Below are positions 1 through 64,000 of a stretch of DNA of 64,000 nucleotides, one piece after another; within the stretch, counting starts at the first letter, position 1, and every line of letters begins with the position of its first letter. Position numbers and translations under genes: made by a program. The stretch lies in the IMG/VR virus record IMGVR_UViG_3300032050_000004, positions 62,001-126,000 of that record, one strand, 5' to 3'. Source of the DNA: a virus. The notes beneath the pieces are model-generated. The model searched no databases and had not been told where the DNA came from. It worked only from the letters and a program-made list of their open reading frames with translations.

Positions 1-321
1 ATAGAAGAATTCTCTAATGAGTCAAAAAGCAAATTTGGTTCTGGTTGGTGTTGGGCAATTTTGAAATCTAACAACAGAATAAAAATAATGACCACGTCCA
101 ATCAGGATAATCCAAAAATGAATATTTTTCTAACTAAGGATAAAAACGAAGAAGGTAATATTATTTACAAACCAATAACAGGTAAAATAATTTTAGGTCT
201 AGATCTTTGGGAACATTCATATTATCTTAAATACAGAAATAAACGAGATGACTATATTAAAAATTTTTGGAAAGTAGTTAATTGGAAATACATAAACGAT
301 CTAATAAAAAAAGAGTCCTAA
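1..321 (+). CDS. Fe/Mn superoxide dismutase, 3-prime part
   Basis: The reading frame is open from base 1 and ends with TAA, so the gene starts upstream of the window. The translation carries SOD C-terminal hallmarks: FGSGWCW, a TSNQDNP segment, then GLDLWEHSYYLKYRNKR and FWKVVNWKYIND. In the family the Asp and His of D-x-W-E-H bind the active-site metal, and both are present. The enzyme dismutates superoxide in the cytoplasm. A TTG at 61 can be read as a start but sits inside the conserved domain, so it is not the true start. The gene is followed directly by a terminator. Phage SODs are uncommon; it may protect the infected cell or B12- and thiol-dependent enzymes. The metal (Fe or Mn) cannot be told from this part. 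Confidence 0.9.
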   Translation: MEEFSNESKSKFGSGWCWAILKSNNRIKIMTTSNQDNPKMNIFLTKDKNEEGNIIYKPITGKIILGLDLWEHSYYLKYRNKRDDYIKNFWKVVNWKYINDLIKKES

Positions 322-337
322 AATTAGGACTCTTTTT
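308..337 (+). terminator. Rho-independent terminator, probably bidirectional
   Basis: Inverted repeat AAAAAGAGTCCTAA / TTAGGACTCTTTTT with a run of T after it. It overlaps the stop codon of the SOD gene and lies before the converging gene whose stop is at 358, so it can serve both strands. Confidence 0.85.
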
Positions 338-357
338 ATTATAATAAAATCTATAAT

Positions 358-1602
358 TTATCTAACGTTTACAGCAGGATTACCAGACGTTGTTTCTGAA
401 GATGTACCAGCAGAATTTACAGCTTTTACTTTGAATCTGAATTTTAGATTTTTCTTATCAGTGGATAACATCTGATTTACTTCTTGTGCAGACCTTAATT
501 GTTGCCCAGAGAATGTTGCATTGGTTCCAGCGACTGTTTGTGCCATAGAATTGATTGCTTTCTCAGCACTTCCAGAAATTAAAAGATATGGAGTTACTAC
601 ATATGAAGTAGCACTTGATGAGGCATCCCAATTAACAGATACGGTTTGTGTGGTTGTATTAGATCCTGAACCCACATTGTTTGAAGTTGTAGTAACATTA
701 GATGGGGCAGAAGGAAAAATTGGTGTTGAGCAAGGTCCAAAACCAGAAGATAAGTAAGTTATACCATTTGCAAAATAAGGATAAGTGGTACTTTGACCAG
801 TTGCACCATTCCAATTAAATGGTATTACCAATGAATCTTTAAAACAATTAGAACCTTGATTCAACATGTAAAAATTAGCCGATATTGCTAAATAATAATT
901 TCCGGGTGTTAGATTTGCTGGTAATTGTACTATACTTTGATCGTTAGATACATAATTTGGAAATATAACTAGACTATCACATACAATACAATTGTTATAA
1001 TAATTATCCATTAAATTTCTCCCGAATTGAGCTATTGTTGTATCAAGTGTTCCACATTGAGAAACTAACCAATCTTTCAATACATTAGGTGCAGTCCCTG
1101 TTGTTGGTGGTGCTCCAAAATATTGAGTGATATATGTTGTTTGACCATTATAAAAGGAAACTGCATATTCAGAGTTGTTTTGAATATTCCAATCTGTTTT
1201 TTTGTTCCAGTTTATTACATTTCCACAAGAATCTAAAATGTAAGCAGTAACAAAATTTGGTATATTATTGAAATCTAAATTGTTTGTGAATTGTGGATTA
1301 TAGCATGGATCGTGAGTAATACCATTTTGACCATAAGTTCCAAAATATGCTACACTAGAACCCATGTTGGCTAAATTGATTGGAAATCTAGCAAGCAAAT
1401 AAGGTTGTCCAACCACAAAATTTGCATTTGAACTTCCGCAATTTAAATAAAAAGAATCTTGAGATGTAACAACACCAGATTCAAATCTTAGTCCCCAATA
1501 AGGACTTACAATGTAAACAGAGTCTATAAGTACATCTGGGTTTTGAGCTTTACCAACAATACCTGTTAATAAAAGCATGAAGATTGATATTAATTTTTTC
1601 AT
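358..1602 (-). CDS. Exported protein with FN3-like C-terminal domain
   Basis: 414 residues. Residues 1-20 form a signal peptide (MKK, hydrophobic core, cleavage near GKAQ) of the Bacteroidetes AQ type. The middle is rich in Asn, Tyr and Cys and was not recognised. From about residue 300 a proline-started, Thr/Ser-rich segment leads into an FN3-like beta domain (VSVNWDASSSATSYVV ... FRFKVKAVNSAGTS). FN3 domains in this setting usually mediate surface or carbohydrate contact. Export to the periplasm or cell surface is inferred from the signal peptide. It opens a run of surface-type genes on this strand. Function unknown; possibly host-surface remodelling rather than a virion part. Confidence 0.75.
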   Translation of the reverse strand: MKKLISIFMLLLTGIVGKAQNPDVLIDSVYIVSPYWGLRFESGVVTSQDSFYLNCGSSNANFVVGQPYLLARFPINLANMGSSVAYFGTYGQNGITHDPCYNPQFTNNLDFNNIPNFVTAYILDSCGNVINWNKKTDWNIQNNSEYAVSFYNGQTTYITQYFGAPPTTGTAPNVLKDWLVSQCGTLDTTIAQFGRNLMDNYYNNCIVCDSLVIFPNYVSNDQSIVQLPANLTPGNYYLAISANFYMLNQGSNCFKDSLVIPFNWNGATGQSTTYPYFANGITYLSSGFGPCSTPIFPSAPSNVTTTSNNVGSGSNTTTQTVSVNWDASSSATSYVVTPYLLISGSAEKAINSMAQTVAGTNATFSGQQLRSAQEVNQMLSTDKKNLKFRFKVKAVNSAGTSSETTSGNPAVNVR

Positions 1603-1718
1603 TTTTAAATTTTTAATTAAGTTTTCAAATACAAATTACACTTGTTTGAAAAAATAATCAATATTAAATTATTATATATTTTTTATTATATATAATTATT
1701 TTTAAAGAAAATAAAATT

Positions 1719-2036
1719 ATGTCATTGGAAGTAAACACAACAAATTTTGAAGAAATTATAAAAAATAAAGAAGAGTTAGTTTTAGTTGATTTCTGGGCTC
1801 CTTGGTGTGGACCTTGCAAAATTATCGGCCCTTTTTTAGACGAATTATTAATTCAATTCGAAAATAATTTGATAGTAGCTAAAGTAAATGTAGATGAAAA
1901 TCCAGAATTAGCAGCTCAATTCGGAATAAGAAATATTCCAACTATACTTTTTTTCAAGAAAGGTGAAATAGTTGATAAAAGTGTTGGAGTTAGCAATAAA
2001 GCAAATTTGGAAAATAAAATAAATTCTTTAATTTAA
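1719..2036 (+). CDS. trxA: Thioredoxin
   Basis: 105 residues, the normal thioredoxin length. The redox motif W-C-G-P-C-K is at residues 29-34 (Cys30, Cys33), preceded by VLVDFWAPW and followed by the cis-proline region RNIPTILFF. It is a cytoplasmic thiol-disulfide reductant; a likely client here is the ribonucleotide reductase at 61080-63653, whose C-terminus carries the swinging-arm cysteines that thioredoxin reduces. It is the only plus-strand gene between 322 and 9890. It overlaps the convergent gene at 2033 by four bases. Confidence 0.95.
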   Translation: MSLEVNTTNFEEIIKNKEELVLVDFWAPWCGPCKIIGPFLDELLIQFENNLIVAKVNVDENPELAAQFGIRNIPTILFFKKGEIVDKSVGVSNKANLENKINSLI

Positions 2037-2491
2037 AATTTAGTAGCTTGCCAATTAACCAAGTTTCCTTTTAGATCCATTATAAATCTATTTACAAAAA
2101 TGTCTTGATTCATTTTGTCTTTATAGCCTACGTTAAAGACATATTCTTTTGCATCGCTCATATATCCTCCAAATCTAACGAATATATAATTTGAGTTTAT
2201 TTTATTATTTATTTGATTGTTTGCTACGATTGGTGGTGATATTTTAAAAAATAGGTTTTCTTGTTCAGTTTTATCTAATACCAATTGTTGGTTTAAATTA
2301 TTTTGAACAAATAATTCAATTTTTTTTAGAATATTATTTCCGAATCTTTTTTGAAGTCCTTGATAATCGTCTTCATATGCTTCTGGTGGAGCAACATATC
2401 CAGCTTCAGGATCACTTAAACCTGCCAACTCTTGAATTCTATTGACATTTTCTAAAATCTTATTAATTCTTTTTTTGACAGATAATTCCAT
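2033..2491 (-). CDS. Hypothetical protein with N-terminal head-targeting-like segment
   Basis: 152 residues, not recognised. The N-terminus (VKKRINKILENVNRIQELAG) is a basic amphipathic helix with the IQELAGL motif, resembling other proteins in this window (54434-55147, 49894-50328). A linker rich in Pro and Tyr follows, then a mixed alpha/beta domain. The promoter-like octamer TATTTATC (2495-2502, minus strand) ends only a few bases before the ATG. May be a virion or head-internal protein; that is inference from the shared N-terminus. Confidence 0.7.
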   Translation of the reverse strand: MELSVKKRINKILENVNRIQELAGLSDPEAGYVAPPEAYEDDYQGLQKRFGNNILKKIELFVQNNLNQQLVLDKTEQENLFFKISPPIVANNQINNKINSNYIFVRFGGYMSDAKEYVFNVGYKDKMNQDIFVNRFIMDLKGNLVNWQATKF

Positions 2492-2503
2492 AAAGATAAA
2501 TAG

Positions 2504-3349
2504 TTATATTTTTGAAAAAAACTTCACATAGTTGATTTTAAAAATACTTTCATCATATTTTACACCATCTACATTTGGGTGATATCCGTTATTTAATATT
2601 ATTTTCATTATTACATCTTCCTTGTTAAAATAATCTAAAATTTCTTTTTTTTCAGTTTTGAATATCAAATAACCATCATAATAAAACTTTATAAAACTTT
2701 CAGTCCAATGTAAAGCAAAAGTTGTTGGTCTTTTAGTTGGGTTGTTTGGTATCGGATAAACTTTAGCTCCATAACTTTTTTTTGTGTTATTTTCTACAAA
2801 TCCATAGTGTATATTTGGTTCAAACTTAACAAAAGGTATTCCGAATTGATTACTATAATCTGATCTTTTTCCACTATATGCTTCAAGTATATCTATTTCT
2901 GGTGGCCATGATTTTACAGCTGTTAACCAAATAGCAGGCCACAATAATTTACCTAATGGAAGAATACAATTCATTTCATAGTATCCATATTTAAAGCTTT
3001 GATTCGATGTTACAAGACCTATTCCATAATTTATATTTATTTCATTTTTATCCGGTTCAATAAATTTTTTTGGCTTGTATCTAGTATAGAGATTTAAACA
3101 ATTTTCTTTCACATCAATAAATTCTGTCCCCTTTCCATAGTATTGATAAGGAAATGAAGGATGAAATTCACCCCACTCATGTCCTTCTGACCATTTATTA
3201 GAATCTAATTTATCGCCATCAAAAAAATCACTAAATACCAATCTGTATTTTAATACATCTTTTGGTTTTCTGTTACTTGGTTTTACACAGAATAAAAATC
3301 TTATAAAAGATTTTATCTGAAACCATTTATTTAAAAAATATTCATTCAT
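2504..3349 (-). CDS. Glycoside hydrolase family 16 (endo-beta-glucanase type)
   Basis: 281 residues. GH16 catalytic signature E-I-D-I-L-E at residues 151-156, with nucleophile Glu151, assisting Asp153 and acid/base Glu156 all present. The flanking WPAIWLTAVKSWPPEID and the earlier FSDFFDGDKLDSNKWSE match the jelly-roll fold of laminarinase/agarase-type enzymes. These cleave beta-1,3/1,4 glucans or galactans. There is no clear signal peptide; residues 14-22 are only weakly hydrophobic. It is followed six bases later by the beta-helix gene's stop codon on the same strand. Likely a depolymerase for host capsule or algal polysaccharide. Exact substrate cannot be read from sequence. Confidence 0.85.
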   Translation of the reverse strand: MNEYFLNKWFQIKSFIRFLFCVKPSNRKPKDVLKYRLVFSDFFDGDKLDSNKWSEGHEWGEFHPSFPYQYYGKGTEFIDVKENCLNLYTRYKPKKFIEPDKNEININYGIGLVTSNQSFKYGYYEMNCILPLGKLLWPAIWLTAVKSWPPEIDILEAYSGKRSDYSNQFGIPFVKFEPNIHYGFVENNTKKSYGAKVYPIPNNPTKRPTTFALHWTESFIKFYYDGYLIFKTEKKEILDYFNKEDVIMKIILNNGYHPNVDGVKYDESIFKINYVKFFSKI

Positions 3350-3354
3350 GAATT

Positions 3355-4755
3355 TTATCTTGGAATACCAATATAACTAAATCTATTAGAACCACAACCG
3401 GGTCCTCCACAATTCTGTACAGACGTGCCATTAAACCAAGTTGGAACAGTAGTAGTTGGAGTATTTGTAGTAAGAGGATTTTCATTGTACGTTAATATCC
3501 AACCAACATTATTAGCATTATTAAAGAATTTTCCATTTTTAGCAACCCAATAAGATACATGAGAAATTTCTGCTGTAACATAACCGGTAGTGGCACCTAT
3601 ATCTGCTAGTATAGATGCGTATTGTCCAAATACCTTATCAATAGTTATTAATCCACTATGTATTCTAATTTTAATAAATGCTTCGGAAGCTCCATTTGTA
3701 CATTCAAAATGAGTGTTTTTTACTGTAAAATCTTTTACAACAGTTGATCCTTGTCCATTAAAATCTATACCTGCCCTAACAGATGAACCTTCAATGATAC
3801 AATCTTCAACAACACATCCAGAAGCAGCTATTATGCCGAATGCCATATCACCAGAACCAAAATATCTACAACTTCTAAATGTGGTATGATTTGATTGAGA
3901 ATTGAAATTTGTAGAACCTGCCCAATTTCCTCTGTCTGCAATCCAACCAATATTACAATTCGTTGCGAAACAATTTTCAATTGTAGTTCTAAGGGCAAAT
4001 CTTAAATGAATACATTCTTTTAAAGATTCTCCAAGTATATTTTGATAATACGCACCATATGAAGGACCAATATCTATACCAATTTGATTTGATGTGCCTT
4101 TTAAAACTAAATTTCTGAAAGTGCATCTTAAATCGACCATGACATTTGCATCTCCATTATCATTTGGAGAAGGTCTATTTAATATCGGTAAAGATCCTGT
4201 AGAAACTAATTTGGAATAACCTCCATCTATTTCAAAATATTTAGAATATTTTTCAATTGTTAAAGATTTAGGACCTAAATAATAAATTCCACCTTTTGCT
4301 TTAACGGTTCCACCATTAGAAGTTGCTAATTTGATTGCCATTTGCCATGCTGCCCAATCAACATTATCTGATATTGTTGCATTAATTCCCGGATAGTTAC
4401 TGTTTATTGTTGATTGAGAAATTCCAAGTTGAGCAAATGTTAAATTTTGTCTTACTGCCCCAAACTGTTCAGGAGAATATTCAATTGCTGTTCCGTTTAT
4501 AGTTATATTAGTTTCTTGACCCTTGAAAAGAGAATCTTCTACCCACACTCCATTTCCAATATGTCTATGTTGTTTACCATTAATTGGGTTGATATTGTAG
4601 TAACCCATTTTTATTGTATTGGTACTACTAAAGGGATTGTAATTTAATTCTGTAGTATCGGACAATACTCGATACCAGTTTATCGCTCTTTGTGCTATAA
4701 CATTGTTAGAACACAAAATAATTGCGATCAAATAAAATAATTTTAATTTATGCAT
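3355..4755 (-). CDS. Exported right-handed beta-helix protein (pectate-lyase-like fold)
   Basis: 466 residues. Signal peptide at residues 1-22 (hydrophobic core, end NNVIAQ). From about residue 120 the pattern DNVDWAAWQMAIKLATSNGG-TVKAKGGIYYLG is the start of the pectate-lyase-type beta-helix found in phage tailspikes and polysaccharide lyases. It is followed by repeating short strands (FRNLVLKG, VVEDCIIEGSS, VVKDFTVKNTHFEC). Such proteins bind or cut polysaccharides. A signal peptide is unusual for a tailspike, so it may be secreted instead. Overlaps the upstream gene by 13 bases. Confidence 0.75.
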   Translation of the reverse strand: MHKLKLFYLIAIILCSNNVIAQRAINWYRVLSDTTELNYNPFSSTNTIKMGYYNINPINGKQHRHIGNGVWVEDSLFKGQETNITINGTAIEYSPEQFGAVRQNLTFAQLGISQSTINSNYPGINATISDNVDWAAWQMAIKLATSNGGTVKAKGGIYYLGPKSLTIEKYSKYFEIDGGYSKLVSTGSLPILNRPSPNDNGDANVMVDLRCTFRNLVLKGTSNQIGIDIGPSYGAYYQNILGESLKECIHLRFALRTTIENCFATNCNIGWIADRGNWAGSTNFNSQSNHTTFRSCRYFGSGDMAFGIIAASGCVVEDCIIEGSSVRAGIDFNGQGSTVVKDFTVKNTHFECTNGASEAFIKIRIHSGLITIDKVFGQYASILADIGATTGYVTAEISHVSYWVAKNGKFFNNANNVGWILTYNENPLTTNTPTTTVPTWFNGTSVQNCGGPGCGSNRFSYIGIPR

Positions 4756-5291
4756 ATTTTTTCAAACTTTAATGTTTCATCATTCTTTAAAAGTCTTATA
4801 AAATAAATTCCTTTACTAAAATTTACTAAATTGACAGTAGTGTTTATGTTTATAAGTTGATTTGTCAAAATTAATTTATTGCAGGAATCATAAATTTCAT
4901 ACTGAACTTTTTCTTCATCACTGTAATTGTAGATATTGAATAGACCTGAACTTGGGTTTGGAAAAATACTGAATTCTTTATCTTTAATTTTTGGTACCAA
5001 CCAATAATCATATTCGGTAGGATCTGAAATTATTTTTCCATTTTTTTCAAAGGTGTATCCAAAAACTACATAATGACTTTGTGTACTATCGAAAAAAATG
5101 TTATTGTTATAAAAAGACAATTTCCACAATATATTTCCATTCTGATCAGTTCTTATTATATCGTATTCATTGGTTTTGTGATAGTTTAAACTATAATCAA
5201 AACCAATATCCAACCCTAAGACTTCTTGAGAATGACAAATGCTAGTTTTTAAAACTAGCATGAAAATAATTGAAATAAAATATTTTATCAT
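4743..5291 (-). CDS. Exported protein with T9SS type A sorting domain
   Basis: 182 residues. Signal peptide at residues 1-21 (ends CHSQ). Residues about 105-182 form a Por-secretion-tail (T9SS type A) domain: FSIFPNPSSGLFNI, then YEIYDSCNKLIL, NLVNFSKGIYFIRLL and the Lys-rich end. In Bacteroidetes this domain directs a protein from the periplasm across the outer membrane through the type IX system. The middle part is short and unrecognised. The octamer TATTTATT lies seven bases before the ATG (5299-5306). Either acquired from a host or used to place a phage product on the host surface. Confidence 0.8.
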   Translation of the reverse strand: MIKYFISIIFMLVLKTSICHSQEVLGLDIGFDYSLNYHKTNEYDIIRTDQNGNILWKLSFYNNNIFFDSTQSHYVVFGYTFEKNGKIISDPTEYDYWLVPKIKDKEFSIFPNPSSGLFNIYNYSDEEKVQYEIYDSCNKLILTNQLININTTVNLVNFSKGIYFIRLLKNDETLKFEKICIN

Positions 5292-5395
5292 ACTTTAAAA
5301 TAAATATCTTGTTTTTTGCTTAAAAAAACAACTTTTTTGTTTTTAAACCATAAAACATTGACATTCACTTATAAAAAATATTTATTTACCCAAAG

Positions 5396-6535
5396 TTAAT
5401 TTGATAATTCGCCTTTAATAGTTTGGTGACATATGTAATTTTCAATAATAAAATCTTCTATTTTCAAAGAATTAATAAATTGATCAAAATTGTTTTCTTT
5501 TTGAGTGAAGCCTATCCAATCATTATCTTTAATTTTTAAATTGCACAATTCATATGGTTGTCTTGTAATTTGTTCTTTAGCTTGATCAATATGATTTAAA
5601 TATAAATGAGTATCACCAAGATTGGCTATAAGTTTTTTTGGAACCATATCAAAAACTTGAGCTAAAATATTTAACAACAAACCATATGATGCCAAATTAA
5701 ATGGAAGGCCCAAGAAAGTATCTACTGATCTTTGATTCCAAAGCAAAGAAATTTCCCTTGATTTAACATTTGTATACTCATCTAGATAAATATGTTTTTC
5801 TTCATCACTTTTTTTATTGAACTCTTCTAAAACCTGTTCTTCTATTGTTGATGATTTATTCCAAATATTTATTCTTTTTTTTAAATCAATTTTTTGAGTA
5901 TATATTTGAAAGGAATAATGACATGGTGGTAGAACCATATTTTGAATATCTGATATATTCCAAGAATTGACAATCATTCTCCTGTCATCAGGATTATCTT
6001 CTAATTGAGTAAATATTTTTTTTATCTGATCTATTTCAAACTCCTGATAAATTTCAGTGACAGATCCTTGTTCGTTTATCTTTAATAATTTTTCAATTGA
6101 AGTCCATCTTCTCCATTGTTTACCATACACTGGTCCCAAATCTCCAAATTCATTTAAAAAATTTTGATTATTTTTTAATCTGTTTACAAATTCTTCTTTT
6201 GTCAATTTTATATCTACTTCATCCTTAACAAAAGGAACTTTATTATCAAATATTTTACAATAATTTTTATACAAATCACCATTCCATATGTTGCAATTAT
6301 TATCGATTAAAAACTTTACATTAGTATTTCCTCTTAAAAACCAAAGAAGCTCAGTAACTACTCCCTTAAAAAACATTTTTTTGGTTGTTAAAAGAGGAAA
6401 ACCTTCTGACATATCATGGATTAATTGTTTTCCAAAAACTGAAATTGTTCCAGTACCGGTTCTATCCATTTTAATAGTACCGTCATTTAAAATTTCACTT
6501 AAAAGATTTTGATAATTTTTATCTAAACTATTCAT
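5396..6535 (-). CDS. thyA: Thymidylate synthase (folate-dependent)
   Basis: 379 residues, longer than the usual 264-300. It methylates dUMP to dTMP using methylene-tetrahydrofolate. Visible motifs: the N-terminal DRTGTGT Arg, LLWFLRGNTN, GDLGPVYGKQWR, phosphate-binding DDRR, catalytic Cys205 in VLPPCHYSFQ, QRSVDTFLGLPFN and GDTHLYLNH. Extra length comes from two insertions, about residues 92-128 and 216-256, both Lys/Glu/Asn-rich. It overlaps the downstream end of the 6528-7640 gene by eight bases. A paralogue lacking the catalytic residues lies at 8145-9146. Confidence 0.95.
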   Translation of the reverse strand: MNSLDKNYQNLLSEILNDGTIKMDRTGTGTISVFGKQLIHDMSEGFPLLTTKKMFFKGVVTELLWFLRGNTNVKFLIDNNCNIWNGDLYKNYCKIFDNKVPFVKDEVDIKLTKEEFVNRLKNNQNFLNEFGDLGPVYGKQWRRWTSIEKLLKINEQGSVTEIYQEFEIDQIKKIFTQLEDNPDDRRMIVNSWNISDIQNMVLPPCHYSFQIYTQKIDLKKRINIWNKSSTIEEQVLEEFNKKSDEEKHIYLDEYTNVKSREISLLWNQRSVDTFLGLPFNLASYGLLLNILAQVFDMVPKKLIANLGDTHLYLNHIDQAKEQITRQPYELCNLKIKDNDWIGFTQKENNFDQFINSLKIEDFIIENYICHQTIKGELSN

Positions 6536-7640
6536 AATTCTTTTTTATTATTCCATTATCATAGTATATAAATTTCAGACCTTGATAATTTTTATCTACT
6601 TCTTGTCCCAAATAATTTAACACTTTAATTATTTTTGACTCTTTTAGGTAATTGTTTACTGCAATAATTGGATACTCTTTGAAAATTCCATTAAAATCAA
6701 CTTGTTTTAATTTATAATAAATCACATCTTGTTTTGAATTTATATTTTCATCGTAAATTGAATAATTAATTATTCTATTAGAATTTCCGCTACCCTCAAC
6801 CACCCCCAGTTCTTCAAAACTAAAAGCATCATATGATTTGTAAATAATAAAGTAATCATTGTTAGTTTCAGATGCTGTTGACCATAAAATTTTTATTTTA
6901 TCTATTTCTTTCTCGGCTTCAAAATTTAATAATTCTACTGGCAAAACAATTGACAAATCAACTATTTCAACATCGTCCAACATAAATGTTTCACCAGAGG
7001 CATTTATTCGTGTTACAAATCTTATTCTTAATTGTGTTGCATTAGAAAATGGAACTGTTACCAATACATTCACTATTGGATTACCAGCGTTACTGATATA
7101 AATAGTTGGTGTAGTTGTAGAGGTTGATCCCAATCTACTTATTGTTAATTTAGCATTTGTTCCTATAGCACCATCAAAGCTCCACATTGAATTGTTAATT
7201 CCTTGAATTTGTGCATCCCTCCACCAACTAAGACCATTATTTAGGGTGTATTGTAACTCTATCCAATCAGTTTGATCTACTCCTGCTGCAATTTGGGTTG
7301 AATAATTTATTCCAAAAGACGCTAATTTAAATCTAATTTGATATTGATGTCCGGATATTAAGGGAACATTTGGAAAAATTAATGTATCTATCTCGATTGT
7401 TGAACTTCCAAGTCCTGTACCGAATACTGTGTAGCAACTATCGAATGAAAAATATTTAGGATAATTAGGAGGATTATCGTTTGGAGATGATAATCCACCT
7501 GTAAATAAAGAATTTATCAATACTGTAGAAACACCCCTCCATGTAGAGGGATTTTCCATATTATCAATTTTAATTACAGTTTGGGAACATAGATTTAATG
7601 AATAAAATAATGATACAATTAAACAAATAAATAATTTCAT
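6528..7640 (-). CDS. Exported protein with T9SS-type C-terminus
   Basis: 370 residues. Signal peptide at residues 1-19 (ends LCSQ). Residues 25-230 look like a beta-sandwich or adhesin-type domain with a GETFMLDDVEIVD end, typical of carbohydrate-binding jelly rolls. Residues 232-320 are the LPVELLNFEAE ... ILWSTASETNNDYF module common before T9SS tails in flavobacterial secreted proteins. The end (KVLNYLGQEVDKNYQGLKF) matches a short T9SS type A tail that finishes GIIKK. No catalytic motif seen. The host-like architecture suggests host origin. Possible roles are host-surface masking or adhesion. Confidence 0.75.
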   Translation of the reverse strand: MKLFICLIVSLFYSLNLCSQTVIKIDNMENPSTWRGVSTVLINSLFTGGLSSPNDNPPNYPKYFSFDSCYTVFGTGLGSSTIEIDTLIFPNVPLISGHQYQIRFKLASFGINYSTQIAAGVDQTDWIELQYTLNNGLSWWRDAQIQGINNSMWSFDGAIGTNAKLTISRLGSTSTTTPTIYISNAGNPIVNVLVTVPFSNATQLRIRFVTRINASGETFMLDDVEIVDLSIVLPVELLNFEAEKEIDKIKILWSTASETNNDYFIIYKSYDAFSFEELGVVEGSGNSNRIINYSIYDENINSKQDVIYYKLKQVDFNGIFKEYPIIAVNNYLKESKIIKVLNYLGQEVDKNYQGLKFIYYDNGIIKKNYE

Positions 7641-7665
7641 TCTTGAACTTCTTTATTACTAAATA

Positions 7666-7869
7666 TCATCTTTTTCCAAAATCTATTCTTTGCCAAACTC
7701 TCTCATGTAAGAAATATAGTATCATTTTACTAATTACTTCAATACCACCTATAGTCACGCCCATTTTAATACTACCAGTAATAAAATAACTAATTACAAT
7801 TGTATCTATACTACCTATTATTCTCCAAGTAATAGTCTTTATAGCAGATCTATATACAGTGTTACTCAT
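7666..7869 (-). CDS. DUF2061 family membrane protein
   Basis: Start placed at the ATG at 7869, which gives 67 residues and an eight-base ATGAGTAA overlap with the gene before it; the longer form would add ten poor residues. Motifs of the family are seen: SAIKTITWRIIGSIDT, FITGSIKMG and the ending YFLHERVWQRI. Two hydrophobic segments, about residues 12-30 and 35-53, predict an inner-membrane protein. Family function is unknown; it is widespread in bacteria and occasional in large phages. Confidence 0.8.
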   Translation of the reverse strand: MSNTVYRSAIKTITWRIIGSIDTIVISYFITGSIKMGVTIGGIEVISKMILYFLHERVWQRIDFGKR

Positions 7870-8119
7870 TTGATAAATTGGTATTGAATGAAATATCAAT
7901 TAATTCAAATAACTGCTCCATAGCTTCTTCTGGACCAAAATGATAAAAGATAAGTGTTCCATAAAATTCAGCTAATTTTTTATAATTTTGCTTTGATGTT
8001 TTTCCAGCAGTATTAGTAATTATAAAATCGCCATTACTTTCACCTTTTGATGTGTCCGTTTCACCGATAGTGTAATCTCTTTTTTTTACTTCTTCATAAA
8101 AAAGCTCTAAACCTGTCAT
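7862..8119 (-). CDS. Hypothetical protein
   Basis: 85 residues, acidic. The centre has a Thr/Ser/Gly-rich stretch (ETDTSKGESNGDFI) and the C-terminus is helical. No domain recognised. Translationally coupled to the DUF2061 gene through an eight-base overlap. Confidence 0.65.
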   Translation of the reverse strand: MTGLELFYEEVKKRDYTIGETDTSKGESNGDFIITNTAGKTSKQNYKKLAEFYGTLIFYHFGPEEAMEQLFELIDISFNTNLSNE

Positions 8120-8144
8120 AATTTTTTTAATTTATATAATTTTT

Positions 8145-9146
8145 TTAATTTATTTTGAAATCTTCTAATTCTAAAGTCAATGAATCAAAATTTTTTCTTT
8201 TAATATCTATTTTGTAATTATTCTTAACTTTTTTGGACATTTTTTTATTTAACTTATAAGTTGAATTAATGATAATGTTATTTGGAATCATCTTAAATAA
8301 ACTTGATACATACTTAATCATAAAAACGTTAAATAATATCTTCTTTTCTAAATCTATGTTATCTTCAATAACATTATAATCAGCAATTAAATTCACTTTA
8401 TATTTAGGAACATAAACAATTTCTTCATACCAATTAACTGCATCTAGATCGTTATTTTTCCTGAAATTTTCTAGAAGAATTTCATACTCCATACCGGTTT
8501 CATAATAGTTTTGAAGAAACCATTTTACCCTATCCTCAAAATTAATTTCTTCACAAAATATTTTAATATATAATAAATTATTTTTTATTAATCTATCATC
8601 GAAATTATTTAGATTATAGAAATTTAATACATGAAACCCTCCAACAGGATCAGTTGCTAAAGAATTAATAATTTGTTTGAACTGGTCTTTACCTTTTTTT
8701 GAAATTGTTCCTTTGTCTTCACTGTCAAAATTAATTTCTATCCCCCAATTTCTAAATTCTATAGAATCGCTCATACCAAAATCACCCCAAATATTTGAAA
8801 ATTCTGGATCTGTTTTGATTTTAGCTAAAAATTCTAATTGTGTAAATTTTTCGAGTTGTTTCCAATTACTAAACCAGCCATGAAAAAATTCAGATTCTTC
8901 AATTATATCACTAAGTTCATAGTGTTTTATTAGACTATCTATTTCGATACAATATTTCTTATATAAAATATCGATGAAACCATGATGGTTATTTTCTAAT
9001 AGATACTTTGAATTATTAGTTCCATTGAAAAACCAAATAAACTCAACTAAATTTTCTCTAACTTCACGATACTCTAGCGATAATTCTAACGGTTCAGAAC
9101 AGTTTATTTTTTTACGAAAATTAAGTTCTTTATTATTTTTAGACAT
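8145..9146 (-). CDS. Thymidylate-synthase-like protein lacking catalytic residues
   Basis: 333 residues. It aligns by eye along its length with the thyA product at 5396-6535. VRENLVEFIWFFNGTNNSKYL matches VVTELLWFLRGNTNVKFL; FSNIWGDFG matches FLNEFGDLG; VLNFYNLNNF matches IVNSWNISDI; IKYVSSLFKMIPNNIIIN matches LNILAQVFDMVPKKLIAN. In a gapless stretch the catalytic Cys is replaced by Asn190 and the phosphate-binding Arg pair by Gly-Phe; the LPPC loop, QRS and GDTH motifs are also gone. It shares the first thyA insertion, so it likely arose by duplication in a phage lineage. Probably not a synthase: perhaps a regulatory partner or inhibitor. Overlaps the next gene's stop by one base. Confidence 0.75.
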   Translation of the reverse strand: MSKNNKELNFRKKINCSEPLELSLEYREVRENLVEFIWFFNGTNNSKYLLENNHHGFIDILYKKYCIEIDSLIKHYELSDIIEESEFFHGWFSNWKQLEKFTQLEFLAKIKTDPEFSNIWGDFGMSDSIEFRNWGIEINFDSEDKGTISKKGKDQFKQIINSLATDPVGGFHVLNFYNLNNFDDRLIKNNLLYIKIFCEEINFEDRVKWFLQNYYETGMEYEILLENFRKNNDLDAVNWYEEIVYVPKYKVNLIADYNVIEDNIDLEKKILFNVFMIKYVSSLFKMIPNNIIINSTYKLNKKMSKKVKNNYKIDIKRKNFDSLTLELEDFKIN

Positions 9147-9460
9147 TATAATTCTTGGGCACTCTCATCATTAGACTGAGTATCTTTATCGTTTTGAGCA
9201 GCATTATTGACTGCATTAAGAGCTTCAATTCTTAGTTTATTTCTCAAAACAAAATCGAATATAGTAAGTTGCTTTCCGTCTTCATCCAATATAACATTTG
9301 ATACAGGTATACCTCTAAGATCTTCACCAATTTTAGCAACTACAACTAATTCAAAATCTAATTTTTCTTCTGGAATCTGATTGATGATTTCTTTGAATTT
9401 TCTAATTGAAAGCACATCTTGGTCTGAAGCTGCTGTGTAATAGTTCGTTAATTTTTCCAT
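9146..9460 (-). CDS. Hypothetical protein
   Basis: 104 residues. A compact alpha/beta part (FELVVVAKIGEDLRGIPVSNVIL) is followed by an Asn/Asp/Gln-rich flexible tail (NDKDTQSNDESAQEL). Not recognised. One-base overlap with the start of the thymidylate-synthase-like gene indicates co-translation. Confidence 0.65.
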   Translation of the reverse strand: MEKLTNYYTAASDQDVLSIRKFKEIINQIPEEKLDFELVVVAKIGEDLRGIPVSNVILDEDGKQLTIFDFVLRNKLRIEALNAVNNAAQNDKDTQSNDESAQEL

Positions 9461-9516
9461 TTTTATTTATTTTTTTATAGGTTTTTAAATTTAATAAATT
9501 TTTTAATAAAAGTCAA

Positions 9517-9846
9517 TTAATTCTGGTATAAATACTCCCATAGAAATTCTTTAATATCTTCTTCAAATCCAAATTTAACTTTATCTAATTCTCTTTTTTT
9601 AAGATCATAGTAATATTTAGTAAAATCATGTAAAATTTCTTCAACATCAAAATCTTCAAACTGCCCTTGAATAAACTTCATTCTAATAAGTTCAAATGAA
9701 CTAACTTTAACAAATTGGGGTTTATTGCTTATTGATATAATAGACCTTATATACAAGTTCATGAGCTTTTTATGAAAGCTATCAGGTACGTTTAAAAATA
9801 ACTGCTTTGAACTATCTGAAAATATTTCTATAAGAATCATGCTCAT
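9517..9846 (-). CDS. Hypothetical protein
   Basis: 109 residues, mixed helical, ending in an acidic and aromatic segment (EEDIKEFLWEYLYQN). Two in-frame ATGs (residues 1 and 3). A TATTTAT octamer on the minus strand abuts the first ATG, so the transcript may be nearly leaderless. No family recognised. Confidence 0.6.
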   Translation of the reverse strand: MSMILIEIFSDSSKQLFLNVPDSFHKKLMNLYIRSIISISNKPQFVKVSSFELIRMKFIQGQFEDFDVEEILHDFTKYYYDLKKRELDKVKFGFEEDIKEFLWEYLYQN

Positions 9847-9890
9847 AAATAAGATTTTAAAAAAAAATCTTTATTTATAAAAAAAATTAC

Positions 9891-10199
9891 ATGTATAAAG
9901 GCACGATTAGTTCACTGTATGATAATCCTTTCAAATTAAATTTTAAATCAGAAGAATTACCTTTTGGTTTTATACATAAAATAAAGAATGAGGTATATGT
10001 ACTTTCAGATCAAGGAAAACGAAAGATTTCCATAAGAATAGAATCAGACCAAGAAATACTATACATAAAAACTGGTCAATTAATTGTTACTTATGATATA
10101 GATAAATTAAAAGTAAAATCTATACTTAAGAATGTCACGATAAAGAAAGCAAATGAGCCTGAGTTATATGATTTAGTTTTTGATCAAATTTCTTTTTGA
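9891..10199 (+). CDS. Hypothetical protein
   Basis: 102 residues, predicted mostly beta strand (KISIRIESDQEILYIK, LIVTYDIDKLKVKSI). TTATTTATA lies at 9871-9879, about 11 bases before the ATG, matching the late-type octamer. It begins a short plus-strand pair with the next gene. No known domain recognised. Confidence 0.65.
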   Translation: MYKGTISSLYDNPFKLNFKSEELPFGFIHKIKNEVYVLSDQGKRKISIRIESDQEILYIKTGQLIVTYDIDKLKVKSILKNVTIKKANEPELYDLVFDQISF

Positions 10200-10231
10200 T
10201 TTTGTAATAATGACTTTAAAGTGTTAAGTTT

Positions 10232-10633
10232 ATGAAATTACTTTCATTATCTATGTTGAATAAAAATTTTAAAGTTGGGGATTCAGTTTCATTGTACTAT
10301 GATAACAACTTAATTGCTAAGGGAATTATTTACATTTATGGCTCAATACCAATTGAGAAATTTTATTTGAGAAAGTATTCCAGTTTCAATAACAAATACG
10401 ACATAAATAATATGAATGATGTATATGAAGATGCTTTGGTTTTGATTGATAATAATAATGCTGAAAAACTAATTGTACTTACTCTTGAAAATGATGATCA
10501 TAAATTATTTGTCTGGAATGATATTTTCGATAATGATAAAGATTTTAAATATCAGAAGATACCAAATTTAAGTTCGATCAACATTGTTCACAATGAAGTA
10601 ATATTGACTGAAATATTCTATCAGATAAAATAA
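10232..10633 (+). CDS. Hypothetical protein
   Basis: 133 residues. N-terminus NKNFKVGDSVSLYYDNNLIAKGIIYIYG resembles a small SH3-like or KOW-type beta barrel; the remainder is rich in Asn and Asp. No firm family. It ends at a strong bidirectional terminator. Confidence 0.65.
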   Translation: MKLLSLSMLNKNFKVGDSVSLYYDNNLIAKGIIYIYGSIPIEKFYLRKYSSFNNKYDINNMNDVYEDALVLIDNNNAEKLIVLTLENDDHKLFVWNDIFDNDKDFKYQKIPNLSSINIVHNEVILTEIFYQIK

Positions 10634-10662
10634 AAAAAGAGGGAAAATTTTCCCTCTTTTTT
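10633..10662. terminator. Bidirectional terminator
   Basis: Near-perfect palindrome AAAGAGGGAAAA / TTTTCCCTCTTT flanked by A and T runs, placed between convergent genes ending at 10633 (plus) and 10683 (minus). Confidence 0.9.
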
Positions 10663-10682
10663 CTTTCAACTTATTTCGTGAT

Positions 10683-11498
10683 TTAGTTTTTTGTAAACCT
10701 AACACGATTGCCTCGTTTATGGAAATTAAAGATCTCCTCAAGAAGCATAAGGTATTGCTCTGTATTAGCACATCTTACCATATTTCGTTGTTGCATAGCA
10801 ACCTTTTTAAGCATTTCAGAGTGGTCATATTCTGGGTGCTTCAAAAGCGATAATACAGCATAGACAAAAGATTTACGTCTGTAGCCTTTATAAAACTCGG
10901 CAAATTGAGAAACTTTTTGTGCTGCGATTTCAGCTTCCTCTAAAGATTTGATCTTCAAATTACCATCATTGAATATTTTTGAGAAATTAGATGTACTTCC
11001 CATCAAAAAAGCCAAACTTTCTTGGTGACCAAACCCATATTTAGCACGAAAATCTTTGTATTTGATGTAGTCCTCAATTCCCTGTCCACAGTAACACTTT
11101 AAATAGTCGTCTACATTCCAGTTTTTCATGTGGGTATTAAGCTTCTGAATTTCTTTAATACCATAACCGGGGTTAATGATGTAGTAAACTGGCATATTAA
11201 GCTGTTTACATACTTCGAGTCGATGTTGACCATCAATAACTTGATTTTTCTCATTAACGATGATGGGAATAACAAGTTGTTTTTCTTCGAAAGACTTTTT
11301 AAGTCTATGAAGGTGACCCGGATGGACCATTCTATTTCCATCCATTAATTTGAATTGATCATAGTTAAAGGTTGAATAGACTTTTCCAACCTCTTGATTG
11401 ATAGGTTCTTGCCTAACGGTTAATGTAGTCAATTTTTCCATCAAATCAGTTTTCTGGATACCTTGCTCGTGGGAGCTAGTTTTTTGATTTTCAGTCAT
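10683..11498 (-). CDS. ParB-like nuclease-domain protein
   Basis: 271 residues. Residues about 50-100 carry a ParB N-terminal-like fold: MVHPGHLHRLKKSFEEK, then VIPIIVNEKNQVIDGQHRLEVCKQL, with the conserved D-G-Q-H-R. The remainder is helical. Proteins of this type are common in Bacteroidetes phages and plasmids; some ParB-like proteins bind CTP or act as nucleases, others regulate DNA. No HTH is obvious. It stands alone, with its own terminator and a roughly 145-base AT-rich upstream region. Confidence 0.75.
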   Translation of the reverse strand: MTENQKTSSHEQGIQKTDLMEKLTTLTVRQEPINQEVGKVYSTFNYDQFKLMDGNRMVHPGHLHRLKKSFEEKQLVIPIIVNEKNQVIDGQHRLEVCKQLNMPVYYIINPGYGIKEIQKLNTHMKNWNVDDYLKCYCGQGIEDYIKYKDFRAKYGFGHQESLAFLMGSTSNFSKIFNDGNLKIKSLEEAEIAAQKVSQFAEFYKGYRRKSFVYAVLSLLKHPEYDHSEMLKKVAMQQRNMVRCANTEQYLMLLEEIFNFHKRGNRVRFTKN

Positions 11499-11620
11499 TT
11501 TTGCTTTTTTTAAGTGATTTTTAAATAGTTTGATTTTACAAGTTTGAGAATTTAAACGTAAATCACCAAATAAAAGTTACAGAATTTTTTAAGAATTTTT
11601 TTAAATTAAAAAAAACGACT

Positions 11621-11628
11621 TATTTATA
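11621..11628 (+). promoter_or_regulatory. Late-type promoter octamer TATTTATA
   Basis: TATTTATA 16 bases before the ATG at 11645. Same word and similar spacing as upstream of many head-type genes in the window. Confidence 0.5.
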
Positions 11629-11644
11629 AGAAAAATAAGCAGTT

Positions 11645-11809
11645 ATGGCAAAGAAAACTTCAGGTTCAAAATCTAACACGGCAAATTTAGCCAGTAAATT
11701 TGCTAATAGACCAAAAGCAAAGAGGCCCGGTATTCATTCAAAAAAGAAAAACTCAAGCCTTAAAAGTTCAAAAAACTACAAAAAATCGTATAGGGGTCAA
11801 GGAAGATAA
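11645..11809 (+). CDS. Small basic phage protein
   Basis: 54 residues, very rich in Lys, Ser and Asn. The C-terminal half reads KRPGIHSKKKNSSLKSS then NYKKSYRGQGR; I recall this RPG-(V/I)-H ... RGQGR pattern as recurring in Bacteroidetes phages. The charge suggests nucleic-acid binding or packaging in the head. Found by reading; the gene is preceded by a TATTTATA octamer with 16-base spacing. Confidence 0.75.
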   Translation: MAKKTSGSKSNTANLASKFANRPKAKRPGIHSKKKNSSLKSSKNYKKSYRGQGR

Positions 11810-11811
11810 AT

Positions 11812-12039
11812 CTATTTTGATTTACTTATGATTTCGTTTGTAAGTTTAAGGTAATTGAATATTTCTTTTCCTAGATCATGGTATAAAACAAATTCCAAAG
11901 GTTTATTACAGAAGCGGTTCCAAATATTTAAAATATAATCATCTGTATATTCAAAAGAATTACACAATTCTTTAAACTCTTCAAAACAAATGTCATTTTT
12001 TATAGACAGACATATGTTAACATATTGTTTATGTGTCAT
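11812..12039 (-). CDS. Hypothetical protein
   Basis: 75 residues, helical, acidic and aromatic (FEEFKELCNSFEYTDDYILNIWNRF). Stop lies three bases from the convergent small basic gene. Start of a six-gene run of short minus-strand genes ending upstream at 13102. Not recognised. Confidence 0.6.
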   Translation of the reverse strand: MTHKQYVNICLSIKNDICFEEFKELCNSFEYTDDYILNIWNRFCNKPLEFVLYHDLGKEIFNYLKLTNEIISKSK

Positions 12040-12048
12040 TTTATTTTT

Positions 12049-12339
12049 TTAAATCATTTTAGTAAAACACAATTCCTCAGAACCTTGAGTTTGTTGTTTT
12101 TTGATTTTAATCATACTGGTAAAATCTTTTGGTTTCACATAAACCATTTCAAAGTTATTTTTACTGATACAATGTTTATGCATAAATTCAAAGTCTTCAG
12201 AACAGGCTATTGAATTGGATTCAAGGTCCGTAGAATCTATATTTTTATGACAAAAAAAACATTTTTTGTTTGTTTTTAAAACATAGTTGTGATCATAAGA
12301 AATAGGAAGGCCGTCTATTATATTTTTTCTGTTACTCAT
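12049..12339 (-). CDS. Small putative zinc-binding protein
   Basis: 96 residues. Cys/His pattern CFFCHKN ... SIAC ... MHKHC could form one zinc site. The C-terminus is basic. No known family recognised; may bind nucleic acid or a host protein. Confidence 0.6.
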   Translation of the reverse strand: MSNRKNIIDGLPISYDHNYVLKTNKKCFFCHKNIDSTDLESNSIACSEDFEFMHKHCISKNNFEMVYVKPKDFTSMIKIKKQQTQGSEELCFTKMI

Positions 12340-12344
12340 AGAAT

Positions 12345-12716
12345 TTAAGTATTTATTAGTTTTTTTCCCGTGGTAATTATTGACTCTGATATCCTCAGAT
12401 ATTTTTTTATTTCTTTATTTTTAAGATCAATTGAGTCAATATCAAGCATAATTAAACAAAGACAATCAATCCATTCTATCATGATATTTAAATCGTCTTT
12501 GTTGATTTTTATTATTTCATTTTTTAAGTTGATTTTTTTTAGAAGTGACTCAAATTTAGGATTCATTGACAATACAACACCCTCACTATTTTGCATGATA
12601 GTAATCAGTTTCTGATAAAATAATATGCTCATAGAGAAAAAAAATTCATAATTTTCATCTTTATCAATTATGTAAAAATCATCTATTTTCTCTATTTTAG
12701 TTTTGATTTTAGCCAT
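12345..12716 (-). CDS. Hypothetical protein
   Basis: 123 residues, alternating Ile/Lys-rich helices (KINLKNEIIKINKDDLNIM). No domain recognised. Its ATG overlaps the stop of the upstream gene by one base, so the pair is co-transcribed from the promoter at 13107-13137. Confidence 0.6.
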   Translation of the reverse strand: MAKIKTKIEKIDDFYIIDKDENYEFFFSMSILFYQKLITIMQNSEGVVLSMNPKFESLLKKINLKNEIIKINKDDLNIMIEWIDCLCLIMLDIDSIDLKNKEIKKYLRISESIITTGKKLINT

Positions 12717-13102
12717 TAATAAATTAGTTCTTCCGGGAATTCATCATAACTTCTAGAAAAATCTGGTCTTATTTTTCCTGTTTGTGGTATATTGGTAATA
12801 TTTTTATTTTTATTATCACCGGGTTCTGTATATGGTGAAATACCTATAGCAATTTTTTCCTCAAAAAATTTTCCTGTTTTCTGTGATATTAGTCCTTTGA
12901 AATCGAATTCAACTTTTACCTTTTCTTCAATTTGAAAGTTATTTATTACATTTAATTGAGGTTCATAAAAAACGAATTTGATCAACTGATCTTTATTCTT
13001 AGAATCAAGATATTTTACATAAAAAGGTTTTTTTACATACGAAGAGGGTCCATTCGTATTTTCTAATTCACCAATTGAATGTAGAATACCTATAAGTTGC
13101 AT
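12716..13102 (-). CDS. Hypothetical protein
   Basis: 128 residues. Beta-rich N-terminal two-thirds (VKYLDSKNKDQLIKFVFYEP; VKVEFDFKGLI), which could be an OB-like fold, then a Pro/Asn linker and an acidic end. First gene after a host-type promoter, suggesting early expression. Family unknown. Confidence 0.6.
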   Translation of the reverse strand: MQLIGILHSIGELENTNGPSSYVKKPFYVKYLDSKNKDQLIKFVFYEPQLNVINNFQIEEKVKVEFDFKGLISQKTGKFFEEKIAIGISPYTEPGDNKNKNITNIPQTGKIRPDFSRSYDEFPEELIY

Positions 13103-13106
13103 TGGA

Positions 13107-13137
13107 CAAATATAATGAATCTTATCTCATAAAACAA
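13107..13137 (-). promoter_or_regulatory. Host-type (Bacteroidetes) promoter
   Basis: On the minus strand TTG (13135-13137), 20 bases, then TATATTTG (13107-13114), directly upstream of the ATG at 13102. It fits the known Bacteroidetes -33/-7 consensus TTG ... TAnnTTTG. Confidence 0.65.
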
Positions 13138-13215
13138 AAAAAAATTATAATTTATTAGAAATATTGTTTATTATTCAAAATTTATTATTTTTTCTATTAT
13201 TTATAATTAAATATC

Positions 13216-13449
13216 ATGGATAGTCAAGATAATACATCGATGTCTGAACTTAACAATCTTGTAAATATGATTGTAGACTATTATTGTTTTAAAAATAATA
13301 TTTTTGACGACGATCAAGAAGAAGATGAGAAGTGGAAAAAAGGTACAAAGTATGATGAATCTAACGATGAAATAATACCTAATAAAATTGATACACTTAT
13401 CGAAAAAGTATTTGTCCATCAGTTAAATAAGTTTTCTAAAGATAAATGA
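13216..13449 (+). CDS. Acidic hypothetical protein
   Basis: 77 residues with an acidic centre (DDDQEEDEKW). TATTTATA at 13198-13205 precedes the ATG by about ten bases. ATGA overlap with the next gene shows coupling. Not recognised. Confidence 0.65.
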   Translation: MDSQDNTSMSELNNLVNMIVDYYCFKNNIFDDDQEEDEKWKKGTKYDESNDEIIPNKIDTLIEKVFVHQLNKFSKDK

Positions 13450-13721
13450 AAATTACAAAAGAGGAATTAAGAAAATTAATTTATGAGCAATTTTTTAATA
13501 CTTTGAATGAAGATTCAAGGTCGCATAAGGTTTCTATAGATGAACCTGTTTTAAAAATTAATGAAAATCTTAATGAAAGTTTTGATATAATTGAAGATCA
13601 AAATTTAATTAAGGATTCGGAGACAAAAATTCAAGAACTCAAAAGTATAAACGAGGAAATAAAAAGAATGAAACAACTAGTTGATTTTAGAAGTCCTCTT
13701 TTGTCTGATAATAATTTGTAA
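13446..13721 (+). CDS. Small protein with head-targeting-like N-terminus
   Basis: 91 residues. Starts MKITKEELRKLIYEQFF, a basic amphipathic helix ending in hydrophobic-hydrophobic-x-Glu (L-I-Y-E), the pattern cut by T4-type prohead proteases. Further on are EIKRMKQLVDF, similar to the RM-x-x-LAGL element of other proteins here, and repeats of N-E-(N/S). Coupled to the preceding gene by ATGA. Probably a head-internal or core protein by inference. Confidence 0.7.
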   Translation: MKITKEELRKLIYEQFFNTLNEDSRSHKVSIDEPVLKINENLNESFDIIEDQNLIKDSETKIQELKSINEEIKRMKQLVDFRSPLLSDNNL

Positions 13722-13750
13722 TTTTTAAATTTTTATTTTATTTTTATTTC

Positions 13751-14287
13751 ATGGAAATCTATAATTTATTGGACAATAAATTTGAGAATATATTGTCTGG
13801 TGTTTGCCTTACCACCCTAAGAGATAACAATAAATCAATTATAAAGAAATATGATTCAATAAGCGAAAACGATTTTATTGATATCAAAGATGATTTTTTT
13901 ATTTACATTCAAAATTTTTTGTTTCTGAAAGGATATCATAATATATCTGTAACTGAAAATGTTGTTCACGCAAGAAAAGATGATATTGATTATGATTTTT
14001 TAGTCGATTTTGATTGGAGTTTAGATCATAATCAAATGAAAATAAAGTTTTTTGACAAAGGGTCAAATTCTGGTATCTCTAATTTTGATGGTAAGTATTT
14101 TTTTCTAGTTTCAATAAATAAAAACCTTCTTTATCTGATTAATTGTGAAAAGCTTAAAAAACAAGTTAAAGAGGATAAGCAACAGTTTAGAATTTTGACT
14201 GAACAAGTCGATCTTTTCAAATCTAAATTTATAGAATTTGACTTAAATAGTATAGGTCAAAAAATTAAGGTTTTTTCCTTAAAATAA
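13751..14287 (+). CDS. Hypothetical protein
   Basis: 178 residues. Sequence such as VHARKDDIDYDFLVDFDWSL and YFFLVSINKNLLYLINCEKL suggests a restriction-endonuclease-like alpha/beta core (D ... D-x-x-L-V-x-x-D), but no definite PD-(D/E)xK motif. Unknown function. Confidence 0.6.
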   Translation: MEIYNLLDNKFENILSGVCLTTLRDNNKSIIKKYDSISENDFIDIKDDFFIYIQNFLFLKGYHNISVTENVVHARKDDIDYDFLVDFDWSLDHNQMKIKFFDKGSNSGISNFDGKYFFLVSINKNLLYLINCEKLKKQVKEDKQQFRILTEQVDLFKSKFIEFDLNSIGQKIKVFSLK

Positions 14288-14321
14288 TTAAAAAATAATA
14301 TAATTCGTACTATTTATTGGT

Positions 14322-15056
14322 ATGAATATTTTCGAGATATCGGAAGAAGATGTAATTATCCCAAATAAGTTTATTCAGGATGATTTAAATCCCTCTTTAT
14401 GGATTAAAGATAAAGATGGATATAAATTAAAACCGGAGGTAAGGGAAAAATTATTGATAATAGCTAAAGAATTCTATAATTATCTTGAAATTGATGCTGA
14501 TTATGAAGATATATACTTTATAGGGAGCATGGCTTCTTATAATTGGACATCTAAAAGCGACATTGATCTTCACTTACTGTTTGATTATAAAAAAATTAAC
14601 AAAAACACTTCTTTGGTAGAAAAATATTTCGATATAAAGAAAAAATATTGGAATGATTCACATGATATCAAAATATATGGAATAGATGTTGAATTGAGTT
14701 GTCAAGAGCTAAACGCACCATTTTATTCAAAAGCGGTTTTTTCAATTAAGAAAAATAAGTGGTTAAATTTTCCTGACAAAGCTAAATTCAGCATTGATAA
14801 ACAAGCTTTAGTTTCTAAAATAGTTAATATAGCCAATCAAATAGAAGATCTCGAAAAGACAAAAGACATCGAAAAAATTATTGATAAGTCGAAAAAAATT
14901 AAAGATAAAATTAAGAAAATGAGAAAGTCTGGTCTTGAAAAAGGCGGGGAATTCTCTATAGAAAATTTAGCATTTAAGTATCTCAGAAATAAAAATTACA
15001 TAGGCACATTAATGAAATTAAGAAGAGATGCAGTTGATAAAAATCTTTCTTTGTAA
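14322..15056 (+). CDS. Nucleotidyltransferase (pol-beta superfamily)
   Basis: 244 residues. Motif FIGSMASYNWTSKSDIDLHL (about residues 67-86) is the G-S-x(n)-S-D-I-D catalytic signature, with both metal-binding Asp present. A third carboxylate may be in IYGIDVELS. The C-terminal third is helical and Lys-rich (KKIKDKIKKMRKSG). The superfamily transfers NMPs to RNA, proteins or small molecules; substrate unknown. TATTTATT ends only three bases before the ATG, suggesting a leaderless transcript. Adjacent, two bases apart, to an HExxH protease gene. Confidence 0.8.
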   Translation: MNIFEISEEDVIIPNKFIQDDLNPSLWIKDKDGYKLKPEVREKLLIIAKEFYNYLEIDADYEDIYFIGSMASYNWTSKSDIDLHLLFDYKKINKNTSLVEKYFDIKKKYWNDSHDIKIYGIDVELSCQELNAPFYSKAVFSIKKNKWLNFPDKAKFSIDKQALVSKIVNIANQIEDLEKTKDIEKIIDKSKKIKDKIKKMRKSGLEKGGEFSIENLAFKYLRNKNYIGTLMKLRRDAVDKNLSL

Positions 15057-15058
15057 AA

Positions 15059-15760
15059 ATGAAAAAAAATAAAAATATAAAGGAACTAATAAGCGAAATA
15101 AGCGTAACTGATTTATTTATTAAAAGGGTTGCTGAAAAAGCTGATTTGGATATAAGAAAATTTCCGATAGATAAATTAATAAAAGGATTCGGTGAAGAAA
15201 TGGAGCTCCACTTGAGAATGGGTTTAAGCCCTGTGGATACACTAAATATTGTTTATGATAATCTATCAAAAGATATTAATTATTACGACAACATAATCAA
15301 TCTTAACTTTTCAAAGAAAAAAGAATTGACAAAAGAATCTGAAGGGGTTTATAACTATAAGAGATTATCACACATACTGGTAATTAAAAATGGAGTTGAT
15401 AATTTTGATGATAAAAAAAGAGATTTAGTTAAAAAGTTTATAATTTTTGTTTCGCAAAACTTATCTCTAACAAAAGATTGTAAAATTTATTTAAGTGCCA
15501 CTAGAAATAAACATCTTGAGACCACTGCTTCTTATAATCCAAATAATGATGACATTTGGATTTATGTGAAAAATAGAAACATGTTAGGTGATGTGTTAAG
15601 ATCTTTAGCTCATGAAATGATGCATTTCAAACAAAAACTAAGAGGGGAATTACATAAAGATTCAGGAAAAGATGGATCACCTCATGAAAATGAAGCAAAT
15701 ACATTTTCTGGAATTATGATAAGAAAATTCGGAAGAATGTTTCCGGAGATTTATCACTAA
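15059..15760 (+). CDS. Putative zinc metallopeptidase with head-targeting-like N-terminus
   Basis: 233 residues. Catalytic H-E-M-M-H (in RSLAHEMMHFKQ) near residue 185, with a downstream ENEAN that could give the third ligand. The N-terminus KNKNIKELISEISVTDLF matches the L-I-S-E cleavage-like motif of head-targeted proteins. A phage HExxH protein with this N-terminus could act inside the head or be injected. Overlaps the converging gene by four bases. Confidence 0.7.
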   Translation: MKKNKNIKELISEISVTDLFIKRVAEKADLDIRKFPIDKLIKGFGEEMELHLRMGLSPVDTLNIVYDNLSKDINYYDNIINLNFSKKKELTKESEGVYNYKRLSHILVIKNGVDNFDDKKRDLVKKFIIFVSQNLSLTKDCKIYLSATRNKHLETTASYNPNNDDIWIYVKNRNMLGDVLRSLAHEMMHFKQKLRGELHKDSGKDGSPHENEANTFSGIMIRKFGRMFPEIYH

Positions 15761-16608
15761 TTGATTATATCATCTATTATTTTATAAATGAATTTGTAAT
15801 TTAAATCTTTTAATCTTTTCACACCTTCAAAAACGGATTCATCCTTGTTTTTTATATCATCTTTTATTTTATCTAAAATAGTAGTTCCAAAAATTACGTA
15901 CCATTTATAATTTCTTTTTTCTTTTAAGATCGAATTAAGGATTTTATATTGCTCTCCAGTCAAAAAAGAGATATCTAAAATTTCCTTTCTAAAAAAATTA
16001 TAATAGAATTGAATTAGACAATATTCTATTTCTCTCTCTTCAAATAATGTATCAGTAACTACTTCTTTTTCATTGAAATAACAAAAATCAGTTTTGAAAT
16101 TATTAGTCCAAAAACTCAATACTTCATCAATTATAAATCTTGAATTTAAATTGTATTTATGTTTATTTTCTTGTATAAATAAGTTTGCTTCATGCAAAGA
16201 CAGTGCAAATGTTAAAGATACTAATATATAATATTTATTTATTGTATCAATAAATTCATCAGTTAAAACATCAGAATCAATAACAAACTTTTCATTTGAA
16301 AAGATATAGTTTTGACAGTCTTTTTTGTTTTTTTTTACAGTTATACTATGCTCTTTGTTTAAAATATTAATATTTATATTGTATTCTGAATTAAAATCGT
16401 TATATAGATCTTGTTCATTTTTAGAAAGATTTTTTTGATCCTCTACAACCTTGTTGAAAGAATGAAACATAAGATTGTTTATATCCTTTTTAATAAAGTT
16501 TATATGTTTGAGTGGGAAATCTATCTCATCAATTTTATTGGCTATAATTAAATCTGGTTTTATTTTGTTTCTTTTAACTAACTCAGAAAATAATAACGGT
16601 TCATTCAT
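15757..16608 (-). CDS. Hypothetical protein
   Basis: 283 residues using ATG at 16608; a TTG three codons earlier is less likely. Rich in Ile, Asn, Lys and aromatic residues. The beginning (LLFSELVKRNKIKPDLIIAN) and the centre look helical. No recognised family. It follows the dNMP kinase gene by five bases and is probably co-transcribed. Confidence 0.65.
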   Translation of the reverse strand: MNEPLLFSELVKRNKIKPDLIIANKIDEIDFPLKHINFIKKDINNLMFHSFNKVVEDQKNLSKNEQDLYNDFNSEYNININILNKEHSITVKKNKKDCQNYIFSNEKFVIDSDVLTDEFIDTINKYYILVSLTFALSLHEANLFIQENKHKYNLNSRFIIDEVLSFWTNNFKTDFCYFNEKEVVTDTLFEEREIEYCLIQFYYNFFRKEILDISFLTGEQYKILNSILKEKRNYKWYVIFGTTILDKIKDDIKNKDESVFEGVKRLKDLNYKFIYKIIDDIIN

Positions 16609-16613
16609 GATTT

Positions 16614-17369
16614 TCAAATAAAATATTTTGGGTATTTTTTTACTAAATTGGATACCTGCAAAAGAACGTGTCGTTTGTGATAATCATTTATGTTTTGTAT
16701 CCTTGAATCTATTAACACAGTATCTGTAATTAACCAATCCTCAATAGCTGTTAACAAAGTGTCTTTAGTGAGTTGATCATAATCTTTATTGTGAATTTGA
16801 TTCACATAAAGTAATATGGAATCAAACTTCGCATCAATTTCATAAATTGAATATAAATCTAATCCTATCTCTTCTCTGTTTTTATTTCTTAATTTTTGAA
16901 ACTCTATATTATTTTTAAATATCTCTAACTCATTAATCCTTCTAACATCAGTTATTACCAATTTGTGATCATCCTCTGTTATTTTTGAAAATGCCCTATT
17001 GGTCCAGTGGTGAGGCCCATTTATTTCCTTCATCTTTTCCCCAAACCATATCATATATGGTCTTAACACTTCTTTGGTGTCTGAGTTTTTAGGATTTAAA
17101 AAATCAATATCGTTGAATTCTATTTCAATACCCTTACTCTTTAGATCTTCCCAAACCTGTGCTTTAAAAAAATCATTTAAATCTTCTTTAAGAGTATCGG
17201 CGAAAGAAATTCTTTTAAAACCTAATCTTGAAACTAAAAATTTGGCTATCGTATCCTTACCAGATCTTGCATAACCCATTAAACCAATCAAAATTTTGTT
17301 ATTAAGATTTTCATAATTTATCTCATGAGATGCATTATCAATTAATTCTGCAGGTATTTCTAAGTTCAT
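16614..17369 (-). CDS. Deoxynucleoside monophosphate kinase
   Basis: 251 residues. P-loop GYARSGKDT at about residues 33-41, then FKRISFADTLKEDL and the phage dNMP-kinase motif LVITDVRRINELEIF. It resembles T4 gene 1 type kinases that phosphorylate dNMPs to dNDPs for phage DNA synthesis. Works with thymidylate synthase and ribonucleotide reductase encoded in the same window. Length is normal for the group. The substrate range cannot be derived from sequence. Confidence 0.88.
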   Translation of the reverse strand: MNLEIPAELIDNASHEINYENLNNKILIGLMGYARSGKDTIAKFLVSRLGFKRISFADTLKEDLNDFFKAQVWEDLKSKGIEIEFNDIDFLNPKNSDTKEVLRPYMIWFGEKMKEINGPHHWTNRAFSKITEDDHKLVITDVRRINELEIFKNNIEFQKLRNKNREEIGLDLYSIYEIDAKFDSILLYVNQIHNKDYDQLTKDTLLTAIEDWLITDTVLIDSRIQNINDYHKRHVLLQVSNLVKKYPKYFI

Positions 17370-17422
17370 TTCTTATTTTTTTTTGTAAATTTATTAAAAA
17401 ATTATAATATTTAAAAATAAGA

Positions 17423-17602
17423 ATGAGTAAAATTAAATTAAATATAGAACAAGACTATTACATAGACGATTATGGACGTTGGGTTTTTACTAAAGAATAT
17501 CATTTAAAAAGAGGATATTGTTGTTCACCAAAGAAAAATCCCGGTTGTCTGAATTGTCCTTACAGAGAAAAAGAAGAACCTAAGAATTCAGAAAATAATT
17601 AA
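17423..17602 (+). CDS. DUF5522-like small Cys-rich protein
   Basis: 59 residues. Core YGRWVFTKEYHLKRGYCC and CLNCPYREK correspond to the DUF5522 pattern (VFT-x-x-YHL-x-RG-x-CC ... C-x-x-CPY) common in Bacteroidetes; four Cys probably bind a metal. Here the spacing between the CC pair and C-x-x-C is a few residues longer than I recall. Function unknown. Supports a Bacteroidetes host range. Confidence 0.75.
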   Translation: MSKIKLNIEQDYYIDDYGRWVFTKEYHLKRGYCCSPKKNPGCLNCPYREKEEPKNSENN

Positions 17603-17834
17603 TTTTATTTTTAAGACTTTTAATCTTTAGTTTAAAGTGACTGAAAGGGTTAATCTTAGACAAATAAAAATAAAATCCAAGAAAACAAGCTGACAAAAGG
17701 TAAAAAATTGAATCCGTAATCCAATAGGAACCTGTCAATTTCATTATTAGCAAGAACAAAGCATCGTAACCCAGAGGTAGGAAAAACATACCCAGCATTA
17801 AACAAATTGTTGCTATCTTGTTCGAATTTTTCAC
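17580..17834 (-). CDS. Small membrane protein
   Basis: 84 residues from a GTG start; no ATG is available upstream in frame. Two hydrophobic segments (about residues 7-32 and 38-58) followed by a basic C-terminal tail (KLKIKSLKNKI). Preferred over the overlapping frame 17656-17931 because of its clear membrane topology. Function unknown. Confidence 0.5.
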   Translation of the reverse strand: MKNSNKIATICLMLGMFFLPLGYDALFLLIMKLTGSYWITDSIFYLLSACFLGFYFYLSKINPFSHFKLKIKSLKNKINYFLNS

Positions 17835-17919
17835 TTTTATTTTTACTATCGGGATCCATATTTAATATTTTTTCTCCTTCACACAAAAAATCAACCACTA
17901 AGGTAAATAGTAAAAAAAT

Positions 17920-17945
17920 AAAAAAGCCCAAAATTGGGCTTTTTT
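17920..17945 (-). terminator. Terminator after tRNA-Phe
   Basis: AAAAAGCCCAA / TTGGGCTTTTT hairpin immediately 3-prime of the minus-strand tRNA. Confidence 0.85.
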
Positions 17946-17947
17946 AG

Positions 17948-18046
17948 TGGTGTCAGGAGGTGGAATTGAACCGTGACTTTCGTCACTCCGTAAGGACCCG
18001 ACTCATGGTTTTTCACGCCATTGCTCTACCTCTGAGCTATCCTGAC
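17948..18046 (-). tRNA. tRNA-Phe (GAA) with a 23-base insertion in the T-stem
   Basis: Read on the minus strand: acceptor GTCAGGA pairs with TCCTGAC, discriminator A, encoded CCA (17950-17948), D-arm TAGCTC ... GAGC. The anticodon arm is ATGGC-GTGAAAA-ACCAT, giving anticodon GAA with U33 and A37. The T-loop is TTCAATT with 3-prime stem strand CCACC. The 5-prime T-stem strand is broken: GGT, then 23 bases (17973-17995) holding the hairpin GTGAC-GAAA-GTCAC, then GG. Removing the 23 bases restores a perfect GGTGG/CCACC stem and a normal length. One C-A mismatch closes the anticodon loop. A decayed or unusual long-variable-arm tRNA is the alternative. Confidence 0.75.
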
Positions 18047-18122
18047 ATTTATGAATAATTACAATGCAAATATAATAAAATTAAAACTTAAAAAACAAGT
18101 TATATCAAAAAAAACTTCAAAC

Positions 18123-18130
18123 TATTTATA
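18123..18130 (+). promoter_or_regulatory. Late-type promoter octamer TATTTATA
   Basis: TATTTATA 16 bases before the ATG at 18147, the same spacing as at 38416 and 11621. Confidence 0.5.
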
Positions 18131-18146
18131 AAAAAAACTTTTAGTA

Positions 18147-18413
18147 ATGAAAATCAATAAGAAAGATTTTAAGAATTTAATCAGGGAAATGATTTCTGAA
18201 ATAGAAATTAATGAGTCGGATATTATAGCAAAAGAAAAAACGGAATGGAATGAAATGAAAAATGATTTCAAAAATATAGTTAAAGACTTAATAAAGAACA
18301 TAGAGGATGATAAATATTCCGATGCAAATGGAGAAATAGATAAATCAATTAAGATTCTAAAAAGCTGGAAAAAAAGATTATCAAAAAACCTTGATGATTC
18401 ATCGAGGGGTTAA
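18147..18413 (+). CDS. Small protein with head-targeting-like N-terminus
   Basis: 88 residues. N-terminus MKINKKDFKNLIREMISEIE has two hydrophobic-hydrophobic-x-Glu sites (L-I-R-E, M-I-S-E). The rest is a charged helix (WNEMKNDFKNIVKDLIKNIE). Probably a head-internal protein by analogy with T4 internal proteins. Overlaps the converging gene by 15 bases. Confidence 0.7.
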   Translation: MKINKKDFKNLIREMISEIEINESDIIAKEKTEWNEMKNDFKNIVKDLIKNIEDDKYSDANGEIDKSIKILKSWKKRLSKNLDDSSRG

Positions 18414-19274
18414 CCTGTGTATAAATTTGTTTCTTGTTGGTGTTGATAAGCAATCAAAACAACAATATGGATAAAATCTTTCAAAATCTAATTTTAATAA
18501 ATTTTCCCAACCAAGATTGCTAATCTTATCTTTATTTTTCTCAATTAAAATTTCAACGTCTGGAATAAATCTTGCTAATTTTGTTAATAGATAACAATCA
18601 TTTTTTTCAAAAATTTCCATATCACAATAACTATATAAATCCGGTCTATTTTGTAAAATATTATACCAGTCTAGTTCATTTAATTTAAAAATATCTAATT
18701 TTTCTAAGTGTTTATTTCCAGTTTGTAATATCAAATGTCTTATTTGAAAATTATCTAAAACATCATTTAAATCTAATATTTTGTTTATTACATAATCTCG
18801 ATGGTAATAATTTTTTATGAGTTCGGTTAAATGATATTTATTGAAATATATTCTTGTAAAATCTATTTGCGTAGCATATTTGACATTTATCCTTAATAAA
18901 ATCAATAATTCCTCTCCGGTTACTTTTTTTAAATCAAAGTTGAACATATCTATATATTCTGGCCACATTTTAAAAAAATATTCTAGTTCTTTAATCTTAA
19001 ACTTAAATTTTTCAATATTGACTTTATTTAATATTTCCGGATCTCTGGTTGCTAATCTTATGAGCTGTTTTTTATTTATTCTTTCATAATTCACAAATTT
19101 TTTAACTCTTTCATTATTAAAAAATTCTCTATCGTTTATATTTGATAAGTCAATAAAATTTATTAATTTTTTAAAAAATTCATCATCTATCTCTTTTACG
19201 TTGAAAAGAGTAAAATGACAAATACCATTAAAAATATTTTGAGTTTCTTTATCTAATTTATTTTTAATATTCAT
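18399..19274 (-). CDS. Helical-repeat protein of unknown function
   Basis: Start set at ATG 19274 (MNIKNKLDKETQN), because the longer reading frame would add a hydrophobic, poorly coded stretch overlapping the next plus-strand gene. About 291 residues of degenerate repeats in which Leu/Trp helices alternate with D-P-E or R-P-D turns (LATRDPEILNKV; WYNILQNRPDLYSYCD; WENLLKLDFERFYPYC). They recall repeat proteins with a D-W-x-x-L-L unit known from bacteria and phages. Probably a protein-binding solenoid. TATTTATT (minus strand, 19278-19285) lies directly before the ATG. Confidence 0.65.
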   Translation of the reverse strand: MNIKNKLDKETQNIFNGICHFTLFNVKEIDDEFFKKLINFIDLSNINDREFFNNERVKKFVNYERINKKQLIRLATRDPEILNKVNIEKFKFKIKELEYFFKMWPEYIDMFNFDLKKVTGEELLILLRINVKYATQIDFTRIYFNKYHLTELIKNYYHRDYVINKILDLNDVLDNFQIRHLILQTGNKHLEKLDIFKLNELDWYNILQNRPDLYSYCDMEIFEKNDCYLLTKLARFIPDVEILIEKNKDKISNLGWENLLKLDFERFYPYCCFDCLSTPTRNKFIHRLTPR

Positions 19275-19287
19275 ATTAATAAATATA

Positions 19288-19683
19288 ATGTCTAAAGTTA
19301 AAATTATTAACAATAAATCAATTGATAGTTTAGGGACTATCAAACGAATAAATTATTCAGGATGTATTAAAAAAACTTATTTATTAAATGAAAAAAATAG
19401 AAGTAATTTTTATACGATAATAAAAGAAGTTTGTGGTGAAAATTCTGACGATTATTTCATAAGTTCAAAATTAGAAATTGGTGAAAAATATGTCACTTAC
19501 TTTAAATATGACCAGAATGGTGAAATTATTTATGAAAGGAGATATAATAAATCAAAAAAAACATTTAACATACAAGAATTATTCCATGAGAATGAAAATG
19601 GAAAAATATTGTTAAATAATTACAATAATCAAAAAACAATTAGTTTTACCTCAAAAAAATTGAAGAATGGAAAACAAAAATAA
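19288..19683 (+). CDS. Hypothetical protein
   Basis: 131 residues, basic and Asn-rich, mainly beta (YVTYFKYDQNGEIIYERRYN). Start is only 13 bases from the divergent gene, so the promoter regions overlap. Overlaps the next gene by 17 bases. Not recognised. Confidence 0.6.
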   Translation: MSKVKIINNKSIDSLGTIKRINYSGCIKKTYLLNEKNRSNFYTIIKEVCGENSDDYFISSKLEIGEKYVTYFKYDQNGEIIYERRYNKSKKTFNIQELFHENENGKILLNNYNNQKTISFTSKKLKNGKQK

Positions 19684-19996
19684 ACCCTCTTTTGAAATAA
19701 ACAATTTAGTAAAAGAAACTTTTAATAAAATAGCTCAATGGCATAACGAAGAAGCAACTTCAACTTCACTACACCATTTATCTATAGAGATTGTTTCAGA
19801 TATCATAAAAGAGTCCTATAGGCACTTAGACCTAAAAGTGGATTTTGCTATTGATATGGACGAAGAAACAAGAAAAAAAGTTGATGAAGAAAAAGCTGAA
19901 AAGAAACGCAGAATGGGAGTCAATGATTTAGATAACTTAACTGACGAAGAATTACTGAGAGAAATATCAAAAAGAAAATCTAATACACCTCTTTAA
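19667..19996 (+). CDS. Hypothetical acidic/helical protein
   Basis: 109 residues. The C-terminal part is a charged helix (DEETRKKVDEEKAEKKRRMG) and then LDNLTDEELLREISKRK. It overlaps the 3-prime end of the large minus-strand gene by 17 bases. No family recognised. Confidence 0.6.
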   Translation: MENKNKPSFEINNLVKETFNKIAQWHNEEATSTSLHHLSIEIVSDIIKESYRHLDLKVDFAIDMDEETRKKVDEEKAEKKRRMGVNDLDNLTDEELLREISKRKSNTPL

Positions 19997-22900
19997 TTAA
20001 TCCCTCCAAACTAATATTTTCAATATTTTCCCAATTTTCGATATTATTACTCATGACTGGTTTTGCTCCGGCTTCTTTGTTATAAGCTAGTGTTATATGA
20101 GGTGTTCTTTTTCTTTGCGTAGAGAAATTAATATCCATGTCAGTAGAAACTCTTAACGCTACCACATCAGAATTTATACCTATTCCAATTACTTTTATAT
20201 CAACTATATTATCTAACAAATTCTCGTCATAAATTTTACCCATATTGATAGTAATGTGATCTGCTGTGATAGTCCAATCTTGTCCTATTTTCTCTTCTTT
20301 TTTAAGTTTGTTAATTAATCCAAGAAGTTTATTTTTTGAATTTTGATCTAATACTATTGCAGAATATTTAGGTTTTCTATCTTCTACTTCTTTTAAAATA
20401 TTTTTTAAAATTTGAAATCTGTTCTCAAAAATTTTAAAATTTTCATTCAAACCATAATCTAAAATTCTTTCTTTTCTTACATCAAATCTTGTAACTGGAA
20501 TCCATATATTTTGTCCTCCATTTTCTATTTCTGATTCCTCTGTAACCAAAACATAGTAATTTAGTGCTATTAAATTTTCATAAATTAAATTGTCTTGTGC
20601 TTCATTGTCTGATTCATCATTTTTATACAGATTTTTAACATCAATAACTAAATATCTTTTTCCTGTAATTAGATTTAATTTTGGAAGCCTAGGTTCATTT
20701 CCTTTAAAAGATATCCTATCTCCTCTTTTAACATTATATTTATCAATCGAAAGAGAATCTTGAATTATATCATAGTATCTTTTCCCTTTTTCACCAAGTG
20801 AATCAAATAAATTTTTTAAACTTTTTACTTCACTAATTGCTAATTTTTTATCTAATATATTCAACATTTTTTTATAAAAAGATGTTGCTAAAGCAATGTT
20901 TTGGTTTGGATCAACATTGACACTTCTAATGAACTTTAGTAATTCTTCTTTACTAGCATTATTATCTTTGCACAATTCTAAAAATTTAGCAAATGCATCT
21001 ATTCTTTTTTCATTATCAGTTTGTAGAGTTGAATTTCTATAAAAATAAGCAACTAGTTCTTGTTGGTTTTTTTTGAGTTCAGATAGTGGTATAAAATTAT
21101 CTTGTGAATTGCTAAATTTAAAATTTTTATAGAATTCCAAAACTCCCGGTAAAAATTCTTTTATAATTATATTTCCATCTACATCTACCACATTTTTACC
21201 ATACTTCTGTATTAGAAATGCCTTACCCCTTTGTTTATCCTGTTCAAATTCTTCATATTTTTTATTGTAGAATTCAACTATTTCATCTTTGAGGGTGTTT
21301 TTTTCACTACCAGTTGGTGTATTCAAAATTTTATTTACTTCCTGATCATTCAATTGTGGAACATAAAATTTTAAAAACTGTAATTCTTTATTAAATTCAT
21401 CTCCTTTAACAAAGTTTTTAATTAATTCCTTATTTTTTTCAATAAATTTTTTTCTTTCCTTTTGTAATAATACTTTTTTATCATCTTTGATTACGAAAGG
21501 TTTTGGTCTGGTAATTCTATTTCCTTCTTGATCTAATAATGGTTGTCCATTCTCTCCAAATACTAATTCTTGCCTTACTCCAATATATTCTTTTTTGCTT
21601 GGATTATATTTTGCATTTTGATGCTTTCTCTCTCTAGGGGATTCAGCAAATTTTACAAAGTTGGCAACACCTACATTTGATGGTCCGAAAACAGCTAACA
21701 TTTCCGGAGTTTTATTGTCTAAAATGTAATTAAATAAATTTTGATATATTTTATTACTCCTTTCATCAGATAGAAATCTTAAAACATTCTTAAATGAATC
21801 CTGATAAGATCTTATAAATTGATCAAGGTTTATAATTTTAAATATTTTTTCGAATTCAATATCTGGTATCCTACCTATAAAGGATGAAATATTTTTCAAT
21901 ATGAGACTAGGATTTTTACTGTACATTGCTAAAATGTCTATCTTAGCAAGCTCTTCTATCGCATCGTTTCTGAATTTATCGACTAATTTTTCAAAATTAT
22001 CTAAAAATTTTTCTGGATTTGTTTCAGCAAGAGTTTTTATATCTATATTTCTTTCGTCAAACCATTCCTGCCCTCTGATTTCAACAATCAAATTTCTATG
22101 GGCTTCTATTAAGTCTTCTCTGTGATCAGCAAGTTTATTTAATAAATCAGGTTTATTTCTAATTACATCAGTTAAAAACCTAGCAGCACCAGATTCACTT
22201 CCAACCCTAGGCATGTTTCCATCGTAGGTTGTAAGTTTTGATATATTACTTTTAGCATAAGGAGAAAAACATAAAAAATCAATAATCCTATCATCACCAT
22301 CACTATATCCAGATGAAGTTTTTTGACTGCCCGGTTGATGATTACCTTCTTGTTTTATTTCTCTTAAATTTTTATCTGAACGATATCCAGACATTCCAAC
22401 CTGTGTCGACCACTTTCCATTAGGATTGCCAGCTGGAGGACCAATTAACTGTAAATTTTGATTTTCTGATCCAGCAAAACCAGATCCCACTTGACACATT
22501 ACACCCCATTTATTATGTTCATTTAATTCTGCACCTTCAGATAACCATTTTCCATCAATTACTTCAACCCAAATTCTTTTTGAACCGTCATTTATTGAAT
22601 ATATTCTTTTTATTCTACCTTGTTTTTCAGCTTCTAAGTGTGGAGCTTCTTCTTCTTGTTGTACATCTTTTTTTGAATCATCTTTATTTTCTACAAAATC
22701 ATAAGCATCATTAAGATTCATATTTTTTATTGCATTATCATTTCCTGATAATTTAAACCAATTTAGAACTGATAATATTTTTTGTTTATCTTCTTCCGTA
22801 AATTCGTCTACTCCCTTTTCTTTTACCGTTTTTATAAGCCAAGGAGCTAACCTGCAATTATTAATCTTTTCTTGATTACCCTCAAAAACTTGGTAAATTA

Positions 22901-23030
22901 ATTCTTCAACAAAGTCCAATATTTCTGGATCTGTTTTAGGTTGGCCCTTTGTGCCGTCTGTAAAATGTTTTTTCCAATCATTCATTTCCTGAATGATTCC
23001 AAATTTTTTTAAAGTAGAGACAATATTCAT
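19980..23030 (-). CDS. Large protein with C-terminal 2H phosphoesterase-like domain
   Basis: 1016 residues, the largest protein here. Residues 1-120 are helical with GTKGQPKTDPEILDFVEELI; 130-260 a Gly/Ser-rich region with KRIWVEVIDGKWLSEG; 280-800 mostly charged helices. Residues about 880-1016 contain two H-x-T-x motifs, DHITIN and PHITLA, the signature of 2H phosphoesterases (LigT/CPDase-like, RNA end repair or cyclic nucleotide cleavage). TATTTATT lies 23 bases before the ATG, suggesting late expression, so it may be a virion protein. The N-terminal two-thirds are unrecognised. Confidence 0.7.
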   Translation of the reverse strand: MNIVSTLKKFGIIQEMNDWKKHFTDGTKGQPKTDPEILDFVEELIYQVFEGNQEKINNCRLAPWLIKTVKEKGVDEFTEEDKQKILSVLNWFKLSGNDNAIKNMNLNDAYDFVENKDDSKKDVQQEEEAPHLEAEKQGRIKRIYSINDGSKRIWVEVIDGKWLSEGAELNEHNKWGVMCQVGSGFAGSENQNLQLIGPPAGNPNGKWSTQVGMSGYRSDKNLREIKQEGNHQPGSQKTSSGYSDGDDRIIDFLCFSPYAKSNISKLTTYDGNMPRVGSESGAARFLTDVIRNKPDLLNKLADHREDLIEAHRNLIVEIRGQEWFDERNIDIKTLAETNPEKFLDNFEKLVDKFRNDAIEELAKIDILAMYSKNPSLILKNISSFIGRIPDIEFEKIFKIINLDQFIRSYQDSFKNVLRFLSDERSNKIYQNLFNYILDNKTPEMLAVFGPSNVGVANFVKFAESPRERKHQNAKYNPSKKEYIGVRQELVFGENGQPLLDQEGNRITRPKPFVIKDDKKVLLQKERKKFIEKNKELIKNFVKGDEFNKELQFLKFYVPQLNDQEVNKILNTPTGSEKNTLKDEIVEFYNKKYEEFEQDKQRGKAFLIQKYGKNVVDVDGNIIIKEFLPGVLEFYKNFKFSNSQDNFIPLSELKKNQQELVAYFYRNSTLQTDNEKRIDAFAKFLELCKDNNASKEELLKFIRSVNVDPNQNIALATSFYKKMLNILDKKLAISEVKSLKNLFDSLGEKGKRYYDIIQDSLSIDKYNVKRGDRISFKGNEPRLPKLNLITGKRYLVIDVKNLYKNDESDNEAQDNLIYENLIALNYYVLVTEESEIENGGQNIWIPVTRFDVRKERILDYGLNENFKIFENRFQILKNILKEVEDRKPKYSAIVLDQNSKNKLLGLINKLKKEEKIGQDWTITADHITINMGKIYDENLLDNIVDIKVIGIGINSDVVALRVSTDMDINFSTQRKRTPHITLAYNKEAGAKPVMSNNIENWENIENISLEGLIKEVY

Positions 23031-23079
23031 TACCGATGATAAAAGATTATATCAATAAATATAATCCTTTTTAAAAAAA

Positions 23080-24132
23080 TCATCGCATAATTACACTATA
23101 TTTCTCAATTAAATTATCTTTTATTTTAATAATTTGAGAATTTACTTCATCGGAAGTCAAAGTTCTCTCCAGAGATTCAAAATGTATTCTATAAGAAACT
23201 GATTTTTGACCTGTCTTTGGATTCAAAAAACTATCAATTAGATCTGTTTTTGATACCAAATTTTCAGAACAATCATTTAAAATTGTATAGAAATCATTTG
23301 GCATAAATGGTTCATAATAGTAGAATGAAATATCTCTAACAGCAGAAGGGTATTTTGAATACTCTTTAAATTTAGTTATTTGACCTTTTTTGAACTGATT
23401 TATAAACCTTTCGTCATCAGTCCAAAAATATCTTATATCAGGAATTTCGAAAAATATCATTGCTAACCTTTCAAGTCCTAAACCAAAAGCCCAACCCGAT
23501 TTATTAATTAAGCCACAATTTGTCATGATTTCTTCCCTTATTACTCCAGCACCTAGCACCTCAACCCATTTTCCATTTAATAAAACTTCAATTTCACATG
23601 ATGGATTCGTAAAAGGAAAATAAGTATCTACAAATTTGTATTCACAGCCGGGAAATAAAAATTCTATTAGACCCCCTAAATTTTGCTTTATAACCTCGCA
23701 AACCTTAATTGGATCTATTTGACCATCTAATATAGAAACCCCTTCCATTTGATGGAAAACGGGGTAATGAAAGGCATCAATTTCATCTTTTCTATAAACA
23801 TCACCAGTAACTAAAAAATTATTCTTTCCATCTCTCATAAACTGGGTTTGATGAGCTGATGTATGAGTTCTCAAAACTGTATTAACATCTTTGTAAAAGG
23901 TGTCTGATTGAGACCTTGATGGATGATCACTTGGAATCAATAAATCATCAAAATTTGACTTTGTGTCCACATATGGATTTATACCTTCAAATATTTCTCT
24001 AGAATTTTTGAAATAATCATAAATTCTTTCTTTAATTATACAAATAGGATGATCAGGAATTTGATATATGTTTTTTCCTATTTTATTTTTTATACTAAGT
24101 GGTATATTACCTAAAGGTATAAAATCTTTCAT
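23080..24132 (-). CDS. pheS: Monomeric (mitochondrial-type) phenylalanyl-tRNA synthetase
   Basis: 350 residues combining a class II PheRS catalytic core and a C-terminal FDX-ACB anticodon-binding domain in one chain. Core: HPSRSQSDTFY, RTHTSAHQTQFM, motif 2 VTGDVYRKDEID-FHYPVFHQMEGV, and motif 3 GWAFGLGLERLAM. FDX-ACB, about residues 258-350: YPSAVRDISFYY, NDFYTILNDC, YRIHFESLERTLTSDEV. Bacterial PheRS is an alpha2-beta2 enzyme; this compact form is known for mitochondrial FARS2/MSF1. It charges tRNA-Phe, and a phage tRNA-Phe lies at 17948-18046. Four-base overlap with the upstream purine gene indicates an operon. Confidence 0.9.
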   Translation of the reverse strand: MKDFIPLGNIPLSIKNKIGKNIYQIPDHPICIIKERIYDYFKNSREIFEGINPYVDTKSNFDDLLIPSDHPSRSQSDTFYKDVNTVLRTHTSAHQTQFMRDGKNNFLVTGDVYRKDEIDAFHYPVFHQMEGVSILDGQIDPIKVCEVIKQNLGGLIEFLFPGCEYKFVDTYFPFTNPSCEIEVLLNGKWVEVLGAGVIREEIMTNCGLINKSGWAFGLGLERLAMIFFEIPDIRYFWTDDERFINQFKKGQITKFKEYSKYPSAVRDISFYYYEPFMPNDFYTILNDCSENLVSKTDLIDSFLNPKTGQKSVSYRIHFESLERTLTSDEVNSQIIKIKDNLIEKYSVIMR

Positions 24133-25244
24133 TTTTTATATCTTAAAAATGAATTATTAGTTATGAGATTAAATTTTACATTACCAATAAATGAAAATAA
24201 ATCTAGATGATTAGTATAACTCATGGAAGATTTAAGATAATGTTCGAAATTTTCAGTCCATTGATTAAGTGTATATTCTACTGGCCTTCTTGTTGAAATG
24301 CCTTCTGAAGTTTTTAAAACTTTTTTTCCCCAATCTTTTTGAACTTCTTTCGTTGACATTCCTCTAAATTTTTTGGTTAATCTATAATTTCTAGAATATA
24401 ACCATTTAGTAAATTTAGATCTAGGGTCTAATTTTATTTTATTGAACAAGTAGGTTTCCCCACAAGACTCTAAAGCTTTATTAAAAATACTTCCGATCAT
24501 TACATAATCAGCACCTAATGCTAATGCTTTGATAATGTCTGAATATTTTTTCATACCACCATCTGCAACAATTTTTGCTTCACATTTTAATTCTTTCTTT
24601 AATTGATAGCATTCTTGAATTAAAGAACCCATAGGATATCCTATTGCCGTTTGCTGAGTTGTTAAACAACCATTTCCATTTCCTATTCCCAATCTAACAA
24701 AATTACAACCTGCATCTGATAGAGCCACATATGAATTTGGGTTTGCTACATTTCCAGCCATTATAATCAATTTATTACCATATTTTCTTTTGGCTGTTTT
24801 AATTGCATTTTTCAAATCTACAATGTGTCCATTCGCTGTATCAATGCAAACATTAACCTCTTCGTTTTTTGGAATTGTGAAATTATTATCAAGAAATTCA
24901 TAAACAAAATCAGCAAGAGAATAAGAAACAAAACACATTTTACCGTTCCTATTATAATTATTGGTTTTAATCCCTCTTGGATAACAAACGTTTATATTGT
25001 TTGAGATAAAATCTTCTCTATTTTCTTTAGAAACAACCGTATCCATAGGTGCAGTAATGAGTGGTAAATGTTCGTGATGATGGAAACCACTTTCTACTGG
25101 ATATGAAATGCTAATATTAGACCTTGAACTTATTTCAGTAGTAACTTCCGGAATTATCAAAATATCATCAAAATCAAATTTCAAATCTTTCGTACAAGAA
25201 TTTCTTATAGATAATATTTCATTAGGTTCTAATTGTTCAAACAT
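24129..25244 (-). CDS. GMP reductase / IMP dehydrogenase family protein
   Basis: 371 residues, a TIM-barrel without a CBS insert. Seen: FDDILIIPE, PLITAPMDTVVS, NVCIDTANGH, GNVANPNSYVALSDAGCNFVRLGIGNG, and the catalytic loop with Cys in GNGCLTTQQTAIGYP. Also VADGGMKKYSDIIKALALGADYVMIGS and the flap KFRGMSTKEVQKDWG followed by TSEGI. The CBS-less length and the flap fit GMP reductase better than IMPDH. It interconverts IMP and GMP pools. First gene of an operon with PheRS behind a host-type promoter. Confidence 0.85.
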   Translation of the reverse strand: MFEQLEPNEILSIRNSCTKDLKFDFDDILIIPEVTTEISSRSNISISYPVESGFHHHEHLPLITAPMDTVVSKENREDFISNNINVCYPRGIKTNNYNRNGKMCFVSYSLADFVYEFLDNNFTIPKNEEVNVCIDTANGHIVDLKNAIKTAKRKYGNKLIIMAGNVANPNSYVALSDAGCNFVRLGIGNGNGCLTTQQTAIGYPMGSLIQECYQLKKELKCEAKIVADGGMKKYSDIIKALALGADYVMIGSIFNKALESCGETYLFNKIKLDPRSKFTKWLYSRNYRLTKKFRGMSTKEVQKDWGKKVLKTSEGISTRRPVEYTLNQWTENFEHYLKSSMSYTNHLDLFSFIGNVKFNLITNNSFLRYKK

Positions 25245-25263
25245 TTTTTTCTTGTTTAGAAAA

Positions 25264-25294
25264 CAAATATAAATTAAAAAAAATTAGAATTCAA
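25264..25294 (-). promoter_or_regulatory. Host-type promoter of the purine-PheRS operon
   Basis: Minus strand TTG (25292-25294), 20 bases, TATATTTG (25264-25271), about 20 bases from the ATG at 25244. Confidence 0.65.
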
Positions 25295-25313
25295 AAAAAG
25301 TATTTATAATATT

Positions 25314-25345
25314 TACTAACCGATAGCACATGGTTGATTACATGA
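25314..25345 (+). repeat. Left arm of 31-bp imperfect inverted repeat
   Basis: Reads ACCGATAGCACATGGTTGAT and on into TACATG. Its reverse complement recurs at 25829-25860 with one base shifted, so the two arms frame the single gene 25350-25796. Confidence 0.8.
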
Positions 25346-25349
25346 TTTT

Positions 25350-25796
25350 TTAGTAAATATTTGAACCTTCTAAAGGTTCGTTAATTGTTTTAGAATTATA
25401 CAATTTTCGATAAACTGAATCAAATCTCTTATCCAGAGTTCTCTCTAATTCATCGTTATTTCTGTTAATTCTTTCATGAACTTCATCATCTCTTCTAGAA
25501 AGCCATTCAATTTGCCTTCCAAGATGATCATGTTGTTCATCAAATTTCCTCCAAACAGATTGGAGTTCTAGACTAATGTCACTTGTGACATTCTTCAATT
25601 TATCATCATGATTTCGACTTTGAGAATCAAATTCATTATATACTCTTTGAAATTGTTCCTCAAAACCACGGCACTTAACCTCTAAATCAGAGACCTTATG
25701 CCTTAACTGTGCAATTGCCCAGACGATTACGCCTAAGATTATTACAGCAACTGTAGCAGTTGCGGTAATTAAAATTGTAGCTAATGTTGTTTCCAT
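25350..25796 (-). CDS. Membrane-anchored coiled-coil protein
   Basis: 148 residues. Transmembrane helix at about residues 4-30 (Ala/Thr/Ile/Val-rich, then WAIAQLRHK). The rest is a continuous heptad-rich coiled coil (VSDLEVKCRGFEEQFQRVYN; WRKFDEQHDHLGRQIEWLSR; NDELERTLDKRFDSVYRKL). It could act at the inner membrane as a spanin-like or exclusion protein, but no lysis gene is adjacent. It is alone between two arms of an inverted repeat, a cassette-like setting. Confidence 0.7.
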   Translation of the reverse strand: METTLATILITATATVAVIILGVIVWAIAQLRHKVSDLEVKCRGFEEQFQRVYNEFDSQSRNHDDKLKNVTSDISLELQSVWRKFDEQHDHLGRQIEWLSRRDDEVHERINRNNDELERTLDKRFDSVYRKLYNSKTINEPLEGSNIY

Positions 25797-25828
25797 ATAA
25801 TTATATTTTTTAAGTTAATTTGTAAATT

Positions 25829-25860
25829 ACATGTAATCAACCATGATGCTTCGGTTACTA
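25829..25860 (-). repeat. Right arm of 31-bp imperfect inverted repeat
   Basis: Reverse complement reads GTAACCGAAGCATCATGGTT and on into GATTACATG, matching the left arm at 25314-25345. It also includes the palindrome ATTACATGTAAT at its inner edge. Confidence 0.8.
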
Positions 25861-25894
25861 TAATGATAATTAATTTATTTTTAAAATCAAATAA

Positions 25895-25917
25895 AAAACC
25901 CAGCGTTTGCTGGGTTT
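25895..25917 (-). terminator. Terminator of the thioesterase gene
   Basis: AACCCAGC-GTTT-GCTGGGTT hairpin just 3-prime of the minus-strand stop at 25921, with a T run in the transcript. Confidence 0.85.
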
Positions 25918-25920
25918 ACA

Positions 25921-26556
25921 TTACATCTCTACTGATGCTTGATTTTTTTTGGCTTTTCTTTTTTTCTTTTTTGTCAAATTTATCAACTCTTCTTTTTTGA
26001 AAAACTCTTTTTTATCAAGAAACCCGTCTAATTTGACTACTATTGGATAATCAATTCTACCATCTAAAAGATCTACGACTTCACCTTCTATTTCATCATC
26101 CCAACCAAATTTAGCTGCTAGTATTGCATCTATTTTAACATGATCTCCAATTTCGATAGTATCTCTGCTATTTTCGAATCTAAATTTCACATGCTTAGAA
26201 ATGGGGATGGATTTTCCAGTGGTTGGATCTATTCTAACAAATGTTATGTTTGTACAACAAACAATATTTTCTTCATGAGTGTAAGGAGAGAAATTTCTAG
26301 CTTCAATTTTTATTGTGATGGATTTATTTCCAATTGAAAGTATTTCTCCATACAATTTGATAATTTCTCCAACCTTGACCGGTGATTTAAAAACTACTTG
26401 TTCCATAGTACCAGTTACAACATGAGGAGTATAACATTTCTCAGTAGCATAAGAAGCTGCTGCTGAATCTATCCATGATAATATTTCACCTCCGAAAAGA
26501 TTTCCATTTATTCCTATGTTTTTTGTCATACAAATATGACTGCTAATCAATTCCAT
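25921..26556 (-). CDS. Hotdog-fold acyl-CoA thioesterase with extra C-terminal domain
   Basis: 211 residues. Residues 1-125 match YciA/BFIT-type acyl-CoA thioesterases: NLFGGEILSWIDSAAASYA, VVTGTMEQVVFKSPVKVGE, and YTHEENIVCCTNITFVRID. The family hydrolyses acyl-CoAs. Residues about 140-195 form an added SH3-like segment (IEIGDHVKIDAILAAKFGWD, GEVVDLLDGRIDYPIVVKLD), and the end is strongly basic (LTKKKKRKAKKNQ). The extension is not typical for thioesterases and suggests binding to nucleic acid or another partner. Confidence 0.8.
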   Translation of the reverse strand: MELISSHICMTKNIGINGNLFGGEILSWIDSAAASYATEKCYTPHVVTGTMEQVVFKSPVKVGEIIKLYGEILSIGNKSITIKIEARNFSPYTHEENIVCCTNITFVRIDPTTGKSIPISKHVKFRFENSRDTIEIGDHVKIDAILAAKFGWDDEIEGEVVDLLDGRIDYPIVVKLDGFLDKKEFFKKEELINLTKKKKRKAKKNQASVEM

Positions 26557-26557
26557 T

Positions 26558-27232
26558 TTAATTCAATTTTAATTTTAATAATTTCAAAAGTTCCTCATCT
26601 AATTTCTTATCTGGATCTGGATTTATAGCATATAATGCAAACTCTGCTATGAAATTCATATATTTTTTTTTAGGAACCTCATTACATTTACCTCTAGTCT
26701 GTATTTCACGACCAGTCTTATTACAAATTTCTATGGTTACGTGAGGTAAATTATCTTTATCCCTGAGAGACAATATGAGTATTTCTCTCCTTTTCAATCT
26801 ATTAATATATGAAAATCCACCTACACAATTACCCATCAACTCACCCTCAAGGGCAAGTTCATCAGGTTTTAGTTTCAAAAAGAAATGTTCATTATCAGAA
26901 CATTTATAAACAATTCTAGATTCAACTAAATTTTGTTTAGATATATTTTTAAAATTTTGCTTTAGATTTTTATGCCATTCATCTGATTTAGATAGTGCTT
27001 CATCAAAAGTCAAAGACAAAATGTTAGGTTTTTCTATTTGAGCCCAATCAACAATATATCTTATTTGTTCAATATTTAATATTTGAGGATTCTTTTTTGA
27101 TTCTTTAGCCAACCACACATTGTATTTAGAGGTCCCAATTGAATCAGAGATGTCTAAAATACTATATAATAGCTCCTCAGTTATTTTAAACTTATCTATG
27201 AGAAATTTACTTTTATTATCAATCATAGACAT
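26558..27232 (-). CDS. PcfJ-like protein
   Basis: Start chosen at ATG 27232; the longer frame uses GTG at 27259 and a further ATG is at 27226. Residues about 130-215 match the PcfJ-like family: GELMGNCVGGFSY, ILSLRDKDNLPHVTIEI, GREIQTRGKCNEVPKKKY. PcfJ-like proteins occur on plasmids and phages; their biochemical role is not settled. The thioesterase gene begins two bases after its stop. A second PcfJ-like protein is at 34508-36373. Confidence 0.75.
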   Translation of the reverse strand: MSMIDNKSKFLIDKFKITEELLYSILDISDSIGTSKYNVWLAKESKKNPQILNIEQIRYIVDWAQIEKPNILSLTFDEALSKSDEWHKNLKQNFKNISKQNLVESRIVYKCSDNEHFFLKLKPDELALEGELMGNCVGGFSYINRLKRREILILSLRDKDNLPHVTIEICNKTGREIQTRGKCNEVPKKKYMNFIAEFALYAINPDPDKKLDEELLKLLKLKLN

Positions 27233-27494
27233 ATATTGTAACTTTGTAATTGGAGTCACCTAAATCTTCCTTAATGTAAGAGCCATGGTGAAATTTGTCT
27301 TCACCAAATTGAATTTTATTTTTTCTATAAGTTATTTTAAATTCAAATCCGTTTGGTATATCACCGTATTCAATCATTTTGAAATCTTGAACTGTATAAC
27401 ACTTCAACGCAACTCTCAATTTATGTTGGAGCTGCGTCAAAGTGCGACGATCAAAAAGATCTTTATCTACTAGGTATTCATATGGTTTAATCAT
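27219..27494 (-). CDS. Hypothetical protein
   Basis: 91 residues, mixed alpha/beta with an even pattern of strands (GFEFKITYRKNKIQFG; NYKVTIYVYD). Overlaps the start of the PcfJ-like gene; lies 11 bases after the AT-hook gene start region ends at 27505. Not recognised. Confidence 0.6.
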   Translation of the reverse strand: MIKPYEYLVDKDLFDRRTLTQLQHKLRVALKCYTVQDFKMIEYGDIPNGFEFKITYRKNKIQFGEDKFHHGSYIKEDLGDSNYKVTIYVYD

Positions 27495-27504
27495 AATTAA
27501 TTTT

Positions 27505-28275
27505 TTAACTATTTTTTCTTGGCCTTCCTCTTTTACGTCCCATGACCTTTACCTTCTTATCTATTGAAGCGTTTTTATTAAGAGAACCCTTAGGACGACC
27601 ACGACCACGTTTTTTCGTAGTATCTGGTTCTTCGGTGACTACCTTTAATTTTATAGTTCCCTTAGGACGGCCACGAAGTTTTTTGGATTCTGAAGAATCT
27701 GAGTTTTCTACAGTATTGTTTTCTTTTTTTGTTGAACCCTTAGGACGACCACGACCTTTTTTAGGAGCAGAATTATCCTGATTTGTTTCAGAAATTTTCT
27801 CTTTTTTTATAGTACCTTTAGGACGACCACGACCTTTTTTTTCTGTAGTTTCAGGAGTTTTAGAAATTTCCTTTTTAATACCTTTTGGGCGACCACGACC
27901 TTTTTTAGGGGCAGTATGGTTTGGGTCAAAATCTTCATCATCACTCATTGAAGAACTGAAATCAAGATCTTCTATATTATTTAACAAATTGTCATCGTCA
28001 TCCTCTTCATCCACATCATAATGTGAATTAGTTGATGTATTCATAGTCCCAGATTCAAAGAATGGTTTGTAATAATCAACAAATTCAGGTTTATCCATTT
28101 CTCGATTTACATAAAGCAATTTCTTTTTCTCATAAATCAGCAACTGTTTATTGATTTCTTGATTATTATCTGCGTACAAAACCTGATTCGGTTTTAAAGA
28201 GATAATTGTCTTTTCCCCTTTGCTCTTAGATAGAGAAAGGTTTAAATTTTGCTGTGATAAATTTTTGATTTTCAT
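27505..28275 (-). CDS. AT-hook DNA-binding protein with six hooks
   Basis: 256 residues. N-terminal about 85 residues (SLKPNQVLYADNNQEINKQL ... KLLYVNRE) form a small unrecognised domain, then an acidic spacer (YDVDEEDDDDN). The C-terminal half holds six AT hooks: four GRGRPKG, one LRGRPKG and a final RKRGRPRK, separated by Lys/Glu/Ser/Thr linkers. AT hooks insert in the minor groove of AT-rich DNA, which suits this genome. Comparable to eukaryotic HMGA and a few bacterial regulators. Has its own host-type promoter, so likely early and abundant; could compact or mark phage DNA. Confidence 0.85.
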   Translation of the reverse strand: MKIKNLSQQNLNLSLSKSKGEKTIISLKPNQVLYADNNQEINKQLLIYEKKKLLYVNREMDKPEFVDYYKPFFESGTMNTSTNSHYDVDEEDDDDNLLNNIEDLDFSSSMSDDEDFDPNHTAPKKGRGRPKGIKKEISKTPETTEKKGRGRPKGTIKKEKISETNQDNSAPKKGRGRPKGSTKKENNTVENSDSSESKKLRGRPKGTIKLKVVTEEPDTTKKRGRGRPKGSLNKNASIDKKVKVMGRKRGRPRKNS

Positions 28276-28316
28276 AGTGTTTTGTGATTCTAGGTTTTAT
28301 AATTTTTGTTTAATCA

Positions 28317-28346
28317 CAAATATATTCATGTAAAATGTAAATACAA
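28317..28346 (-). promoter_or_regulatory. Host-type promoter of the AT-hook gene
   Basis: Minus strand TTG (28344-28346), exactly 19 bases, TATATTTG (28317-28324), about 42 bases before the ATG. Confidence 0.7.
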
Positions 28347-28406
28347 ATAAACATTTGAAAAAATTTATTAACCAATTTAATTATTTGTAACCTATTGATA
28401 ATCAAC

Positions 28407-28440
28407 AAAAAAGCCGAATTATTGTTAATTCGGCTTTTTT
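28407..28440 (-). terminator. Strong terminator
   Basis: AAAAAAGCCGAATTA / TAATTCGGCTTTTTT hairpin with four-base loop, 3-prime of the minus-strand gene ending at 28459. Confidence 0.9.
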
Positions 28441-28458
28441 AAAAAGGATATTAAAAAA

Positions 28459-29973
28459 TTAGATACTATTAGGATTTATTACAAAAGTCATAGAATTTAA
28501 ATCTAAAATATATTTTTTATTTTCATTTAAAAAATCCTTTTTGTAGAATTTGTATTGGGTAGCAAAAGATGAGCTTGGTTTTTCTACAAACACAACTTCC
28601 TCATTAATTTGATTATTTTCCTCACTATCATCAATCATATCTTTTTCAAAATATTCAACTTCATCATGTGGTTCAAATCCATCTTTTCCCATGGGTGGAA
28701 TTAATGGCAATTCCTCATAATCCTCTGGATTTATAACCTCTTCTGCCTCTTTGATAGATTCGTATAATTTAAAGTTTGATAATTTATTCCATCTATCTTT
28801 TTTATATTCATCAGTGGTTTTTTCAGTGATTAGATATTTTTTATTTATACCCTTTTCTTTATTTTCCGATTCATTAAAAATTTTCTTCTTGGTAAGATCG
28901 GGTTTATTAGATTCATTTATACCGAATTGACCTTCACCATAACCCCATTTTGCTAATTGTTCAGGTGTAGCATTGTGTAATCCTTGAATATAATTTTGTT
29001 TCATTCCTTTTGGAATATAACCAGAGCCGGGTTCTAATTCTACTCTTGTATAGAATGATTCATTTTTTTGAGGAACCACATTATAGTCTTTATCAACTTT
29101 AGGTCTCTTATTCTTTTTTGATGCGAAATATGGTGTATCATATCTGAATGGACCAGCACTTCCGGGACCTCCAGCTGTCGAAGTTATTTCTTCTACAGGT
29201 TTTTCATCCTTTTCTGTTTTCTTATCATCTAAAAACATTTTTCTTTTTTTGTTTCCATTTTTCAAGTCAACAGTATTTGCTTTTTTAATTTTATCTATAT
29301 TAGGTTTTACTTCCTCTTTATTTTTTCCTTCAGATAAAATTTCTTCATCATCGGAAAATAATTCTTTTATTGTGAGTTTTTTCATTGTGTCAATTTTTGT
29401 ATTTTCTTCAACAGTTGAGGCTGTTCCAGTCTCCATTTTATCCTGTACACCCAACCTTGTGTTTATTAAATATTCAACTTCTTTTTTAGCAATCTCTAAA
29501 AATATTTTTTGTAAAGTTTTCTTTATATTATTAAGATTACTTGTTTTTAAAATAAATTTTTTATGAAAGGTATATGATTGTCCATTCTTTTCTTTTATAC
29601 CTCTGAAAACACCATCCTCAGTAGTTTTATATTGTACCATTAAAGCATCTCCTTCATAAATTGAATTTATGTCAGAAATAAGTCTTTTACCACCATACAC
29701 TACATATTTAGTAAAAGTTGTAACAGTTTTATTTTGGACTGTTACTGTATACTTGCCTTCATTTGCACCAAAACCATAGGCCTTACCAGTTCCATAAACA
29801 CCTGCTGGTTTATCATTTTTTTCGATACCTTTTTCATCAAATGCTTTTTCTGTTTCAGATACTAGAATTTCTTTAATTATATCAACTACACTATGCTCTA
29901 AATCAAGGTGTTTTTGATAATCCTTACTTCTTTCAACTTCCGCATTTGTTGACAATGATTTATCCTTTGCCAT
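28459..29973 (-). CDS. Probable head-associated protein
   Basis: 504 residues, no enzyme motif. Residues 1-175 form a folded region (GVYGTGKAYGFGANEGKYTV; YEGDALMVQYKTTEDGVFRG). Around residue 195 an internal MKKLTIKELFSDDEEILSEG closely matches the N-terminus of the 31953-32516 protein. A middle segment has the motif STAGGPGSAGPFRYDTPYFA, which I associate with large-phage structural proteins, and the C-terminal third is acidic. TATTTATT lies 18 bases before the ATG. Likely a late virion or core protein. Confidence 0.65.
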   Translation of the reverse strand: MAKDKSLSTNAEVERSKDYQKHLDLEHSVVDIIKEILVSETEKAFDEKGIEKNDKPAGVYGTGKAYGFGANEGKYTVTVQNKTVTTFTKYVVYGGKRLISDINSIYEGDALMVQYKTTEDGVFRGIKEKNGQSYTFHKKFILKTSNLNNIKKTLQKIFLEIAKKEVEYLINTRLGVQDKMETGTASTVEENTKIDTMKKLTIKELFSDDEEILSEGKNKEEVKPNIDKIKKANTVDLKNGNKKRKMFLDDKKTEKDEKPVEEITSTAGGPGSAGPFRYDTPYFASKKNKRPKVDKDYNVVPQKNESFYTRVELEPGSGYIPKGMKQNYIQGLHNATPEQLAKWGYGEGQFGINESNKPDLTKKKIFNESENKEKGINKKYLITEKTTDEYKKDRWNKLSNFKLYESIKEAEEVINPEDYEELPLIPPMGKDGFEPHDEVEYFEKDMIDDSEENNQINEEVVFVEKPSSSFATQYKFYKKDFLNENKKYILDLNSMTFVINPNSI

Positions 29974-29991
29974 TTACTTATATTATTTTAA

Positions 29992-29999
29992 AATAAATA
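29992..29999 (-). promoter_or_regulatory. Late-type promoter octamer TATTTATT
   Basis: TATTTATT on the minus strand, 18 bases before the ATG at 29973. Confidence 0.5.
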
Positions 30000-30014
30000 G
30001 CGTATAAAAATAAA

Positions 30015-30036
30015 AAAACCCGCCTAAGCGAGTTTT
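30015..30036 (-). terminator. Terminator
   Basis: Minus-strand AAAACTCGC-TTAG-GCGGGTTTT hairpin (one G-U pair) followed by T run, just after the stop at 30039. Confidence 0.85.
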
Positions 30037-30038
30037 AT

Positions 30039-30320
30039 TTATTTAATTAAACCTTTGTTTTTCCAAACTATCCAAAGATTTCTATCATCTATTGGAAAAC
30101 CGGGATTGTCAAGGTATATCTTATCATTCAAAAGAAAACCTTTAAATTTCTTAATTTTTCTTTTTTCACCTGTGTAAAAACCATTATGATCTTTGACTTG
30201 ATATTCAATTTCTTCAAATATTTTCTTTGATTTAAGCCAAAAACTGTAGTTCCATATAAAATTTTTTATATAGAATCTACAAGATGAATAATACCAAAAT
30301 TTTCTTAAATTGAATAACAT
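30039..30320 (-). CDS. Hypothetical protein
   Basis: 93 residues, basic and aromatic at the N-terminus (RKFWYYSSCRFYIKNFIW), ending in a beta region (GFLLNDKIYLDNPGFPIDDR). Abuts the next gene start. Unknown; last gene of an operon of membrane and coiled-coil proteins. Confidence 0.6.
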   Translation of the reverse strand: MLFNLRKFWYYSSCRFYIKNFIWNYSFWLKSKKIFEEIEYQVKDHNGFYTGEKRKIKKFKGFLLNDKIYLDNPGFPIDDRNLWIVWKNKGLIK

Positions 30321-30536
30321 TTATGCTTGAAAAATATAATAAACAGTTGAAATTAATAGTGATAAAGTGAACACTATTCCACCAAGGGCTAAACAACCAA
30401 GTATAAATTTATTCATAAGACTTTCTGAAATATATTCATCTGATTTGATTAGTTGTTTATATTGCTTAATAAGAAAAATTATAAAAGCTATATCAACTAA
30501 ACTATAAATTAATAAAATAATATTTAGTATACTCAT
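30321..30536 (-). CDS. Small two-helix membrane protein
   Basis: 71 residues with two hydrophobic segments (about residues 2-24 and 46-68) joined by a short polar loop. ATGA-type overlap with the upstream gene (30533). Unknown function; could be holin-like or membrane-modifying, though distant from the lysis cassette. Confidence 0.65.
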   Translation of the reverse strand: MSILNIILLIYSLVDIAFIIFLIKQYKQLIKSDEYISESLMNKFILGCLALGGIVFTLSLLISTVYYIFQA

Positions 30537-30817
30537 TGATTATCTGTATTAGTGTTTTTTAATCTTTTTTCAAGCTCATCAGCCAAATTTTCCATCTGCA
30601 TTAAATTGTTTAATTCAGATTGTTGTTTGTTATCATTTATAATCGATTCGATATTATTAATACACAAAATTACAATAGATAACTCTCGTATTAACTCTAT
30701 TGATTTTTGGGTATCACCCACAGAGTTATTTTGATTAAGGACAATATCAAGCTCAGAAAGTAAAATATCTCTCTGAGCCTGATAATGTGTAAGTGAAGCT
30801 TTTAAAATTTTATTCAT
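30533..30817 (-). CDS. Coiled-coil hypothetical protein
   Basis: 94 residues, nearly all helical (LSELDIVLNQNNSVGDTQKS; MENLADELEKRLKNTNTD). Overlaps neighbours by one and four bases, so translation is coupled. Not recognised. Confidence 0.6.
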   Translation of the reverse strand: MNKILKASLTHYQAQRDILLSELDIVLNQNNSVGDTQKSIELIRELSIVILCINNIESIINDNKQQSELNNLMQMENLADELEKRLKNTNTDNQ

Positions 30818-31371
30818 TATATTTGTTCTTCAACTGTATTCTTTGCTTTCTTAGCATTTTTCTCTTTTTCTTTTCTTTCTTCCATGGCTGATGCACACGA
30901 CAAATCAACTATTTCAGAAATTTTCATAACTTTTTCAGCTCCATAAAAATACATATTCGAAACATATTCTTTAGAATCTGGTGCTTTTTTCTTTAACTTA
31001 TCTATTTCTTCACCATCTCCCATATCAATTCCACATAATGCTTTATCCAGTTGAATAATCTTTTGTTCTGGATCTAATTTTGACCAAACATCATAAAATA
31101 TTGTCAAAATAAAATCATATTCATCATTTACCATCTTTTCTATTTCTGATCTTTTAATAAGATCAAAAAGGGAATATCTACCTCCATCTTTTTTTGGTTT
31201 TGGAGAATAAAGAAATTTAATTCTTTCTGGCACAACATATTCATTATGTTGATTGTGTTTAACAACATATTGTGCAATCGTAAGAATTTCATCATCTGCA
31301 TCCATATAGGTTTGCAAATCCTGTATAACAGGTGTCGAATTTTTTAAGGAATTTAAAAATTGCTGATCCAT
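30817..31371 (-). CDS. Phage metallopeptidase-like protein without HExxH
   Basis: 184 residues. IKFLYSPKPKKDGGRYSL, then DFILTIFYDVWSKLDPEQK and LDKALCGID resemble the putative phage metallopeptidase family, whose members read DVW-x-x-L ... LDHELCHC at this place. Here the H-E-x-x-H residues are replaced by K-A-L-C-G, so zinc catalysis is not expected. The C-terminus is a charged helix. A TATATTTG sequence lies upstream (31392-31399), but no TTG at proper distance. The family link is by memory of pattern and needs a profile search. Confidence 0.6.
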   Translation of the reverse strand: MDQQFLNSLKNSTPVIQDLQTYMDADDEILTIAQYVVKHNQHNEYVVPERIKFLYSPKPKKDGGRYSLFDLIKRSEIEKMVNDEYDFILTIFYDVWSKLDPEQKIIQLDKALCGIDMGDGEEIDKLKKKAPDSKEYVSNMYFYGAEKVMKISEIVDLSCASAMEERKEKEKNAKKAKNTVEEQI

Positions 31372-31443
31372 TTTTTTATAATTATTTACAGCAAATATAA
31401 TAAATTATACGAATAAAAAAAATATAATTTTATATTAATTTGA

Positions 31444-31953
31444 TTATCTCAAATTATTTTGAACATATGAAAGAGCTGTTTTAGTCCTTGTATTAGTAGG
31501 ATCCATCATATTTTTGTGACCTTTAGGACGATTATCTTTGCTAGATTGATTTTTTGATTTATGACTGTTAAGTTGATGTTTAACCCAACTATATCCTGCA
31601 TCACCACCCCATAAATTCCATTTTTGTATTATTCCAGAATTATAAATATTTTTTCCAGCTATTTTTTCTTGTTTTAAATTTTCTATATTGTTATCGAAAA
31701 AAGCTTTCATTCTTTTTAATTGACCATGATTCATGGAATCCCCCTTCATAATTGAATACGCTTTTTTCAACCCACTACCTTCTGCCTCTCCTTTTCCAGT
31801 CAATTTATTTTTTGAAACGGCCTCAATTGCATTTTTACAAGTTTTTTTCATTGCATCATTAGGAAAAAAAGATTTATTATCATACTGAAACCTATAATCT
31901 TCAGATATAATTTCTCTTATTTTTTTTCTTAATAAATTAATTACTATTTCCAT
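31444..31953 (-). CDS. Conserved-looking phage protein with head-targeting-like N-terminus
   Basis: 169 residues. Starts with a basic helix NLLRKKIREIISEDYRF containing the I-I-S-E site. The middle (GSGLKKAYSIMKGDSMNHGQ, LKRMKAFFDNN, WNLWGGDAGYSWVKHQL) matches a pattern I recall from other phage hypotheticals. Shares one base with the next gene. Probably a virion or head protein. Confidence 0.65.
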   Translation of the reverse strand: MEIVINLLRKKIREIISEDYRFQYDNKSFFPNDAMKKTCKNAIEAVSKNKLTGKGEAEGSGLKKAYSIMKGDSMNHGQLKRMKAFFDNNIENLKQEKIAGKNIYNSGIIQKWNLWGGDAGYSWVKHQLNSHKSKNQSSKDNRPKGHKNMMDPTNTRTKTALSYVQNNLR

Positions 31954-32516
31954 TAATCTTTAATCATTTTCAATATCGTTTGTTTGATATCGAGCGGAGA
32001 CTTTGAATCGAACCCTAAATTATTTAAATTCCAATTAACTTCATCATAAAAAGACATTTCTGCAACAGGTGCTCCTGAATTTAAAGCTCTACTTATTGAT
32101 AACCTTAAAGCTTCATTAGGTTGAAGATAGGTGTAGTTTGGATTGTAATTCTTATTTGCTAAATATAGATTAGGATTTTCTAAGAAAGTATTAACTGTTT
32201 TACCGGGCATATCACCCATAAAAGTTGCTACTGATGTTCCTATAGTAGTATTATTTAATCCGGGTCCAGATTTATTTAAACCACCTTGAGGATGTGTTTT
32301 TGCAACATTAGCTTCATCAAGTTTTGCAACTTTTTTAAATCTTTTTATTTCATTATTCAAAGCTTTTTCATTGATCTTTTTTTTATTTTCCTTAAGATAA
32401 ATTTCTTTATTTTCATCTAAAGCATTGTTGAGATCAATCATTCTTTGATCTTTGGATTTATCTTTATTTTCAAAATCATCATTTGAAAATATATCTTTAA
32501 TAGTGAATTTTTTCAT
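31953..32516 (-). CDS. Probable head-associated protein
   Basis: 187 residues. The N-terminus MKKFTIKDIFSNDDFENK is repeated inside the 504-residue protein at 28459-29973. After a charged helix the sequence becomes Gly/Asn/Thr-rich (HPQGGLNKSGPGLNNTTIG) and ends in LGFDSKSPLDIKQTILKMI. No enzyme motif. Neighbours on both sides carry similar N-termini. Confidence 0.6.
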   Translation of the reverse strand: MKKFTIKDIFSNDDFENKDKSKDQRMIDLNNALDENKEIYLKENKKKINEKALNNEIKRFKKVAKLDEANVAKTHPQGGLNKSGPGLNNTTIGTSVATFMGDMPGKTVNTFLENPNLYLANKNYNPNYTYLQPNEALRLSISRALNSGAPVAEMSFYDEVNWNLNNLGFDSKSPLDIKQTILKMIKD

Positions 32517-32531
32517 TTTTTATTTTTTTTA

Positions 32532-33011
32532 TTACCATACTACTCCACCATATCCCAAAGGTGAAATTAATCTTTGGTATCTTGAAATAAATTGTCTTGC
32601 AGCTTGATCACCAGATTTTTTATTATAATAACCGGGATTTGATCTTATATTCACAGGTTTATCTTCAAAATCGTTAAAAAGATTATTATACTCATCAACA
32701 ATTTCATTCAAATTATCTATACCATCAAACTTGTCAACTAGCTGAGATCCATTTAAGAAATCTTTAACAAAAGAAAAATTGTTTCTTTGTGAATTTTTTT
32801 CTTTCCAGCTATCGTAACATTTGTCCGGAACAACCAATTTCATTTTATCTCCATCCAAAAGATTCAGTTTAATAATTACAATCTTATTAACATCATCTCT
32901 GACGGGATTATTAATAGAGCCAACAACATCAGGTGCCAAATAGAAAAATGGTTCTGTTGATTCTCTCAAAAATTTAGTTAAAATACTTTTAATATTTAAT
33001 CTTTTCTTCAT
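32532..33011 (-). CDS. Small protein with head-targeting-like N-terminus
   Basis: 159 residues, beginning MKKRLNIKSILTKFLRESTE, with F-L-R-E as the cleavage-like site. The C-terminal end (RQFISRYQRLISPLGYGGVVW) is aromatic and Gly-rich. TATTTATT (33033-33040) is 21 bases before the ATG. Probably a late head protein. Confidence 0.65.
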   Translation of the reverse strand: MKKRLNIKSILTKFLRESTEPFFYLAPDVVGSINNPVRDDVNKIVIIKLNLLDGDKMKLVVPDKCYDSWKEKNSQRNNFSFVKDFLNGSQLVDKFDGIDNLNEIVDEYNNLFNDFEDKPVNIRSNPGYYNKKSGDQAARQFISRYQRLISPLGYGGVVW

Positions 33012-33054
33012 TAAATTATTATTCTTCTAACTAATAAATAGTAAAAAAAACAAA

Positions 33055-33414
33055 TCAATTAATAGAATTCCAATTTTTTAACAATCCTTTGTTCACATTA
33101 AATGAAATTATCTGATTTTCTTCATTAATGGCAAAGTTTTTCTTTATTTTAGGTAAAAACATGGAAGTTGAATCACAAGAAATGGGTACAGGTTTGATCC
33201 ATGATTCGCCAGCCTCAAATCTGTGAACCAATTTACAAGGTTCATAAAATTCAATCAAAATTTTGATTTTTTGTTTTTGATCATATTTTGTCAAAACGTT
33301 TTTATTATAATTGAAATTATAAAAATTTATTACTTTCCCGCCAGAAGTTTTCTCTACATATTTGTAAAGAAACCCCTTTTTGTCATATTTGAACACATAT
33401 TTAATTTTCATCAA
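33055..33414 (-). CDS. Hypothetical protein
   Basis: 119 residues, beta-rich and basic (YVFKYDKKGFLYKYVEKTSG; FYEPCKLVHRFEAGESWIKP). No known domain. No clear promoter seen upstream. Confidence 0.6.
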   Translation of the reverse strand: MMKIKYVFKYDKKGFLYKYVEKTSGGKVINFYNFNYNKNVLTKYDQKQKIKILIEFYEPCKLVHRFEAGESWIKPVPISCDSTSMFLPKIKKNFAINEENQIISFNVNKGLLKNWNSIN

Positions 33415-33519
33415 TATCTTGATTTTATTTAATACAAAATAAATTAAAAATGAGATGAAAATGAATCTTTATTATTTAATATTATCAGTTTATATTTAAT
33501 TTTATAAAAATTAATTATT

Positions 33520-34461
33520 ATGAGATCAATACATACAATAGCAGGTTTACCAAGAGCTGGTAGTACTTTACTTTGTCAAATTTTAAATTCAAATCCAAGA
33601 TTTCATGTTACCCCAACAAGTGCTGTTTTGGACATGTTGAAAACGATGAGAGGTAATTTTAGTTCGAATATGACTTTCAGAGCACAGGATAGAATGTCTA
33701 TCTATGAAAATTTTAGAAATGGATTAAAGGGTTTTTTGGAAGGTTTTTTTTATGACAGTGAAGTAGTTTTTGACAAAAACAGAGCTTGGACTACTAATAT
33801 TAAGTTGTTAGACACGATTCTACAAAACGATGAAACTAAAATAATTTGGCTTTACCGAGATCCTGTTGAAATAGTTTCTAGTATAGAAGCACAGTATCAA
33901 AAAACTCTATTGTTAGAGAATATGGATGAAACTTCAGCTCCCGGTGCCTTTATGACACTTGAGAGAAGAATTAGTACCTATACTTCACCTGAAGGCTTGA
34001 TAGGTTTTCCTGTAGAAGGTTTGAAAGATGCATTAGAGATGGGATATGCAAATAGAATTTTGTTTGTCAAATATTTTGAGTTAACTAATGAACCCAAAAT
34101 GACGTTAGAGAAAATTCATGATTTTATCGGAGAAGCATATTACGATTATGATTTCAAAAACATAAAACAATCAACTTGGGAATTTGATGGTGTATACAAC
34201 TATAAATTTCCACATGTAATAAAAGAAGGAGAAATTAAATATAAAAGAGCAGATCTTCAACTTGAGCCTAAATACGTTGCTGCAATCAACGAAAGATATG
34301 CTGCTTTGAACAAATTAATGTTCGAAGGTGATCCAAGTGCATTATTAGGTCTAAGTAGTGAAGAGTTTGCAAAACAATTAGAAGAAATGAACAACCAAAA
34401 CAATTCAGATCAAAATCAAGGCTTATTTGAGAAGATGATTAATGACAGTGAAGTTTTATAA
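33520..34461 (+). CDS. Sulfotransferase family protein
   Basis: 313 residues. The 5-prime phosphosulfate-binding loop HTIAGLPRAGSTLLCQIL is at residues 5-22, and the 3-prime phosphate motif IIWLYRDPVEIVSSIEAQ near 110-127. These bind PAPS; the enzyme moves sulfate to a glycan, lipid or small molecule. Similar genes are known in marine phages. It stands alone on the plus strand in a minus-strand region and ends in an Asn/Gln-rich tail. The acceptor cannot be predicted. Confidence 0.85.
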   Translation: MRSIHTIAGLPRAGSTLLCQILNSNPRFHVTPTSAVLDMLKTMRGNFSSNMTFRAQDRMSIYENFRNGLKGFLEGFFYDSEVVFDKNRAWTTNIKLLDTILQNDETKIIWLYRDPVEIVSSIEAQYQKTLLLENMDETSAPGAFMTLERRISTYTSPEGLIGFPVEGLKDALEMGYANRILFVKYFELTNEPKMTLEKIHDFIGEAYYDYDFKNIKQSTWEFDGVYNYKFPHVIKEGEIKYKRADLQLEPKYVAAINERYAALNKLMFEGDPSALLGLSSEEFAKQLEEMNNQNNSDQNQGLFEKMINDSEVL

Positions 34462-34480
34462 AAAAAATTTTTTATTAAAT

Positions 34481-34509
34481 AAAAAAGGGGTAAAAATACC
34501 CCTTTTTTT
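34481..34509. terminator. Bidirectional terminator
   Basis: AAAAAAGGGGTA / TACCCCTTTTTTT between convergent genes ending at 34461 and 34508. Confidence 0.9.
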
Positions 34510-36373
34510 ATTTCTTATTGTCAACTCCTAATTTTATACTAGGAACCTCTTTATAAGCTATATCATTATCCTCTAGGAATTTAATTACGTCTTTTTTAAA
34601 TCTATCTGGACCGTAAATATTACAAGGCCCTTTTACGCCTACGAACTCAAGACCATACTTTCCTAATTCTAACACCATCATATATTCATAAAACTCTTCT
34701 GATTTGCGTTCAGGGTTATTGTCATAAACACTGAATGCAACGTATTCTCCTGTAGAAACTCTTCTGACATAAGAGGCTGCACAGTTCTTCATTTCTTTTG
34801 CTTTGTCAACTAATTTGTTTGGTAAATCAATTACTTTAACTTTTATCTTACCTTGTTTATATTCTTCAAGATATTTGAATTTGTTAGAGAAATCAATATA
34901 TTTTTCATTTACTTCCTGATCGTTTAAATAACTTCTGTGCTTGATTAAATCATCGTGAAATCTCAAAAGCTTTGAATGTTTCTTTATCTTATAGAAAACT
35001 TTATTGAAATCCCATTTTAACTCCACCAACATTCTTTGACAATCATCATATATATTAAAATCATATTTTGAAATGTCCTCGATAACTACCCTATCCTCTT
35101 TGTTTGCATCTATTGTTTTACAAAAATCTTTAACTAAATTCGAAAATTGAATTATTCTTTCATAATTTACATCTTCTCTAAATTCGATTATTTTATAGAG
35201 CTCAATTAAAAAATCTTTTTCATAACTCATACAAAGTCTTATCAAATCCTCATAAGATATGAATCGGATATATTTTATTAAATTTTCATAATCATTAAAG
35301 TCTTTAATTATATTAAAAATAAAAGGAGAAATATGTCTTTCATTTATTTCATCTCTTACAAATACTTTAGCTGCTGTCTTGGAAACATTACCAACATTTT
35401 CATCATATCTTTTAATATCGTATTTAATATAGAACTCCTGACCACTTTCGGTAATGAATTTATAGCCTAATTTATTTTTATCATCTTGATCTAATTGTTC
35501 TTGTAATTGTTTGTTTTTTAAATTAATTAAGAAATTAAATATTTTAAGTGGCGAAGTTGCACCACTTTCTTTCATAAATTTTGTAGTTGGCAATGGACAA
35601 TTAGACATCAAATCAAATAAAAATTTTGGTCCCTTGTTCATGGCTAGTGTAGAAAGATTTGGATAAGATATTATACCAAAAAAACTTGATATTATTTTCT
35701 TTAGTATATCAATTCCTGAAGAAAGTTTTATCTCGCTCAACAATTCATTCGCAATATCTATATTATCAACATCAGAAACATATCTACCAAGCTTACCAAT
35801 AAATTCATGTACATAAATAAAATCTTCTGTAATTTCAACCTCTTCTGTTTTACTAAAAAATAAATTTACCGTATTGACTATTTCACCTAGATCCACCGGT
35901 AAAAAATCAGAATTATCAAAATCTTTAAAATAAATCCTACTTTCTTTGTTTTTCTTAGATATGCTTAATGATGAATAATCATTCTCAATTTGTATTTTAT
36001 TATTTTTTTCAGTTGCAATAAATCTGTATTTGTAAAGTGCTAAATACTTGCTGTTTTCTACTAATAAAAATTTCTCTAAAAATTTTTGATCTGTATTAAA
36101 TATTTGAGAATATACTTCAGCTTTTGTGTAGTCTTTATTGCATTTATCACATAATATTTTAGTTCTTCTTGTGATTTTACTAGTATCAATAAAATCCATT
36201 TTTATGTAATCTTCATAAGAAATTTCTATTTCAAATTCTGAATCAGGTGCCTTAGATATAACATTCCCACAACTACAGTAATATTTATCCATTCCAAAAA
36301 CATCTGTACAAAAATTAGCAAAAATGTATTTAGACTTAATTTCGTCTGTCAAAGATTTATTTATTTTATTCAT
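34508..36373 (-). CDS. Large PcfJ-like protein with N-terminal zinc ribbon
   Basis: 621 residues. Near residues 32-36 CSCG and near 70-80 CDKCNKD suggest a Cys4 zinc ribbon. A long helical middle follows. Near the C-terminus MKNCAASYVRRVSTGEYVAFSVYD and the following beta region resemble the core of PcfJ-like proteins (M-x-x-C-x-x-S-Y ... F-S-V). Role unknown; may relate to DNA or RNA handling. Bracketed by its own terminators. Confidence 0.65.
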   Translation of the reverse strand: MNKINKSLTDEIKSKYIFANFCTDVFGMDKYYCSCGNVISKAPDSEFEIEISYEDYIKMDFIDTSKITRRTKILCDKCNKDYTKAEVYSQIFNTDQKFLEKFLLVENSKYLALYKYRFIATEKNNKIQIENDYSSLSISKKNKESRIYFKDFDNSDFLPVDLGEIVNTVNLFFSKTEEVEITEDFIYVHEFIGKLGRYVSDVDNIDIANELLSEIKLSSGIDILKKIISSFFGIISYPNLSTLAMNKGPKFLFDLMSNCPLPTTKFMKESGATSPLKIFNFLINLKNKQLQEQLDQDDKNKLGYKFITESGQEFYIKYDIKRYDENVGNVSKTAAKVFVRDEINERHISPFIFNIIKDFNDYENLIKYIRFISYEDLIRLCMSYEKDFLIELYKIIEFREDVNYERIIQFSNLVKDFCKTIDANKEDRVVIEDISKYDFNIYDDCQRMLVELKWDFNKVFYKIKKHSKLLRFHDDLIKHRSYLNDQEVNEKYIDFSNKFKYLEEYKQGKIKVKVIDLPNKLVDKAKEMKNCAASYVRRVSTGEYVAFSVYDNNPERKSEEFYEYMMVLELGKYGLEFVGVKGPCNIYGPDRFKKDVIKFLEDNDIAYKEVPSIKLGVDNKK

Positions 36374-36399
36374 AAGGCTAAAAATATAATAAAAATAAA

Positions 36400-36425
36400 A
36401 AATCCGTATATTTCTATACGGATTT
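36400..36425 (-). terminator. Terminator
   Basis: AAATCCGTATA-TTTC-TATACGGATTT hairpin after the minus-strand gene ending at 36447; no strong T run but a clear stem. Confidence 0.75.
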
Positions 36426-36446
36426 AAATAAAAAAGATAATTTTGA

Positions 36447-37169
36447 TTACTTTTTTAGTTCTTTTTGCAATTTTTCTAATTCTTTCTTAAGAATTATTTT
36501 CTTTGCAAGTTTTTGAGATTCGCTGATGATCAAATTTTTCAATTCTTCTTTAGTGTAATTCTCTTTTAACTCTATGCCGTGAGCAATTCTTGCATCCTTA
36601 TCACTCTTAGGAGCTTTTTCAGAAAAATTGGCTTTGTGTTGACCAGCAGTAACTGTATTTGACTTGTCCTCAGCACCAGCTTCTACATAAGTTTTAGAAC
36701 CACCTTTATAATTTTCTTTGTCTAAAGTATTCATTTTATCTTTACCTTTTTCTACAAAAGGCTTGTTTACTTCCCCTTTTGGTCCATCAGTTTTAGAGTC
36801 GAAATTTGCTTTAGCCTGACCAGTAGTAACATCATTTCCACCTTTCTTAGCACCTGCTTTTACATAAACAGCAGTTTTCACATCATCATCACTTGGTTTG
36901 CCAGTTTCAGTCATTTCAACATCTATAGGTAATGTATCCCCTTCGTAAGGAGCAGCTTCAGTTCCGGGACCTTTTTTATATTGGCTTTTTTCTGTAGTCT
37001 TCATAACTAAAGCCTGATCTTTATCGCTAGGTTTAGCTTCGTGACCCATTTTTAATTCATGGGCTTGGCCAACCTTTTCAAACTGTTCTGAAAGCTGTTG
37101 TTTTAATTTTAAAGCTTCTGTTTGGATAAATTGTACTAATTCTTCTTTAGAAATTTTTTTATTTTTCAT
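36447..37169 (-). CDS. Repeat-containing head-targeted-type protein
   Basis: 240 residues, Lys/Glu/Gly/Thr-rich and probably extended. N-terminus KKISKEELVQFIQTEALKLK has the I-Q-T-E site, and a similar helix returns at the C-terminus (YTKEELKNLIISESQKLAKK). Between them are two imperfect copies of a unit: YVKAGAKKGGNDVTTGQAKA and YVEAGAEDKSNTVTAGQHKA, each followed by NF. TATTTATT lies 18 bases before the ATG. Such composition fits an internal head or scaffold protein. Confidence 0.7.
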   Translation of the reverse strand: MKNKKISKEELVQFIQTEALKLKQQLSEQFEKVGQAHELKMGHEAKPSDKDQALVMKTTEKSQYKKGPGTEAAPYEGDTLPIDVEMTETGKPSDDDVKTAVYVKAGAKKGGNDVTTGQAKANFDSKTDGPKGEVNKPFVEKGKDKMNTLDKENYKGGSKTYVEAGAEDKSNTVTAGQHKANFSEKAPKSDKDARIAHGIELKENYTKEELKNLIISESQKLAKKIILKKELEKLQKELKK

Positions 37170-37187
37170 TTTACAACATTATTTAGA

Positions 37188-37195
37188 AATAAATA
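37188..37195 (-). promoter_or_regulatory. Late-type promoter octamer TATTTATT
   Basis: TATTTATT on the minus strand, 18 bases before the ATG at 37169. Confidence 0.5.
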
Positions 37196-37216
37196 TGTAG
37201 AAAATTAAAAAAACTA

Positions 37217-37756
37217 CTATCTACAATTACTCCAATCAAAATTTTTTGTAAAAATTACTTTTATTTTCTTATTAACATTCAAATTTGAATCCATAATTTC
37301 TGATAAGTAACTTTCTGGTGTTTTTTTCAAAGGAAATATGTTTTTTTCAACTTTATAACCACCAGTTATATATGCATTAACAATTTTATTACCCCACCTG
37401 CAAGCTTTTACAAGATCAACCTGATCAAAACTTGAATTTACGAGTTTAATCCAATTGTTTTTTACTGCATTATCAAAATGCTGTATTGCATGACAAGCAT
37501 CACAAACTATAACAATATCTAATTTATTAAAATCTTTTTTTATATCAATTTCATTTGAAAAAGGCATGATGTGATGCCTTAGTTTTGGGCTTAAATTAAT
37601 CCTCTCAAAATTTTCTTCCATTTGAGGATAATCACAAAAAAAACATTTAGTGGGTTGGTTTTTGGTTTTTTCTGTAATTAAATTAGCCCAGTTATCCTTA
37701 CCAATAATTTTAGCTACTTCTTTTTCTGAAGGTGAAATTGCAATATTAAGTTCCAT
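37217..37756 (-). CDS. HNH-type nuclease-like protein
   Basis: 179 residues from ATG 37756 (MELNIAISPSEKE); the frame extends six codons further but those are poorly supported. C-x-x-C in KCFFCDYP, the His pair in LRHHIMPFSNEIDI, and C-x-x-C-H in VCDACHAIQHF form an HNH/His-Me finger pattern with structural zinc. Members nick or cut DNA and often are homing or packaging-associated endonucleases. No homing intron context seen. Confidence 0.7.
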   Translation of the reverse strand: MELNIAISPSEKEVAKIIGKDNWANLITEKTKNQPTKCFFCDYPQMEENFERINLSPKLRHHIMPFSNEIDIKKDFNKLDIVIVCDACHAIQHFDNAVKNNWIKLVNSSFDQVDLVKACRWGNKIVNAYITGGYKVEKNIFPLKKTPESYLSEIMDSNLNVNKKIKVIFTKNFDWSNCR

Positions 37757-37798
37757 TAAAACTATTTTATACAAATATAATAAAAAGAAATGTAAATT

Positions 37799-38353
37799 TT
37801 ATTTATTTCTGAAGCAAAGAATCAATTTACCATCATTCTCCATAAAATACCATTCTTCTTTTAATGGATTGGTTTTAAAATGTCTATAATGGTAATATTT
37901 CGACTTTACCACAAATAATTCAACATATTTTTCACCAACTTCCAAATTATTTATATTTTTCTGAAACTCTTTTTTTGTGATTTTATTTAATAATTTTTGT
38001 TTTTTTAGACTTTCGAAAAAAACTTTTGGCTCCAGTTCATATTTTGGTTTTTCAACAAATTGACCGTTTTTATCTAATTCTGTAGAATCGAAGAAAAAAT
38101 TTCTAAGATAGTCTCCGTGTCTGACCATAATATCTAACATGATTGGAAAAATCTCACTTTGTTTTATTTTATTACCCTTCCATAGATCATTAAGATAATC
38201 AATCTCTTTCTTTAATTCATAATTGCTTTCAATACCATCCTGAAATTTTTCATCAAACCTTATACTATATTCATGAACATGCACTCTAAATAGTTCTTGT
38301 CCATTTAATTGATTTGATATAACCAATATAACCAGTTTGGGGTCTATATCCAT
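37799..38353 (-). CDS. Hypothetical protein
   Basis: 184 residues. N-terminal beta-helix-beta (PKLVILVISNQLNGQELFRV), central helices, and a beta C-terminus (YVELFVVKSKYYHYRHFKTN). No recognised family. TATTTATT lies 20 bases before the ATG (38374-38381). Confidence 0.6.
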   Translation of the reverse strand: MDIDPKLVILVISNQLNGQELFRVHVHEYSIRFDEKFQDGIESNYELKKEIDYLNDLWKGNKIKQSEIFPIMLDIMVRHGDYLRNFFFDSTELDKNGQFVEKPKYELEPKVFFESLKKQKLLNKITKKEFQKNINNLEVGEKYVELFVVKSKYYHYRHFKTNPLKEEWYFMENDGKLILCFRNK

Positions 38354-38415
38354 TTAATAAATTTAGATTCTATAATAAATATTATCAATATTTTAAGAAA
38401 ATAAAATTTTTGTAA

Positions 38416-38423
38416 TATTTATA
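38416..38423 (+). promoter_or_regulatory. Late-type promoter octamer TATTTATA
   Basis: TATTTATA 16 bases before the ATG at 38440. Confidence 0.55.
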
Positions 38424-38439
38424 ACTAAAATATTATAAC

Positions 38440-38946
38440 ATGAAAATATCACATTCTGAATTAGTTCAAATCATAAAGGAAGAAGTAGATAGATACAAAA
38501 AGATCAAACTTCTTGAAAATAAAAAAGCTCAGATTCTTCGTCAATTAAATGAAATGAAAGTTTGTCAAGAATGCGGTTCTAAATACGAAGAGTCCATGGA
38601 AGAGAACATGGAAGAGGGTTCAGATAAAATGGTTGATGAGATTTTATCTAAGCTTTTAGGAAAGAAAAGTCCAGAAGAAAAAAAGGCTGAAATGAAATCT
38701 TTTATTGAGGGTCATCCAACTTATAGTCAAGTTTCAGAGGATATAGCTGAAAAATTCAAAAAAGACGAAAAACACATCATGGATAAATTAGTAGATTTCT
38801 TTGTAAAAGAAGGTACTTTAACTGATGGTGGCAAGAAAATAGCTGGTATAAAAGCATTTGTTTATGATCCTAAAGCGGACGCATTTGTAAACAAAACAAA
38901 AGTTAGTGTTCCTTATGGTCCTTCTTCTGGTACTGGAGAAATATAA
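38440..38946 (+). CDS. Protein with head-targeting-like N-terminus
   Basis: 168 residues. Starts MKISHSELVQIIKEEVDRYK (I-I-K-E site), then a helix to CQECGSKYEE, a possible half zinc site. Next comes an acidic Met-rich stretch, and a C-terminal winged-helix-like region (HPTYSQVSEDIAEKFKKDEK). Ends with VPYGPSSGTGE. Followed by a strong terminator. Probably a late head protein. Confidence 0.7.
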   Translation: MKISHSELVQIIKEEVDRYKKIKLLENKKAQILRQLNEMKVCQECGSKYEESMEENMEEGSDKMVDEILSKLLGKKSPEEKKAEMKSFIEGHPTYSQVSEDIAEKFKKDEKHIMDKLVDFFVKEGTLTDGGKKIAGIKAFVYDPKADAFVNKTKVSVPYGPSSGTGEI

Positions 38947-38963
38947 TTTTAAAAATAAACCAT

Positions 38964-38994
38964 AAAAAAAGGGGGAAGAAATTCCCCCTTTTTA
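38964..38994 (+). terminator. Terminator
   Basis: AAAAGGGGGAA / TTCCCCCTTTT hairpin with T run between convergent genes ending at 38946 and 39012. Confidence 0.9.
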
Positions 38995-39011
38995 TTTTGT
39001 ATGATATTTTA

Positions 39012-39323
39012 TTAGCTAACGATTGATTTAAATACATCTTCTCCAGTTTGCTCTTGAATTAGGACCATTTTAAGGAATTTTTTAATAGACATATGAACTT
39101 CAAGTTGTCCAATTGATTTGTTATATCCCCTCAAGCAGAGAAAACTAATAGTAAAAAACCCAATGCAGATTAATATATGCGAGAAAAAAACCGAGCATAT
39201 AAAAGTTAAGAATGAGGTTATACACAAAGCGAGATAAGCCTCTGATTTCTTTTTAGACATATTGATGAAATGTTCCTGTTCAGCAATATCTTTTTTAATG
39301 TTATCAATATTTACATTTTCCAT
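39012..39323 (-). CDS. Small membrane protein
   Basis: 103 residues. N-terminal charged helix (NIDNIKKDIAEQEHFINMSK), two closely spaced hydrophobic segments (about residues 30-48 and 50-65), then a cytoplasmic-type helix. May act with the nearby holin-like protein; function unknown. Confidence 0.65.
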   Translation of the reverse strand: MENVNIDNIKKDIAEQEHFINMSKKKSEAYLALCITSFLTFICSVFFSHILICIGFFTISFLCLRGYNKSIGQLEVHMSIKKFLKMVLIQEQTGEDVFKSIVS

Positions 39324-39376
39324 AACAGTATTTTTAATATTTAAACGTAATTTTTTAAAAATTGTTACAAAAATAA

Positions 39377-39407
39377 AACCCCCTAAAATATTGAGTTTTA
39401 GGGGGTT
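39377..39407 (-). terminator. Terminator
   Basis: AACCCCCTAAAA / TTTTAGGGGGTT hairpin 3-prime of the minus-strand gene ending at 39425. Confidence 0.9.
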
Positions 39408-39424
39408 AAATTTCTGAAAATCAA

Positions 39425-39769
39425 TTACTTAGCAGCAGATAAGGTATAATTCTTAATAAATACCTGTACAAAGATGTTGATTGCAATGATGATTGAGTTT
39501 ACAGTCATAGGATCGACTAATCCAGCACCACTGATAGTTGCCAACAATTGAAGGACAACACCAGTAATATTAGTGATCCACATGATTTTGTTCCAACCTG
39601 TAGGTAAAGTACCTGATGGAAAGAATGTTGAAAGTGTCAATGTAGCTGCCATTGAAACTATACCCAACCATGCTTGTGCATTTGCACCAAACATTCCTGA
39701 ATAAGCACCGATTAATAGAACCAATACGGTAAGGATTTGTACTGCTAATGATTTTTTTTCTGTTACCAT
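39425..39769 (-). CDS. Putative holin-like membrane protein
   Basis: 114 residues with three hydrophobic segments (about residues 8-26, 32-48 and 62-108, the last likely two helices around a Gly/Asp turn). Short charged N-terminus (MVTEKKS) and C-terminal NYTLSAAK. Size and topology fit a phage holin, and it lies within 1 kb of two endolysin genes, though on the opposite strand. TATTTATA octamer is 28 bases upstream. Assignment rests on context. Confidence 0.6.
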   Translation of the reverse strand: MVTEKKSLAVQILTVLVLLIGAYSGMFGANAQAWLGIVSMAATLTLSTFFPSGTLPTGWNKIMWITNITGVVLQLLATISGAGLVDPMTVNSIIIAINIFVQVFIKNYTLSAAK

Positions 39770-39797
39770 TTTTGTTATTGTTTAAAGGTTTGTTACA

Positions 39798-39805
39798 TAT
39801 AAATA
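39798..39805 (-). promoter_or_regulatory. Late-type promoter octamer TATTTATA
   Basis: TATTTATA on the minus strand, 28 bases before the holin-like ATG. Confidence 0.5.
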
Positions 39806-39873
39806 GTATGGAATATTTTGCAATCAAGTGTTATTTTTTTTAAAAAAATTCATATTTATTAAAAAAGTTTAAA

Positions 39874-40479
39874 ATGAAGTTAAAGAAATTGATTCACGAA
39901 CATGACTGTAATTGTGGGAATTGTAGTTCAAAGAGTAAACCAGAAGGGGCACACTATAAAACCAAATTACATCAAATAATTCAGAATACTTTTCTTATAA
40001 ATGAAATAATATCAGATTTTGATGAACTTCCTTCTTGGATACAAGATAAAATAACAATTGCTGATCATAATATGGAGGCAATAATTGATTATTTAGAAAC
40101 TAAATTGGAAATGAATTATAGTTATGAGCAATTAAAGGATAATCCAAATTTTTTAAATGTTGTAGATGTTGATGCGACTCATATGATTAATGAAGCTGAA
40201 TATAGGGGAAGAAAAGTCAATTTGGGAAAGCCATTTAGAACTCCGAGTGGACCTAAGAAATTTTCTGTTTATGTAAAAAACAAATCAGGAAATATTGTAA
40301 AAGTAAATTTCGGGGATCCGAACTTAAGAATTAAAAATGCTGATCCAAAAAGAGCTAAATCATTTAGGGCTCGACATAAATGCGATCAGAAAAAAGATAG
40401 AACTACTCCGGGTTATTGGAGTTGTAATGTTGCTAGATATAGAAAAGCACTTGGTTTAACTTCATCTAGAACATGGTAA
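39874..40479 (+). CDS. Conserved phage protein with Cys motifs and head-targeting-like start
   Basis: 201 residues. Starts MKLKKLIHEHDCNCGNCSSK: an L-I-H-E site, then a Cys cluster. The C-terminal half (GKPFRTPSGPKKFSVYVKNK, then VKVNFGDPNLRIKN, FRARHKCDQ, PGYWSCNVARY) is a pattern I recognise from proteins of large T4-like phages, with two conserved Cys and basic residues. Probably a virion component. TATTTATT is 13 bases before the ATG. Confidence 0.7.
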   Translation: MKLKKLIHEHDCNCGNCSSKSKPEGAHYKTKLHQIIQNTFLINEIISDFDELPSWIQDKITIADHNMEAIIDYLETKLEMNYSYEQLKDNPNFLNVVDVDATHMINEAEYRGRKVNLGKPFRTPSGPKKFSVYVKNKSGNIVKVNFGDPNLRIKNADPKRAKSFRARHKCDQKKDRTTPGYWSCNVARYRKALGLTSSRTW

Positions 40480-40483
40480 AAAA

Positions 40484-40491
40484 TATTTATA
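40484..40491 (+). promoter_or_regulatory. Late-type promoter octamer of the lysis operon
   Basis: TATTTATA 21 bases before the endolysin ATG at 40513; the three genes 40513-42398 follow closely. Confidence 0.55.
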
Positions 40492-40512
40492 AATAATTTT
40501 AAAACAAACATT

Positions 40513-41109
40513 ATGAAAACAGACAAACTTAAAGGACACATACCAGATTCGGTATTAGGACAATTACCAGATGTAATTGCAAAATTTGAATTAAACACAC
40601 CATTGAGATTAGCACATTTTTTAGCACAATGTGGACATGAATCAGGTGGATTTAAATTGGTTCAAGAAAATTTAAACTATTCTGCACAAGGATTACAAAA
40701 CATCTTTGGAAAATATTTCCCCGGAAATCTTGAAGAGTCTTATGCAAGACAACCTCAGAAAATTGCCAGTAGAGTTTATGCAAACAGAATGGGAAATGGT
40801 GATGAATCTTCTGGTGAAGGTTATAAATTTCGTGGCAGAGGTTATATTCAATTAACAGGAAAAGATAATTACAAATCTTTCTCTGCTGCAATAAATGAAG
40901 ATTGTGTAGGAAATCCTGATTTAGTTGCAACGAAGTACCCTTTAGCTTCTGCAGCGTGGTTTTTCCACAAGAACGGAATACACAAAATTGCTGACGGTGG
41001 AGCCACTGATGCGGTAGTCACATCAGTAACAAAAAGAGTTAATGGTGGCACTATAGGTTTGCCAGATAGAATCAAACATTTTAAAGAATATTATTCATTA
41101 TTAGCCTAA
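40513..41109 (+). CDS. GH19 endolysin (chitinase/muramidase type)
   Basis: 198 residues. GH19 hallmarks: LAHFLAQCGHESGGFKLVQE with catalytic Glu in HESGG, LNYSAQGLQNIFGKYFP, YANRMGNGDESSGEGYKFRG, RGYIQLTGKDNY and AAWFF. Phage GH19 proteins cut peptidoglycan glycan strands for lysis. No signal peptide, so export depends on a holin. First of a compact lysis operon; the amidase follows ten bases later. Confidence 0.9.
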   Translation: MKTDKLKGHIPDSVLGQLPDVIAKFELNTPLRLAHFLAQCGHESGGFKLVQENLNYSAQGLQNIFGKYFPGNLEESYARQPQKIASRVYANRMGNGDESSGEGYKFRGRGYIQLTGKDNYKSFSAAINEDCVGNPDLVATKYPLASAAWFFHKNGIHKIADGGATDAVVTSVTKRVNGGTIGLPDRIKHFKEYYSLLA

Positions 41110-41118
41110 TAAAAACGT

Positions 41119-41796
41119 ATGAACACACTAAATTTACAAACAGACATTCAGAAATATAATTTCGCATCTAATCAATATTTAGCTGAAGAACATCCTAAAA
41201 AACAAATATATATTCACCACACTGCTGGTAATTCAAATGGTATAAACGTTTTTAAAGATTGGGAATCTAATCCAGAAAAAATTGCAACTTGTGTTACAAT
41301 TTGTGGAAAAGCTAAAAACAATGAATTTAAAGATGGACAGATAGTTCAGGGTTTTAGTTCAAAGCATTGGGCTTATCATTTGGGTTTAAAAGAATCCACA
41401 TTTCAAAATTTCAACTTACCATATAAATCATTAGATAAAATATCTATTGGTATTGAAGTTTGTAATTGGGGACAATTAACTTTTAAAAATGGTAAATATT
41501 ATACTTATGTAAATACAACTGTACCTGCAACTGAAGTGGTAGAACTTGAAACTCCCCATAGAGGTTTTAAATTTTATCATGCTTACACTGATGCTCAGAT
41601 AATATCAATAGAAAAATTAATAAGATATTGGGGCGGTCTATATTCAATTCCTATTAGTTATAATTCTGATATTTGGGATGTAAATAAAAGAGCCCTAAAT
41701 GGAGATGCTGGTGTATTTACACACAATAGTGTTAGATATGACAAGGTAGATGTGTCGCCTCAACCTAAATTAATTCAAATGCTGAAAACTTTATGA
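41119..41796 (+). CDS. N-acetylmuramoyl-L-alanine amidase endolysin
   Basis: 225 residues, amidase_2 type. YIHHTAGNSNG gives the first zinc His, then GFSSKHWAYHLGL, ISIGIEVCNWG, and a late FTHNSVRYDKVDVSP with the second zinc His and the Lys/Asp site. It cleaves the amide bond between muramic acid and L-Ala. It overlaps the secreted nuclease gene by four bases (ATGA). Confidence 0.88.
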   Translation: MNTLNLQTDIQKYNFASNQYLAEEHPKKQIYIHHTAGNSNGINVFKDWESNPEKIATCVTICGKAKNNEFKDGQIVQGFSSKHWAYHLGLKESTFQNFNLPYKSLDKISIGIEVCNWGQLTFKNGKYYTYVNTTVPATEVVELETPHRGFKFYHAYTDAQIISIEKLIRYWGGLYSIPISYNSDIWDVNKRALNGDAGVFTHNSVRYDKVDVSPQPKLIQMLKTL

Positions 41797-42398
41797 AAAA
41801 ATTATATATTTTTTTTGCAACTCTTTTATTTGTTTTTTTTTCTACACTTACCTCTTATTCACAAAAAAATTCTATAAGAATAGTTAAAGAAAACTATACT
41901 TGTTATTTTGACACTGTTTTAAAACAGCCATTAGTTGTAGTTTATAAACTATATAAAGGTGGAGGAGATTGTTCAAGAGCAGGTTTTAGTTTTAAAAATG
42001 ATCTATCAAACGTAAAAACAGCAACTCAGGCAGATTATGCCAGATCTGGTTATGACAGAGGACATTTAGCTAATGCGGAGGATTTTGCTTATGACTGTAA
42101 ATTGGATGAATTAACTTTTAGATATTACAACTGTCTTCCTCAATCTAAAATATTGAATAGGGGACTTTGGAAACAAAAGGAAGAAGAATCAAGAAAACTT
42201 AGTCAGTTAGATACTATTACAGTTGTTTGTTTTGGTCGTGAATTTTTCAGAGACGAAAGACTGAATGTACCAAAATATTGCGGTAAAATAGTCAAGGAAA
42301 AAAATGGTAAAATTCATTTTTGGTTATTTGATCAAAATGGAACTTTATTACCTGAGAATAAAAATATTCTAAAAGAATATTCTATATACTTGAATTGA
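41793..42398 (+). CDS. Secreted DNA/RNA non-specific endonuclease
   Basis: 201 residues. Signal peptide at residues 1-24 (MKKLYIF, hydrophobic core, ending SYSQ). The beta-beta-alpha metal motif is Asp88-Arg-Gly-His91 in YDRGHLANAEDF, and the metal-binding Asn region is NCLPQSKILNRGLW. This is the NucA/EndA-type fold, degrading DNA and RNA. Four Cys may form disulfides. Co-translated with the amidase, so it is made at lysis and sent to the periplasm. It could digest host nucleic acid released at lysis or DNA entering from rivals. Confidence 0.88.
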   Translation: MKKLYIFFATLLFVFFSTLTSYSQKNSIRIVKENYTCYFDTVLKQPLVVVYKLYKGGGDCSRAGFSFKNDLSNVKTATQADYARSGYDRGHLANAEDFAYDCKLDELTFRYYNCLPQSKILNRGLWKQKEEESRKLSQLDTITVVCFGREFFRDERLNVPKYCGKIVKEKNGKIHFWLFDQNGTLLPENKNILKEYSIYLN

Positions 42399-42407
42399 TT
42401 TTTACTA

Positions 42408-42415
42408 TATTTATA
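42408..42415 (+). promoter_or_regulatory. Late-type promoter octamer TATTTATA
   Basis: TATTTATA 34 bases before the ATG at 42450. The spacer holds a small inverted repeat (AAAGAA ... TTCTTT). Confidence 0.5.
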
Positions 42416-42449
42416 AAGAAGAATTACATTCTTTATAAAAATTAGTATT

Positions 42450-43091
42450 ATGGAATCAGTGCCTTATTTTGAAGAATCAAATAATGAATTCTTTATTAGA
42501 ACATTCAAAAAGTATACACCTTCAGGGGAATTTAAATGGCATTTTGACGACGAGAATAGAAAAATTATTCCTATTTCTGGACATAATTGGAAAATTCAAA
42601 TTGATGAGTCTTTACCTGAAGAATTGATTATTGGGAAAGAATATTTCATACCTGTAGACGTTTATCACAGAATAATAAAAGGTGATGGAGATCTAGAATT
42701 AAAACTATTTAAACTGGATAGTAAAAAAGGAGATCAGCCTAAATATGTAAGAAAATACAATGATAATCCGAAAATTTCAGATTATCTTATGTATCATTTA
42801 CAAAATGAAATACCCTTGAATGAAAATGTTTTTAGATATGCATCTGAAGCTTGGTGCGATTTAATTCAGGAAGCGAAAAGTCTTTATGAAGAAGGAATTT
42901 TAGATTTTTCTGAAGAGGAACTTGAAATCATAAATGAGGATACTGGTAAGATAAAAATTGTTGATGGCGAAAGGTTTATTTTGAATACACCTTTTATCAA
43001 TACAAATAAAGATATTGATAAAAAATATTTTGTTTATATTTGTGAAGACAACAATAAAATAGAAAAAATTTATTTTGATGATGGAGAATAA
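42450..43091 (+). CDS. Cupin-like conserved phage protein
   Basis: 213 residues. Residues 10-85 (FIRTFKKYTPSGEFKWHFDD, ISGHNWKIQIDESLPEELII, YFIPVDVYHRIIKG) follow a cupin-like beta pattern seen in small phage proteins (W-H ... YHR-x-I-K-G), possibly metal binding. The C-terminal half is acidic and helical. Function unknown. Confidence 0.65.
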   Translation: MESVPYFEESNNEFFIRTFKKYTPSGEFKWHFDDENRKIIPISGHNWKIQIDESLPEELIIGKEYFIPVDVYHRIIKGDGDLELKLFKLDSKKGDQPKYVRKYNDNPKISDYLMYHLQNEIPLNENVFRYASEAWCDLIQEAKSLYEEGILDFSEEELEIINEDTGKIKIVDGERFILNTPFINTNKDIDKKYFVYICEDNNKIEKIYFDDGE

Positions 43092-43596
43092 GAAAAATAT
43101 TTATCTAAGTTTAATATTGATATTCGTTTGCATATCAAGAATAATTCCACACCCTTATAATTTTAGTCCTGTAGGTAGTATTTTTTTGATCGCTCCTCTA
43201 TTTTTTAGCAATAAAAAATGGTCTTTAGCGATTTCTTTCATACCGCTTATTATAAGTGATTTTTTGATTGGAAAAATAATTTATAAAAGCGACAGTTTTC
43301 TTTATAGTGGATTTATGTGGGTATATCTCTCATATTTCATGATATGGAGTTATTCCATATTCTCAAATCAAAACATAATTACTAAGAGCATTGTAGGATC
43401 ATTAATATTCTTTTTTATTACAAATGCTTCTTGCTGGATTAACAGTACTTTTTATCCTCAAAATATTTTCGGTTTGACTGAAAGTTTGATAGCCGGAATT
43501 CCTTTTTACTGGAACACACTCCTAGGATTTATTTTTTATTCAGGAATTATAATTATAGGTCAAAAATCACTGAATAAATATGTGTTGAGTAATTAA
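43078..43596 (+). CDS. DUF6580-type membrane protein (ECF transporter S-component-like)
   Basis: 172 residues from ATG 43078; another ATG follows directly, and a TTG lies one codon before. Five or six hydrophobic segments. Family-like landmarks: RIIPHPYNFSPVG, a conserved SD in PLIISDFLIG, TNASCWINSTFYP, and GLTESLIAGIPFYWNTLLG. DUF6580 proteins are common in Bacteroidetes and resemble substrate-binding subunits of vitamin transporters. A vitamin B12 role would fit the phage B12-dependent RNR but is only inference. Confidence 0.7.
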   Translation: MMENKKNIYLSLILIFVCISRIIPHPYNFSPVGSIFLIAPLFFSNKKWSLAISFIPLIISDFLIGKIIYKSDSFLYSGFMWVYLSYFMIWSYSIFSNQNIITKSIVGSLIFFFITNASCWINSTFYPQNIFGLTESLIAGIPFYWNTLLGFIFYSGIIIIGQKSLNKYVLSN

Positions 43597-44126
43597 TAAT
43601 TTATTTTATGTTCGTATTTGTCTGAATTTAAAAGACCATACAAATAATCGAACATTTCGTGGTATTCATCACAGTATAACCAATATTCAAAATTATCAAA
43701 TTCTTTTTTGTAGGTATTCAACATATCGCTACTCTGATTTTTTGAATACTCTACATTTGCTATCCTATCGCATATTTTTACAAATGCAGCATGTTTAGTT
43801 TCTCGTATTCCAGAGTAATATTTTTCACTGGCTCTTTCTTTCCTATTTCTACCTTTTTCATTTGTTAAAGCAAAAACTATTTCCGCTACTTCTTCTCCGA
43901 GTTCTGATTTAAGATCATTGTAGGTTATACGAGTATCTTCAATTGTATCATGTGCCCAACAAGATGCAAGAACAACATCTCGATCATCTTTTGGAATTAA
44001 ATTAATATATTTTTTAGCAGTTTCTACAACCATATTCAAATGAAACTCATATGGTAATCCATCATAAAAATGATTAGTGGAAATATGACAGTTAACTGAA
44101 AAGTTTTTTGCGTGATCTTCTAACAT
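43593..44126 (-). CDS. HD-domain hydrolase (small SpoT/MESH1-like)
   Basis: 177 residues. Metal-binding H ... HD ... D pattern: an early His in LPYEFHLNMVVE, the HD pair in LASCWAHDTIEDT, and late Asp in FVKICDRIANVEYS. H-D-x-I-E-D-T and K-x-x-D-R-x-x-N are typical for the hydrolase half of RelA/SpoT-like proteins. It may remove (p)ppGpp or a related nucleotide, preventing the stringent response; substrate unproven. First gene after the terminator of the giant-RNA locus. Confidence 0.75.
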   Translation of the reverse strand: MLEDHAKNFSVNCHISTNHFYDGLPYEFHLNMVVETAKKYINLIPKDDRDVVLASCWAHDTIEDTRITYNDLKSELGEEVAEIVFALTNEKGRNRKERASEKYYSGIRETKHAAFVKICDRIANVEYSKNQSSDMLNTYKKEFDNFEYWLYCDEYHEMFDYLYGLLNSDKYEHKINY

Positions 44127-44175
44127 TGGAATTTTTAATTATTATTTTTTTGTAAAAATAATAAAAAAATATAAA

Positions 44176-44210
44176 AAAGAAAACCCCGAATCTTTTTGGA
44201 AACGGGGTTC
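44176..44210 (-). terminator. Terminator of the giant RNA locus
   Basis: Minus strand GAACCCCG ... CGGGGTT stem followed by TTTTCTTTTTT; ends the non-coding transcript just before the HD-hydrolase gene. Confidence 0.85.
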
Positions 44211-45104
44211 TAATTTTTTAATAAAATGGCTGAGATTATACCATTTTGCGGTAGCCTTTGAGAGTATTATCCTTTTCGAGGTTCCCTCTTTTATCCACGG
44301 ACCTTTCGATCAACGTAGCCACCAGTCTCAGTCTTTAGACTCCTTTCGGAATCTTGACCAACATTCTCGTCAGAGCTGTTCTGCAACCTAGTAACACCAG
44401 ATAGGATGGCCGTCCCACCACGATGCTTTGAGTCACAAAGTGAAACAGATCTTGCGAACCTGCCTCACACTCAGTTATCATTGCTGACCTGAGCCTTAGA
44501 GACCTTTTGCTCTTGACGCTGGGAGTCTTGGGCTGTGATTTAAATTTTCATATTTAAATGACATGATCCACGAATTTATGAAAGATGTGCTCCCAGAGTA
44601 GATCCGTTCCTTTTGAGAACGAAATACTACACACCTTTCTGTCAGCTTTGCGGTGCCAACGGCCAGATGAAACCAACTCCCACAACTCAACTCGTGTTAC
44701 CGAGTAAAATTATAAGTCTTAGCCAACCTTGCTGGTTAAAGCACTTCCCCTTCGCATGAGGTCGTACTTTATGAGTTTCATACATTTCTGCATTACGCCC
44801 AACCCTGTCATTTCTATCAGTCGGTTGCCCAACCAATCCGTTTAACAGGAAAAACCCTGAGATGTTTCTATTGTACCTCTCGATACTCAACCACACATTC
44901 GTTTATGTGATACAGCCTACTGACCTGCCCGGTTTTTCAACTGCGAACTCTCATTGTTTGGATGTCCTCCCTAACTTTAGGAAGGCGGAACTTGCGGATG
45001 GGTTTTACCCCAAAGGATCATGTGCAAGTATCCTTTTATACTCCGTCACCGGAGTTTATCTTATGGATGCCAAACCACCCAATTTCTTAATCAAAGAACG
45101 ATTT
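44211..45104 (-). ncRNA. Giant structured RNA, unit B (downstream copy)
   Basis: About 0.9 kb with markedly higher GC than the flanks, short ORFs in all frames only, and many local inverted repeats (for example ACTCCGG-TGA-CGGAGT at 45030s-45050s). It begins with boxA-like CGTTCTTTGA (45091-45100) then AAGAAATT-GGGTG. Blocks shared with unit A in the same order: GATAAAC-x-CCGG (to 45029), AGAGCAAAAGGTCTCTAA (44496-44513), GCAGAACAGCTCTGACGA (44367-44384), ACTGAGACTG (44322-44331) and ATGGT-x-TAATCTCA-x-CC (44228-44244). Size and setting resemble phage GOLLD/ROOL-class RNAs, but family membership is untested. Confidence 0.75.
45091..45100 (-). promoter_or_regulatory. boxA-like antitermination element, unit B
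   Basis: CGTTCTTTGA on the minus strand, identical to elements at 46054 and 46301 and like bacterial rRNA boxA (NusB/S10 site). Confidence 0.55.
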
Positions 45105-46076
45105 TGCCGACTACAACCAGATTCGGACTGATTGCTACCATCACAAAAACCATAGCATATGATTTATTGTGTTGTGCCCACTACACCATGAGTCGAGGTT
45201 TGATAGGTTGAGATTACACCATCTCGTGAGGAACTTTAGAAGACCGTATGGAATTTCACCTTAATCTTCGTATCCACGATTGCTCGTATCCCTCAGTCTC
45301 AGTTGATTTCGTTCTGTAAGTTTGACCCAACAGAATTTAGTCAACCAGTCTTTTATCGTCAGAGCTGTTCTGCCTTGTAAACCACTATTGTATCCCTAAG
45401 AATATAACTGTGGAAATTCTTAATTTTAGAACAAGACAAAGAATGTACCTTTGCACATTCTCTCAGATTGGCATAATCAGTTACCCGACTTGCCTCTGAG
45501 AATTAGAGACCTTTTGCTCTTAACGCCATTCAGAATTTATACAACTCCCCATTTTAAGGTTTTTCAGCTTATTGATTCGCAGAGTTGCAATCATGAATTT
45601 ATATCAGATGTACTGATGGTGATGGTTCAACTAAGAATGCCACACATCTGATTTGACGGAGACGATCAAGAATCCGACTGTTACATAAGATACGAATAAG
45701 AAAATCCTAAACGACCTTACACAACTGGAATGAAACATGATCCTGATTAGAGACCTAATTTCAACCGAAGATATTTCAACCTTCAGCAATCGTCATGATG
45801 AGCAGACGATTTTCCTAGAAGTTCAACTATTGTCATTTCTGACTCAACCGATAGTTCACCCTGTTCGGTATATTAAAATTATAGTTACCCATAACTTCAA
45901 TATGTTGCTTCTTTGCTTAGCTGTCTTGTTTTCACAAGCGAGTACCGTCTTTTTGATCTCCGGTATCTCTTTTATTCCCGTTGCCGGGGTTTATCTGTCA
46001 CAGATCATGTTGCCATGCCTGAAGAGTCTAAGCACCCTTTAATTTCTTATAGTTCAAAGAACGATTTCCTTTTGAT
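45105..46076 (-). ncRNA. Giant structured RNA, unit A (upstream copy)
   Basis: About 0.97 kb, no convincing coding capacity. Starts after promoter 46085-46114 with boxA-like CGTTCTTTGA (46054-46063) and AAGAAATTAAAGGGTG. Shared blocks with unit B in the same order: GATAAACCCCGG (45964-45995 region), AGAGCAAAAGGTCTCTAA (45503-45520), GCAGAACAGCTCTGACGA (45356-45373), ACTGAGACTG (45290s-45304), and ATGGTGTAATCTCAACC (45206-45222). Between the blocks the two copies differ strongly, as expected for an RNA conserved in structure. About 100 bases separate its last block from the boxA of unit B. Both units probably come from one transcript. Confidence 0.75.
46054..46063 (-). promoter_or_regulatory. 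boxA-like antitermination element, unit A
   Basis: CGTTCTTTGA on the minus strand, about 22 bases after the -7 element of the promoter at 46085-46114. Confidence 0.6.
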
Positions 46077-46084
46077 TGGGACTG

Positions 46085-46114
46085 CAAATATAAATCACTT
46101 TTTTATAATTGCAA
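46085..46114 (-). promoter_or_regulatory. Host-type promoter P3 of the RNA locus
   Basis: Minus strand TTG (46112-46114), exactly 19 bases, TATATTTG (46085-46092) then CAG; the boxA follows. Very good match to the Bacteroidetes consensus. Confidence 0.75.
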
Positions 46115-46172
46115 CAATTGTTAATAACTTTTATAATTTTTTATTTTCAATTGTTTTCCCGAAACGGTGATG

Positions 46173-46202
46173 CAAATGTAGAAACTATTTTTCAAATTCC
46201 AA
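46173..46202 (-). promoter_or_regulatory. Host-type promoter P2 of the RNA locus
   Basis: Minus strand TTG (46200-46202), exactly 19 bases, TACATTTG (46173-46180) then CATC. Confidence 0.7.
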
Positions 46203-46300
46203 TAGTTGTTAATAACTTTTGTTTTTTGTTAATTTCAACACTAATAAGTCAGGATTTATGTAAAACTTAACACTAATCAGTACTTATCTCCGTTGTTGAT

Positions 46301-46310
46301 TCAAAGAACG
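46301..46310 (-). promoter_or_regulatory. boxA-like element after P1
   Basis: CGTTCTTTGA within a stem GTTGATT ... AATCAAC, directly downstream of P1; third copy of the element. Confidence 0.55.
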
Positions 46311-46328
46311 ATTACTAAATCAACACTG

Positions 46329-46360
46329 CAAATATATATATCTTATATGATTCAATCCAA
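46329..46360 (-). promoter_or_regulatory. Host-type promoter P1 of the RNA locus
   Basis: Minus strand TTG (46358-46360), 21 bases, TATATTTG (46329-46336) then CAG. Tandem promoters P1-P3 resemble an rRNA operon leader. Confidence 0.6.
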
Positions 46361-46395
46361 ATAAAAAAAGAAAAAAAATTATAATCCTCAGATAA

Positions 46396-47463
46396 TCAAT
46401 CAAAAAAGTTTGTGTTCCATTTTTTTGGATCCAATTTATATTCCTCAATAAAGCAAACCCAATTTTTTTCACTTTTAAAACTGTAAAACCATAGCTTTAT
46501 TTTACTTAGGTATTGAAGATTGAATTTTTTAAAAAATAATGCCAGTGAAATTTTATTTATTATTGATTTAGATTCTGTAGGTTCTGCTTTATAAAAATCT
46601 GAAACCCACGTAATTTCGTCAGACACTATTACTGGAACATTATTATTTACGAAATCAGCTGCTACTATATTAAATGTTTCCGTAAATGATACTTGTAATC
46701 CAATATCCATTTTTTTGACTAGATCAGTAAATTCTCCATGTCTTAACCATCCGTGTTCTATAAGCTTATGTTTTGGATTATTTTTAAATAAATTTCTCAA
46801 ATTCTTTAGAACAGGATCACCATTGTTCTCAACTCTAGCTACGTTTACATGAAGGTGAAGTTCTTTATTTATAGAGTTAGCGTATTCTATAGCTGATACA
46901 GCTTGATACAATTGATTTTTCAAAGGTCTAATTGCACCGAAACAACCAACATTTAAAACTTTTTTATTTTTATTTACACATTCATTTTTCTTATCGAAAA
47001 GATTTACCGGGTAATAGTTAGGTAAATAAATTGTTTTTTTAGGAAGAATGTTGTTAAGATCTTCGTATGTAGTTTTTGAGTTAACTGATATAAAAACATT
47101 TTTGTATTTCTGATAATCATATATCCATTCCATTGCTATACCTTCATTAGCTATAAATGGTATTTCACTATGAAGTCTAATTATCCATTTAACATTTGGG
47201 TGTAATTTAGTCAACACCTCGAACTTAGATGGTACTACCCATAAAGCTTCGATTATTACTATGTCAGCTTTGAATTTTTTTACCTCTCTATCAATATCAT
47301 TATTATCTTTTACTTCTATCAGATGAGAATTATACCCATTTTTTTGCAACATTTCATTAACAAAACTGGCAGAGTTTAAAAGACCAGAAGAGATAGTTTT
47401 AATCTCAGAATGAGAAGTCATTCTCTTTTTTAGAATGAAAAGAATTTTTGGAGAGGAGTGCAT
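46396..47463 (-). CDS. Family 1/4-type glycosyltransferase
   Basis: 355 residues. GT-B fold: N-terminal Rossmann part (KFKADIVIIEALWVV; NVKWIIRLHSEIPF), linker KTIYLPNYYPVNLF, then donor domain LNVGCFGAIRPLKNQLYQAV, HGWLRHGEFTDLVKKMDIGL, and the E-x7-E-like end in SFTETFNIVAADFVNNNVPV. Transfers a sugar to an unknown acceptor, perhaps phage DNA bases, a virion protein or host surface glycan. TATTTATA (minus strand, 47477-47484) is 13 bases upstream. Confidence 0.8.
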   Translation of the reverse strand: MHSSPKILFILKKRMTSHSEIKTISSGLLNSASFVNEMLQKNGYNSHLIEVKDNNDIDREVKKFKADIVIIEALWVVPSKFEVLTKLHPNVKWIIRLHSEIPFIANEGIAMEWIYDYQKYKNVFISVNSKTTYEDLNNILPKKTIYLPNYYPVNLFDKKNECVNKNKKVLNVGCFGAIRPLKNQLYQAVSAIEYANSINKELHLHVNVARVENNGDPVLKNLRNLFKNNPKHKLIEHGWLRHGEFTDLVKKMDIGLQVSFTETFNIVAADFVNNNVPVIVSDEITWVSDFYKAEPTESKSIINKISLALFFKKFNLQYLSKIKLWFYSFKSEKNWVCFIEEYKLDPKKWNTNFFD

Positions 47464-47533
47464 GAAGATATTTATTTATAAATATCTCTGAAAAGACAAA
47501 AACAATCATTCTAATAAAAAAAATTACAGAAAT

Positions 47534-49402
47534 TTAATTATTCTTTTTTGTGAGAATAATTTTTAAGAGGTCATCAAAAATTGAAAATTCATTCTTGTTT
47601 TCTATTACTTCACCATCTAGAACCTTTGAAATAATTTGCTCTTTTGCAGTTATTAGATTATCGATATCAACGTCGATTGTATTTTGACAAATTAGCTTTA
47701 TAATTTGAATGTTATCTGCTTTCTGAGACGCTCTGTGTATCCTATCCTCGGCTTGTATTTTACTAGCAGGTTCCCAAGGTAAATCCAAGAACATTAAACA
47801 ATTTGCAGAAGTTAGAGTCAAACCTACACCTGCAGCTCCAATAGTTCCAACAAATACTTTACAATTCTCATCATTCATAAACTTGTCCACTGCTTCTTGT
47901 TTTTGGATCATATTGTGTTTTCCGGTAAACCAAACAGCAACATCTTTAAATTCTTCGTAAATAAATTGAGATGCACTTATGAATTGAGAAAAAACTACAA
48001 TCTTTTCATCACCTTCTATTATATTTTTTATAAATTCAATAGATTGTTTTGCTTTATACATAGAAGTAAACTGCTTCAACTTTTGAATTCTAGCCAAATG
48101 AGTCATTTTATCATCTGATTCTTGAAATTCGTCAATTACACCATCTTCAATATTTCTATATTCTTTCATTGAATCAGATTTTATTTCAATAGGGATTGTT
48201 GTAAAAGTTTTTGGGGGCAAAAATTTCAAGATGTCTTTTTTTAACCTCCTTAAAAAATATGGAGAAATTCTTCTATATAATTCTTCTAAGTTAGAGTAAC
48301 CATCATAATTCCAATGACCAAATTTATCTTGATGTGCATTGCAGTATCTCACTCCGAAATTATGAGCATTAGACCATTCTTTAGAGTCTATCAAATTCAA
48401 TAAAGGAAAGAATTCATATGGCCTATTCTTAATAGCGGTTCCAGTCATTAATATTTTTTTACTAGACTCCTTAAAAGCTTTCTTTATAATTTGAGATCTG
48501 AATGCTGTTGGATTTTTTATATAATGAGCTTCGTCAAGTACAATTAAATCATAATCATTAGGATTTAATACTTCCCCATCTTTATCAATTTTAGAAACTA
48601 AGTGGTGTGTTCTAGATTTGACAACTTTCATTCTACCGCAACTAGGACATTTATCATATTTTTTAACTTCGGTAACTCCTTCCCACTTACAATTATAATT
48701 TGTACACTTGTGAGAATAATTAAAATCAAAATATGATTCTAAAGATTCATAGTTTATGATATGAAAAATACTTTCACTTTTGTTATATGTAACTATATTA
48801 TCTTTTTTCTTTGGTTTGAATTTGTATATGAAACATTTTTCATGTGTAAACTTTAAAATTTCATTTCTCCAATTCAATTTTAGAGATGCAGGTACTATTA
48901 CAAGAGTTTTATAATTGTTTTTTATTGCATAGGATATTGAGCTCAATGTTTTTCCAACTCCGGGTTGGTCTCCTAGAATTGCGTTTCCATTAGTAGTCTC
49001 AAAAAAGGCTACTGCTTGTTTTTGGTATTCGTATGGTTCAATTTTCATGAAAGAATAATCTACACCACTTACATCTATTCCACTTTCTTTTAGTTGTATA
49101 GCCTCTTTCGCTTGTTGATTATGTTCTAGTAATTTATCAATCAATATAGCAGATTCTGAATCAGATATATTTTCGAATTTAAATTTGATTGCACTATCTC
49201 TGCAAAAAGTCACTATTTTACTTAATCCGGCTTCATTTGCCAGTCTATACCAATCTTCCTTTACTCTATTATCAGGCATTAAAATACTATTCATTTTAGT
49301 CTGACATTGTTCCTTTGGAATACTTTTAATAAAATTAAATAACAAATCATTGTATTTAAACCTGATCTCGTAATTTGACCTTAATTTTTTGATTTCAACC
49401 AT
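47534..49402 (-). CDS. SNF2-family DNA helicase/ATPase
   Basis: 622 residues. Walker A LGDQPGVGKTLSS, DEAH box LIVLDEAHYIKN, motif III LMTGTAIKN, motif V VFVGTIGAAGVGLTLTSAN, and motif VI EDRIHRASQ. It resembles the SMARCAL1/HARP-type subgroup. Between motifs Ia and II there is a Cys4 zinc insert (HKCTNYNCKWEG ... KCPSCGRMK), not normally found there. Likely remodels or reanneals DNA at forks, similar to the role of T4 UvsW or Dda. Confidence 0.88.
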   Translation of the reverse strand: MVEIKKLRSNYEIRFKYNDLLFNFIKSIPKEQCQTKMNSILMPDNRVKEDWYRLANEAGLSKIVTFCRDSAIKFKFENISDSESAILIDKLLEHNQQAKEAIQLKESGIDVSGVDYSFMKIEPYEYQKQAVAFFETTNGNAILGDQPGVGKTLSSISYAIKNNYKTLVIVPASLKLNWRNEILKFTHEKCFIYKFKPKKKDNIVTYNKSESIFHIINYESLESYFDFNYSHKCTNYNCKWEGVTEVKKYDKCPSCGRMKVVKSRTHHLVSKIDKDGEVLNPNDYDLIVLDEAHYIKNPTAFRSQIIKKAFKESSKKILMTGTAIKNRPYEFFPLLNLIDSKEWSNAHNFGVRYCNAHQDKFGHWNYDGYSNLEELYRRISPYFLRRLKKDILKFLPPKTFTTIPIEIKSDSMKEYRNIEDGVIDEFQESDDKMTHLARIQKLKQFTSMYKAKQSIEFIKNIIEGDEKIVVFSQFISASQFIYEEFKDVAVWFTGKHNMIQKQEAVDKFMNDENCKVFVGTIGAAGVGLTLTSANCLMFLDLPWEPASKIQAEDRIHRASQKADNIQIIKLICQNTIDVDIDNLITAKEQIISKVLDGEVIENKNEFSIFDDLLKIILTKKNN

Positions 49403-49453
49403 TTTTATTGTTTATTATAGGCAAAATATTAATCAAAGATAAAAAAATAAAGC

Positions 49454-49461
49454 TATTTATA
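49454..49461 (+). promoter_or_regulatory. Late-type promoter octamer TATTTATA
   Basis: TATTTATA 20 bases before the ATG at 49482. Confidence 0.5.
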
Positions 49462-49481
49462 CTTATAAATCATATAAAATT

Positions 49482-49862
49482 ATGAAAAAATTAGTTTTAG
49501 AGAATCTAAATAAAATAATTGAAGAAAGATTAAAGCTCTTAAAGGAAGATGATGGTCAAATGCCAGCAGATTTAGATGTTGAGAAAGATAGTCAGAAAGA
49601 AAGTATTTACGATGCCAAGCCGGGAAATACTCTAATTATTGATTTTGAGAATGTAACCATCAAGTTGCAGAGAGTTTATGATGATTTATTTAAAGTAATT
49701 GATGCTGCTGAAAGCAAACAATTAAAAAATAATGATTATATAAAAATTGAAGGTAATGATATTTTAGAACAAGGGAAAAAATTTACTTTTAAGATTTTTA
49801 GAGAGGCCAATGTTAAGTATGAATCTAATCCAATTAAAGGTTGGAGAATAATAAAGAGTTAA
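49482..49862 (+). CDS. Small protein with head-targeting-like N-terminus
   Basis: 126 residues. Starts KKLVLENLNKIIEERLKLLK with the I-I-E-E site, then a Pro/Asp linker and a beta-rich C-terminal domain (NTLIIDFENVTIKLQRVYDD; GKKFTFKIFREANVKYE). Followed by a strong terminator. Likely late head protein; no specific family. Confidence 0.65.
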   Translation: MKKLVLENLNKIIEERLKLLKEDDGQMPADLDVEKDSQKESIYDAKPGNTLIIDFENVTIKLQRVYDDLFKVIDAAESKQLKNNDYIKIEGNDILEQGKKFTFKIFREANVKYESNPIKGWRIIKS

Positions 49863-49868
49863 AAAAAT

Positions 49869-49895
49869 AAAACCCCGAAATTCGGGGTTTTTTTT
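49869..49895. terminator. Bidirectional terminator
   Basis: AAAACCCCGAA / TTCGGGGTTTT hairpin between convergent genes ending at 49862 and 49894. Confidence 0.9.
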
Positions 49896-50328
49896 ATCTT
49901 AAACCAGCCAATTTTGTCATCCTATCCTTACTAAATTTAATTATATTTTCTTTACTTCTTTGTTCTTTCAATTGTTTTGGTTCACTTTCTAATTTAGATA
50001 CACTTTGAGACCAGTCTTTAGACCAAGTAATATATAAATCATATATCTTTTTTATTAGATCCTTTGTATCATCATCTAATTTGAATTTTGCATCGACAAA
50101 AACATCATTTAATATTGTAAATTTCCACTTAATATAGTCGTCACTACCTAAATTTATTTCTCCACTCCATTCAACTTCGATTCCACTAGACCCCTTATAG
50201 ATCTTAAAAGAGGAACCATTTTCGCCATGAGAATGAAATTTTACTAATGGGGAAACATTTTCTTTGAATTTTTTTTCCCATTCAGCTATCTCGCTTGCTT
50301 GTATTTGGGGTTTTATTTCTTCTGCCAC
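49894..50328 (-). CDS. Hypothetical protein ending in an LAGL motif
   Basis: 144 residues. A beta domain (SFKIYKGSSGIEVEWSGEIN; YIKWKFTILNDVFVDAKF) is followed by helices. The last residues are SKDRMTKLAGLR, the same RM-x-K-LAGL element that sits near the N-terminus of the 54434-55147 protein. Three-base gap to the gene before it. Function unknown. Confidence 0.65.
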   Translation of the reverse strand: MAEEIKPQIQASEIAEWEKKFKENVSPLVKFHSHGENGSSFKIYKGSSGIEVEWSGEINLGSDDYIKWKFTILNDVFVDAKFKLDDDTKDLIKKIYDLYITWSKDWSQSVSKLESEPKQLKEQRSKENIIKFSKDRMTKLAGLR

Positions 50329-50330
50329 TT

Positions 50331-50552
50331 TTATAGATTTTTTGGTTTATTTTTTTCTTCTTTCTCGAGCTTTTTTATATCATCTTGTATAAATAAAACC
50401 TCATCAATTTCACTTTCGCTTTGTAAGGCTGTTGTGTATTTATTTCTTTTTATTTCTTTATTATCAGAAATTGATTTAGGCTCCTTCAAAGGCTCTTTCA
50501 TAACCTTGGAGACTTCACCATTTATTATATTCATTAATTCTTCAAATTTCAT
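50331..50552 (-). CDS. Hypothetical small protein
   Basis: 73 residues, Lys/Glu-rich and probably helical (MKFEELMNIINGEVSKVMKE ... DDIKKLEKEEKNK). Lies three bases from each neighbour, inside an operon 50762 to 49894. Not recognised. Confidence 0.6.
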   Translation of the reverse strand: MKFEELMNIINGEVSKVMKEPLKEPKSISDNKEIKRNKYTTALQSESEIDEVLFIQDDIKKLEKEEKNKPKNL

Positions 50553-50555
50553 TTT

Positions 50556-50762
50556 TTACAGACTTTCAATAAAAAAAGGTGCTTTTTGCCATAGAGTATA
50601 ATAATGTTTTCTCATCAATACTTTAATAATAGTTCTTATTTCTTCCTCTTTTTGTTTATTAAACTTTTTCTCCATTTCATCAGAAATTAGGTCTTTGACA
50701 AATTTTCTCAATTCGTCTTTTGTCATATTTCCAATCGCCTCTGATAAAATTTTTTTCATCAT
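50556..50762 (-). CDS. Small protein with head-targeting-like N-terminus
   Basis: 68 residues. MKKILSEAIGNMTKDELRKF carries the I-L-S-E-A site and a second unit FVKDLISDEMEKK. Basic helical remainder with an aromatic end. TATTTATA lies immediately before the first ATG (50764-50771), so the second ATG at 50759 may be used. Confidence 0.65.
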   Translation of the reverse strand: MMKKILSEAIGNMTKDELRKFVKDLISDEMEKKFNKQKEEEIRTIIKVLMRKHYYTLWQKAPFFIESL

Positions 50763-50821
50763 ATATAAATATGAAATAAAATATTTAATTTTGTAATTCG
50801 TTTTAATATTTAAAAAGTGAA

Positions 50822-51151
50822 ATGGGCGTAGTTAAAATTGGTAGCTCTTCAAGTTTAGATTCGGAAAATAATTCAAATATTAATCCTAATCCGAATAAAT
50901 ATAGAGTTTTGAGGGAAAAAAGAATAAATAATTTTATTATTTTAAAAATAAATTATCCAGATTGTAATAATTATGAGGGTAATAAAATACTTTTATTTAA
51001 AGATTGCACTCTCCTAGATATAGTGAATCAGAAAGAGGGTATTGATCCCCATTTTTCAGATAATAAAAATCTAATTTCTCCTATTGCTAGGTTTAAACCA
51101 GATGATGAAGGATGGAATATGGCTGTTTTTTTTGCTGAAAATTTCAAATAA
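50822..51151 (+). CDS. Conserved-looking phage hypothetical protein
   Basis: 109 residues. The C-terminal part (KILLFKDCTLLDIVNQKEGI, then DPHFSDN, PIARFKPDDEGWNMAVFFAE) follows a pattern I recall from other phage proteins (I-D-P-H-F ... P-I-A-R-F-x-P-x-x-x-G-W). No biochemical role known. Overlaps the converging gene by eight bases. Confidence 0.65.
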   Translation: MGVVKIGSSSSLDSENNSNINPNPNKYRVLREKRINNFIILKINYPDCNNYEGNKILLFKDCTLLDIVNQKEGIDPHFSDNKNLISPIARFKPDDEGWNMAVFFAENFK

Positions 51152-51554
51152 TTCCAGCAACTTTTCTCATTCTTAATATTTCACCCTCTAAAGTGAATTT
51201 ATTCTCAAGAATGGATTTTTTATAATAATCAAAAAACTTTAATAAATCTTTTTTTACGTTATTTTTATGTTCAGATACCATGATTTTTTTAAAATCATGA
51301 TCATGAGTTATATTAGAGAATTTTTCTAAAAATGTGTCAACATCTAAGTTTTCTAATTGAATTTCGCCTAACTCTTGTTCATCTTTTATGATACAAAAAT
51401 TTATTTTATCAATTGAATTATATTGATTTGATTCTGATATTAGATAATAACTGTTAGTTTCAAAATAATCATCGAATTTAAAACCAATCTCAATATGAGG
51501 TTTTTCACCATCAATTTCATAATAAGATTTGTATTTTATTTTTTGACCCGTCAT
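51144..51554 (-). CDS. Hypothetical protein ending in an LAG-like motif
   Basis: 136 residues, alpha/beta (YYEIDGEKPHIEIGFKFDDY; INFCIIKDEQELGEIQLEN). The C-terminus RMRKVAGII parallels RMTKLAGLR of 49894-50328. One-base overlap with the next gene. Unknown. Confidence 0.65.
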   Translation of the reverse strand: MTGQKIKYKSYYEIDGEKPHIEIGFKFDDYFETNSYYLISESNQYNSIDKINFCIIKDEQELGEIQLENLDVDTFLEKFSNITHDHDFKKIMVSEHKNNVKKDLLKFFDYYKKSILENKFTLEGEILRMRKVAGII

Positions 51555-52312
51555 TATTTTGACTTTTGTTTAACAGTTACAGGTGTTAATTTATAATATT
51601 TTTCTCCAATTTTAATTACATTCTCGTTTATTCTTTGGAATGTATTTTCATTAGAGTTTGTTTTTTTAGATAAATATTCATTCAAAACTTTTTCTATAGT
51701 CTCTTGAGCTATTTTTTTAGAGACCGTAGAGGAAATTTCATATATTTTTTGTTCAATTTCTTGAATATTTGCTCCGACATTTTCATTTTGAGTTTTAAAC
51801 CCAAAACCTGAATTATTAACAGCAGGAATGTTTGCACCTCCAGACATTGCTTTAGCTTGTAGTTTTTGTCTAAAATTGTTTAAGAAATCAGAGCCGGTAG
51901 TATCAGTATTAATGTCTTCTTGTATAATTTGATTTCTATTAACTTTAGAAGTTGGTATTGATGGAGTTTCTGCAGAAAAAAGCTTATCAAACATATCTAA
52001 ATCTCCACCGGATGATTTGATTGGTGCGAAACTTTCAAGAGCTGGGGCTTTAGTTTCAGAATTAGATTGTCTATTATTTGTATTTTTTTTAGGTTCTGGC
52101 AATGGTTGAAATCCTTTTTTATCACCTACGTGCAACATTTCGTTAAATTCACCTTTTTTTGCTCCATTTTTAATTTCATTAATTCTTTGAAGCATTTTGG
52201 GATCTTTCACATTAACGACTGCTTGATCAAAAGCAGGTTTTTCAATAGGAACAGGAATTCCTAAATGTTTGAATCTATCTTGCCTTTGTTTTATAATATC
52301 GTTATTTTCCAT
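51554..52312 (-). CDS. Probable low-complexity head or scaffold protein
   Basis: 252 residues, mostly disordered: Pro/Asn/Lys-rich linkers, FNEMLHVGDKKGFQPLPEPK, SGGDLDMFDKLFSAE, then a helix (IQEIEQKIYEISSTVSKKIA) and a short beta end (VIKIGEKYYKLTPVTVKQ). No enzyme motif. TATTTATA is ten bases before the ATG. Composition suggests an assembly or tether protein. Confidence 0.6.
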   Translation of the reverse strand: MENNDIIKQRQDRFKHLGIPVPIEKPAFDQAVVNVKDPKMLQRINEIKNGAKKGEFNEMLHVGDKKGFQPLPEPKKNTNNRQSNSETKAPALESFAPIKSSGGDLDMFDKLFSAETPSIPTSKVNRNQIIQEDINTDTTGSDFLNNFRQKLQAKAMSGGANIPAVNNSGFGFKTQNENVGANIQEIEQKIYEISSTVSKKIAQETIEKVLNEYLSKKTNSNENTFQRINENVIKIGEKYYKLTPVTVKQKSK

Positions 52313-52342
52313 GGTATTTTTATATAAATAGATTGCAATAAA

Positions 52343-52789
52343 TTAAAAGTCATCAAACCCGTTAACTTCTCCTTCTAAATCCAAATCTTCTTCCTCTTCT
52401 TCTTCGTCATCTAAATTGTTAGTGCTTATTTTTTTAAATTTATTATTTTTATCTTCGATTTTATTGTCTTTGATTATAGTTACATTAGATATTATCCATC
52501 CATAACTTATTATTAATTTGTCATTTTCTAATAATTCTCTAAATTTTTCAACTTCATTCTTGAGCATTTCTGCCTTTATAGTTAGTATCTTACCTAATCT
52601 ACCAAATTTTCTAAATTTTATTTCACGACAAATATTTTCAAACATAAGTTCCTTAAAATCTATATATGATTTTTGTTCCATCTGTTTGTAAGTTATGGAA
52701 TCTCCAAATTGATATTCGAATTCATTTAGAGATTCATAAAATTGAATATCAATTAACAAAATTTTTGTATTGGATCTTTCTTTTTTCAT
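52343..52789 (-). CDS. Hypothetical protein with acidic tail
   Basis: 148 residues. Mixed alpha/beta N-terminal two-thirds (TKILLIDIQFYESLNEFEYQ; LIISYGWIISNVTII), then DDEEEEEEDLDLEGE and FDDF at the end. Acidic tails of this kind can mimic DNA or dock to basic proteins. Overlaps the next gene by one base. Not recognised. Confidence 0.6.
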   Translation of the reverse strand: MKKERSNTKILLIDIQFYESLNEFEYQFGDSITYKQMEQKSYIDFKELMFENICREIKFRKFGRLGKILTIKAEMLKNEVEKFRELLENDKLIISYGWIISNVTIIKDNKIEDKNNKFKKISTNNLDDEEEEEEDLDLEGEVNGFDDF

Positions 52790-53091
52790 TAAAATTTAAT
52801 ATTATTTTCATCATATTTTATTTTTTGAACTTGTTGAGTTTCCTCATTCCACCACGCTACAAAATTTGGAGATGAATTTTTCCAAGAAATAAATAATTTT
52901 TCAATCTCCTCCACGATATTTACCATTTTAGTTTTTTCCATTAACTTTTCCTTGGCAGCTAAAATTTCTGGATGTTTAGAATCTATTTTCTTTAATTCAT
53001 CCTTTAGAGATTTATATTCCAATTTCAAATTCTTTACAATTTCATCTCTAAATTGAATTTGATTTTTTATTATTTCATCTCTAGTTTTCAT
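52789..53091 (-). CDS. Coiled-coil hypothetical protein
   Basis: 100 residues. Helices RDEIIKNQIQFRDEIVKNLK and LEYKSLKDELKKID, followed by a Trp-rich segment (FISWKNSSPNFVAWWNEETQ). Coupled to the acidic-tail gene. Function unknown. Confidence 0.6.
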   Translation of the reverse strand: MKTRDEIIKNQIQFRDEIVKNLKLEYKSLKDELKKIDSKHPEILAAKEKLMEKTKMVNIVEEIEKLFISWKNSSPNFVAWWNEETQQVQKIKYDENNIKF

Positions 53092-53169
53092 AATAAAACA
53101 TGTTATTCTAAAATAATTAATTAAAAAATAAATTAAATCCTAATTTTTTAATATTTATGAGTATAGAAA

Positions 53170-53481
53170 ATGAAAAAAAATACTTTAAGAAATATAATTA
53201 AAGATTTAATAAATGAAAATTTTCAGAACTTGAAAGTTATCAAAGCAACTCAAGTAGGGTTAGATCATTTAAATCGTTTCAAGATTTATTTGTCTGATGG
53301 TTCTGTTGATTATGTTGAAAAGAAAAATGCGATTGTAACAAACTCTAATCAATCGGATTACAAATGTTCCAATATATCCGGTATAATACAAAGTGAATCA
53401 AATTTTACCTATAGTTTCATAGGTGTCAATTGTGATGGTTATACTTGGATAGATGTTAAATCATTAAAAGTGGTAAATTAA
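53170..53481 (+). CDS. Small protein with head-targeting-like N-terminus
   Basis: 103 residues. MKKNTLRNIIKDLINENFQN with the L-I-N-E site, then a compact beta domain (FKIYLSDGSVDYVEKKNAIV; SFIGVNCDGYTWIDVKSLKV). TATTTATG ends ten bases before the ATG. Overlaps the converging nuclease gene by four bases. Confidence 0.65.
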   Translation: MKKNTLRNIIKDLINENFQNLKVIKATQVGLDHLNRFKIYLSDGSVDYVEKKNAIVTNSNQSDYKCSNISGIIQSESNFTYSFIGVNCDGYTWIDVKSLKVVN

Positions 53482-54371
53482 ACCTCCCCATTCAACATTT
53501 TTTTATACTGTTCTGGATCTGAATTGCACAATGAAAAATTATTTTTATATGGACAAAAAAAACAATTACTTGTTTTGTTGTTAAACTTTGCTTTTAAAAA
53601 TTCATTTTTTATGTGGATTTTTTGAATTGTTTGTGCCACTTCCGTGAGTGAACTTTCAATATCAGCTGAATCAGAAAAAATCTCAACTGGCTGTATTTCT
53701 CCAAATCCTAAATCAGGACATTTTTTACTTTTGAGTCTATTTAATACGATATATTTACAATCAATTTCATCAAAACTTAGATTGTTTTTTCTTGCAAAGA
53801 AAAATTTGTATAATCTCATTTGAGCCATGAATGTTATATCTTTTTTCTTTTTTGAAACGTCCCATGACTCACCTGAAGTTTTCCAATCTATAATTAAAAA
53901 CCTGTCATTTTTTTTGTCTTTTAATATCAAATCTATAAATCCTTTAAAATGGAAATTATTATATAGTTTTTCATATAAAGGTAACTCAACACCAATTACT
54001 TCATATTTATCTAAAATTTTCTCTGTGGAAAGAGATCTTATAATATTTTCACCCTGATCTAAATAATTGTTTAATTCTTGATATTCTTGACTTTCTCTCA
54101 AGTTATTTTGCATGTTTCTAGTAAAATCCTCTCTGAATGTCAAAACTCTTTTTTCTACATCGTAGTTATCTTTTATTCCCAATTCTATTGCTTTGTGTAT
54201 AGAATTACCGAAAATAAGATGAATAGAGGTTTCCTCTTCAGCTAATTTTAAATATTTTTCAATTAAATGTCTATGTCCACAAGACTGATATTTTGAAAAC
54301 TCACTAAATGATATGTGTACTTTACCAGAATTCTGTTCTATTGAATCTAGATATTGTTGGTCTTTGCTCAT
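53478..54371 (-). CDS. RecB/Cas4-family PD-(D/E)xK nuclease
   Basis: 297 residues. ISFSEFSKYQSCGHRHLIEK and GNSIHKAIELG at the N-terminus, catalytic HFKGFIDLIL and FLIIDWKTSG (D ... D-x-K), QMRLYKFFFA as the QxxxY motif, and C-x-x-C-PYK ... C at the C-terminus. The Cys residues, with one near residue 32, could hold a 4Fe-4S cluster as in Cas4/AddB. Probable exonuclease in phage recombination or host DNA breakdown. Confidence 0.85.
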   Translation of the reverse strand: MSKDQQYLDSIEQNSGKVHISFSEFSKYQSCGHRHLIEKYLKLAEEETSIHLIFGNSIHKAIELGIKDNYDVEKRVLTFREDFTRNMQNNLRESQEYQELNNYLDQGENIIRSLSTEKILDKYEVIGVELPLYEKLYNNFHFKGFIDLILKDKKNDRFLIIDWKTSGESWDVSKKKKDITFMAQMRLYKFFFARKNNLSFDEIDCKYIVLNRLKSKKCPDLGFGEIQPVEIFSDSADIESSLTEVAQTIQKIHIKNEFLKAKFNNKTSNCFFCPYKNNFSLCNSDPEQYKKMLNGEV

Positions 54372-54433
54372 ATTATAAAATTATAAAAAATTAGAGATAA
54401 ATACAATTATTCAGACATATTTATTATATAATA

Positions 54434-55147
54434 ATGATACTATCAGAATCATATAAAAGACGATTAAAAAAACTCGCAGGTTTAATTACTGAAGAGTTAT
54501 ATGATTTTTCTGATGAAGAGAGAACTATAGCTTATAAAGATTTTGATAAAAGAGTTCCATTCTCAAAGGATTTGATGGCTAAGGCGATAAGAGAAGGTTG
54601 GGAAGTTGGAATATCTTTTAAAAGTGATAATGATAAATATAAAATGCCAATAGCTAAAACCAGAGTAATTTATCCAGTAGCTATGGGGTTGTCAAAAAAA
54701 GGAAATCTAGTAATTAGAGCATTTCATAAAATAGGTCAGTCTGAGAGTGGGGCTATGACTGCTCAAAAAATTGGAATGAAAAATTATAGAAGCACAGAAG
54801 TTAAAGATGAATGGAGGTTATTTAAAGCTACTAACATCAAAAACATGTGGCTCACAGGAGATTTTTTCAAATTAGAGAATGTATCAGGTTATAAAGAAAC
54901 TGGTGATAAAGGGATGACAGTTGTTGAAATTCAGGCTAAAAAAAGTCAAGTATCTAAATTTCAAAAAGATTATTATAGCAACATAAAAAAGTCTGCTGAA
55001 AAACAACCTTCTACTGTAATTGTGAAAAACAAACCATTTGAGAAAGTAGCTAAAGAACCAGTTCAGCAGGTTACTCAAACTAGAGTAAAATCTCCTGTAA
55101 ATAATCAAGGAGATTTAAATAACCAACAAGATAATCAACAGAAGTGA
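54434..55147 (+). CDS. Protein with LAGLITEE start, probably head-associated
   Basis: 237 residues. Begins MILSESYKRRLKKLAGLITE, combining the RM/R-x-K-LAGL element with an L-I-T-E cleavage-like site. The middle (VGISFKSDNDKYKMPIAKTR, VIYPVAMGLSKKGNLVIRAF, HKIGQSESGAM) is beta-rich and resembles a WYL- or SH3-like domain seen in similar phage proteins. The tail is Gln/Asn-rich. TATTTATT ends eight bases before the ATG. Confidence 0.65.
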   Translation: MILSESYKRRLKKLAGLITEELYDFSDEERTIAYKDFDKRVPFSKDLMAKAIREGWEVGISFKSDNDKYKMPIAKTRVIYPVAMGLSKKGNLVIRAFHKIGQSESGAMTAQKIGMKNYRSTEVKDEWRLFKATNIKNMWLTGDFFKLENVSGYKETGDKGMTVVEIQAKKSQVSKFQKDYYSNIKKSAEKQPSTVIVKNKPFEKVAKEPVQQVTQTRVKSPVNNQGDLNNQQDNQQK

Positions 55148-55749
55148 TCTGCAGCATAACTTGCTCCAAATGCTTCTGATTTTATTTTCGCAGTAAAACC
55201 CATAGTATTTAGATAATTCATAGCTTCTGTGACCACTAAATTTGATTTGTGGTAACTTTTAGAGTTATAATCACAATGAATCTCTATGGGAATATCATTA
55301 TTTTTAAAGAAAGATTTATTGTTTCTGGCAAATTCTGCTGAAACGTCTGCTTCTTTCAACAGTCTATATTTATAATCATAAATTTTTGGAAGATCCATTC
55401 TATTGACTAAAACATGAACTCCGTTACGTTCAACTTGAAGACAAATGACTGTAACAAATCTTGTGAAAGATAAATGGTTTTGAGAGTCAGTACCAACAAA
55501 AACATTTACCGATCTACCAGCAAGTTCATTATTTTTTTTAAAATTTAAAATATAATCATACAAATCATCTTCTAACGGAACTAAAATTTTTTCCGGACCT
55601 GTTACTTTTTTCCATTTGAAAATATATCTATCTATGAATTCATGATTACCATTAACAGACACACCCCAATTCAAAGGGGTAACATTTAAATAAATTTTAT
55701 CTGAGTTTTCTCTGAGACTTTTAAAGAAATTTGAATCTTTTTTGCTCAT
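55135..55749 (-). CDS. RNase H-like protein (YkuK/DUF458 type)
   Basis: 204 residues. VNVFVGTDSQNHLSFTRFVT with the first acidic Asp, EIHCDYNSKSYHKSNLVV with a second Asp, and the C-terminal AFGASYAADHFC matching the family's D-x-x-A-A-x-x-AD end. RNase H-like folds cut RNA in hybrids or process structured RNA; the family's activity is poorly known. Overlaps the plus-strand gene by 13 bases. Confidence 0.75.
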   Translation of the reverse strand: MSKKDSNFFKSLRENSDKIYLNVTPLNWGVSVNGNHEFIDRYIFKWKKVTGPEKILVPLEDDLYDYILNFKKNNELAGRSVNVFVGTDSQNHLSFTRFVTVICLQVERNGVHVLVNRMDLPKIYDYKYRLLKEADVSAEFARNNKSFFKNNDIPIEIHCDYNSKSYHKSNLVVTEAMNYLNTMGFTAKIKSEAFGASYAADHFC

Positions 55750-55760
55750 AACATTATGAT

Positions 55761-56462
55761 TTACATTTTCATTTTTTGTTTAATGTTGGTTATTAAGTGA
55801 GGTACAAATTTTACTTCTGGAAATTTTTCTTTTACTGCACCTTCTGCGTGATACAGCCAATCAGCTCTATCTTCATAAAAATGAACTTCATCCCAACCAT
55901 TCAATTCTATTGTTTTTAAAATAATATCAGTTTTATAATCTTTGATAGACCTTGACCCCTTCTGATATAAAATTAGACCATAATTTGGTAATTCCAAATT
56001 TAAGTCTTTAAATATATCAACTATATGAGATCTTAATTCTTCGTCCCTACCTGTTACAATCATTTTTTTATCTGCTTTCTGATATGATTTAATAACATCA
56101 AGATTTAGTATTTTACCAAGTGTTTCTGGGCTCGAATGAAATCCGGGAAAAGATTTTATGACTAAATTATCATCGTGAACATCAAAATACCTTTGTGTCT
56201 TTTTATCTTTAAAATAATCTATAAATTCACCGGGAAAAGGTTTGTTTGTTTCTTTGTTTATAGGAATTACAAAATCACCTTTTTTTTCAAAAGAAACATT
56301 TTTATTCATTTTATCTATGAATAAAACTTTTAATTTTTTAAAATAATCAGGGAAGTATTTTTCTTCGTCAATAATTCCATCGTTTTCCACTCCAACAAAT
56401 TCTGAAAACTTGGGTGTTTCAAACAATGTATCATCCATATCAAATATGTGTATAGTTTTCAT
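55761..56462 (-). CDS. HAD-superfamily hydrolase
   Basis: 233 residues from ATG 56462 (MKTIHIFDMDDT); six upstream codons are unlikely since the octamer TATTTATA lies directly before this ATG. Motif I FDMDDTLFE, motif II MIVTGRDEE, conserved Lys in QKGSRSIKDYK, and motif IV HFYEDRADW. The ending resembles HAD domains linked to RNA repair (Swiss-army-knife type). A phosphatase on nucleotides or RNA ends is likely. Confidence 0.8.
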   Translation of the reverse strand: MKTIHIFDMDDTLFETPKFSEFVGVENDGIIDEEKYFPDYFKKLKVLFIDKMNKNVSFEKKGDFVIPINKETNKPFPGEFIDYFKDKKTQRYFDVHDDNLVIKSFPGFHSSPETLGKILNLDVIKSYQKADKKMIVTGRDEELRSHIVDIFKDLNLELPNYGLILYQKGSRSIKDYKTDIILKTIELNGWDEVHFYEDRADWLYHAEGAVKEKFPEVKFVPHLITNIKQKMKM

Positions 56463-56482
56463 ATATATAAATAATATCAAAA

Positions 56483-56513
56483 AAAAGGCGATTCTAAATT
56501 AGAACCGCCTTTT
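56483..56513 (-). terminator. Terminator of the heat-shock gene
   Basis: AAAAGGCG-x-TTCTA / TAGAA-x-CGCCTTTT hairpin 3-prime of the minus-strand gene ending at 56534. Confidence 0.85.
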
Positions 56514-56533
56514 AAAAAAATACTGAATTACTC

Positions 56534-56974
56534 TTAATTAATTTTTATTATTTTTTTATTTTCAGCTTTCTTAACTTTTGGTATTTTAACATTCAATATG
56601 CCATCTTCTAGAGTAGAATATATTTCTTCAGTATTCAAATTGGGATTTACTTTGAAACTTCTTGTGAAATCAGCTAATTTATATTCATTTAATATATAAT
56701 TAGATTTATCAGTTTCTTTTTCAGAAACCTTCTTCCCTTTTACGGTAATCAAATTGTTTTCGAAAGATATTTCAATTTCATTTTTTTTGAAACCCGGAAC
56801 AATCATTTCTAAACAAATATGATCTTCTAAATCTTTAATATTACACGAGGTGTTTTTCAAATTTAGATTTGATCCGAAAAAGATATCAGGTATTGAAGAA
56901 TCAAGACTTGAATCCATGATATTTGATTTCATTAAATCAAATAAGTTGTAAGGTTTTGTAGTTAATGTTTTCAT
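56534..56974 (-). CDS. Small heat-shock protein (Hsp20/alpha-crystallin)
   Basis: 146 residues. Alpha-crystallin domain from about residue 44: CLEMIVPGFKKNEIEISFEN, LITVKGKK, FTRSFKVNPNLNTEEIYSTL, and EDGILNVKIPKV. It ends with the I-x-I contact motif (KIIKIN). Holdase chaperone; small Hsp genes are frequent in T4-like phages of marine hosts. May protect phage assembly intermediates. Confidence 0.9.
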   Translation of the reverse strand: MKTLTTKPYNLFDLMKSNIMDSSLDSSIPDIFFGSNLNLKNTSCNIKDLEDHICLEMIVPGFKKNEIEISFENNLITVKGKKVSEKETDKSNYILNEYKLADFTRSFKVNPNLNTEEIYSTLEDGILNVKIPKVKKAENKKIIKIN

Positions 56975-57034
56975 ATTTATATATTTTTTAAATTATTTGA
57001 AAACATATTTTCAAACCTTGTGCCATAGCTATTA

Positions 57035-57346
57035 TTAAGCCAATTCTTCTAGATCTTCGAAAGAATTTATGACATGATTTCTGAAATCAATAAACTGGAC
57101 TGCCTTTTTGTCTTGTTCGCCTCTTTTTTTACCATTTAATGTACCTCCGGGATTTTCTAATTGAATTAGACCGTTTTTCCAATTATTCAATCTTTTTTCA
57201 AAACCAATCATCAAATTATCAAAAGAAGCTTGTGTGTGTTGGTCTTTAGGTAATTTTGGAAAACCATTTTTATAACCTATAGTTCTAGCTCTACTTTTTA
57301 ATTCAACAATTTCGTTTTTCAAATTTTCAGATATTGTATTTTTCAT
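57035..57346 (-). CDS. Hypothetical protein
   Basis: 103 residues, helical N-terminus (SENLKNEIVELKSRARTIGY), then FPKLPKDQHTQASFDNLMIG and a basic GGTLNGKKRGEQDKK patch. Overlaps the gene before it by four bases. Not recognised. Confidence 0.6.
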   Translation of the reverse strand: MKNTISENLKNEIVELKSRARTIGYKNGFPKLPKDQHTQASFDNLMIGFEKRLNNWKNGLIQLENPGGTLNGKKRGEQDKKAVQFIDFRNHVINSFEDLEELA

Positions 57347-57672
57347 TTTTCTGATTTTTTATTGTTATTGGTATTTGTAATATTTTTATTTTTTTGCTCT
57401 GAAGGATTAGGAATCATTCTACAAGAATATGGATAAACAGAAATTCTATTTTCCTCAACATTAAAAGTAGCATGAATAATATCTAAATCATATTTAGCAC
57501 CTTTTACGTCTTTAACAAAACATTTTCCTTCAGCATTTTTCTTGTATAAGATATTCATAATTTTTGACGTAGCTTCATTGAATTCATCATTACTTTCAAA
57601 CTCAATGTGAAGATAATCCCATTTACCGTTTTTTTGATTTGGCTTTTTCTGTATTGTACCTAAGATGTCCAT
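57343..57672 (-). CDS. Hypothetical protein
   Basis: 109 residues. WDYLHIEFESNDEFNEATSK and CFVKDVKGAKYDLDIIHATF suggest a small alpha/beta fold, with an Asn/Lys-rich tail. Directly after a host-type promoter, thus likely early. Not recognised. Confidence 0.6.
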   Translation of the reverse strand: MDILGTIQKKPNQKNGKWDYLHIEFESNDEFNEATSKIMNILYKKNAEGKCFVKDVKGAKYDLDIIHATFNVEENRISVYPYSCRMIPNPSEQKNKNITNTNNNKKSEK

Positions 57673-57706
57673 TATTAAATTATGTTTTTATGTTTATTAA
57701 TATAAA

Positions 57707-57738
57707 CAAATATAACACTTGTTATATAAGAAAAGCAA
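57707..57738 (-). promoter_or_regulatory. Host-type promoter
   Basis: Minus strand TTG (57736-57738), 21 bases, TATATTTG (57707-57714), about 35 bases before the ATG at 57672. Confidence 0.6.
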
Positions 57739-57746
57739 ATGTTTAT

Positions 57747-58178
57747 TTAAAAAATTTCGTAGTCAAAAACAGGTGTTAAAAAATCATTTGTTTTATAATC
57801 ACATTCTATTTTATAACCTAGATAACCTAGGTCCAGATCTATAAATCTTAAAACATTACCTTTATCATCATAAAAATGGATTTTTGCAAAATCAACTTTT
57901 TTAAAATCGTCAATCCAATCATTAATATACAAAGTACTCTTAATTAATAAATTTTTTTTATTGTTATATTCAAATAATTTGAAACCTTTTATCCTGTCAG
58001 GTGAAATTTTAATTTCTTCCCCTTCTAAATGAACCGAAAATCTATTTTGAAGATATAAATTATTATCACTTAATAAAACAGGATATTCCTTATTATTTAT
58101 TTTGACTTCATCTAAAGGATTAAAATCGTTGATGAATTCGAGTAATATATTTTTTTTATTTCTAAACCTATTAAACAT
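57747..58178 (-). CDS. Hypothetical protein
   Basis: 143 residues, beta-rich (YPVLLSDNNLYLQNRFSVHL; FKLFEYNNKKNLLIKSTLYI; LRFIDLDLGYLGYKIEC). Looks like a compact beta sandwich, possibly structural. Seven-base gap to the upstream coiled-coil gene, so co-transcribed with it. Not recognised. Confidence 0.6.
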   Translation of the reverse strand: MFNRFRNKKNILLEFINDFNPLDEVKINNKEYPVLLSDNNLYLQNRFSVHLEGEEIKISPDRIKGFKLFEYNNKKNLLIKSTLYINDWIDDFKKVDFAKIHFYDDKGNVLRFIDLDLGYLGYKIECDYKTNDFLTPVFDYEIF

Positions 58179-58185
58179 AGGGTAA

Positions 58186-58995
58186 TTAAATTCTATCCTT
58201 ATATTTTAGAATTTTTTGCATTCTTATAGCATCGAGTACAAGTCCTGTACCATTTTCTAAAACTATGTTGACTTCTTTTGATAGTGCTGCTTCTAAAAAT
58301 TCAAAACTGAGTCTTGTATCACCAATTAAAAATCCTCTTTCAGTAAATTTAACTTGAAATGGTGTTTTAGTAGATTTATCAAAATTTACTATAAGGGTTT
58401 TCTTTTTAGAGCTAATATTTTCTTGTTCTTCCATTCTTGCAAATTTTCTTTTTATCACAAACCCATATTTATCTAAATAATCTTCTTCTCCTTCTGCGGT
58501 TATTTGTGCTTGTGGTGCTGGGCCTTTTTCAGTTTTTGCAGCATCCTCACTTGCTTTAATTGTTTGCTGCAATCTATTTTTCATATCCTGATCTTTTTTT
58601 ATGCCTTCCTGTGTATCTTTTATTTCTTCCTGCTTGTTTTTTATGAATTCTTGTTTATCAATTTGTATATTTTTCAAGACATCCGCAATCCTTTTTCTCT
58701 CTGTTTCTAGACGAACTAGTTCTAATCTTATCCTTTTTTGTTCGTCTGGACTTTTAGTAACAGCATAAGAAGCTTTTTTCTGTGTTATCTGTTCAAGGTT
58801 ATATCTTTGACTTTCTTTTGTTTCAATTTCCAGATTTTTATCAGATTCCTCTCTTTTTTTTATATCTTCTTGAGCTTTTTTAATTTTCTCTTGTTTATTT
58901 AAAATACTGTCATCTAAACTAGAAGAATAGTCTTTAGCTGAATCTGAAAATTCATTTGCTTCATTTAAAATTATGGTGAAACGTTTAGTTCTCAT
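58186..58995 (-). CDS. Coiled-coil head/scaffold-like protein
   Basis: 269 residues. N-terminus MRTKRFTIILNEANEFS with the I-L-N-E-A site typical for head-protease cleavage. Residues about 25-160 form a long Lys/Glu coiled coil with repeated D-I-K-K and K-Q-E-E-I. The last 70 residues are a beta domain (VNFDKSTKTPFQVKFTERGF). Fits a scaffold or internal core protein. TATTTATT is 21 bases before the ATG. Confidence 0.65.
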   Translation of the reverse strand: MRTKRFTIILNEANEFSDSAKDYSSSLDDSILNKQEKIKKAQEDIKKREESDKNLEIETKESQRYNLEQITQKKASYAVTKSPDEQKRIRLELVRLETERKRIADVLKNIQIDKQEFIKNKQEEIKDTQEGIKKDQDMKNRLQQTIKASEDAAKTEKGPAPQAQITAEGEEDYLDKYGFVIKRKFARMEEQENISSKKKTLIVNFDKSTKTPFQVKFTERGFLIGDTRLSFEFLEAALSKEVNIVLENGTGLVLDAIRMQKILKYKDRI

Positions 58996-59016
58996 TAATA
59001 AAAATATTCTCTAAAT

Positions 59017-59024
59017 AATAAATA
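59017..59024 (-). promoter_or_regulatory. Late-type promoter octamer TATTTATT
   Basis: TATTTATT on the minus strand, 21 bases before the ATG at 58995. Confidence 0.5.
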
Positions 59025-59032
59025 GTACAAAA

Positions 59033-59060
59033 AATAAAACCACCCTAGAGTGGTTTTATT
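59033..59060 (-). terminator. Terminator
   Basis: AATAAAACCAC-CCTAGA-GTGGTTTTATT hairpin 3-prime of the minus-strand gene ending at 59097. Confidence 0.8.
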
Positions 59061-59096
59061 ATAAAAAATTAATTATTAAAAATTCTCACCAATAAA

Positions 59097-59279
59097 TTAT
59101 TTACCCATTAAATTATTTACGTATTCTCTAAATTTTTCCTCTTTTTTAATTTTCTCTACCCTAATAGCTTCTTTTCTTTTCAGTTTTTTTCCATGGGCTA
59201 CTTTTGCTCTTTTTTGTCTTTTTTCACCTAACTTTTTTGCTCTTTCTGAGCTGTTTTTATTTTTTTTGGGCTTTTTCAT
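59097..59279 (-). CDS. Small Lys/Arg-rich protein
   Basis: 60 residues, about 40 percent Lys or Arg (SSERAKKLGEKRQKRAKVAH). Probably binds nucleic acid, comparable in size and charge to head-packed basic proteins. Ends VNNLMGK. Located between two probable head genes. Confidence 0.65.
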   Translation of the reverse strand: MKKPKKNKNSSERAKKLGEKRQKRAKVAHGKKLKRKEAIRVEKIKKEEKFREYVNNLMGK

Positions 59280-59334
59280 AATATTTTAATTTTAATTGAA
59301 ATTAATTAATATTTTTTATAATTAGAATAATTAA

Positions 59335-60984
59335 TTATCTTCTATTAATTTCATTTCTAGCTTCAGCAGCTTTTTCATATTCTTCATTTTCAATAGCCCA
59401 TGACATATAAGTATTTAATTCATCAATACTCATATCAGATAACTTTTTATCTGTAATTTTTTCAGGTAAACCAGTTTCAGTTTTTTTACCCAAAATATCA
59501 TCTAAAGCACTGTTTACCAAATCTCCTATTTTATTTAAATCAGGTTCTCCAGCAATATCTTCCGGTTCAGGCATTTCATTATTTTGATTCCTATAATCTT
59601 CAATATCTTTCTCAAGATCATCTAACATTTTCTCTAACTTGTCGATAGCTGTTGCTCCGTCATTTACAACTTCATCCATTAATTGTAAAAATTCGTTAGG
59701 TGGTAACATTCCAATCTTGTTCAACAAATAAGAAACTATAGAATAATCATTTTGTCTTTCTCTTACTATATAATCGATACAATCATGCAAATATTTCCAA
59801 AGTCTAGGACCAATCAATTTCATCCATTGCTCTTCTTCATATTTGTCTGCTTGAGTTATTACATACTTACTCATCTTTTCACCATGTTCTTCTTTAATAT
59901 CTTCTAAGCTTTGTAAAAACAATAATTCTACTGCTACTTTAGCTGTTTCGTGTAAAAGAATAATAAATAATTTTGCTTGAGCTTCCCCTCCTCCAGTTTC
60001 TGGATTAATCTCAGATTTACCCCAGTTCTGTCTTTGAGCAATAGGAATCTCTATTTTCCACAACTGAAATTCTACATTAGGTAAGAACTTTTCATAAAGT
60101 GGAAATAATCTCTCGTCAATAGCATCTAATGATGCTTTAACATCATCAAATAATTTATGAGCCCTATATCCAGACCCCATCATCAATGCATTTTGAATAA
60201 GTCTCTTATCAATATATTTCTTAGCCAATTCCTTTTCCTCATCAGTCAAATCTTCCATAACATCTTCAATAGGATTTTCTTCATCATCCATTGATATGTT
60301 TTCATCAGGAGTCAATCTTGCTTTAATCATATCCTTAACTTCATCAGGTAATCCAAAATTTCTTGCTACTGTTTCAATTGCAAGTTCTTCTAATTGTCTT
60401 TTGTGACGAGACTCTATTGTCATAACTGATTGCAAAGAAGTCATTATAGCTTGCATACTTAAATCTCCGGCATCAATTAAAGTATTTACTATTGAATTAA
60501 ATTCCTCGCTACCTAACTTTTCTAAGGTTGATTTATTAAGTTCTTTTTTCTGTAAAAACTCAATGTTTGTAAAAGGTGAAGGTCCAGTACCTTCAATTCC
60601 AGCTTTAAAAGATGGTGCAGGGTCTCCATATCTTGGATTATCTATGTCCATAGGTGGTGCTTCGTTTAACATTCGACGAAATCTAATTTTTTCGTCATTT
60701 TCCTTTAAATATTTTTTTATATTTTCTAAACCAGTACCCTTTAAAACGATTTTTTTATTTTCATTTAATTCGTTTTTATCAGTTTCTGCTTTTGGATTTG
60801 GACGAGTAGCAGGACCCGGTTTAGGAATTTTTAGAGGGTTTGGTTTTTTATCAGGAGTAGTTTTTGGAGGTGTTTTTACTGGAGCAGTTTCAGTTTCCCC
60901 TTCGTTTTTAACTTTTTTTAATCTTTCTTTGACTGCTTTCAAAACAATCTCTTTTAATTCGTGATATTTAATTTTCTTTCCCAT
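59335..60984 (-). CDS. Large probable head-associated protein
   Basis: 549 residues. N-terminus KIKYHELKEIVLKAVKERLK is a basic helix, then a Pro/Thr/Lys linker (PVKTPPKTTPDKKPNP). Residues about 150-420 are well-ordered helices (IESRHKRQLEELAIETVARN; FGLPDEVKDMIKARL; RLIQNALMMGSGYRAHKLFD). The end has the UVR/UvrB-C-like motif LNTYMSWAIENEEYEKAAEA. No catalytic motif. TATTTATT (61002-61009) is 17 bases upstream. Likely virion or core protein. Confidence 0.65.
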   Translation of the reverse strand: MGKKIKYHELKEIVLKAVKERLKKVKNEGETETAPVKTPPKTTPDKKPNPLKIPKPGPATRPNPKAETDKNELNENKKIVLKGTGLENIKKYLKENDEKIRFRRMLNEAPPMDIDNPRYGDPAPSFKAGIEGTGPSPFTNIEFLQKKELNKSTLEKLGSEEFNSIVNTLIDAGDLSMQAIMTSLQSVMTIESRHKRQLEELAIETVARNFGLPDEVKDMIKARLTPDENISMDDEENPIEDVMEDLTDEEKELAKKYIDKRLIQNALMMGSGYRAHKLFDDVKASLDAIDERLFPLYEKFLPNVEFQLWKIEIPIAQRQNWGKSEINPETGGGEAQAKLFIILLHETAKVAVELLFLQSLEDIKEEHGEKMSKYVITQADKYEEEQWMKLIGPRLWKYLHDCIDYIVRERQNDYSIVSYLLNKIGMLPPNEFLQLMDEVVNDGATAIDKLEKMLDDLEKDIEDYRNQNNEMPEPEDIAGEPDLNKIGDLVNSALDDILGKKTETGLPEKITDKKLSDMSIDELNTYMSWAIENEEYEKAAEARNEINRR

Positions 60985-61001
60985 TGTAAAGTTACATTTT
61001 T

Positions 61002-61009
61002 AATAAATA
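61002..61009 (-). promoter_or_regulatory. Late-type promoter octamer TATTTATT
   Basis: TATTTATT on the minus strand, 17 bases before the ATG at 60984. Confidence 0.5.
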
Positions 61010-61035
61010 TAAAACAAAATTTATTAAAATAAAAA

Positions 61036-61060
61036 ACCCACAAAATCTGTGGGTCTTTTA
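61036..61060 (-). terminator. Terminator of the RNR gene
   Basis: ACCCACA-(5)-TGTGGGT hairpin; T run on the minus strand; directly after the stop at 61080. Confidence 0.85.
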
Positions 61061-61079
61061 TTTTATATGATAATATAAA

Positions 61080-63653
61080 TTATCCGCATTTACTTAATCC
61101 ACATTTAGGACAACTTAAACAACCTTCAGTATATTGCAAAGCACAATCTGGATCATTATTTACACACTTTGCATTTTTGGCCTTTGTTCCATCCTTAATA
61201 TATTTTTTTATTGTACGGATGATACCACTTTTCCAAGTATCTAATCTTTCTTCATCAAGATTGAGTTTTTCAACCATTTCAACAACATATTCCAGTGGCA
61301 TACCATGACGTAAAATTCCAGAAATCATTTTTGCATAATTATGATACGTTACATCAAAAGCATTTGATAAACCTTCAATTACCATCACATCATCAGATTT
61401 TGGATTTATTATAAAATCATATCTTGACGTTTCATCTATCTTGAGTCTTCTAATTTGACCATTTTCAACATTTTTAGGAATTCTGAATGCATCCTCTAAA
61501 CCTGTAAAGATCTCATAAGGTCTACCCTCCAACAAACCTACAAACGCAATCCATTTTTCACCCTTATTCATAAATCTATGAACTTGAGCATCTAAAAATT
61601 TAGGACGTTTTGGAGCATGATTATCTTCAAATAATTTTTTCTTTTCTTCTTCTTTTTTAGTTTCTTCAGAAATCAAAACTCCACTTCTTGATCCGTCACG
61701 ATATACGGTAATTCCTTTACAACCACTTCTCCATCCGGTTTCATAAACTTTTCCAACCATTTCTTCAGTAATTTCATTTGGAAGATTTACGGTAACAGAA
61801 ATACTATGATCGACATGTTTTTGAATTCTGCCTTGCATTTCTACTTTTTTAACCCAGTTTACATCATTTGAGGTTGCTTTGTAATAAGGAGACTCTTCAA
61901 TTAATTTTTTAATTTCAGATTCACTAAGATTTTCAATGTGAGATTTTTCATAACCCTTAGCTCTCAAATAATCTATAAACTTATGATGGAAAACTGGATA
62001 GTTTTGCCAACTATCACCAACCTGATCTACGAAATCAACTCTAGCATCTTTATCATTTGGATTGATTTTTCTTCTTCTCATATATGATATTAAAAATGCA
62101 GGCTCAATTCCGGATGTTGTTTGTGTCATAATTGAAACTGATCCAGTAGGAGCAATAGTCAATAGTGCAATATTTCTTCTTCCATATTTCATCATATCAG
62201 AATATAATTCGATATCCTCATCTTTTATTCTGTTTATAAAAGGATTATTTCCTTCTCTTATAACTTCATAAATTGGAAATGCACCACGTTCTTTTGCCAT
62301 ATTAACAGATGAACGATAAGCTGAAAGTTTCAATTGTTTGTGAACTTCCTCGGTTACATCATTCGCTGTATCAGTTCCATAAGTAATTCCTAAAGCAGCA
62401 ACCATATCACCTTCTGCAGTAACACCAAGACCGGTTCTTCTTCCTTTGATACATTTGTTTTTAATATTTGTCCAAAGATTTTTTTCTGTTAATTTCAAAA
62501 ATTCATCTTCTGGATCAGTATCAATTTTTTCAAGAATTTTGTCAACTTTTTCAATTTCAAGATCAATTAGATCATCCATTAATCGTTGAGCAATTACAGC
62601 ATGTTTTTTGAATAAATCCCAATTGAAATAAGCTCCTGATGTGAAAGGATTTTCTACATAAGAATATAAATTCAAACATAATAATCTACATGAATCATCT
62701 GCACAAAGAGTAATTTCACCACAAGGATTTGTTGAGATTGTTTTAAATCCTAGGTCAGCATAACAATCAGGTATAGATTCTCTGATGATTGTATCCCAGA
62801 ATAAAATTCCCGGCTCTGCTCTTTGCCAAGCATTATGAACGATTTTTTTCCAAAGATTTGTAGCATTAATTTCCTTAGTGAAAGTTGGATTTTCACTATC
62901 AACTGGAAATTTAGCTGTGAATGGAGTTTCTGATAAAGCTGAATCCATAAATGAATCACTAATTCTTACTGACACGTTTGCTCCAGTTACTTTTGTTGGA
63001 TCCATTTTAGCATCAATAAAATCTTCTGCATCAGGATGAACAACAGAAAATGATTCCATTAAAGCACCTCTTCTTCCATCTTGTGCCACTTCTCTCGTTG
63101 AATTTGAAAATCTTTCCATATAGGGAACAACACCAGTACTTGTTAAAGCACTATTTTTTACAGATGTTCCTTTAGGTCTTATGAAAGATAAATCCAAACC
63201 AACCCCAGCTCTTCTTTTTTGTAATTGAACCAATTCTTGGTCTAATTTCAGAATACCACCATAAGAATCACCTTCGCCCGGATTACCAATAACAAAACAG
63301 TTAGAAATTGATACATATTGAAAATTATTACCAATTCCTGCCATTGGACTTCCTTGTGGCACTATATATTTAAATCTTTTGATAAGGTCAAAAATTTCCT
63401 CTTCAGATAATGGGTTTGGATATTTTTCCTCGATCCTAGCAAATTCTTTTGCAATTCGCTTATGCATATCATCTGGAGTCATTTCATAAATGTTTCCAGC
63501 ACTATCTTTTAATGCATATTTGTTAATCCAAACTTGAGCAGCTAATTCATCGCCCTCAAAGTACTCTAAACAAGCTTTAAACACTTGATCTCTCGAAAAT
63601 ATCTGTAGATTTTCTTCTTTTTTTGTTTGTTTTTTTTCTTTTTGTAATTCCAT
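61080..63653 (-). CDS. nrdJ: Class II (adenosylcobalamin-dependent) ribonucleotide reductase
   Basis: 857 residues. Ten-stranded barrel landmarks: YVSISNCFVIG (first active Cys), LQKRRAGVGLDLSFIRPKGT, NPCGEITLC (N-C-E triad), GRRTGLGVTAEGDMVAALG, IALLTIAPTGSVSIMTQTTS, and the C-terminal VNLPNEITEEMVGKVYETGW-RSGCKGITVYRDGSR. The last residues CLSCPKCGLSKCG hold the redox Cys used by thioredoxin. It makes deoxynucleotides without a separate radical subunit and needs vitamin B12, so it functions with or without oxygen. Works with thioredoxin, dNMP kinase and ThyA from this genome. Confidence 0.93.
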   Translation of the reverse strand: MELQKEKKQTKKEENLQIFSRDQVFKACLEYFEGDELAAQVWINKYALKDSAGNIYEMTPDDMHKRIAKEFARIEEKYPNPLSEEEIFDLIKRFKYIVPQGSPMAGIGNNFQYVSISNCFVIGNPGEGDSYGGILKLDQELVQLQKRRAGVGLDLSFIRPKGTSVKNSALTSTGVVPYMERFSNSTREVAQDGRRGALMESFSVVHPDAEDFIDAKMDPTKVTGANVSVRISDSFMDSALSETPFTAKFPVDSENPTFTKEINATNLWKKIVHNAWQRAEPGILFWDTIIRESIPDCYADLGFKTISTNPCGEITLCADDSCRLLCLNLYSYVENPFTSGAYFNWDLFKKHAVIAQRLMDDLIDLEIEKVDKILEKIDTDPEDEFLKLTEKNLWTNIKNKCIKGRRTGLGVTAEGDMVAALGITYGTDTANDVTEEVHKQLKLSAYRSSVNMAKERGAFPIYEVIREGNNPFINRIKDEDIELYSDMMKYGRRNIALLTIAPTGSVSIMTQTTSGIEPAFLISYMRRRKINPNDKDARVDFVDQVGDSWQNYPVFHHKFIDYLRAKGYEKSHIENLSESEIKKLIEESPYYKATSNDVNWVKKVEMQGRIQKHVDHSISVTVNLPNEITEEMVGKVYETGWRSGCKGITVYRDGSRSGVLISEETKKEEEKKKLFEDNHAPKRPKFLDAQVHRFMNKGEKWIAFVGLLEGRPYEIFTGLEDAFRIPKNVENGQIRRLKIDETSRYDFIINPKSDDVMVIEGLSNAFDVTYHNYAKMISGILRHGMPLEYVVEMVEKLNLDEERLDTWKSGIIRTIKKYIKDGTKAKNAKCVNNDPDCALQYTEGCLSCPKCGLSKCG

Positions 63654-63700
63654 AATTTGATATTTTTTTAAATTTTTTTTTCTTCACTAGAGATAAAAAA

Positions 63701-63723
63701 AACACCATTTTTTTTATGATGTT
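63701..63723 (-). terminator. Probable terminator
   Basis: Minus strand AACATCAT-(7)-ATGGTGTT (one G-U pair) followed by a T run, after the partial gene ending at 63865. Confidence 0.7.
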
Positions 63724-63864
63724 TTTATTTAATTTATTGATAATTAATACTTTATTTATATTGCTAAGAACAAAAAAAGTAATTTTTTTCTTTTACATAA
63801 ATAATAAAAAATTAGAAAAAAATATAAAAAAATAGAAACTTTTTTCTTGCTGAAAATGAGTTGG

Positions 63865-64000
63865 TTAGTTCTCTTCAAAATCCTCTCCGGAAAGTTGAGA
63901 GTCTATACTTTGAATTACTTTTTGTTCAATCATTTGAGCGTGATTGGCTATACCTTCTAATCCATAAGAAGGATTATTAGAGTTATCAATAGCTATAAAC
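63865..64000 (-). CDS. C-terminal part of an unidentified protein
   Basis: The minus-strand frame from the window edge to TAA at 63865 is open for 44 codons (NNPSYGLEGIANHAQMIEQK ... SGEDFEEN). Helical with an acidic end; no family recognised. It begins beyond base 64000. Same strand as the RNR gene downstream. Confidence 0.6.
   Translation of the reverse strand, partial: FIAIDNSNNPSYGLEGIANHAQMIEQKVIQSIDSQLSGEDFEEN

Follow-up and report, generated by a model that had tools for sequence, protein, structure and literature searches.

Predicted export of T4-like phage proteins through the type IX secretion system of the host, with a short C-terminal tail as a candidate reduced sorting signal

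Organization of the cargo locus

The window analysed here is a 64-kb stretch of DNA that corresponds to positions 62001-126000 in a virus record of 222,069 bases. Family searches of the record identified a T4-type major head protein, tail sheath, tail tube, and head-tail connector; therefore, judged by its gene content, the record is a genuine T4-like phage genome. A family search of the phage found no defence or counter-defence families. Two genes of the window, g093 and g095 (gene numbers follow a purpose-made list of open reading frames of the record), encode the proteins at the centre of this study. The original prediction placed them at 4743-5291 and 6528-7640, and both open reading frames exist on the minus strand with exactly these ends. 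The features of the window that bear on these genes are the following.

2504-3349, minus strand: GH16-like protein (PF00722), with relatives in the huge phages LR756502 and LR745206
3355-4755, minus strand: secreted protein without a sorting domain, recognised from its open reading frame and sequence; its start overlaps the end of g093 by 13 nucleotides
4743-5291, minus strand: g093, open reading frame of a predicted secreted protein of 182 residues with a type A sorting domain of the type IX secretion system (T9SS) (TIGR04183, PF18962)
4746-4967, minus strand: type A sorting domain of g093, residues 109-182 (TIGR04183, PF18962; structure model with PDB hits 8glk_D and 8qb1_A)
5226-5291, minus strand: predicted Sec-type signal peptide of g093, residues 1-22 (MIKYFISIIFMLVLKTSICHSQ; a helix in the model)
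5300-5307, minus strand: late-promoter-like motif ATATTTAT at -16 of g093, a positional motif found upstream of many virion genes
5396-6535, minus strand: thymidylate synthase (PF00303), whose start overlaps the g095 stop by 8 nucleotides
6528-7640, minus strand: g095, open reading frame of a 370-residue secreted protein with a short C-terminal tail
6531-6635, minus strand: short tail of g095, residues 336-370, a candidate reduced T9SS sorting signal (from alignment, tail classes, and family distribution)
6651-6944, minus strand: LPVELLNF...YYKLKQVDFNG module of g095, residues 233-330, conserved with bacterial secreted proteins and well modelled
7581-7640, minus strand: Sec-type signal peptide of g095, residues 1-20 (MKLFICLIVSLFYSLNLCSQ)
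41793-42398, plus strand: secreted DNA/RNA non-specific nuclease (PF01223) without a sorting domain

The secreted protein encoded at 3355-4755 has no family match in NCBIfam or Pfam and, judged by eye, has the look of a beta-helix. Roughly 100 residues are inserted within the thymidylate synthase, and upstream of its gene, at 8145-9146 on the minus strand, a second, divergent ThyA-like protein is encoded. The window also contains a GOLLD RNA at 44227-44639 on the minus strand (RF02032, 176.7 bits), which sits in a stretch of raised G+C, and an Rfam tRNA match at 17951-18046 on the minus strand (35.9 bits), which is not reported by ARAGORN. Elsewhere in the record, two adjacent tail-sheath-like genes (208406-210766 and 210820-213459) have near-identical N-terminal starts and C-terminal ends.

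g093 combines a predicted Sec signal with a type A sorting domain

The N-terminus of g093 has the character of a Bacteroidota-type Sec signal, as judged by eye and from hydropathy, and residues 2-24 form a helix in the structure model. The type A domain sits at the very C-terminus, where residues 109-181/182 exceed both curated cut-offs, with 44.9 bits against TIGR04183 (cut-off 23) and 46.4 bits against PF18962 (cut-off 27). As a sequence match, the agreement with TIGR04183 is far above chance, because the same model finds nothing in 38 viral contigs that share thyA. The model of g093 has a confident C-terminal beta-sandwich with an Ig-like seven-strand fold, and its confidence is high over the sorting domain. 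For the modelled domain, the best Foldseek hits are the substrate domain of NucA as bound in the T9SS translocon (8glk_D, with a TM score of 0.87 by target length) and the sorting domain of mirolase (8qb1_A). Because known sorting domains were part of the alignment behind the model, the fold and sequence matches are not independent of each other, and the former is a sign of compatibility with a T9SS sorting domain rather than independent proof. Relatives of g093 were found neither in the phages nor in the viral contigs searched. Neither g093 nor g095 contains an enzymatic domain recognised by NCBIfam or Pfam, and their G+C contents of 0.24 and 0.29, respectively, are phage-like rather than unusual.

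The short tail of g095 is a candidate sorting signal

The Sec signal of g095, read from the sequence, is convincing. The structure model covers the module region, and the N-terminal 233 residues lie outside it and carry no fold claim. The LPVELLNF...YYKLKQVDFNG module in the C-terminal half of g095 is common in secreted proteins of Bacteroidota. The tail that follows it matches neither TIGR04183 or PF18962 nor any other T9SS sorting-domain model in NCBIfam or Pfam, those for type B and type C included. By eye, it resembles motifs D and E of type A domains. The possibility that the tail is a piece of a type A domain was examined by profile-profile comparison with hhalign, which returned a negligible probability of 2.4%, and such homology is therefore unsupported.

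Among the best 80 bacterial loci with the module, 66 post-module tails are long (85-110 residues, the type A class) versus 15 that are short (45-66 residues, like that of g095). In Bacteroidota, the short tail thus stands where this module otherwise carries the type A domain. Bacterial short-tail proteins with a complete 5' end start with Sec-type signals, and a scan of seven of them gave no match to any T9SS model. A model built for the tail detects it in 61 of 100 genomes from the GTDB family of a Fluviicola MAG, as opposed to 5 of 395 in a sample of the phylum. The numbers become 56/95 and 4/394 when genomes that contributed to the model are left out, together with, in the phylum sample, the Fluviicola MAG itself. 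The co-occurrence of SprA was considered as a further test of the short tail; SprA is present in all 12 short-tail genomes, but also in 304 of the 395 genomes of the phylum sample, and a base rate of 77% makes the test too weak. In HBP35, the final 22 residues of the sorting domain, comprising motifs D and E, are enough for secretion (PMC10202324), and therefore the short tail is worth taking seriously.

By its sequence, the short tail is a candidate sorting signal and not an established one. A tentative interpretation, somewhat short of an even chance, treats the tail of approximately 35 residues (IxxxxNxLGQEVxxxYxGxxFxxYxDGxxxK) as a reduced T9SS signal that has so far escaped recognition and serves mainly one family of Flavobacteriales. 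On this interpretation, the phages of that family would have taken over the dialect specific to their hosts and would use it to put proteins of their own, together with a secreted metzincin, on the surface of the infected cell. If the tail were a sorting signal, many proteins of a single bacterial family that are unannotated at present would count as surface proteins. The original prediction had assigned Sec signals and Por-type tails to both phage proteins, as an address for the host T9SS. Both N-termini have the appearance of Sec signals, and the type A domain bears out the prediction for g093, whose T9SS targeting is well supported; the tail of g095 is recurrent but differs from the Por-type domain named there and matches no T9SS model, which leaves its targeting plausible but indirect.

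Further cargo genes and a probable host

A profile search of the record detected a second type A domain in g062 (record positions 40106-42514). The 802-residue g062 protein consists of a reprolysin-like metzincin domain with the sequence HExxHxxGxxH and a Met-turn, PKD-like repeats, and PF18962. The product of g197 (record positions 160557-161963) ends in the same short tail as g095. Both genes belong to the same phage and lie outside the window. Genes g194-g197 form an insertion that is absent from the syntenic relative. None of the four cargo genes g093, g095, g062, and g197 is located within the tail or head gene clusters, and none of the cargo domains points directly at phage receptors.

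Over 31.6 kb, a contig of the Fluviicola MAG (JAJTEO01) matches the phage at 99.96-100% identity, except for two short stretches that it lacks. Relative to the record, this Fluviicola-binned copy is without 170 bases at 38664-38833 and 101 bases at 41971-42071, the second of which breaks the reading frame of g062; the gaps are either real deletions or assembly artefacts. The host is most likely a Bacteroidota bacterium of freshwater lakes, of the Fluviicola/Crocinitomicaceae type; both the co-binning and the shared tail dialect point this way, but neither amounts to proof. SprA is present in the Fluviicola MAG, whose link to the phage as a host rests on the co-binning.

Timing of expression

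The motif [CA]TATTTAT is clustered 10-42 nucleotides before start codons and precedes many virion genes, and because of this distribution it is probably a late promoter. It is found before g093 and is absent before g095, g062, and g197. The overlap of g095 with the thymidylate synthase gene suggests that g095 is expressed with the nucleotide-metabolism genes, and thus earlier. The Bacteroidota promoter TTTG/TAnnTTTG shows no excess in the window.

Across the whole record, approximately 30 phage proteins begin with one or the other of two recurrent N-terminal peptides, of the SEIxRMxELAGI or LRxLIKExIxxxLxE type. Examples in the window are the following.

2033-2491, minus strand: protein with a shared N-terminal peptide
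13446-13721, plus strand: protein with a shared N-terminal peptide
31444-31953, minus strand: protein with a shared N-terminal peptide
53170-53481, plus strand: protein with a shared N-terminal peptide
54434-55147, plus strand: protein with a shared N-terminal peptide

The late-type motif is located upstream of 23 of the 30 proteins (Fisher P = 1.6e-10). The peptides resemble the head-targeting peptides of T4. If they were of the head-targeting type, they would mark an unusually large set of packaged and injected proteins.

Cargo genes in other phages

Profile searches found type A domains above the cut-off in five huge phages, LR756502, LR745206, LR756500, LR756504, and LR756501, with genomes of 462-735 kb, LR756501 being the 735-kb one. 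The combination of a signal peptide and a type A domain also occurs in the cultivated Flavobacterium phage immuto. No type A domains were found in the three phages of Microcystis, Synechococcus, and Enterobacter, in LR756508, or, with the same model, among the 38 viral contigs chosen through thyA. LR756502, LR745206, LR756500, and LR756504 were chosen with the g095 secreted protein as the query, and the prevalence of the trait is not measured by them; LR756501 was selected through the GH16-like gene, and immuto, LR756508, and the three phages of hosts other than Bacteroidota through the tail sheath. Because none of the 38 thyA-chosen contigs has the domain, the trait is, as far as these sequences indicate, patchy among phages. 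A tblastn search of phages with a consensus sorting-domain query gave no match and was discarded as too weak, given that profile searches of this collection do detect such domains. PHROGs includes no sorting-domain family.

In LR756502 and LR745206, a gene encoding a signal peptide and a sorting domain is located between a DnaJ-like gene (67% identical) and a gene of unknown function (42%). The cargo proteins at this shared locus are only 31% identical, yet both have kept the signal and the sorting domain, which among the sequences compared is the strongest evidence of retention. A relative of the g062 metzincin with a sorting-domain match below the cut-off (20.8 bits) is encoded on a short viral contig, separated by one gene from a major head gene. 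A 2518-residue open reading frame of another viral contig (L025:2943-10496) contains a region related to the g062 metzincin, and proteases of this type therefore also occur in a giant phage protein that is possibly structural. A short-tail gene of LR745206.1 (L013:3676-5366) appears to be split over two frames, with the signal and PKD part in one and the module and tail in the other; either the phage itself carries a frameshift or the assembly is in error.

The nearest syntenic relative of the phage is without the short-tail gene g197, and its contig leaves the region of g062, g093, and g095 uncovered. Searches with thyA and a ParB-like gene for closer relatives covering the cargo cluster gave only distant ones. 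The disruption of these genes in all relatives had been named as grounds against the original prediction, and this does not hold: the five huge phages and immuto contain intact genes with signal and sorting domain. The thyA-related contigs are devoid of them, and one short-tail gene, that of LR745206, looks frameshifted.

Proposed route of export and its possible purpose

It is very probable, from sequence matches and the structure model, that at least g093 and the metzincin g062 are exported through the host T9SS. The phage proteins are predicted to carry both addresses of the host's secretion route: a Sec signal, which directs them across the inner membrane, and a C-terminal T9SS sorting domain, which directs them across the outer one. 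During infection, they would cross the inner membrane via Sec and the outer membrane via the host SprA-PorV translocon, and would be anchored on the cell or released from it before lysis. Proteins with type A domains are either anchored statically on the surface or released (PMC12618676). Given the sorting tags, viral proteins are probably displayed on the outer face of the infected cell.

The gld and spr mutants of F. columnare are resistant to phage (PMC9233685); therefore, surface proteins that pass through the T9SS matter for phage entry. The favoured purpose of the cargo, put forward with limited confidence, is a remodelling of the infected cell's surface that lowers superinfection: adhesin-like beta proteins may mask the surface and the protease may trim surface proteins, so that competing phages would adsorb less well. 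The original prediction had listed altered adhesion or gliding and protection from predation as further possible effects. Nearly as likely, although a doubtful reading in itself, is the exploitation of matrix and debris, in which a secreted protease, nuclease, and glycan-acting proteins, located on the dying host or set free from it, would degrade matrix, polysaccharide, and debris and thereby aid the escape of progeny or feed the infected cell. Such a role is suggested by the sorting domain on the metzincin g062, the conservation of the secreted nuclease (86% identity to its counterpart in the syntenic relative), the GH16-like neighbour with relatives in two huge phages, the late-type motif before g093, and the endoglucanase and GH39 enzyme among the Cryophage cargo (PMC7468147). 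It fits less well with g093 and g095, which have no recognised enzymatic domain, with the overlap of g095 and thymidylate synthase that suggests earlier expression, and with the GH16-like protein and the nuclease, neither of which has a sorting domain.

It is improbable that the genes are instead passengers, captured recently from hosts and decaying after horizontal transfer with no role in infection. g093 does resemble a truncated passenger joined to a sorting domain, the g194-g197 insertion is missing from the syntenic relative, the thyA-matched contigs have no cargo, and the split gene of LR745206 could be read as decay; however, the open reading frames of g093 and g095 are intact with phage-like G+C, the architecture recurs in five huge phages and immuto, and two huge phages that have diverged from each other still share one cargo locus, where both addresses are retained. 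Less probable again is a decoy, in which the cargo would compete for PorV and SprA and slow the export of host adhesins or receptors. Slowed export would also cut superinfection, given that loss of the T9SS makes F. columnare phage-resistant (PMC9233685), but a simple clogging decoy is weakened by the probable excess or recycling of PorV and by the finding that the system still copes with type A fusions when they are overproduced (PMC12618676). Furthermore, a decoy would not need a protease as passenger. Ig-like domains are common on phage particles, and the late-type motif of g093, the beta-helix-like neighbour at 3355-4755, and the related metzincins in a giant open reading frame and near a head gene are compatible with fibre or decoration proteins that borrowed an Ig-like module for the virion, but this is very improbable, as Sec-type signals would remove the proteins from the cytoplasm where particles assemble, the domain keeps T9SS-specific sequence features and has T9SS substrates as its nearest solved structures, g095, g062, and g197 lack the late-type motif, and no cargo gene lies in the tail or head clusters.

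Comparison with known systems

The use of the T9SS by phages was described in the original prediction as little known, and this agrees with the literature, in which two papers were found (PMC7468147 and PMC6949934). Phage T9SS cargo is thus already known from reports of 2019 and 2020, and the phage studied here is a further example, which adds a short-tail variant not recognised before. The following features were not found described in the open-access literature, a scope that makes this weak evidence of novelty: the metzincin as cargo, the retention in synteny in huge phages, the occurrence in a cultivated phage, and the family-specific short tail. The distribution indicates that the host type IX route is a recurrent strategy of Bacteroidota phages, including those with the largest genomes and a cultivated one, and not a single curiosity.

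The closest precedent is Cryophage, which encodes type A sorting domains and for which superinfection exclusion has already been proposed (Bellas et al. 2020, PMC7468147). Both are Bacteroidetes phages with type A cargo, and the idea that host secretion is hijacked is the same. Cryophage is circular with a 76-kb genome and three variable cargo genes (endoglucanase, GH39, and PA14), whereas the phage described here is T4-like with 222 kb. Unlike in Cryophage, the cargo comprises proteins without recognised enzymatic domains, a metzincin, and an extra short tail, and related cargo occurs at a conserved locus of huge phages. Open reading frames with sorting domains are also present in genomes of the crAss-like cluster 2 (PMC6949934), likewise predicted to infect Bacteroidetes; there, the sorting domains are associated with BACON domains, and both phage type and cargo differ from those reported here. 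The sorting domains of NucA (8glk) and mirolase (8qb1) share the sequence family and predicted fold of the g093 domain, but are cellular, whereas g093 is phage-encoded. Protein immuto35A_15 (QQO91933.1) of Flavobacterium phage vB_FspM_immuto, a phage with a related tail sheath, has a signal peptide and a type A domain (47.1 bits); its passenger is cohesin-like, and it is annotated only as 'cohesin domain-containing protein'. Unlike the phage studied here, immuto has a cultivated host, and with both partners, phage and Flavobacterium, amenable to culture, the role of the cargo during infection is directly testable.

Follow-up and report, generated by a model that had tools for sequence, protein, structure and literature searches.

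What is the role of a second thymidylate synthase-like gene that lies beside an intact thyA in a phage genome, if its product has lost the active site? Thymidylate synthase (TS) is among the best-studied enzymes and is usually viewed as a slowly changing housekeeping protein. The DNA analysed here, referred to as the window, is a stretch of 64,000 nucleotides (positions 62,001 to 126,000) that forms part of the 222-kb virus record IMGVR_UViG_3300032050_000004. It encodes a ThyA (P0002) with all 16 of the functional residues checked below, which by sequence is a normal enzyme, and, 1.6 kb upstream of thyA and likewise on the minus strand, a protein designated P0001 that is predicted to be a catalytically dead paralogue (Table 1).

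The nearest annotated relatives of the window thyA belong to Flavobacterium and Chryseobacterium phages and to metagenomic megaphages, and the phage gene at 4743-5291 encodes a T9SS type A sorting domain (TIGR04183, E = 8.6e-12), which points to secretion by a Bacteroidota host. Given these relatives and the sorting domain, the host of this large phage is probably a member of the Bacteroidota. Elsewhere in the window are genes for a glycosyl hydrolase family 16 protein (2504-3349; PF00722, E = 1.3e-10) and a ParB-like protein (10683-11498; phrog_12305, E = 1.7e-32).

Table 1. Positions of the features discussed. Coordinates are those of the window, except in the last line, where they refer to the loci named.
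Feature	Position	Strand	Comment
P0001, predicted catalytically dead TS paralogue, 333 aa	8145-9146	-	
Codon for Asn190 of P0001	8577-8579	-	Aligned with the catalytic cysteine (C146 of E. coli TS, C205 of ThyA)
P0001 insert 1, residues 61-121	8784-8966	-	Variable part and frame FTQLEFLAKIKTDPEFSNIWG
P0001 insert 2, residues 199-250	8397-8552	-	Frame EEINFEDR and type-A cassette WFLQNYYETGMEYE
Gene upstream of P0001, 104 aa, putative	9146-9460	-	Its stop overlaps the P0001 start
Gene downstream of P0001, 85 aa, putative	7862-8119	-	Same strand as P0001
ThyA (P0002), 379 aa	5396-6535	-	PF00303, E = 3.5e-89; phrog_160, E = 7.6e-101
ThyA insert 1	6134-6271	-	Cassette unlike that of P0001
ThyA insert 2	5744-5893	-	Cassette unlike that of P0001; variable part 13% identical to P0001
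Tandem X arrays (see text), mostly immediately upstream of thyA	L272 5639-8769; L289 3-3846; L251 4749-9259; L254 6535-8408		

P0001 as a remote homologue of thymidylate synthase

In a BLASTP comparison, residues 33-294 of the 333 in P0001 aligned with the window ThyA at 22% identity (E = 8e-16). The original prediction that the two proteins align over almost all of their length holds for this part, while the first 30 or so and the last 40 or so residues of P0001 were left unaligned in the pairwise comparison. The homology itself was supported by a profile-profile check, in which hhalign of P0001 against a profile of four ThyAs, with P0001 left out, gave E = 8e-15. A profile of 82 phage ThyAs scored P0001 at E = 7.9e-20 and 70.9 bits, as compared with a peak of 11.0 bits for 1000 shuffles of P0001. 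After removal of both inserts (see below) the score was 49.9 bits against 8.0 in shuffles, the columns of this core profile being taken from an alignment that had included P0001. The score of P0001 for PF00303 was 17.3 bits, under the gathering cut-off of 24.3 bits. On these scores, P0001 is identified as a remote thymidylate synthase homologue.

An AlphaFold2 model of P0001, obtained with a ThyA alignment as input, had a pLDDT of 71.7 and a pTM of 0.67. With this model, whose input alignment consisted of ThyAs, the top 50 Foldseek matches were all TS, the best rows having TM values of 0.41-0.45. VIA-align gave a Z of 14.2 over 233 residues with the E. faecalis TS, and its top 50 rows were also all TS. 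Structure prediction, proposed originally as a check of the fold, thus returned a TS-like fold; as the alignment supplied was one of ThyAs, this outcome shows consistency with TS and is not an independent proof of the fold.

The P0001 start codon overlaps the stop codon of the preceding gene (TAATG). The G+C content of P0001 is 23.6%. As judged by base composition, 10% of codons would then be stops by chance, and the probability that 333 codons stay open in neutral sequence is about 1.5e-16. The other frames at this position have 13 to 62 stops each. A neutral frame at the divergence of P0001 would have closed. That P0001 is not a decaying pseudogene, as had been proposed, agrees with the intact frame, with homology scores far above those of shuffles and with the TS-like fold predicted from the ThyA-based alignment. 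The 85-aa gene that lies between P0001 and thyA overlaps at its end with a gene for a DUF2061 membrane protein (7666-7899; E = 3.7e-23).

No relative of P0001 near enough for a dN/dS comparison was found among the matches listed in viral or genome contig collections, and in isolated phages P0001 gave weak matches alone, mostly to TS.

Loss of active-site residues in P0001

The 16 functional residues, each of which is nearly invariant in 68 ThyAs, were checked column by column, and P0001 retains one of them, E35 (E. coli E58). As compared with the E. coli TS, the R21 loop is absent, W80 and Y94 are replaced by F57 and D127, and the arginine pair R126/R127 is replaced by G170/F171. C146 and H147 correspond to N190 and L191, with N190 lying in the context LIKNNLLY instead of LPPCH. 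Q165/R166/S167 are Y257/N258/V259 in P0001, D169 and N177 are E261 and K269, and the H207/Y209 motif is absent. In place of the phosphate-binding arginines 21, 126', 127' and 166, P0001 therefore has a gap, G170, F171 and N258, respectively. The losses described in the original prediction (Cys to Asn190, DDRR, LPPC, QRS and GDTH) were upheld by this alignment, and P0001 is predicted to be catalytically dead, with both the substrate and the cofactor chemistry gone.

Inserts of ThyA and P0001

Both ThyA and P0001 carry two inserts, insert 1 in the small domain and insert 2 between the post-cysteine strand and the QRS strand; in P0001, about 80 residues of TS core lie between them. One phage-specific insertion shared by the two proteins had been predicted. 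Two exist, and the second alone looks phage-specific, since an insert at the insert-1 site is present in cellular TS of the L. casei / E. faecalis type as well.

Insert 1 of P0001 is closest to the long insert-1 type of the ThyAs from loci L057, L070, L077 and L100 (33-35%). Its insert 2 shares 43% identity with insert 2 of the L092 ThyA, and 65% identity over 52 aa with the tail of a 157-aa non-TS protein from megaphage LR756500.1. This protein (L003 4692-5165) ends in the P0001-like insert-2 module and is encoded far from the phage's own divergent TS. Among the matches listed, the insert-2 module of P0001 was found elsewhere just in LR756500.1 and in IMG/VR contig 3300025030_000039, in the same gene.

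The median identity of P0001 to ThyAs was 19% in the mid core, 16% in the C-terminal core and 39% in the insert-1 frame. Active ThyAs have a conserved core and variable insert middles, whereas P0001 shows the reverse. Conservation of the hydrophobic core, given originally as a reason to think that P0001 is retained, does not fit this pattern, as the mid and C-terminal core are the worst-kept segments and the insert-1 frame is the best-kept.

Exchangeable cassettes in phage ThyAs

The inserts were compared in 80 related phage ThyAs from IMG/VR, taken among the matches listed (L-numbers denote loci). Segments of ThyA and of the X proteins described below were delimited by regular expressions, and the flanking cores are fixed stretches around the inserts. 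In these 80 ThyAs, the frame of insert 1 is YKNY ... EEFINKIKTDDEFAKKWGEL and that of insert 2 is YTRELSxEER ... IPTRAISLMWN, and the middle of each is wholly variable. Both cassettes can differ completely between ThyAs with 85-95% identical cores (L024-L103). In ThyA pairs with 85-90% identical flanking core, the variable middles had median identities of 15% and 17%, which is chance similarity, and the identity was the same in pairs with 70-75% core identity. The two inserts reassort independently of each other.

A further variable site lies between QWRxW and DQI in the ThyAs of the Flavobacterium phages immuto 2-6A (L004 4992-6263) and immuto 3-5A (L329 3001-4272), which are near-identical save for one wholly replaced segment of ~20 aa at this site; both isolates infect Flavobacterium sp. 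LMO8. A third insert (RPLTFDERYKLYSKSDTTWEEGGGN...), close to the C-terminus of the L004 immuto ThyA, resembles the insert-2 type of the L039 ThyA, one cassette type thus being found at two sites. The L086 module gave a weak PHROG match to a homing-endonuclease family (E = 0.057). In four loci (L260 1997-2683, L283 6707-7384, L301 9244-9786 and L317 653-1147), foreign sequence (ADLPVTDYRTDDELY..., GKSDDKLYEDYLKK...) follows NAWNV or WRNW and cuts the thyA frame short, as would result from an intron or an inserted gene.

A family of proteins with both insert frames

Some non-TS proteins carry the two insert frames side by side. They were detected by a pattern search and a profile search, together with a family designated X, for which the locus counts given refer to the matches listed. 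This family has no database name and was found in the present analysis; it gave no significant match to a Pfam or NCBIfam family. The X proteins are 105-160 aa long and consist of DEAYENY, variable segment 1, EEFINKCKTDxEFSEKWG, LKIE, ERELSLEER, variable segment 2 and NIPTKLITITYNDKTIESYE. Because the end of X matches RAISLMWNQRSVDTF of ThyA in the alignment, X would represent a TS with the core deleted.

X genes often form tandem, overlapping copies, with four in L272 and a maximum of eight per locus among the matches listed. In loci found via X, 46 of the 48 copies beside an insert-bearing thyA lie upstream on the same strand. In 11 loci the TS that comes after X lacks the inserts, and in 15 the sequence downstream of X is free of TS over at least 4 kb. 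Insert-free TS with PCA replacing PPCH are encoded downstream of X in L276 (9983-10825; PF00303, E = 1.8e-59), L307 (2889-3758) and L319 (3470-4306). Among the loci found by ThyA, X or a similar protein was present in two of the 66 with enough upstream sequence. The X profile matched ThyAs alone in isolated phages, and in the genome of P0001, from which X is absent, it matched just P0001 (E = 1.4e-4) and ThyA (E = 2.3e-3).

X and ThyA draw on one pool of variable segments: with a threshold of E<=1e-3, a ThyA insert was matched by 33 of 171 X segments and by none in the reversed control, and all 38 cassette pairs matched site to site (1 to 1 or 2 to 2). One pair has 86.8% DNA identity over 136 bp. 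The mid frame of X had a pN/pS of 0.21 (2415 pairs) as compared with 0.27 for ThyA, both being uncorrected proportions from pairs that are not independent; X is, as judged by these ratios, kept by purifying selection. The protein is predicted to form a compact domain (pLDDT 87), and comparison of the model with the PDB gave neither a Foldseek match at E<=0.001 nor a VIA Z >=5, an absence that says little.

No further full-length dead TS copy was found in the fetched loci. Matches of the ThyA profile without PC[HT], considered as candidates, were fragments, a ThyA-like protein (L007), X proteins or insert-free, active-type PCA TS, and a search for dead copies by a DNA pattern, with FRNW behind the insert-1 frame, gave no match.

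Possible roles of P0001

The insert segments of P0001 are better preserved than its active-site core, which suggests that P0001 may be kept for its insert surface. Hence, we put at about an even chance the reading that P0001 is a TS-derived pseudoenzyme retained as a non-catalytic binding protein via this insert-borne surface. Selection would then keep a putative binding surface made of the inserts on a TS-like scaffold, and the cassettes would set its specificity. On weaker grounds, the partner would be whichever factor recognises the corresponding face of ThyA, either one from the host or a rival, with P0001 acting as a decoy or shield, or a partner from the phage itself. As X appears to be retained by selection, the insert surface alone, without TS, would be kept in other phages. 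Given that P0001 has no close homologue, its link to X is drawn from the shared segments, the weak profile match and the position. Against a binding role are the full-length core of P0001, the absence of X from this genome and the rarity of X beside such ThyAs.

The segment swaps, the non-catalytic carriers and the retention pattern of P0001 would together indicate strong outside pressure on one face of ThyA, and what binds at this variable face becomes a testable matter. A broader proposal, which is less probable, is that X and P0001 are both TS-derived non-catalytic copies of a modular surface domain of ThyA with at least two cassettes, and serve in Bacteroidota-type phages as separate binding proteins, perhaps as decoys or as a shared pool in an arms race over ThyA.

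The TS enzyme works as an obligate dimer, in which each active site uses two arginines of the partner subunit. P0001 could therefore form heterodimers with the phage or host ThyA and slow the enzyme, Gly and Phe replacing the arginines that are borrowed across the dimer; without this pair, inhibition rather than help would be expected in a mixed dimer. The TS-like predicted fold and the lost arginine pair are in keeping with this, and dead paralogues that control active enzymes exist, as in the case of deoxyhypusine synthase (PMC3663545). However, among the parts of the dimer face, the C-terminal core is weakly kept and the N-terminal strand is missing, the inserts are kept best, and the fold model, having been built from a ThyA alignment, is not independent. 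Heterodimer inhibition is thus possible and is the main rival, but is less supported than a binding role and on the whole unlikely.

The sharing of one cassette pool by X and ThyA, site to site, the high DNA identity of one such pair and the single replaced segment in the immuto ThyAs would also be expected if P0001, like X, were a cassette reservoir that recombines into thyA and alters the ThyA surface, as silent pilin or vls cassettes do for their expressed copies. This is made improbable by the 24 loci that have both X and ThyA, in none of which the two had a cassette match. In addition, X lies upstream of an insert-free thyA in 11 loci, purifying selection on X is as expected of a translated protein, and the variable parts of insert 2 in P0001 and its own ThyA are too distant for homologous exchange.

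TS proteins bind their own mRNA, and the retained Glu58 (E35) might be taken to indicate that P0001 keeps some other TS property, either binding of its own or the ThyA mRNA or an altered chemistry. As the phosphate-binding arginines, the cysteine and the checked folate-site residues are all lost, and no feature of P0001 points to RNA, there is little likelihood of this. Least probable of all is a functionless copy of thyA, decaying or neutral. The lost active site, the lost ends and an identity down to 22% would fit such a copy, but a frame saturated with changes has stayed free of stops, its start is fused to the upstream stop and insert 2 is still highly similar to a protein of another phage.

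Comparison with known systems

Searches of open-access papers brought up no report of a dead or a hypervariable TS from phages. With ThyA of the L. casei / E. faecalis type (PF00303, phrog_160), P0001 has in common sequence homology over most of its length, the small-domain insert and the TS-like fold predicted from the ThyA alignment. It differs in the loss of 15 of the 16 checked residues, the reduced ends, the additional second insert and a score below the Pfam cut-off. The insert-bearing ThyAs of immuto, Chryseobacterium phage MA9V-3, the megaphages LR756502 and LR745206, and L024-L103 have both inserts like those of P0001, with the frames EEFINKIKTDDEFAKKWG and ELSxEER in common. However, those examined are of the active type, whereas P0001 is predicted to be dead and is about 20-26% identical to them.

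X proteins (for example, those of L272 and L289) resemble P0001 in being non-catalytic, in carrying both inserts with their frames and in being encoded upstream of, and in the same orientation as, thyA. Unlike P0001, they are short and often in tandem, whereas P0001 retains the full TS core between its inserts; on account of this full-length core, P0001 is not classed as an X protein despite its X-like position.

In silent cassette systems (pilS / vls), the donor and the expressed copy within a genome share sequence that permits recombination, whereas the inserts of P0001 and its own ThyA are unrelated. A dead paralogue beside an active enzyme, as proposed for P0001, is known from the deoxyhypusine synthase of trypanosomatids, in which the inactive paralogue and the active enzyme form a heterotetramer with activation (PMC3663545); for P0001, inhibition would be the likelier outcome.

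Follow-up and report, generated by a model that had tools for sequence, protein, structure and literature searches.

A 222,069-bp virus record in IMG/VR encodes a single-chain phenylalanyl-tRNA synthetase (PheRS) whose assignment to the type of the human mitochondrial enzyme, FARS2, is supported by its sequence, its modeled fold and its phylogeny. Downstream on the same strand lies an abnormal tRNA-Phe(GAA) gene. Judging from the sequences and the structural model, we consider it probable that the protein is a phage-owned, architecture-tolerant phenylalanine-charging enzyme paired with the phage's own tRNA-Phe. The case goes beyond an ordinary phage aminoacyl-tRNA synthetase (aaRS) in its architecture, in having no full-length match in the GenBank phage collection, in its membership of the FARS2 clade and in its odd tRNA-Phe cluster. 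Throughout, the window is the whole 64,000-nt stretch that was analyzed (positions 62001-126000 of the record), and L and G numbers are our own handles for contigs, loci and records.

The synthetase gene and its phage

The synthetase gene (Table 1) starts with ATG and runs through 350 codons with zero internal stops; the plus-strand reading of the same interval is not an open frame. Pfam assigns its product a tRNA-synt_2d core (E 6.6e-53) and a C-terminal FDX-ACB domain (E 2.6e-16), and the closest PDB structures are human mitochondrial PheRS, with 3cmq at the top (E 1.5e-87). These matches bear out the original prediction of a PheS-like core joined to an FDX-ACB domain within a single chain of this length. 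Among NCBIfam models, the protein passed mitochondrial pheS_mito (TIGR00469; 341.9 bits, cut-off 258.35), failed SrmL (NF051887; 233.7 bits, cut-off 300) and scored 179.2 bits with bacterial pheS (cut-off 237.45). The start of the gene shares 4 nt with the end of an IMPDH/GMP-reductase-like ORF, with which it would probably form an operon.

Table 1. Features of the window and of the tRNA clusters in syntenic phages (coordinates are those of the window or of the named contig)
Feature	Position	Strand	Basis
Single-chain (FARS2-type) phenylalanyl-tRNA synthetase gene, 350 aa	23080..24132	-	ORF, Pfam, NCBIfam, PDB match, AlphaFold model
Class II catalytic core, residues 19-247	23392..24078	-	Pfam PF01409 and residue table
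FDX-ACB anticodon-binding domain, residues 259-350	23083..23358	-	Pfam PF03147
IMPDH/GMP-reductase-like ORF	24129..25244	-	ORF list and family matches
tRNA-Phe(GAA), 96 nt	17951..18046	-	Rfam RF00005 and partition into arms
Encoded CCA directly 3' of tRNA-Phe	17948-17950	-	Sequence
Hairpin insert of 23 nt, its most likely site being between positions 51 and 52 of the T-stem	17973..17995	-	Partition into arms
TATATTTG, TAnnTTTG-type motif upstream of tRNA	18067..18074	-	Motif reading
Terminator-like hairpin and T run directly after tRNA	17920..17945	-	By eye
L002, odd tRNA-Phe(GAA)-like genes, the first or second truncated at the contig end and the other complete	16971-17046, 17056-17123		
L003, odd tRNA-Phe(GAA)-like genes, three	20021-20100, 20103-20182, 20203-20320		
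L004, odd tRNA-Phe(GAA)-like genes, three	17277-17350, 17358-17480, 17552-17625		

The record is that of a phage, as its size and IMG/VR virus status and its genes matching PHROGs families attest; nearby matches comprise ribonucleotide reductase, helicase, exonuclease, a ParB-like protein, dNMP kinase, thymidylate synthase and amidase, and 2 of the 10 window proteins tried against PHROGs match nothing. A T9SS sorting domain in the ORF at 4743-5291 (PF18962, E 4.9e-12) and promoter-like TAnnTTTG motifs, which we take to be the Bacteroidota -7 type promoter consensus, point to a Bacteroidota host, and this is probably a jumbo phage of that phylum. The motif stands upstream of the tRNA position in the window and in L002, L003 and L004, a count made without a chance control. 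The window also contains a GOLLD RNA (Rfam RF02032, 176.7 bits; 44227-44639, minus strand) in a GC-richer stretch, a sulfotransferase-like ORF (33520-34461, plus strand) and two PcfJ-like ORFs (26558-27259 and 34508-36373, both minus strand).

Fold and catalytic residues

Structure prediction, proposed as a check alongside the original prediction, returned the fold and domain arrangement of human FARS2. An AlphaFold2 model built from an alignment of the window protein and 16 phage homologues had a mean pLDDT of 91.1 and matched 3cmq along the chain in Foldseek (TM 0.94, rmsd 2.0, 390 columns); the best bacterial PheS structures cover approximately 230-260 columns of the model. In a comparison of 28 core columns (70-222), hand-picked among the conserved ones, residue 89 is the sole difference between the window protein and human FARS2. 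His90 and Glu221 are kept, as in FARS2 and PheS, and the concern that active-site residues might be missing is answered by catalytic residues that are those of FARS2.

Distribution among viruses

A search of the 222-kb record, which may be a fragment, for a separate PheT (TIGR00472) matched only the FDX-ACB domain of the enzyme itself, so the second subunit that would have spoken against the single-chain assignment was not found there. Across 17 viral records, which may likewise be fragments, no PheT exceeded the cut-off: in 16 the single PheT match is the C-terminal part of the single-chain enzyme, and the 17th (G005), where the PheRS gene is cut, gave no PheT match. Among 2.9 million IMG/VR contigs scanned, 30 further contigs carry a single-chain PheRS (29 from one scan and L134 from another, with L156 excluded as a core match only); L006 and L015 are truncated by contig ends, L006 stopping inside the PheRS gene. 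The GenBank phage collection (50,697 records) yielded 16 matches, none covering 80% of the query; the best place was confined to the core in 15 records, one of these matches extending to residue 269, and to the FDX-ACB domain in the remaining one.

The phage sequences form two kinds, one window-like (HTSAHQ) and one that we call group B (HMTCYLY), the latter found in records that have as many as 65 tRNA matches. All five other phage proteins tested passed the TIGR00469 cut-off, and none of them passed that of SrmL. Among the matches listed from the open-access literature, no title or abstract start described a single-chain PheRS from a phage or a bacterium. In AARS Online, PheRS-M is a single family, and giant viruses are the only viruses sampled (PMC11580382).

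Some PheRS-carrying phages have other unusual tRNA genes. Those with anticodon CTA (tRNA-Pyl according to ARAGORN), at L085 19483-19570 and L087 1541-1631 and in G011 (L177) and G014 (L178), are possible amber suppressors. Two adjacent tRNA genes in L086 (16078-16220 and 16230-16367) have large anticodon-arm insertions by Rfam, and ARAGORN reads one of the two as a tRNA with a 49-nt intron; group I introns are far longer than these insertions.

Odd tRNA-Phe genes downstream of the synthetase

The tRNA-Phe gene in the window lies 5,034 bp downstream of the synthetase gene, both on the minus strand. It scores 35.9 bits against the Rfam tRNA gathering score of 29, with anticodon GAA, so the original prediction of such a gene 5 kb away on the same strand holds; its hairpin insert had gone unmentioned. 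Cloverleaf arms can be assigned with GAA, U33 and A73, and the variable region and T-arm together are 23 nt over standard. Within this 23-nt segment is a GTGAC-GAAA-GTCAC hairpin. If the segment is assigned to the site between T-stem positions 51 and 52, what remains is a tRNA-Phe of 73 nt whose T-stem has 5 bp and whose anticodon stem has one mismatch. On the strength of complementarity and of comparison with the ordinary tRNA-Phe of the relative G005 (86% identical over query 8-48), the insert most likely sits in the T-stem; the alternative is that the variable arm is long and the T-stem weak. An intron is disfavored, as L003 has only 2 nt at the same site.

ARAGORN called no tRNA anywhere in the 64,000-nt window. 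A call obtained after removal of the insert does not prove a T-stem insert, since arbitrary deletions also restore calls: 465 of 2,754 gave some tRNA call, 431 of them tRNA-Phe(gaa), and even 5-nt deletions sufficed, from which it follows that ARAGORN fails on length alone. The minimum-energy fold of the tRNA by itself kept the acceptor and D stems and none of the other arms, giving no full cloverleaf, and 6 of 200 shuffles folded as well.

Three phages with the same gene order around PheRS as the window (L002, L003 and L004) also carry odd tRNA-Phe(GAA)-like clusters downstream of the synthetase, behind the TAnnTTTG motif. In L004 two of the genes are near copies and the third, 120 nt long, has 44 nt inserted at the same T-stem site; in L003 two genes lack a canonical T-arm, and the third combines a long D-loop with 2 additional nt at the T-stem site. 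Seven genes from the window and these three phages were partitioned by hand, with choices made by eye, leaving out the second L004 near copy, the cut L002 copy, one L003 T-arm, inserts and bulges. The stems contain 133 Watson-Crick pairs, 7 GU pairs and 2 mismatches, with two or more standard pair types at 17 of 21 stem positions. GAA, U33, G1-C72 and A73 are present in all seven and C37 in five; the D-loop GG and T-loop TTC are missing in four, and CCA is encoded in three (the window tRNA, L002a and L004b).

A cloverleaf scan of the four regions, using a fixed rule written after the genes had been seen, gave 13 matches, 7 of them GAA, and missed one L003 gene. Shuffled regions gave 0.75 to 1.15 matches each (3 GAA in 80), and the opposite strands gave 7 matches with no GAA. 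The excess is mainly GAA, as the 6 non-GAA matches are not far above the 3.65 expected. Across IMG/VR, one odd-tRNA pattern had no matches, a second matched the L003 phage once and a further one matched 5 stretches, L002 and L004 among them. L159, L161 and L162 were set aside as apparent chance matches in coding sequence, with no ARAGORN tRNA and none of 22 window proteins matched.

A narrow tRNA-Phe pattern matched 2 of 25 records; its strictness made it unfit for judging absence, and stretches of sequence were read in its place. tRNA-Phe(GAA) was found in 11 of 17 viral records (G000-G006, G008, G010, G013 and G015); none of the 23 ARAGORN tRNAs in the stretch read of G001 is for Phe, and G002, whose ARAGORN tRNA-Phe has C33 and is doubtful, is counted through its odd cluster. 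No tRNA-Phe occurs in the parts read of G007, G009, G011, G014 and G016, and no tRNA in the 11-kb record G012. In group B, the CCA-encoded tRNA-Phe of G008, G010, G013 and G015 has G at position 8 (for example L029 781-856 and L174 4707-4782), beside a second, more ordinary tRNA-Phe in G010 and G015; position 8 is a near-universal U in tRNAs.

Cellular homologues

The original prediction called the single-chain form characteristic of mitochondria, and the FARS2 type of the protein agrees with this; exclusivity does not, for single-chain PheRS also occurs in 15 Bacteroidota genomes and in some Patescibacteria. When 84,980 prokaryote species genomes were scanned, 37 loci matched. Sixteen are whole-protein relatives in the 15 Bacteroidota genomes (three of them MAGs), which include Elizabethkingia, Chryseobacterium, Sphingobacterium, Pedobacter, Myroides and others; at one, L052, a stop codon interrupts the gene. 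The others are two Patescibacteria loci (L065, L066), one FARS2-like locus (L063) and 18 that match the PheS core only, the match of L068 being slightly longer. The Bacteroidota homologues are 45-48% identical to the window protein, with the same architecture and length. They are rare: of 296 genomes sampled from the phylum, the query's own genome alone matched. All 15 carriers also have a PheT that exceeds the cut-off, together with a standard PheS core, split over two contigs in one genome, and 15 of the 16 loci have no tRNA (tRNA-Arg at L055); the single-chain family may for these reasons have another role. Sphingobacterium tabacisoli carries two single-chain copies (L049 and L053), and the very similar copies L051 and L057, from genomes labeled Chryseobacterium jejuense CC143 and Pedobacter caeni, suggest horizontal transfer or a mislabeled genome.

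In the two Patescibacteria MAGs, which may be incomplete, no PheT exceeded the cut-off and no second PheS core was found except one weak match in the genome of L066. A sample of 286 Patescibacteria genomes contained 24 with a stretch of at least 150 bits running into the FDX-ACB part of TIGR00469, and none exceeded the cut-off of that model.

Phylogenetic placement

In both trees the window protein grouped with FARS2; the position inside bacterial PheS that would have counted against the original prediction was not recovered. The full-length tree comprised 58 rows with joined PheS and PheT rows as outgroup; fragments (L105, L109) and near copies (L057, L061, L093) were left out, and the tree was begun without L015, L052, L056, L096, L134 and L100, which is the L065 gene again. 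The core-only tree comprised 55 rows, with PheS of Armatimonadetes, Chloroflexi and related groups added, and without 12 thinned rows and L086, for which the cutting rule failed. Eukaryotes are represented by two rows only, human FARS2 and L063. The latter was binned as a Euryarchaeota MAG and carries RFC-like, F1-beta (with presequence), RPB9-like and CAF1-like ORFs, named by eye; from this ORF reading we judge it to be a mis-binned eukaryote contig, and it serves as a second FARS2.

In the full-length tree a clade of 41 rows (support 95/94) joined the phages to the Bacteroidota copies and both eukaryotic rows; within it, FARS2, the window protein, several phage sequences and the Bacteroidota clade radiate from one multifurcation. 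Patescibacteria form the next branch; the tree program warns that their branch and that of the outgroup are both long and join each other, and that the rows for the window and for human are long as well. In the core-only tree, where the composition of four PheS rows deviates, every single-chain row fell on one side of one branch (100/97), and both FARS2 rows joined the window, L005, L007, L087 and L088 in a 7-row set (95/86). With only two eukaryotic sequences included, approximately unbiased (AU) tests rejected no alternative at 0.05: phage monophyly (p 0.111 full-length, 0.287 core), phages and Bacteroidota without eukaryotes (0.142, 0.061), phages with eukaryotes (0.448, 0.444) and Bacteroidota with eukaryotes (0.128, full-length only).

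These trees allow a phage origin of FARS2. Phage descent has been argued for the mitochondrial RNA polymerase and the Twinkle helicase. That FARS2 descends from a phage single-chain PheRS, with phages keeping the ancestral minimal arrangement, is a speculative reading that we regard as doubtful; an ancestral minimal PheRS of this kind would read only the anticodon and acceptor end, and the tRNA-Phe elbow would be free to degenerate, as in mitochondria.

Proposed function and alternatives

According to the pairing that we favor, the phage would produce its own one-piece PheRS, the catalytic core of which would activate phenylalanine while the C-terminal FDX-ACB domain would read the GAA anticodon of tRNA-Phe, the odd downstream tRNAs included. 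With a minimal PheRS, which reads only a few nucleotides and is tolerant of changes in the tRNA body, the phage could keep an odd tRNA-Phe that is poorly handled by the heterotetrameric PheRS of the host and perhaps by its tRNA-targeting nucleases. We infer that the enzyme is active in aminoacylation, that it prefers phage tRNA and that damage to host tRNA is evaded; the leading idea for the purpose, by analogy with PMC10264068, is that the pair may replace tRNA-Phe cut by host defense. The idea of a private phenylalanine pair gains support from the abnormal tRNA-Phe genes.

Published properties of mitochondrial PheRS, as reviewed in PMC4394434, fit such tolerance. The yeast mitochondrial enzyme depends on GAA, G1-C72 and A73; the human one mainly contacts G1-C72 and A73, recognizes G34 and makes 25 tRNA contacts compared with 57 for the enzyme of a T. 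species; monomeric mitochondrial PheRS seems less sensitive to tRNA tertiary structure; and E. coli PheRS reads 11 nucleotides, core included. The odd phage tRNAs keep GAA, G1-C72 and A73 and vary elsewhere. As yeast tetrameric PheRS uses the same determinants (same source), their retention alone does not favor the phage enzyme over that of the host, and tolerance of tRNA shape, not the determinant list, is the point. The odd tRNAs may not work in elongation, given the missing D-loop GG and T-loop TTC in four and C37 in five of the seven, and they are not required, since the relative G005 has the enzyme with an ordinary tRNA-Phe.

The G005 phage also fits an alternative in which the synthetase chiefly charges host tRNA-Phe and backs up the host enzyme in infection, the odd tRNAs being a separate matter, as does the capacity of human mitochondrial PheRS to charge bacterial, eukaryal, chloroplast and mitochondrial tRNA-Phe (PMC4394434). 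However, odd GAA tRNAs lie downstream of the enzyme in all four syntenic phages (the window, L002, L003 and L004; L006, which ends inside the PheRS gene, is left out), and we consider this backup role rather unlikely.

Another candidate is a PheS-related ligase of the SrmL type (the "mystery ligase" of NCBIfam) with a non-translational role, as the Bacteroidota homologues may have. The identity of those homologues to the window protein and their coexistence with PheS/PheT lend this some weight, and for both Bacteroidota proteins tested SrmL was the top-scoring model (317.6 and 317.4 bits); both also passed pheS_mito (291 and 305 bits), so the two models do not cleanly separate the groups. The window protein and the five other phage proteins, by contrast, fail SrmL and pass pheS_mito. 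Cellular Bacteroidota proteins have Gln in place of His90 in 12 of 14 and Asp in place of Glu221 in 14 of 14, whereas the window protein keeps both residues (one phage protein also has Asp at 221), and odd tRNA-Phe genes lie downstream of the phage enzyme. A ligase of this type is distinctly improbable here. A decoy role for the odd tRNAs, in which they would draw host anticodon nucleases or other defenses that target tRNA instead of serving as substrates, with the enzyme independent of them or charging only some, would suit their C37 and missing loop motifs and the proposal that phage tRNAs with changed anticodon loops are insensitive to anticodon nucleases (PMC10264068), but is very unlikely given GAA, G1-C72 and A73 in all seven and the encoded CCA in three.

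The paired phage synthetase and tRNA-Phe would matter in several ways. The phage, Bacteroidota and Patescibacteria single-chain enzymes offer a testable phylogeny for the origin of mitochondrial PheRS, with phages as a candidate route; the decayed tRNA-Phe genes nearby make it testable whether a minimal synthetase permits tRNA decay; and a synthetase and tRNA that differ from the bacterial PheRS:tRNA pair might find use as an orthogonal pair.

Comparison with known systems

Large phages, like the present one, are known to carry aaRS and tRNAs, some of them near Bacteroidetes sequences; the main text of the report on huge phages names no PheRS (PMC7162821). The Patescibacteria enzymes (L065, L066, L101-L111) share with the phage protein a core and FDX-ACB domain in one chain; L065 and L066 are 37-38% identical to it, and the two Patescibacteria proteins tested score below both the pheS_mito and SrmL cut-offs. 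In this group HTT replaces HTS, and Tyr occupies the second FPF position in all 11 of 11. Bacterial heterotetrameric PheRS has a homologous core and FDX-ACB domain, but these are divided between two chains, with editing in PheT, whereas the phage enzyme is one chain. Monomeric mitochondrial PheRS contrasts sharply with tetrameric bacterial and other cytosolic forms (PMC4394434) and lacks editing (PMC7373986), and the phage enzyme would likewise be without it. The nearest known counterpart is human FARS2 (PDB 3cmq, TIGR00469), which has the same two-domain single chain, fold and clade and is 38% identical over the structural alignment, with 415 aa in the crystallized protein compared with 350 aa in the phage; unlike FARS2, the phage PheRS is encoded by a phage, with phage tRNA-Phe genes nearby.
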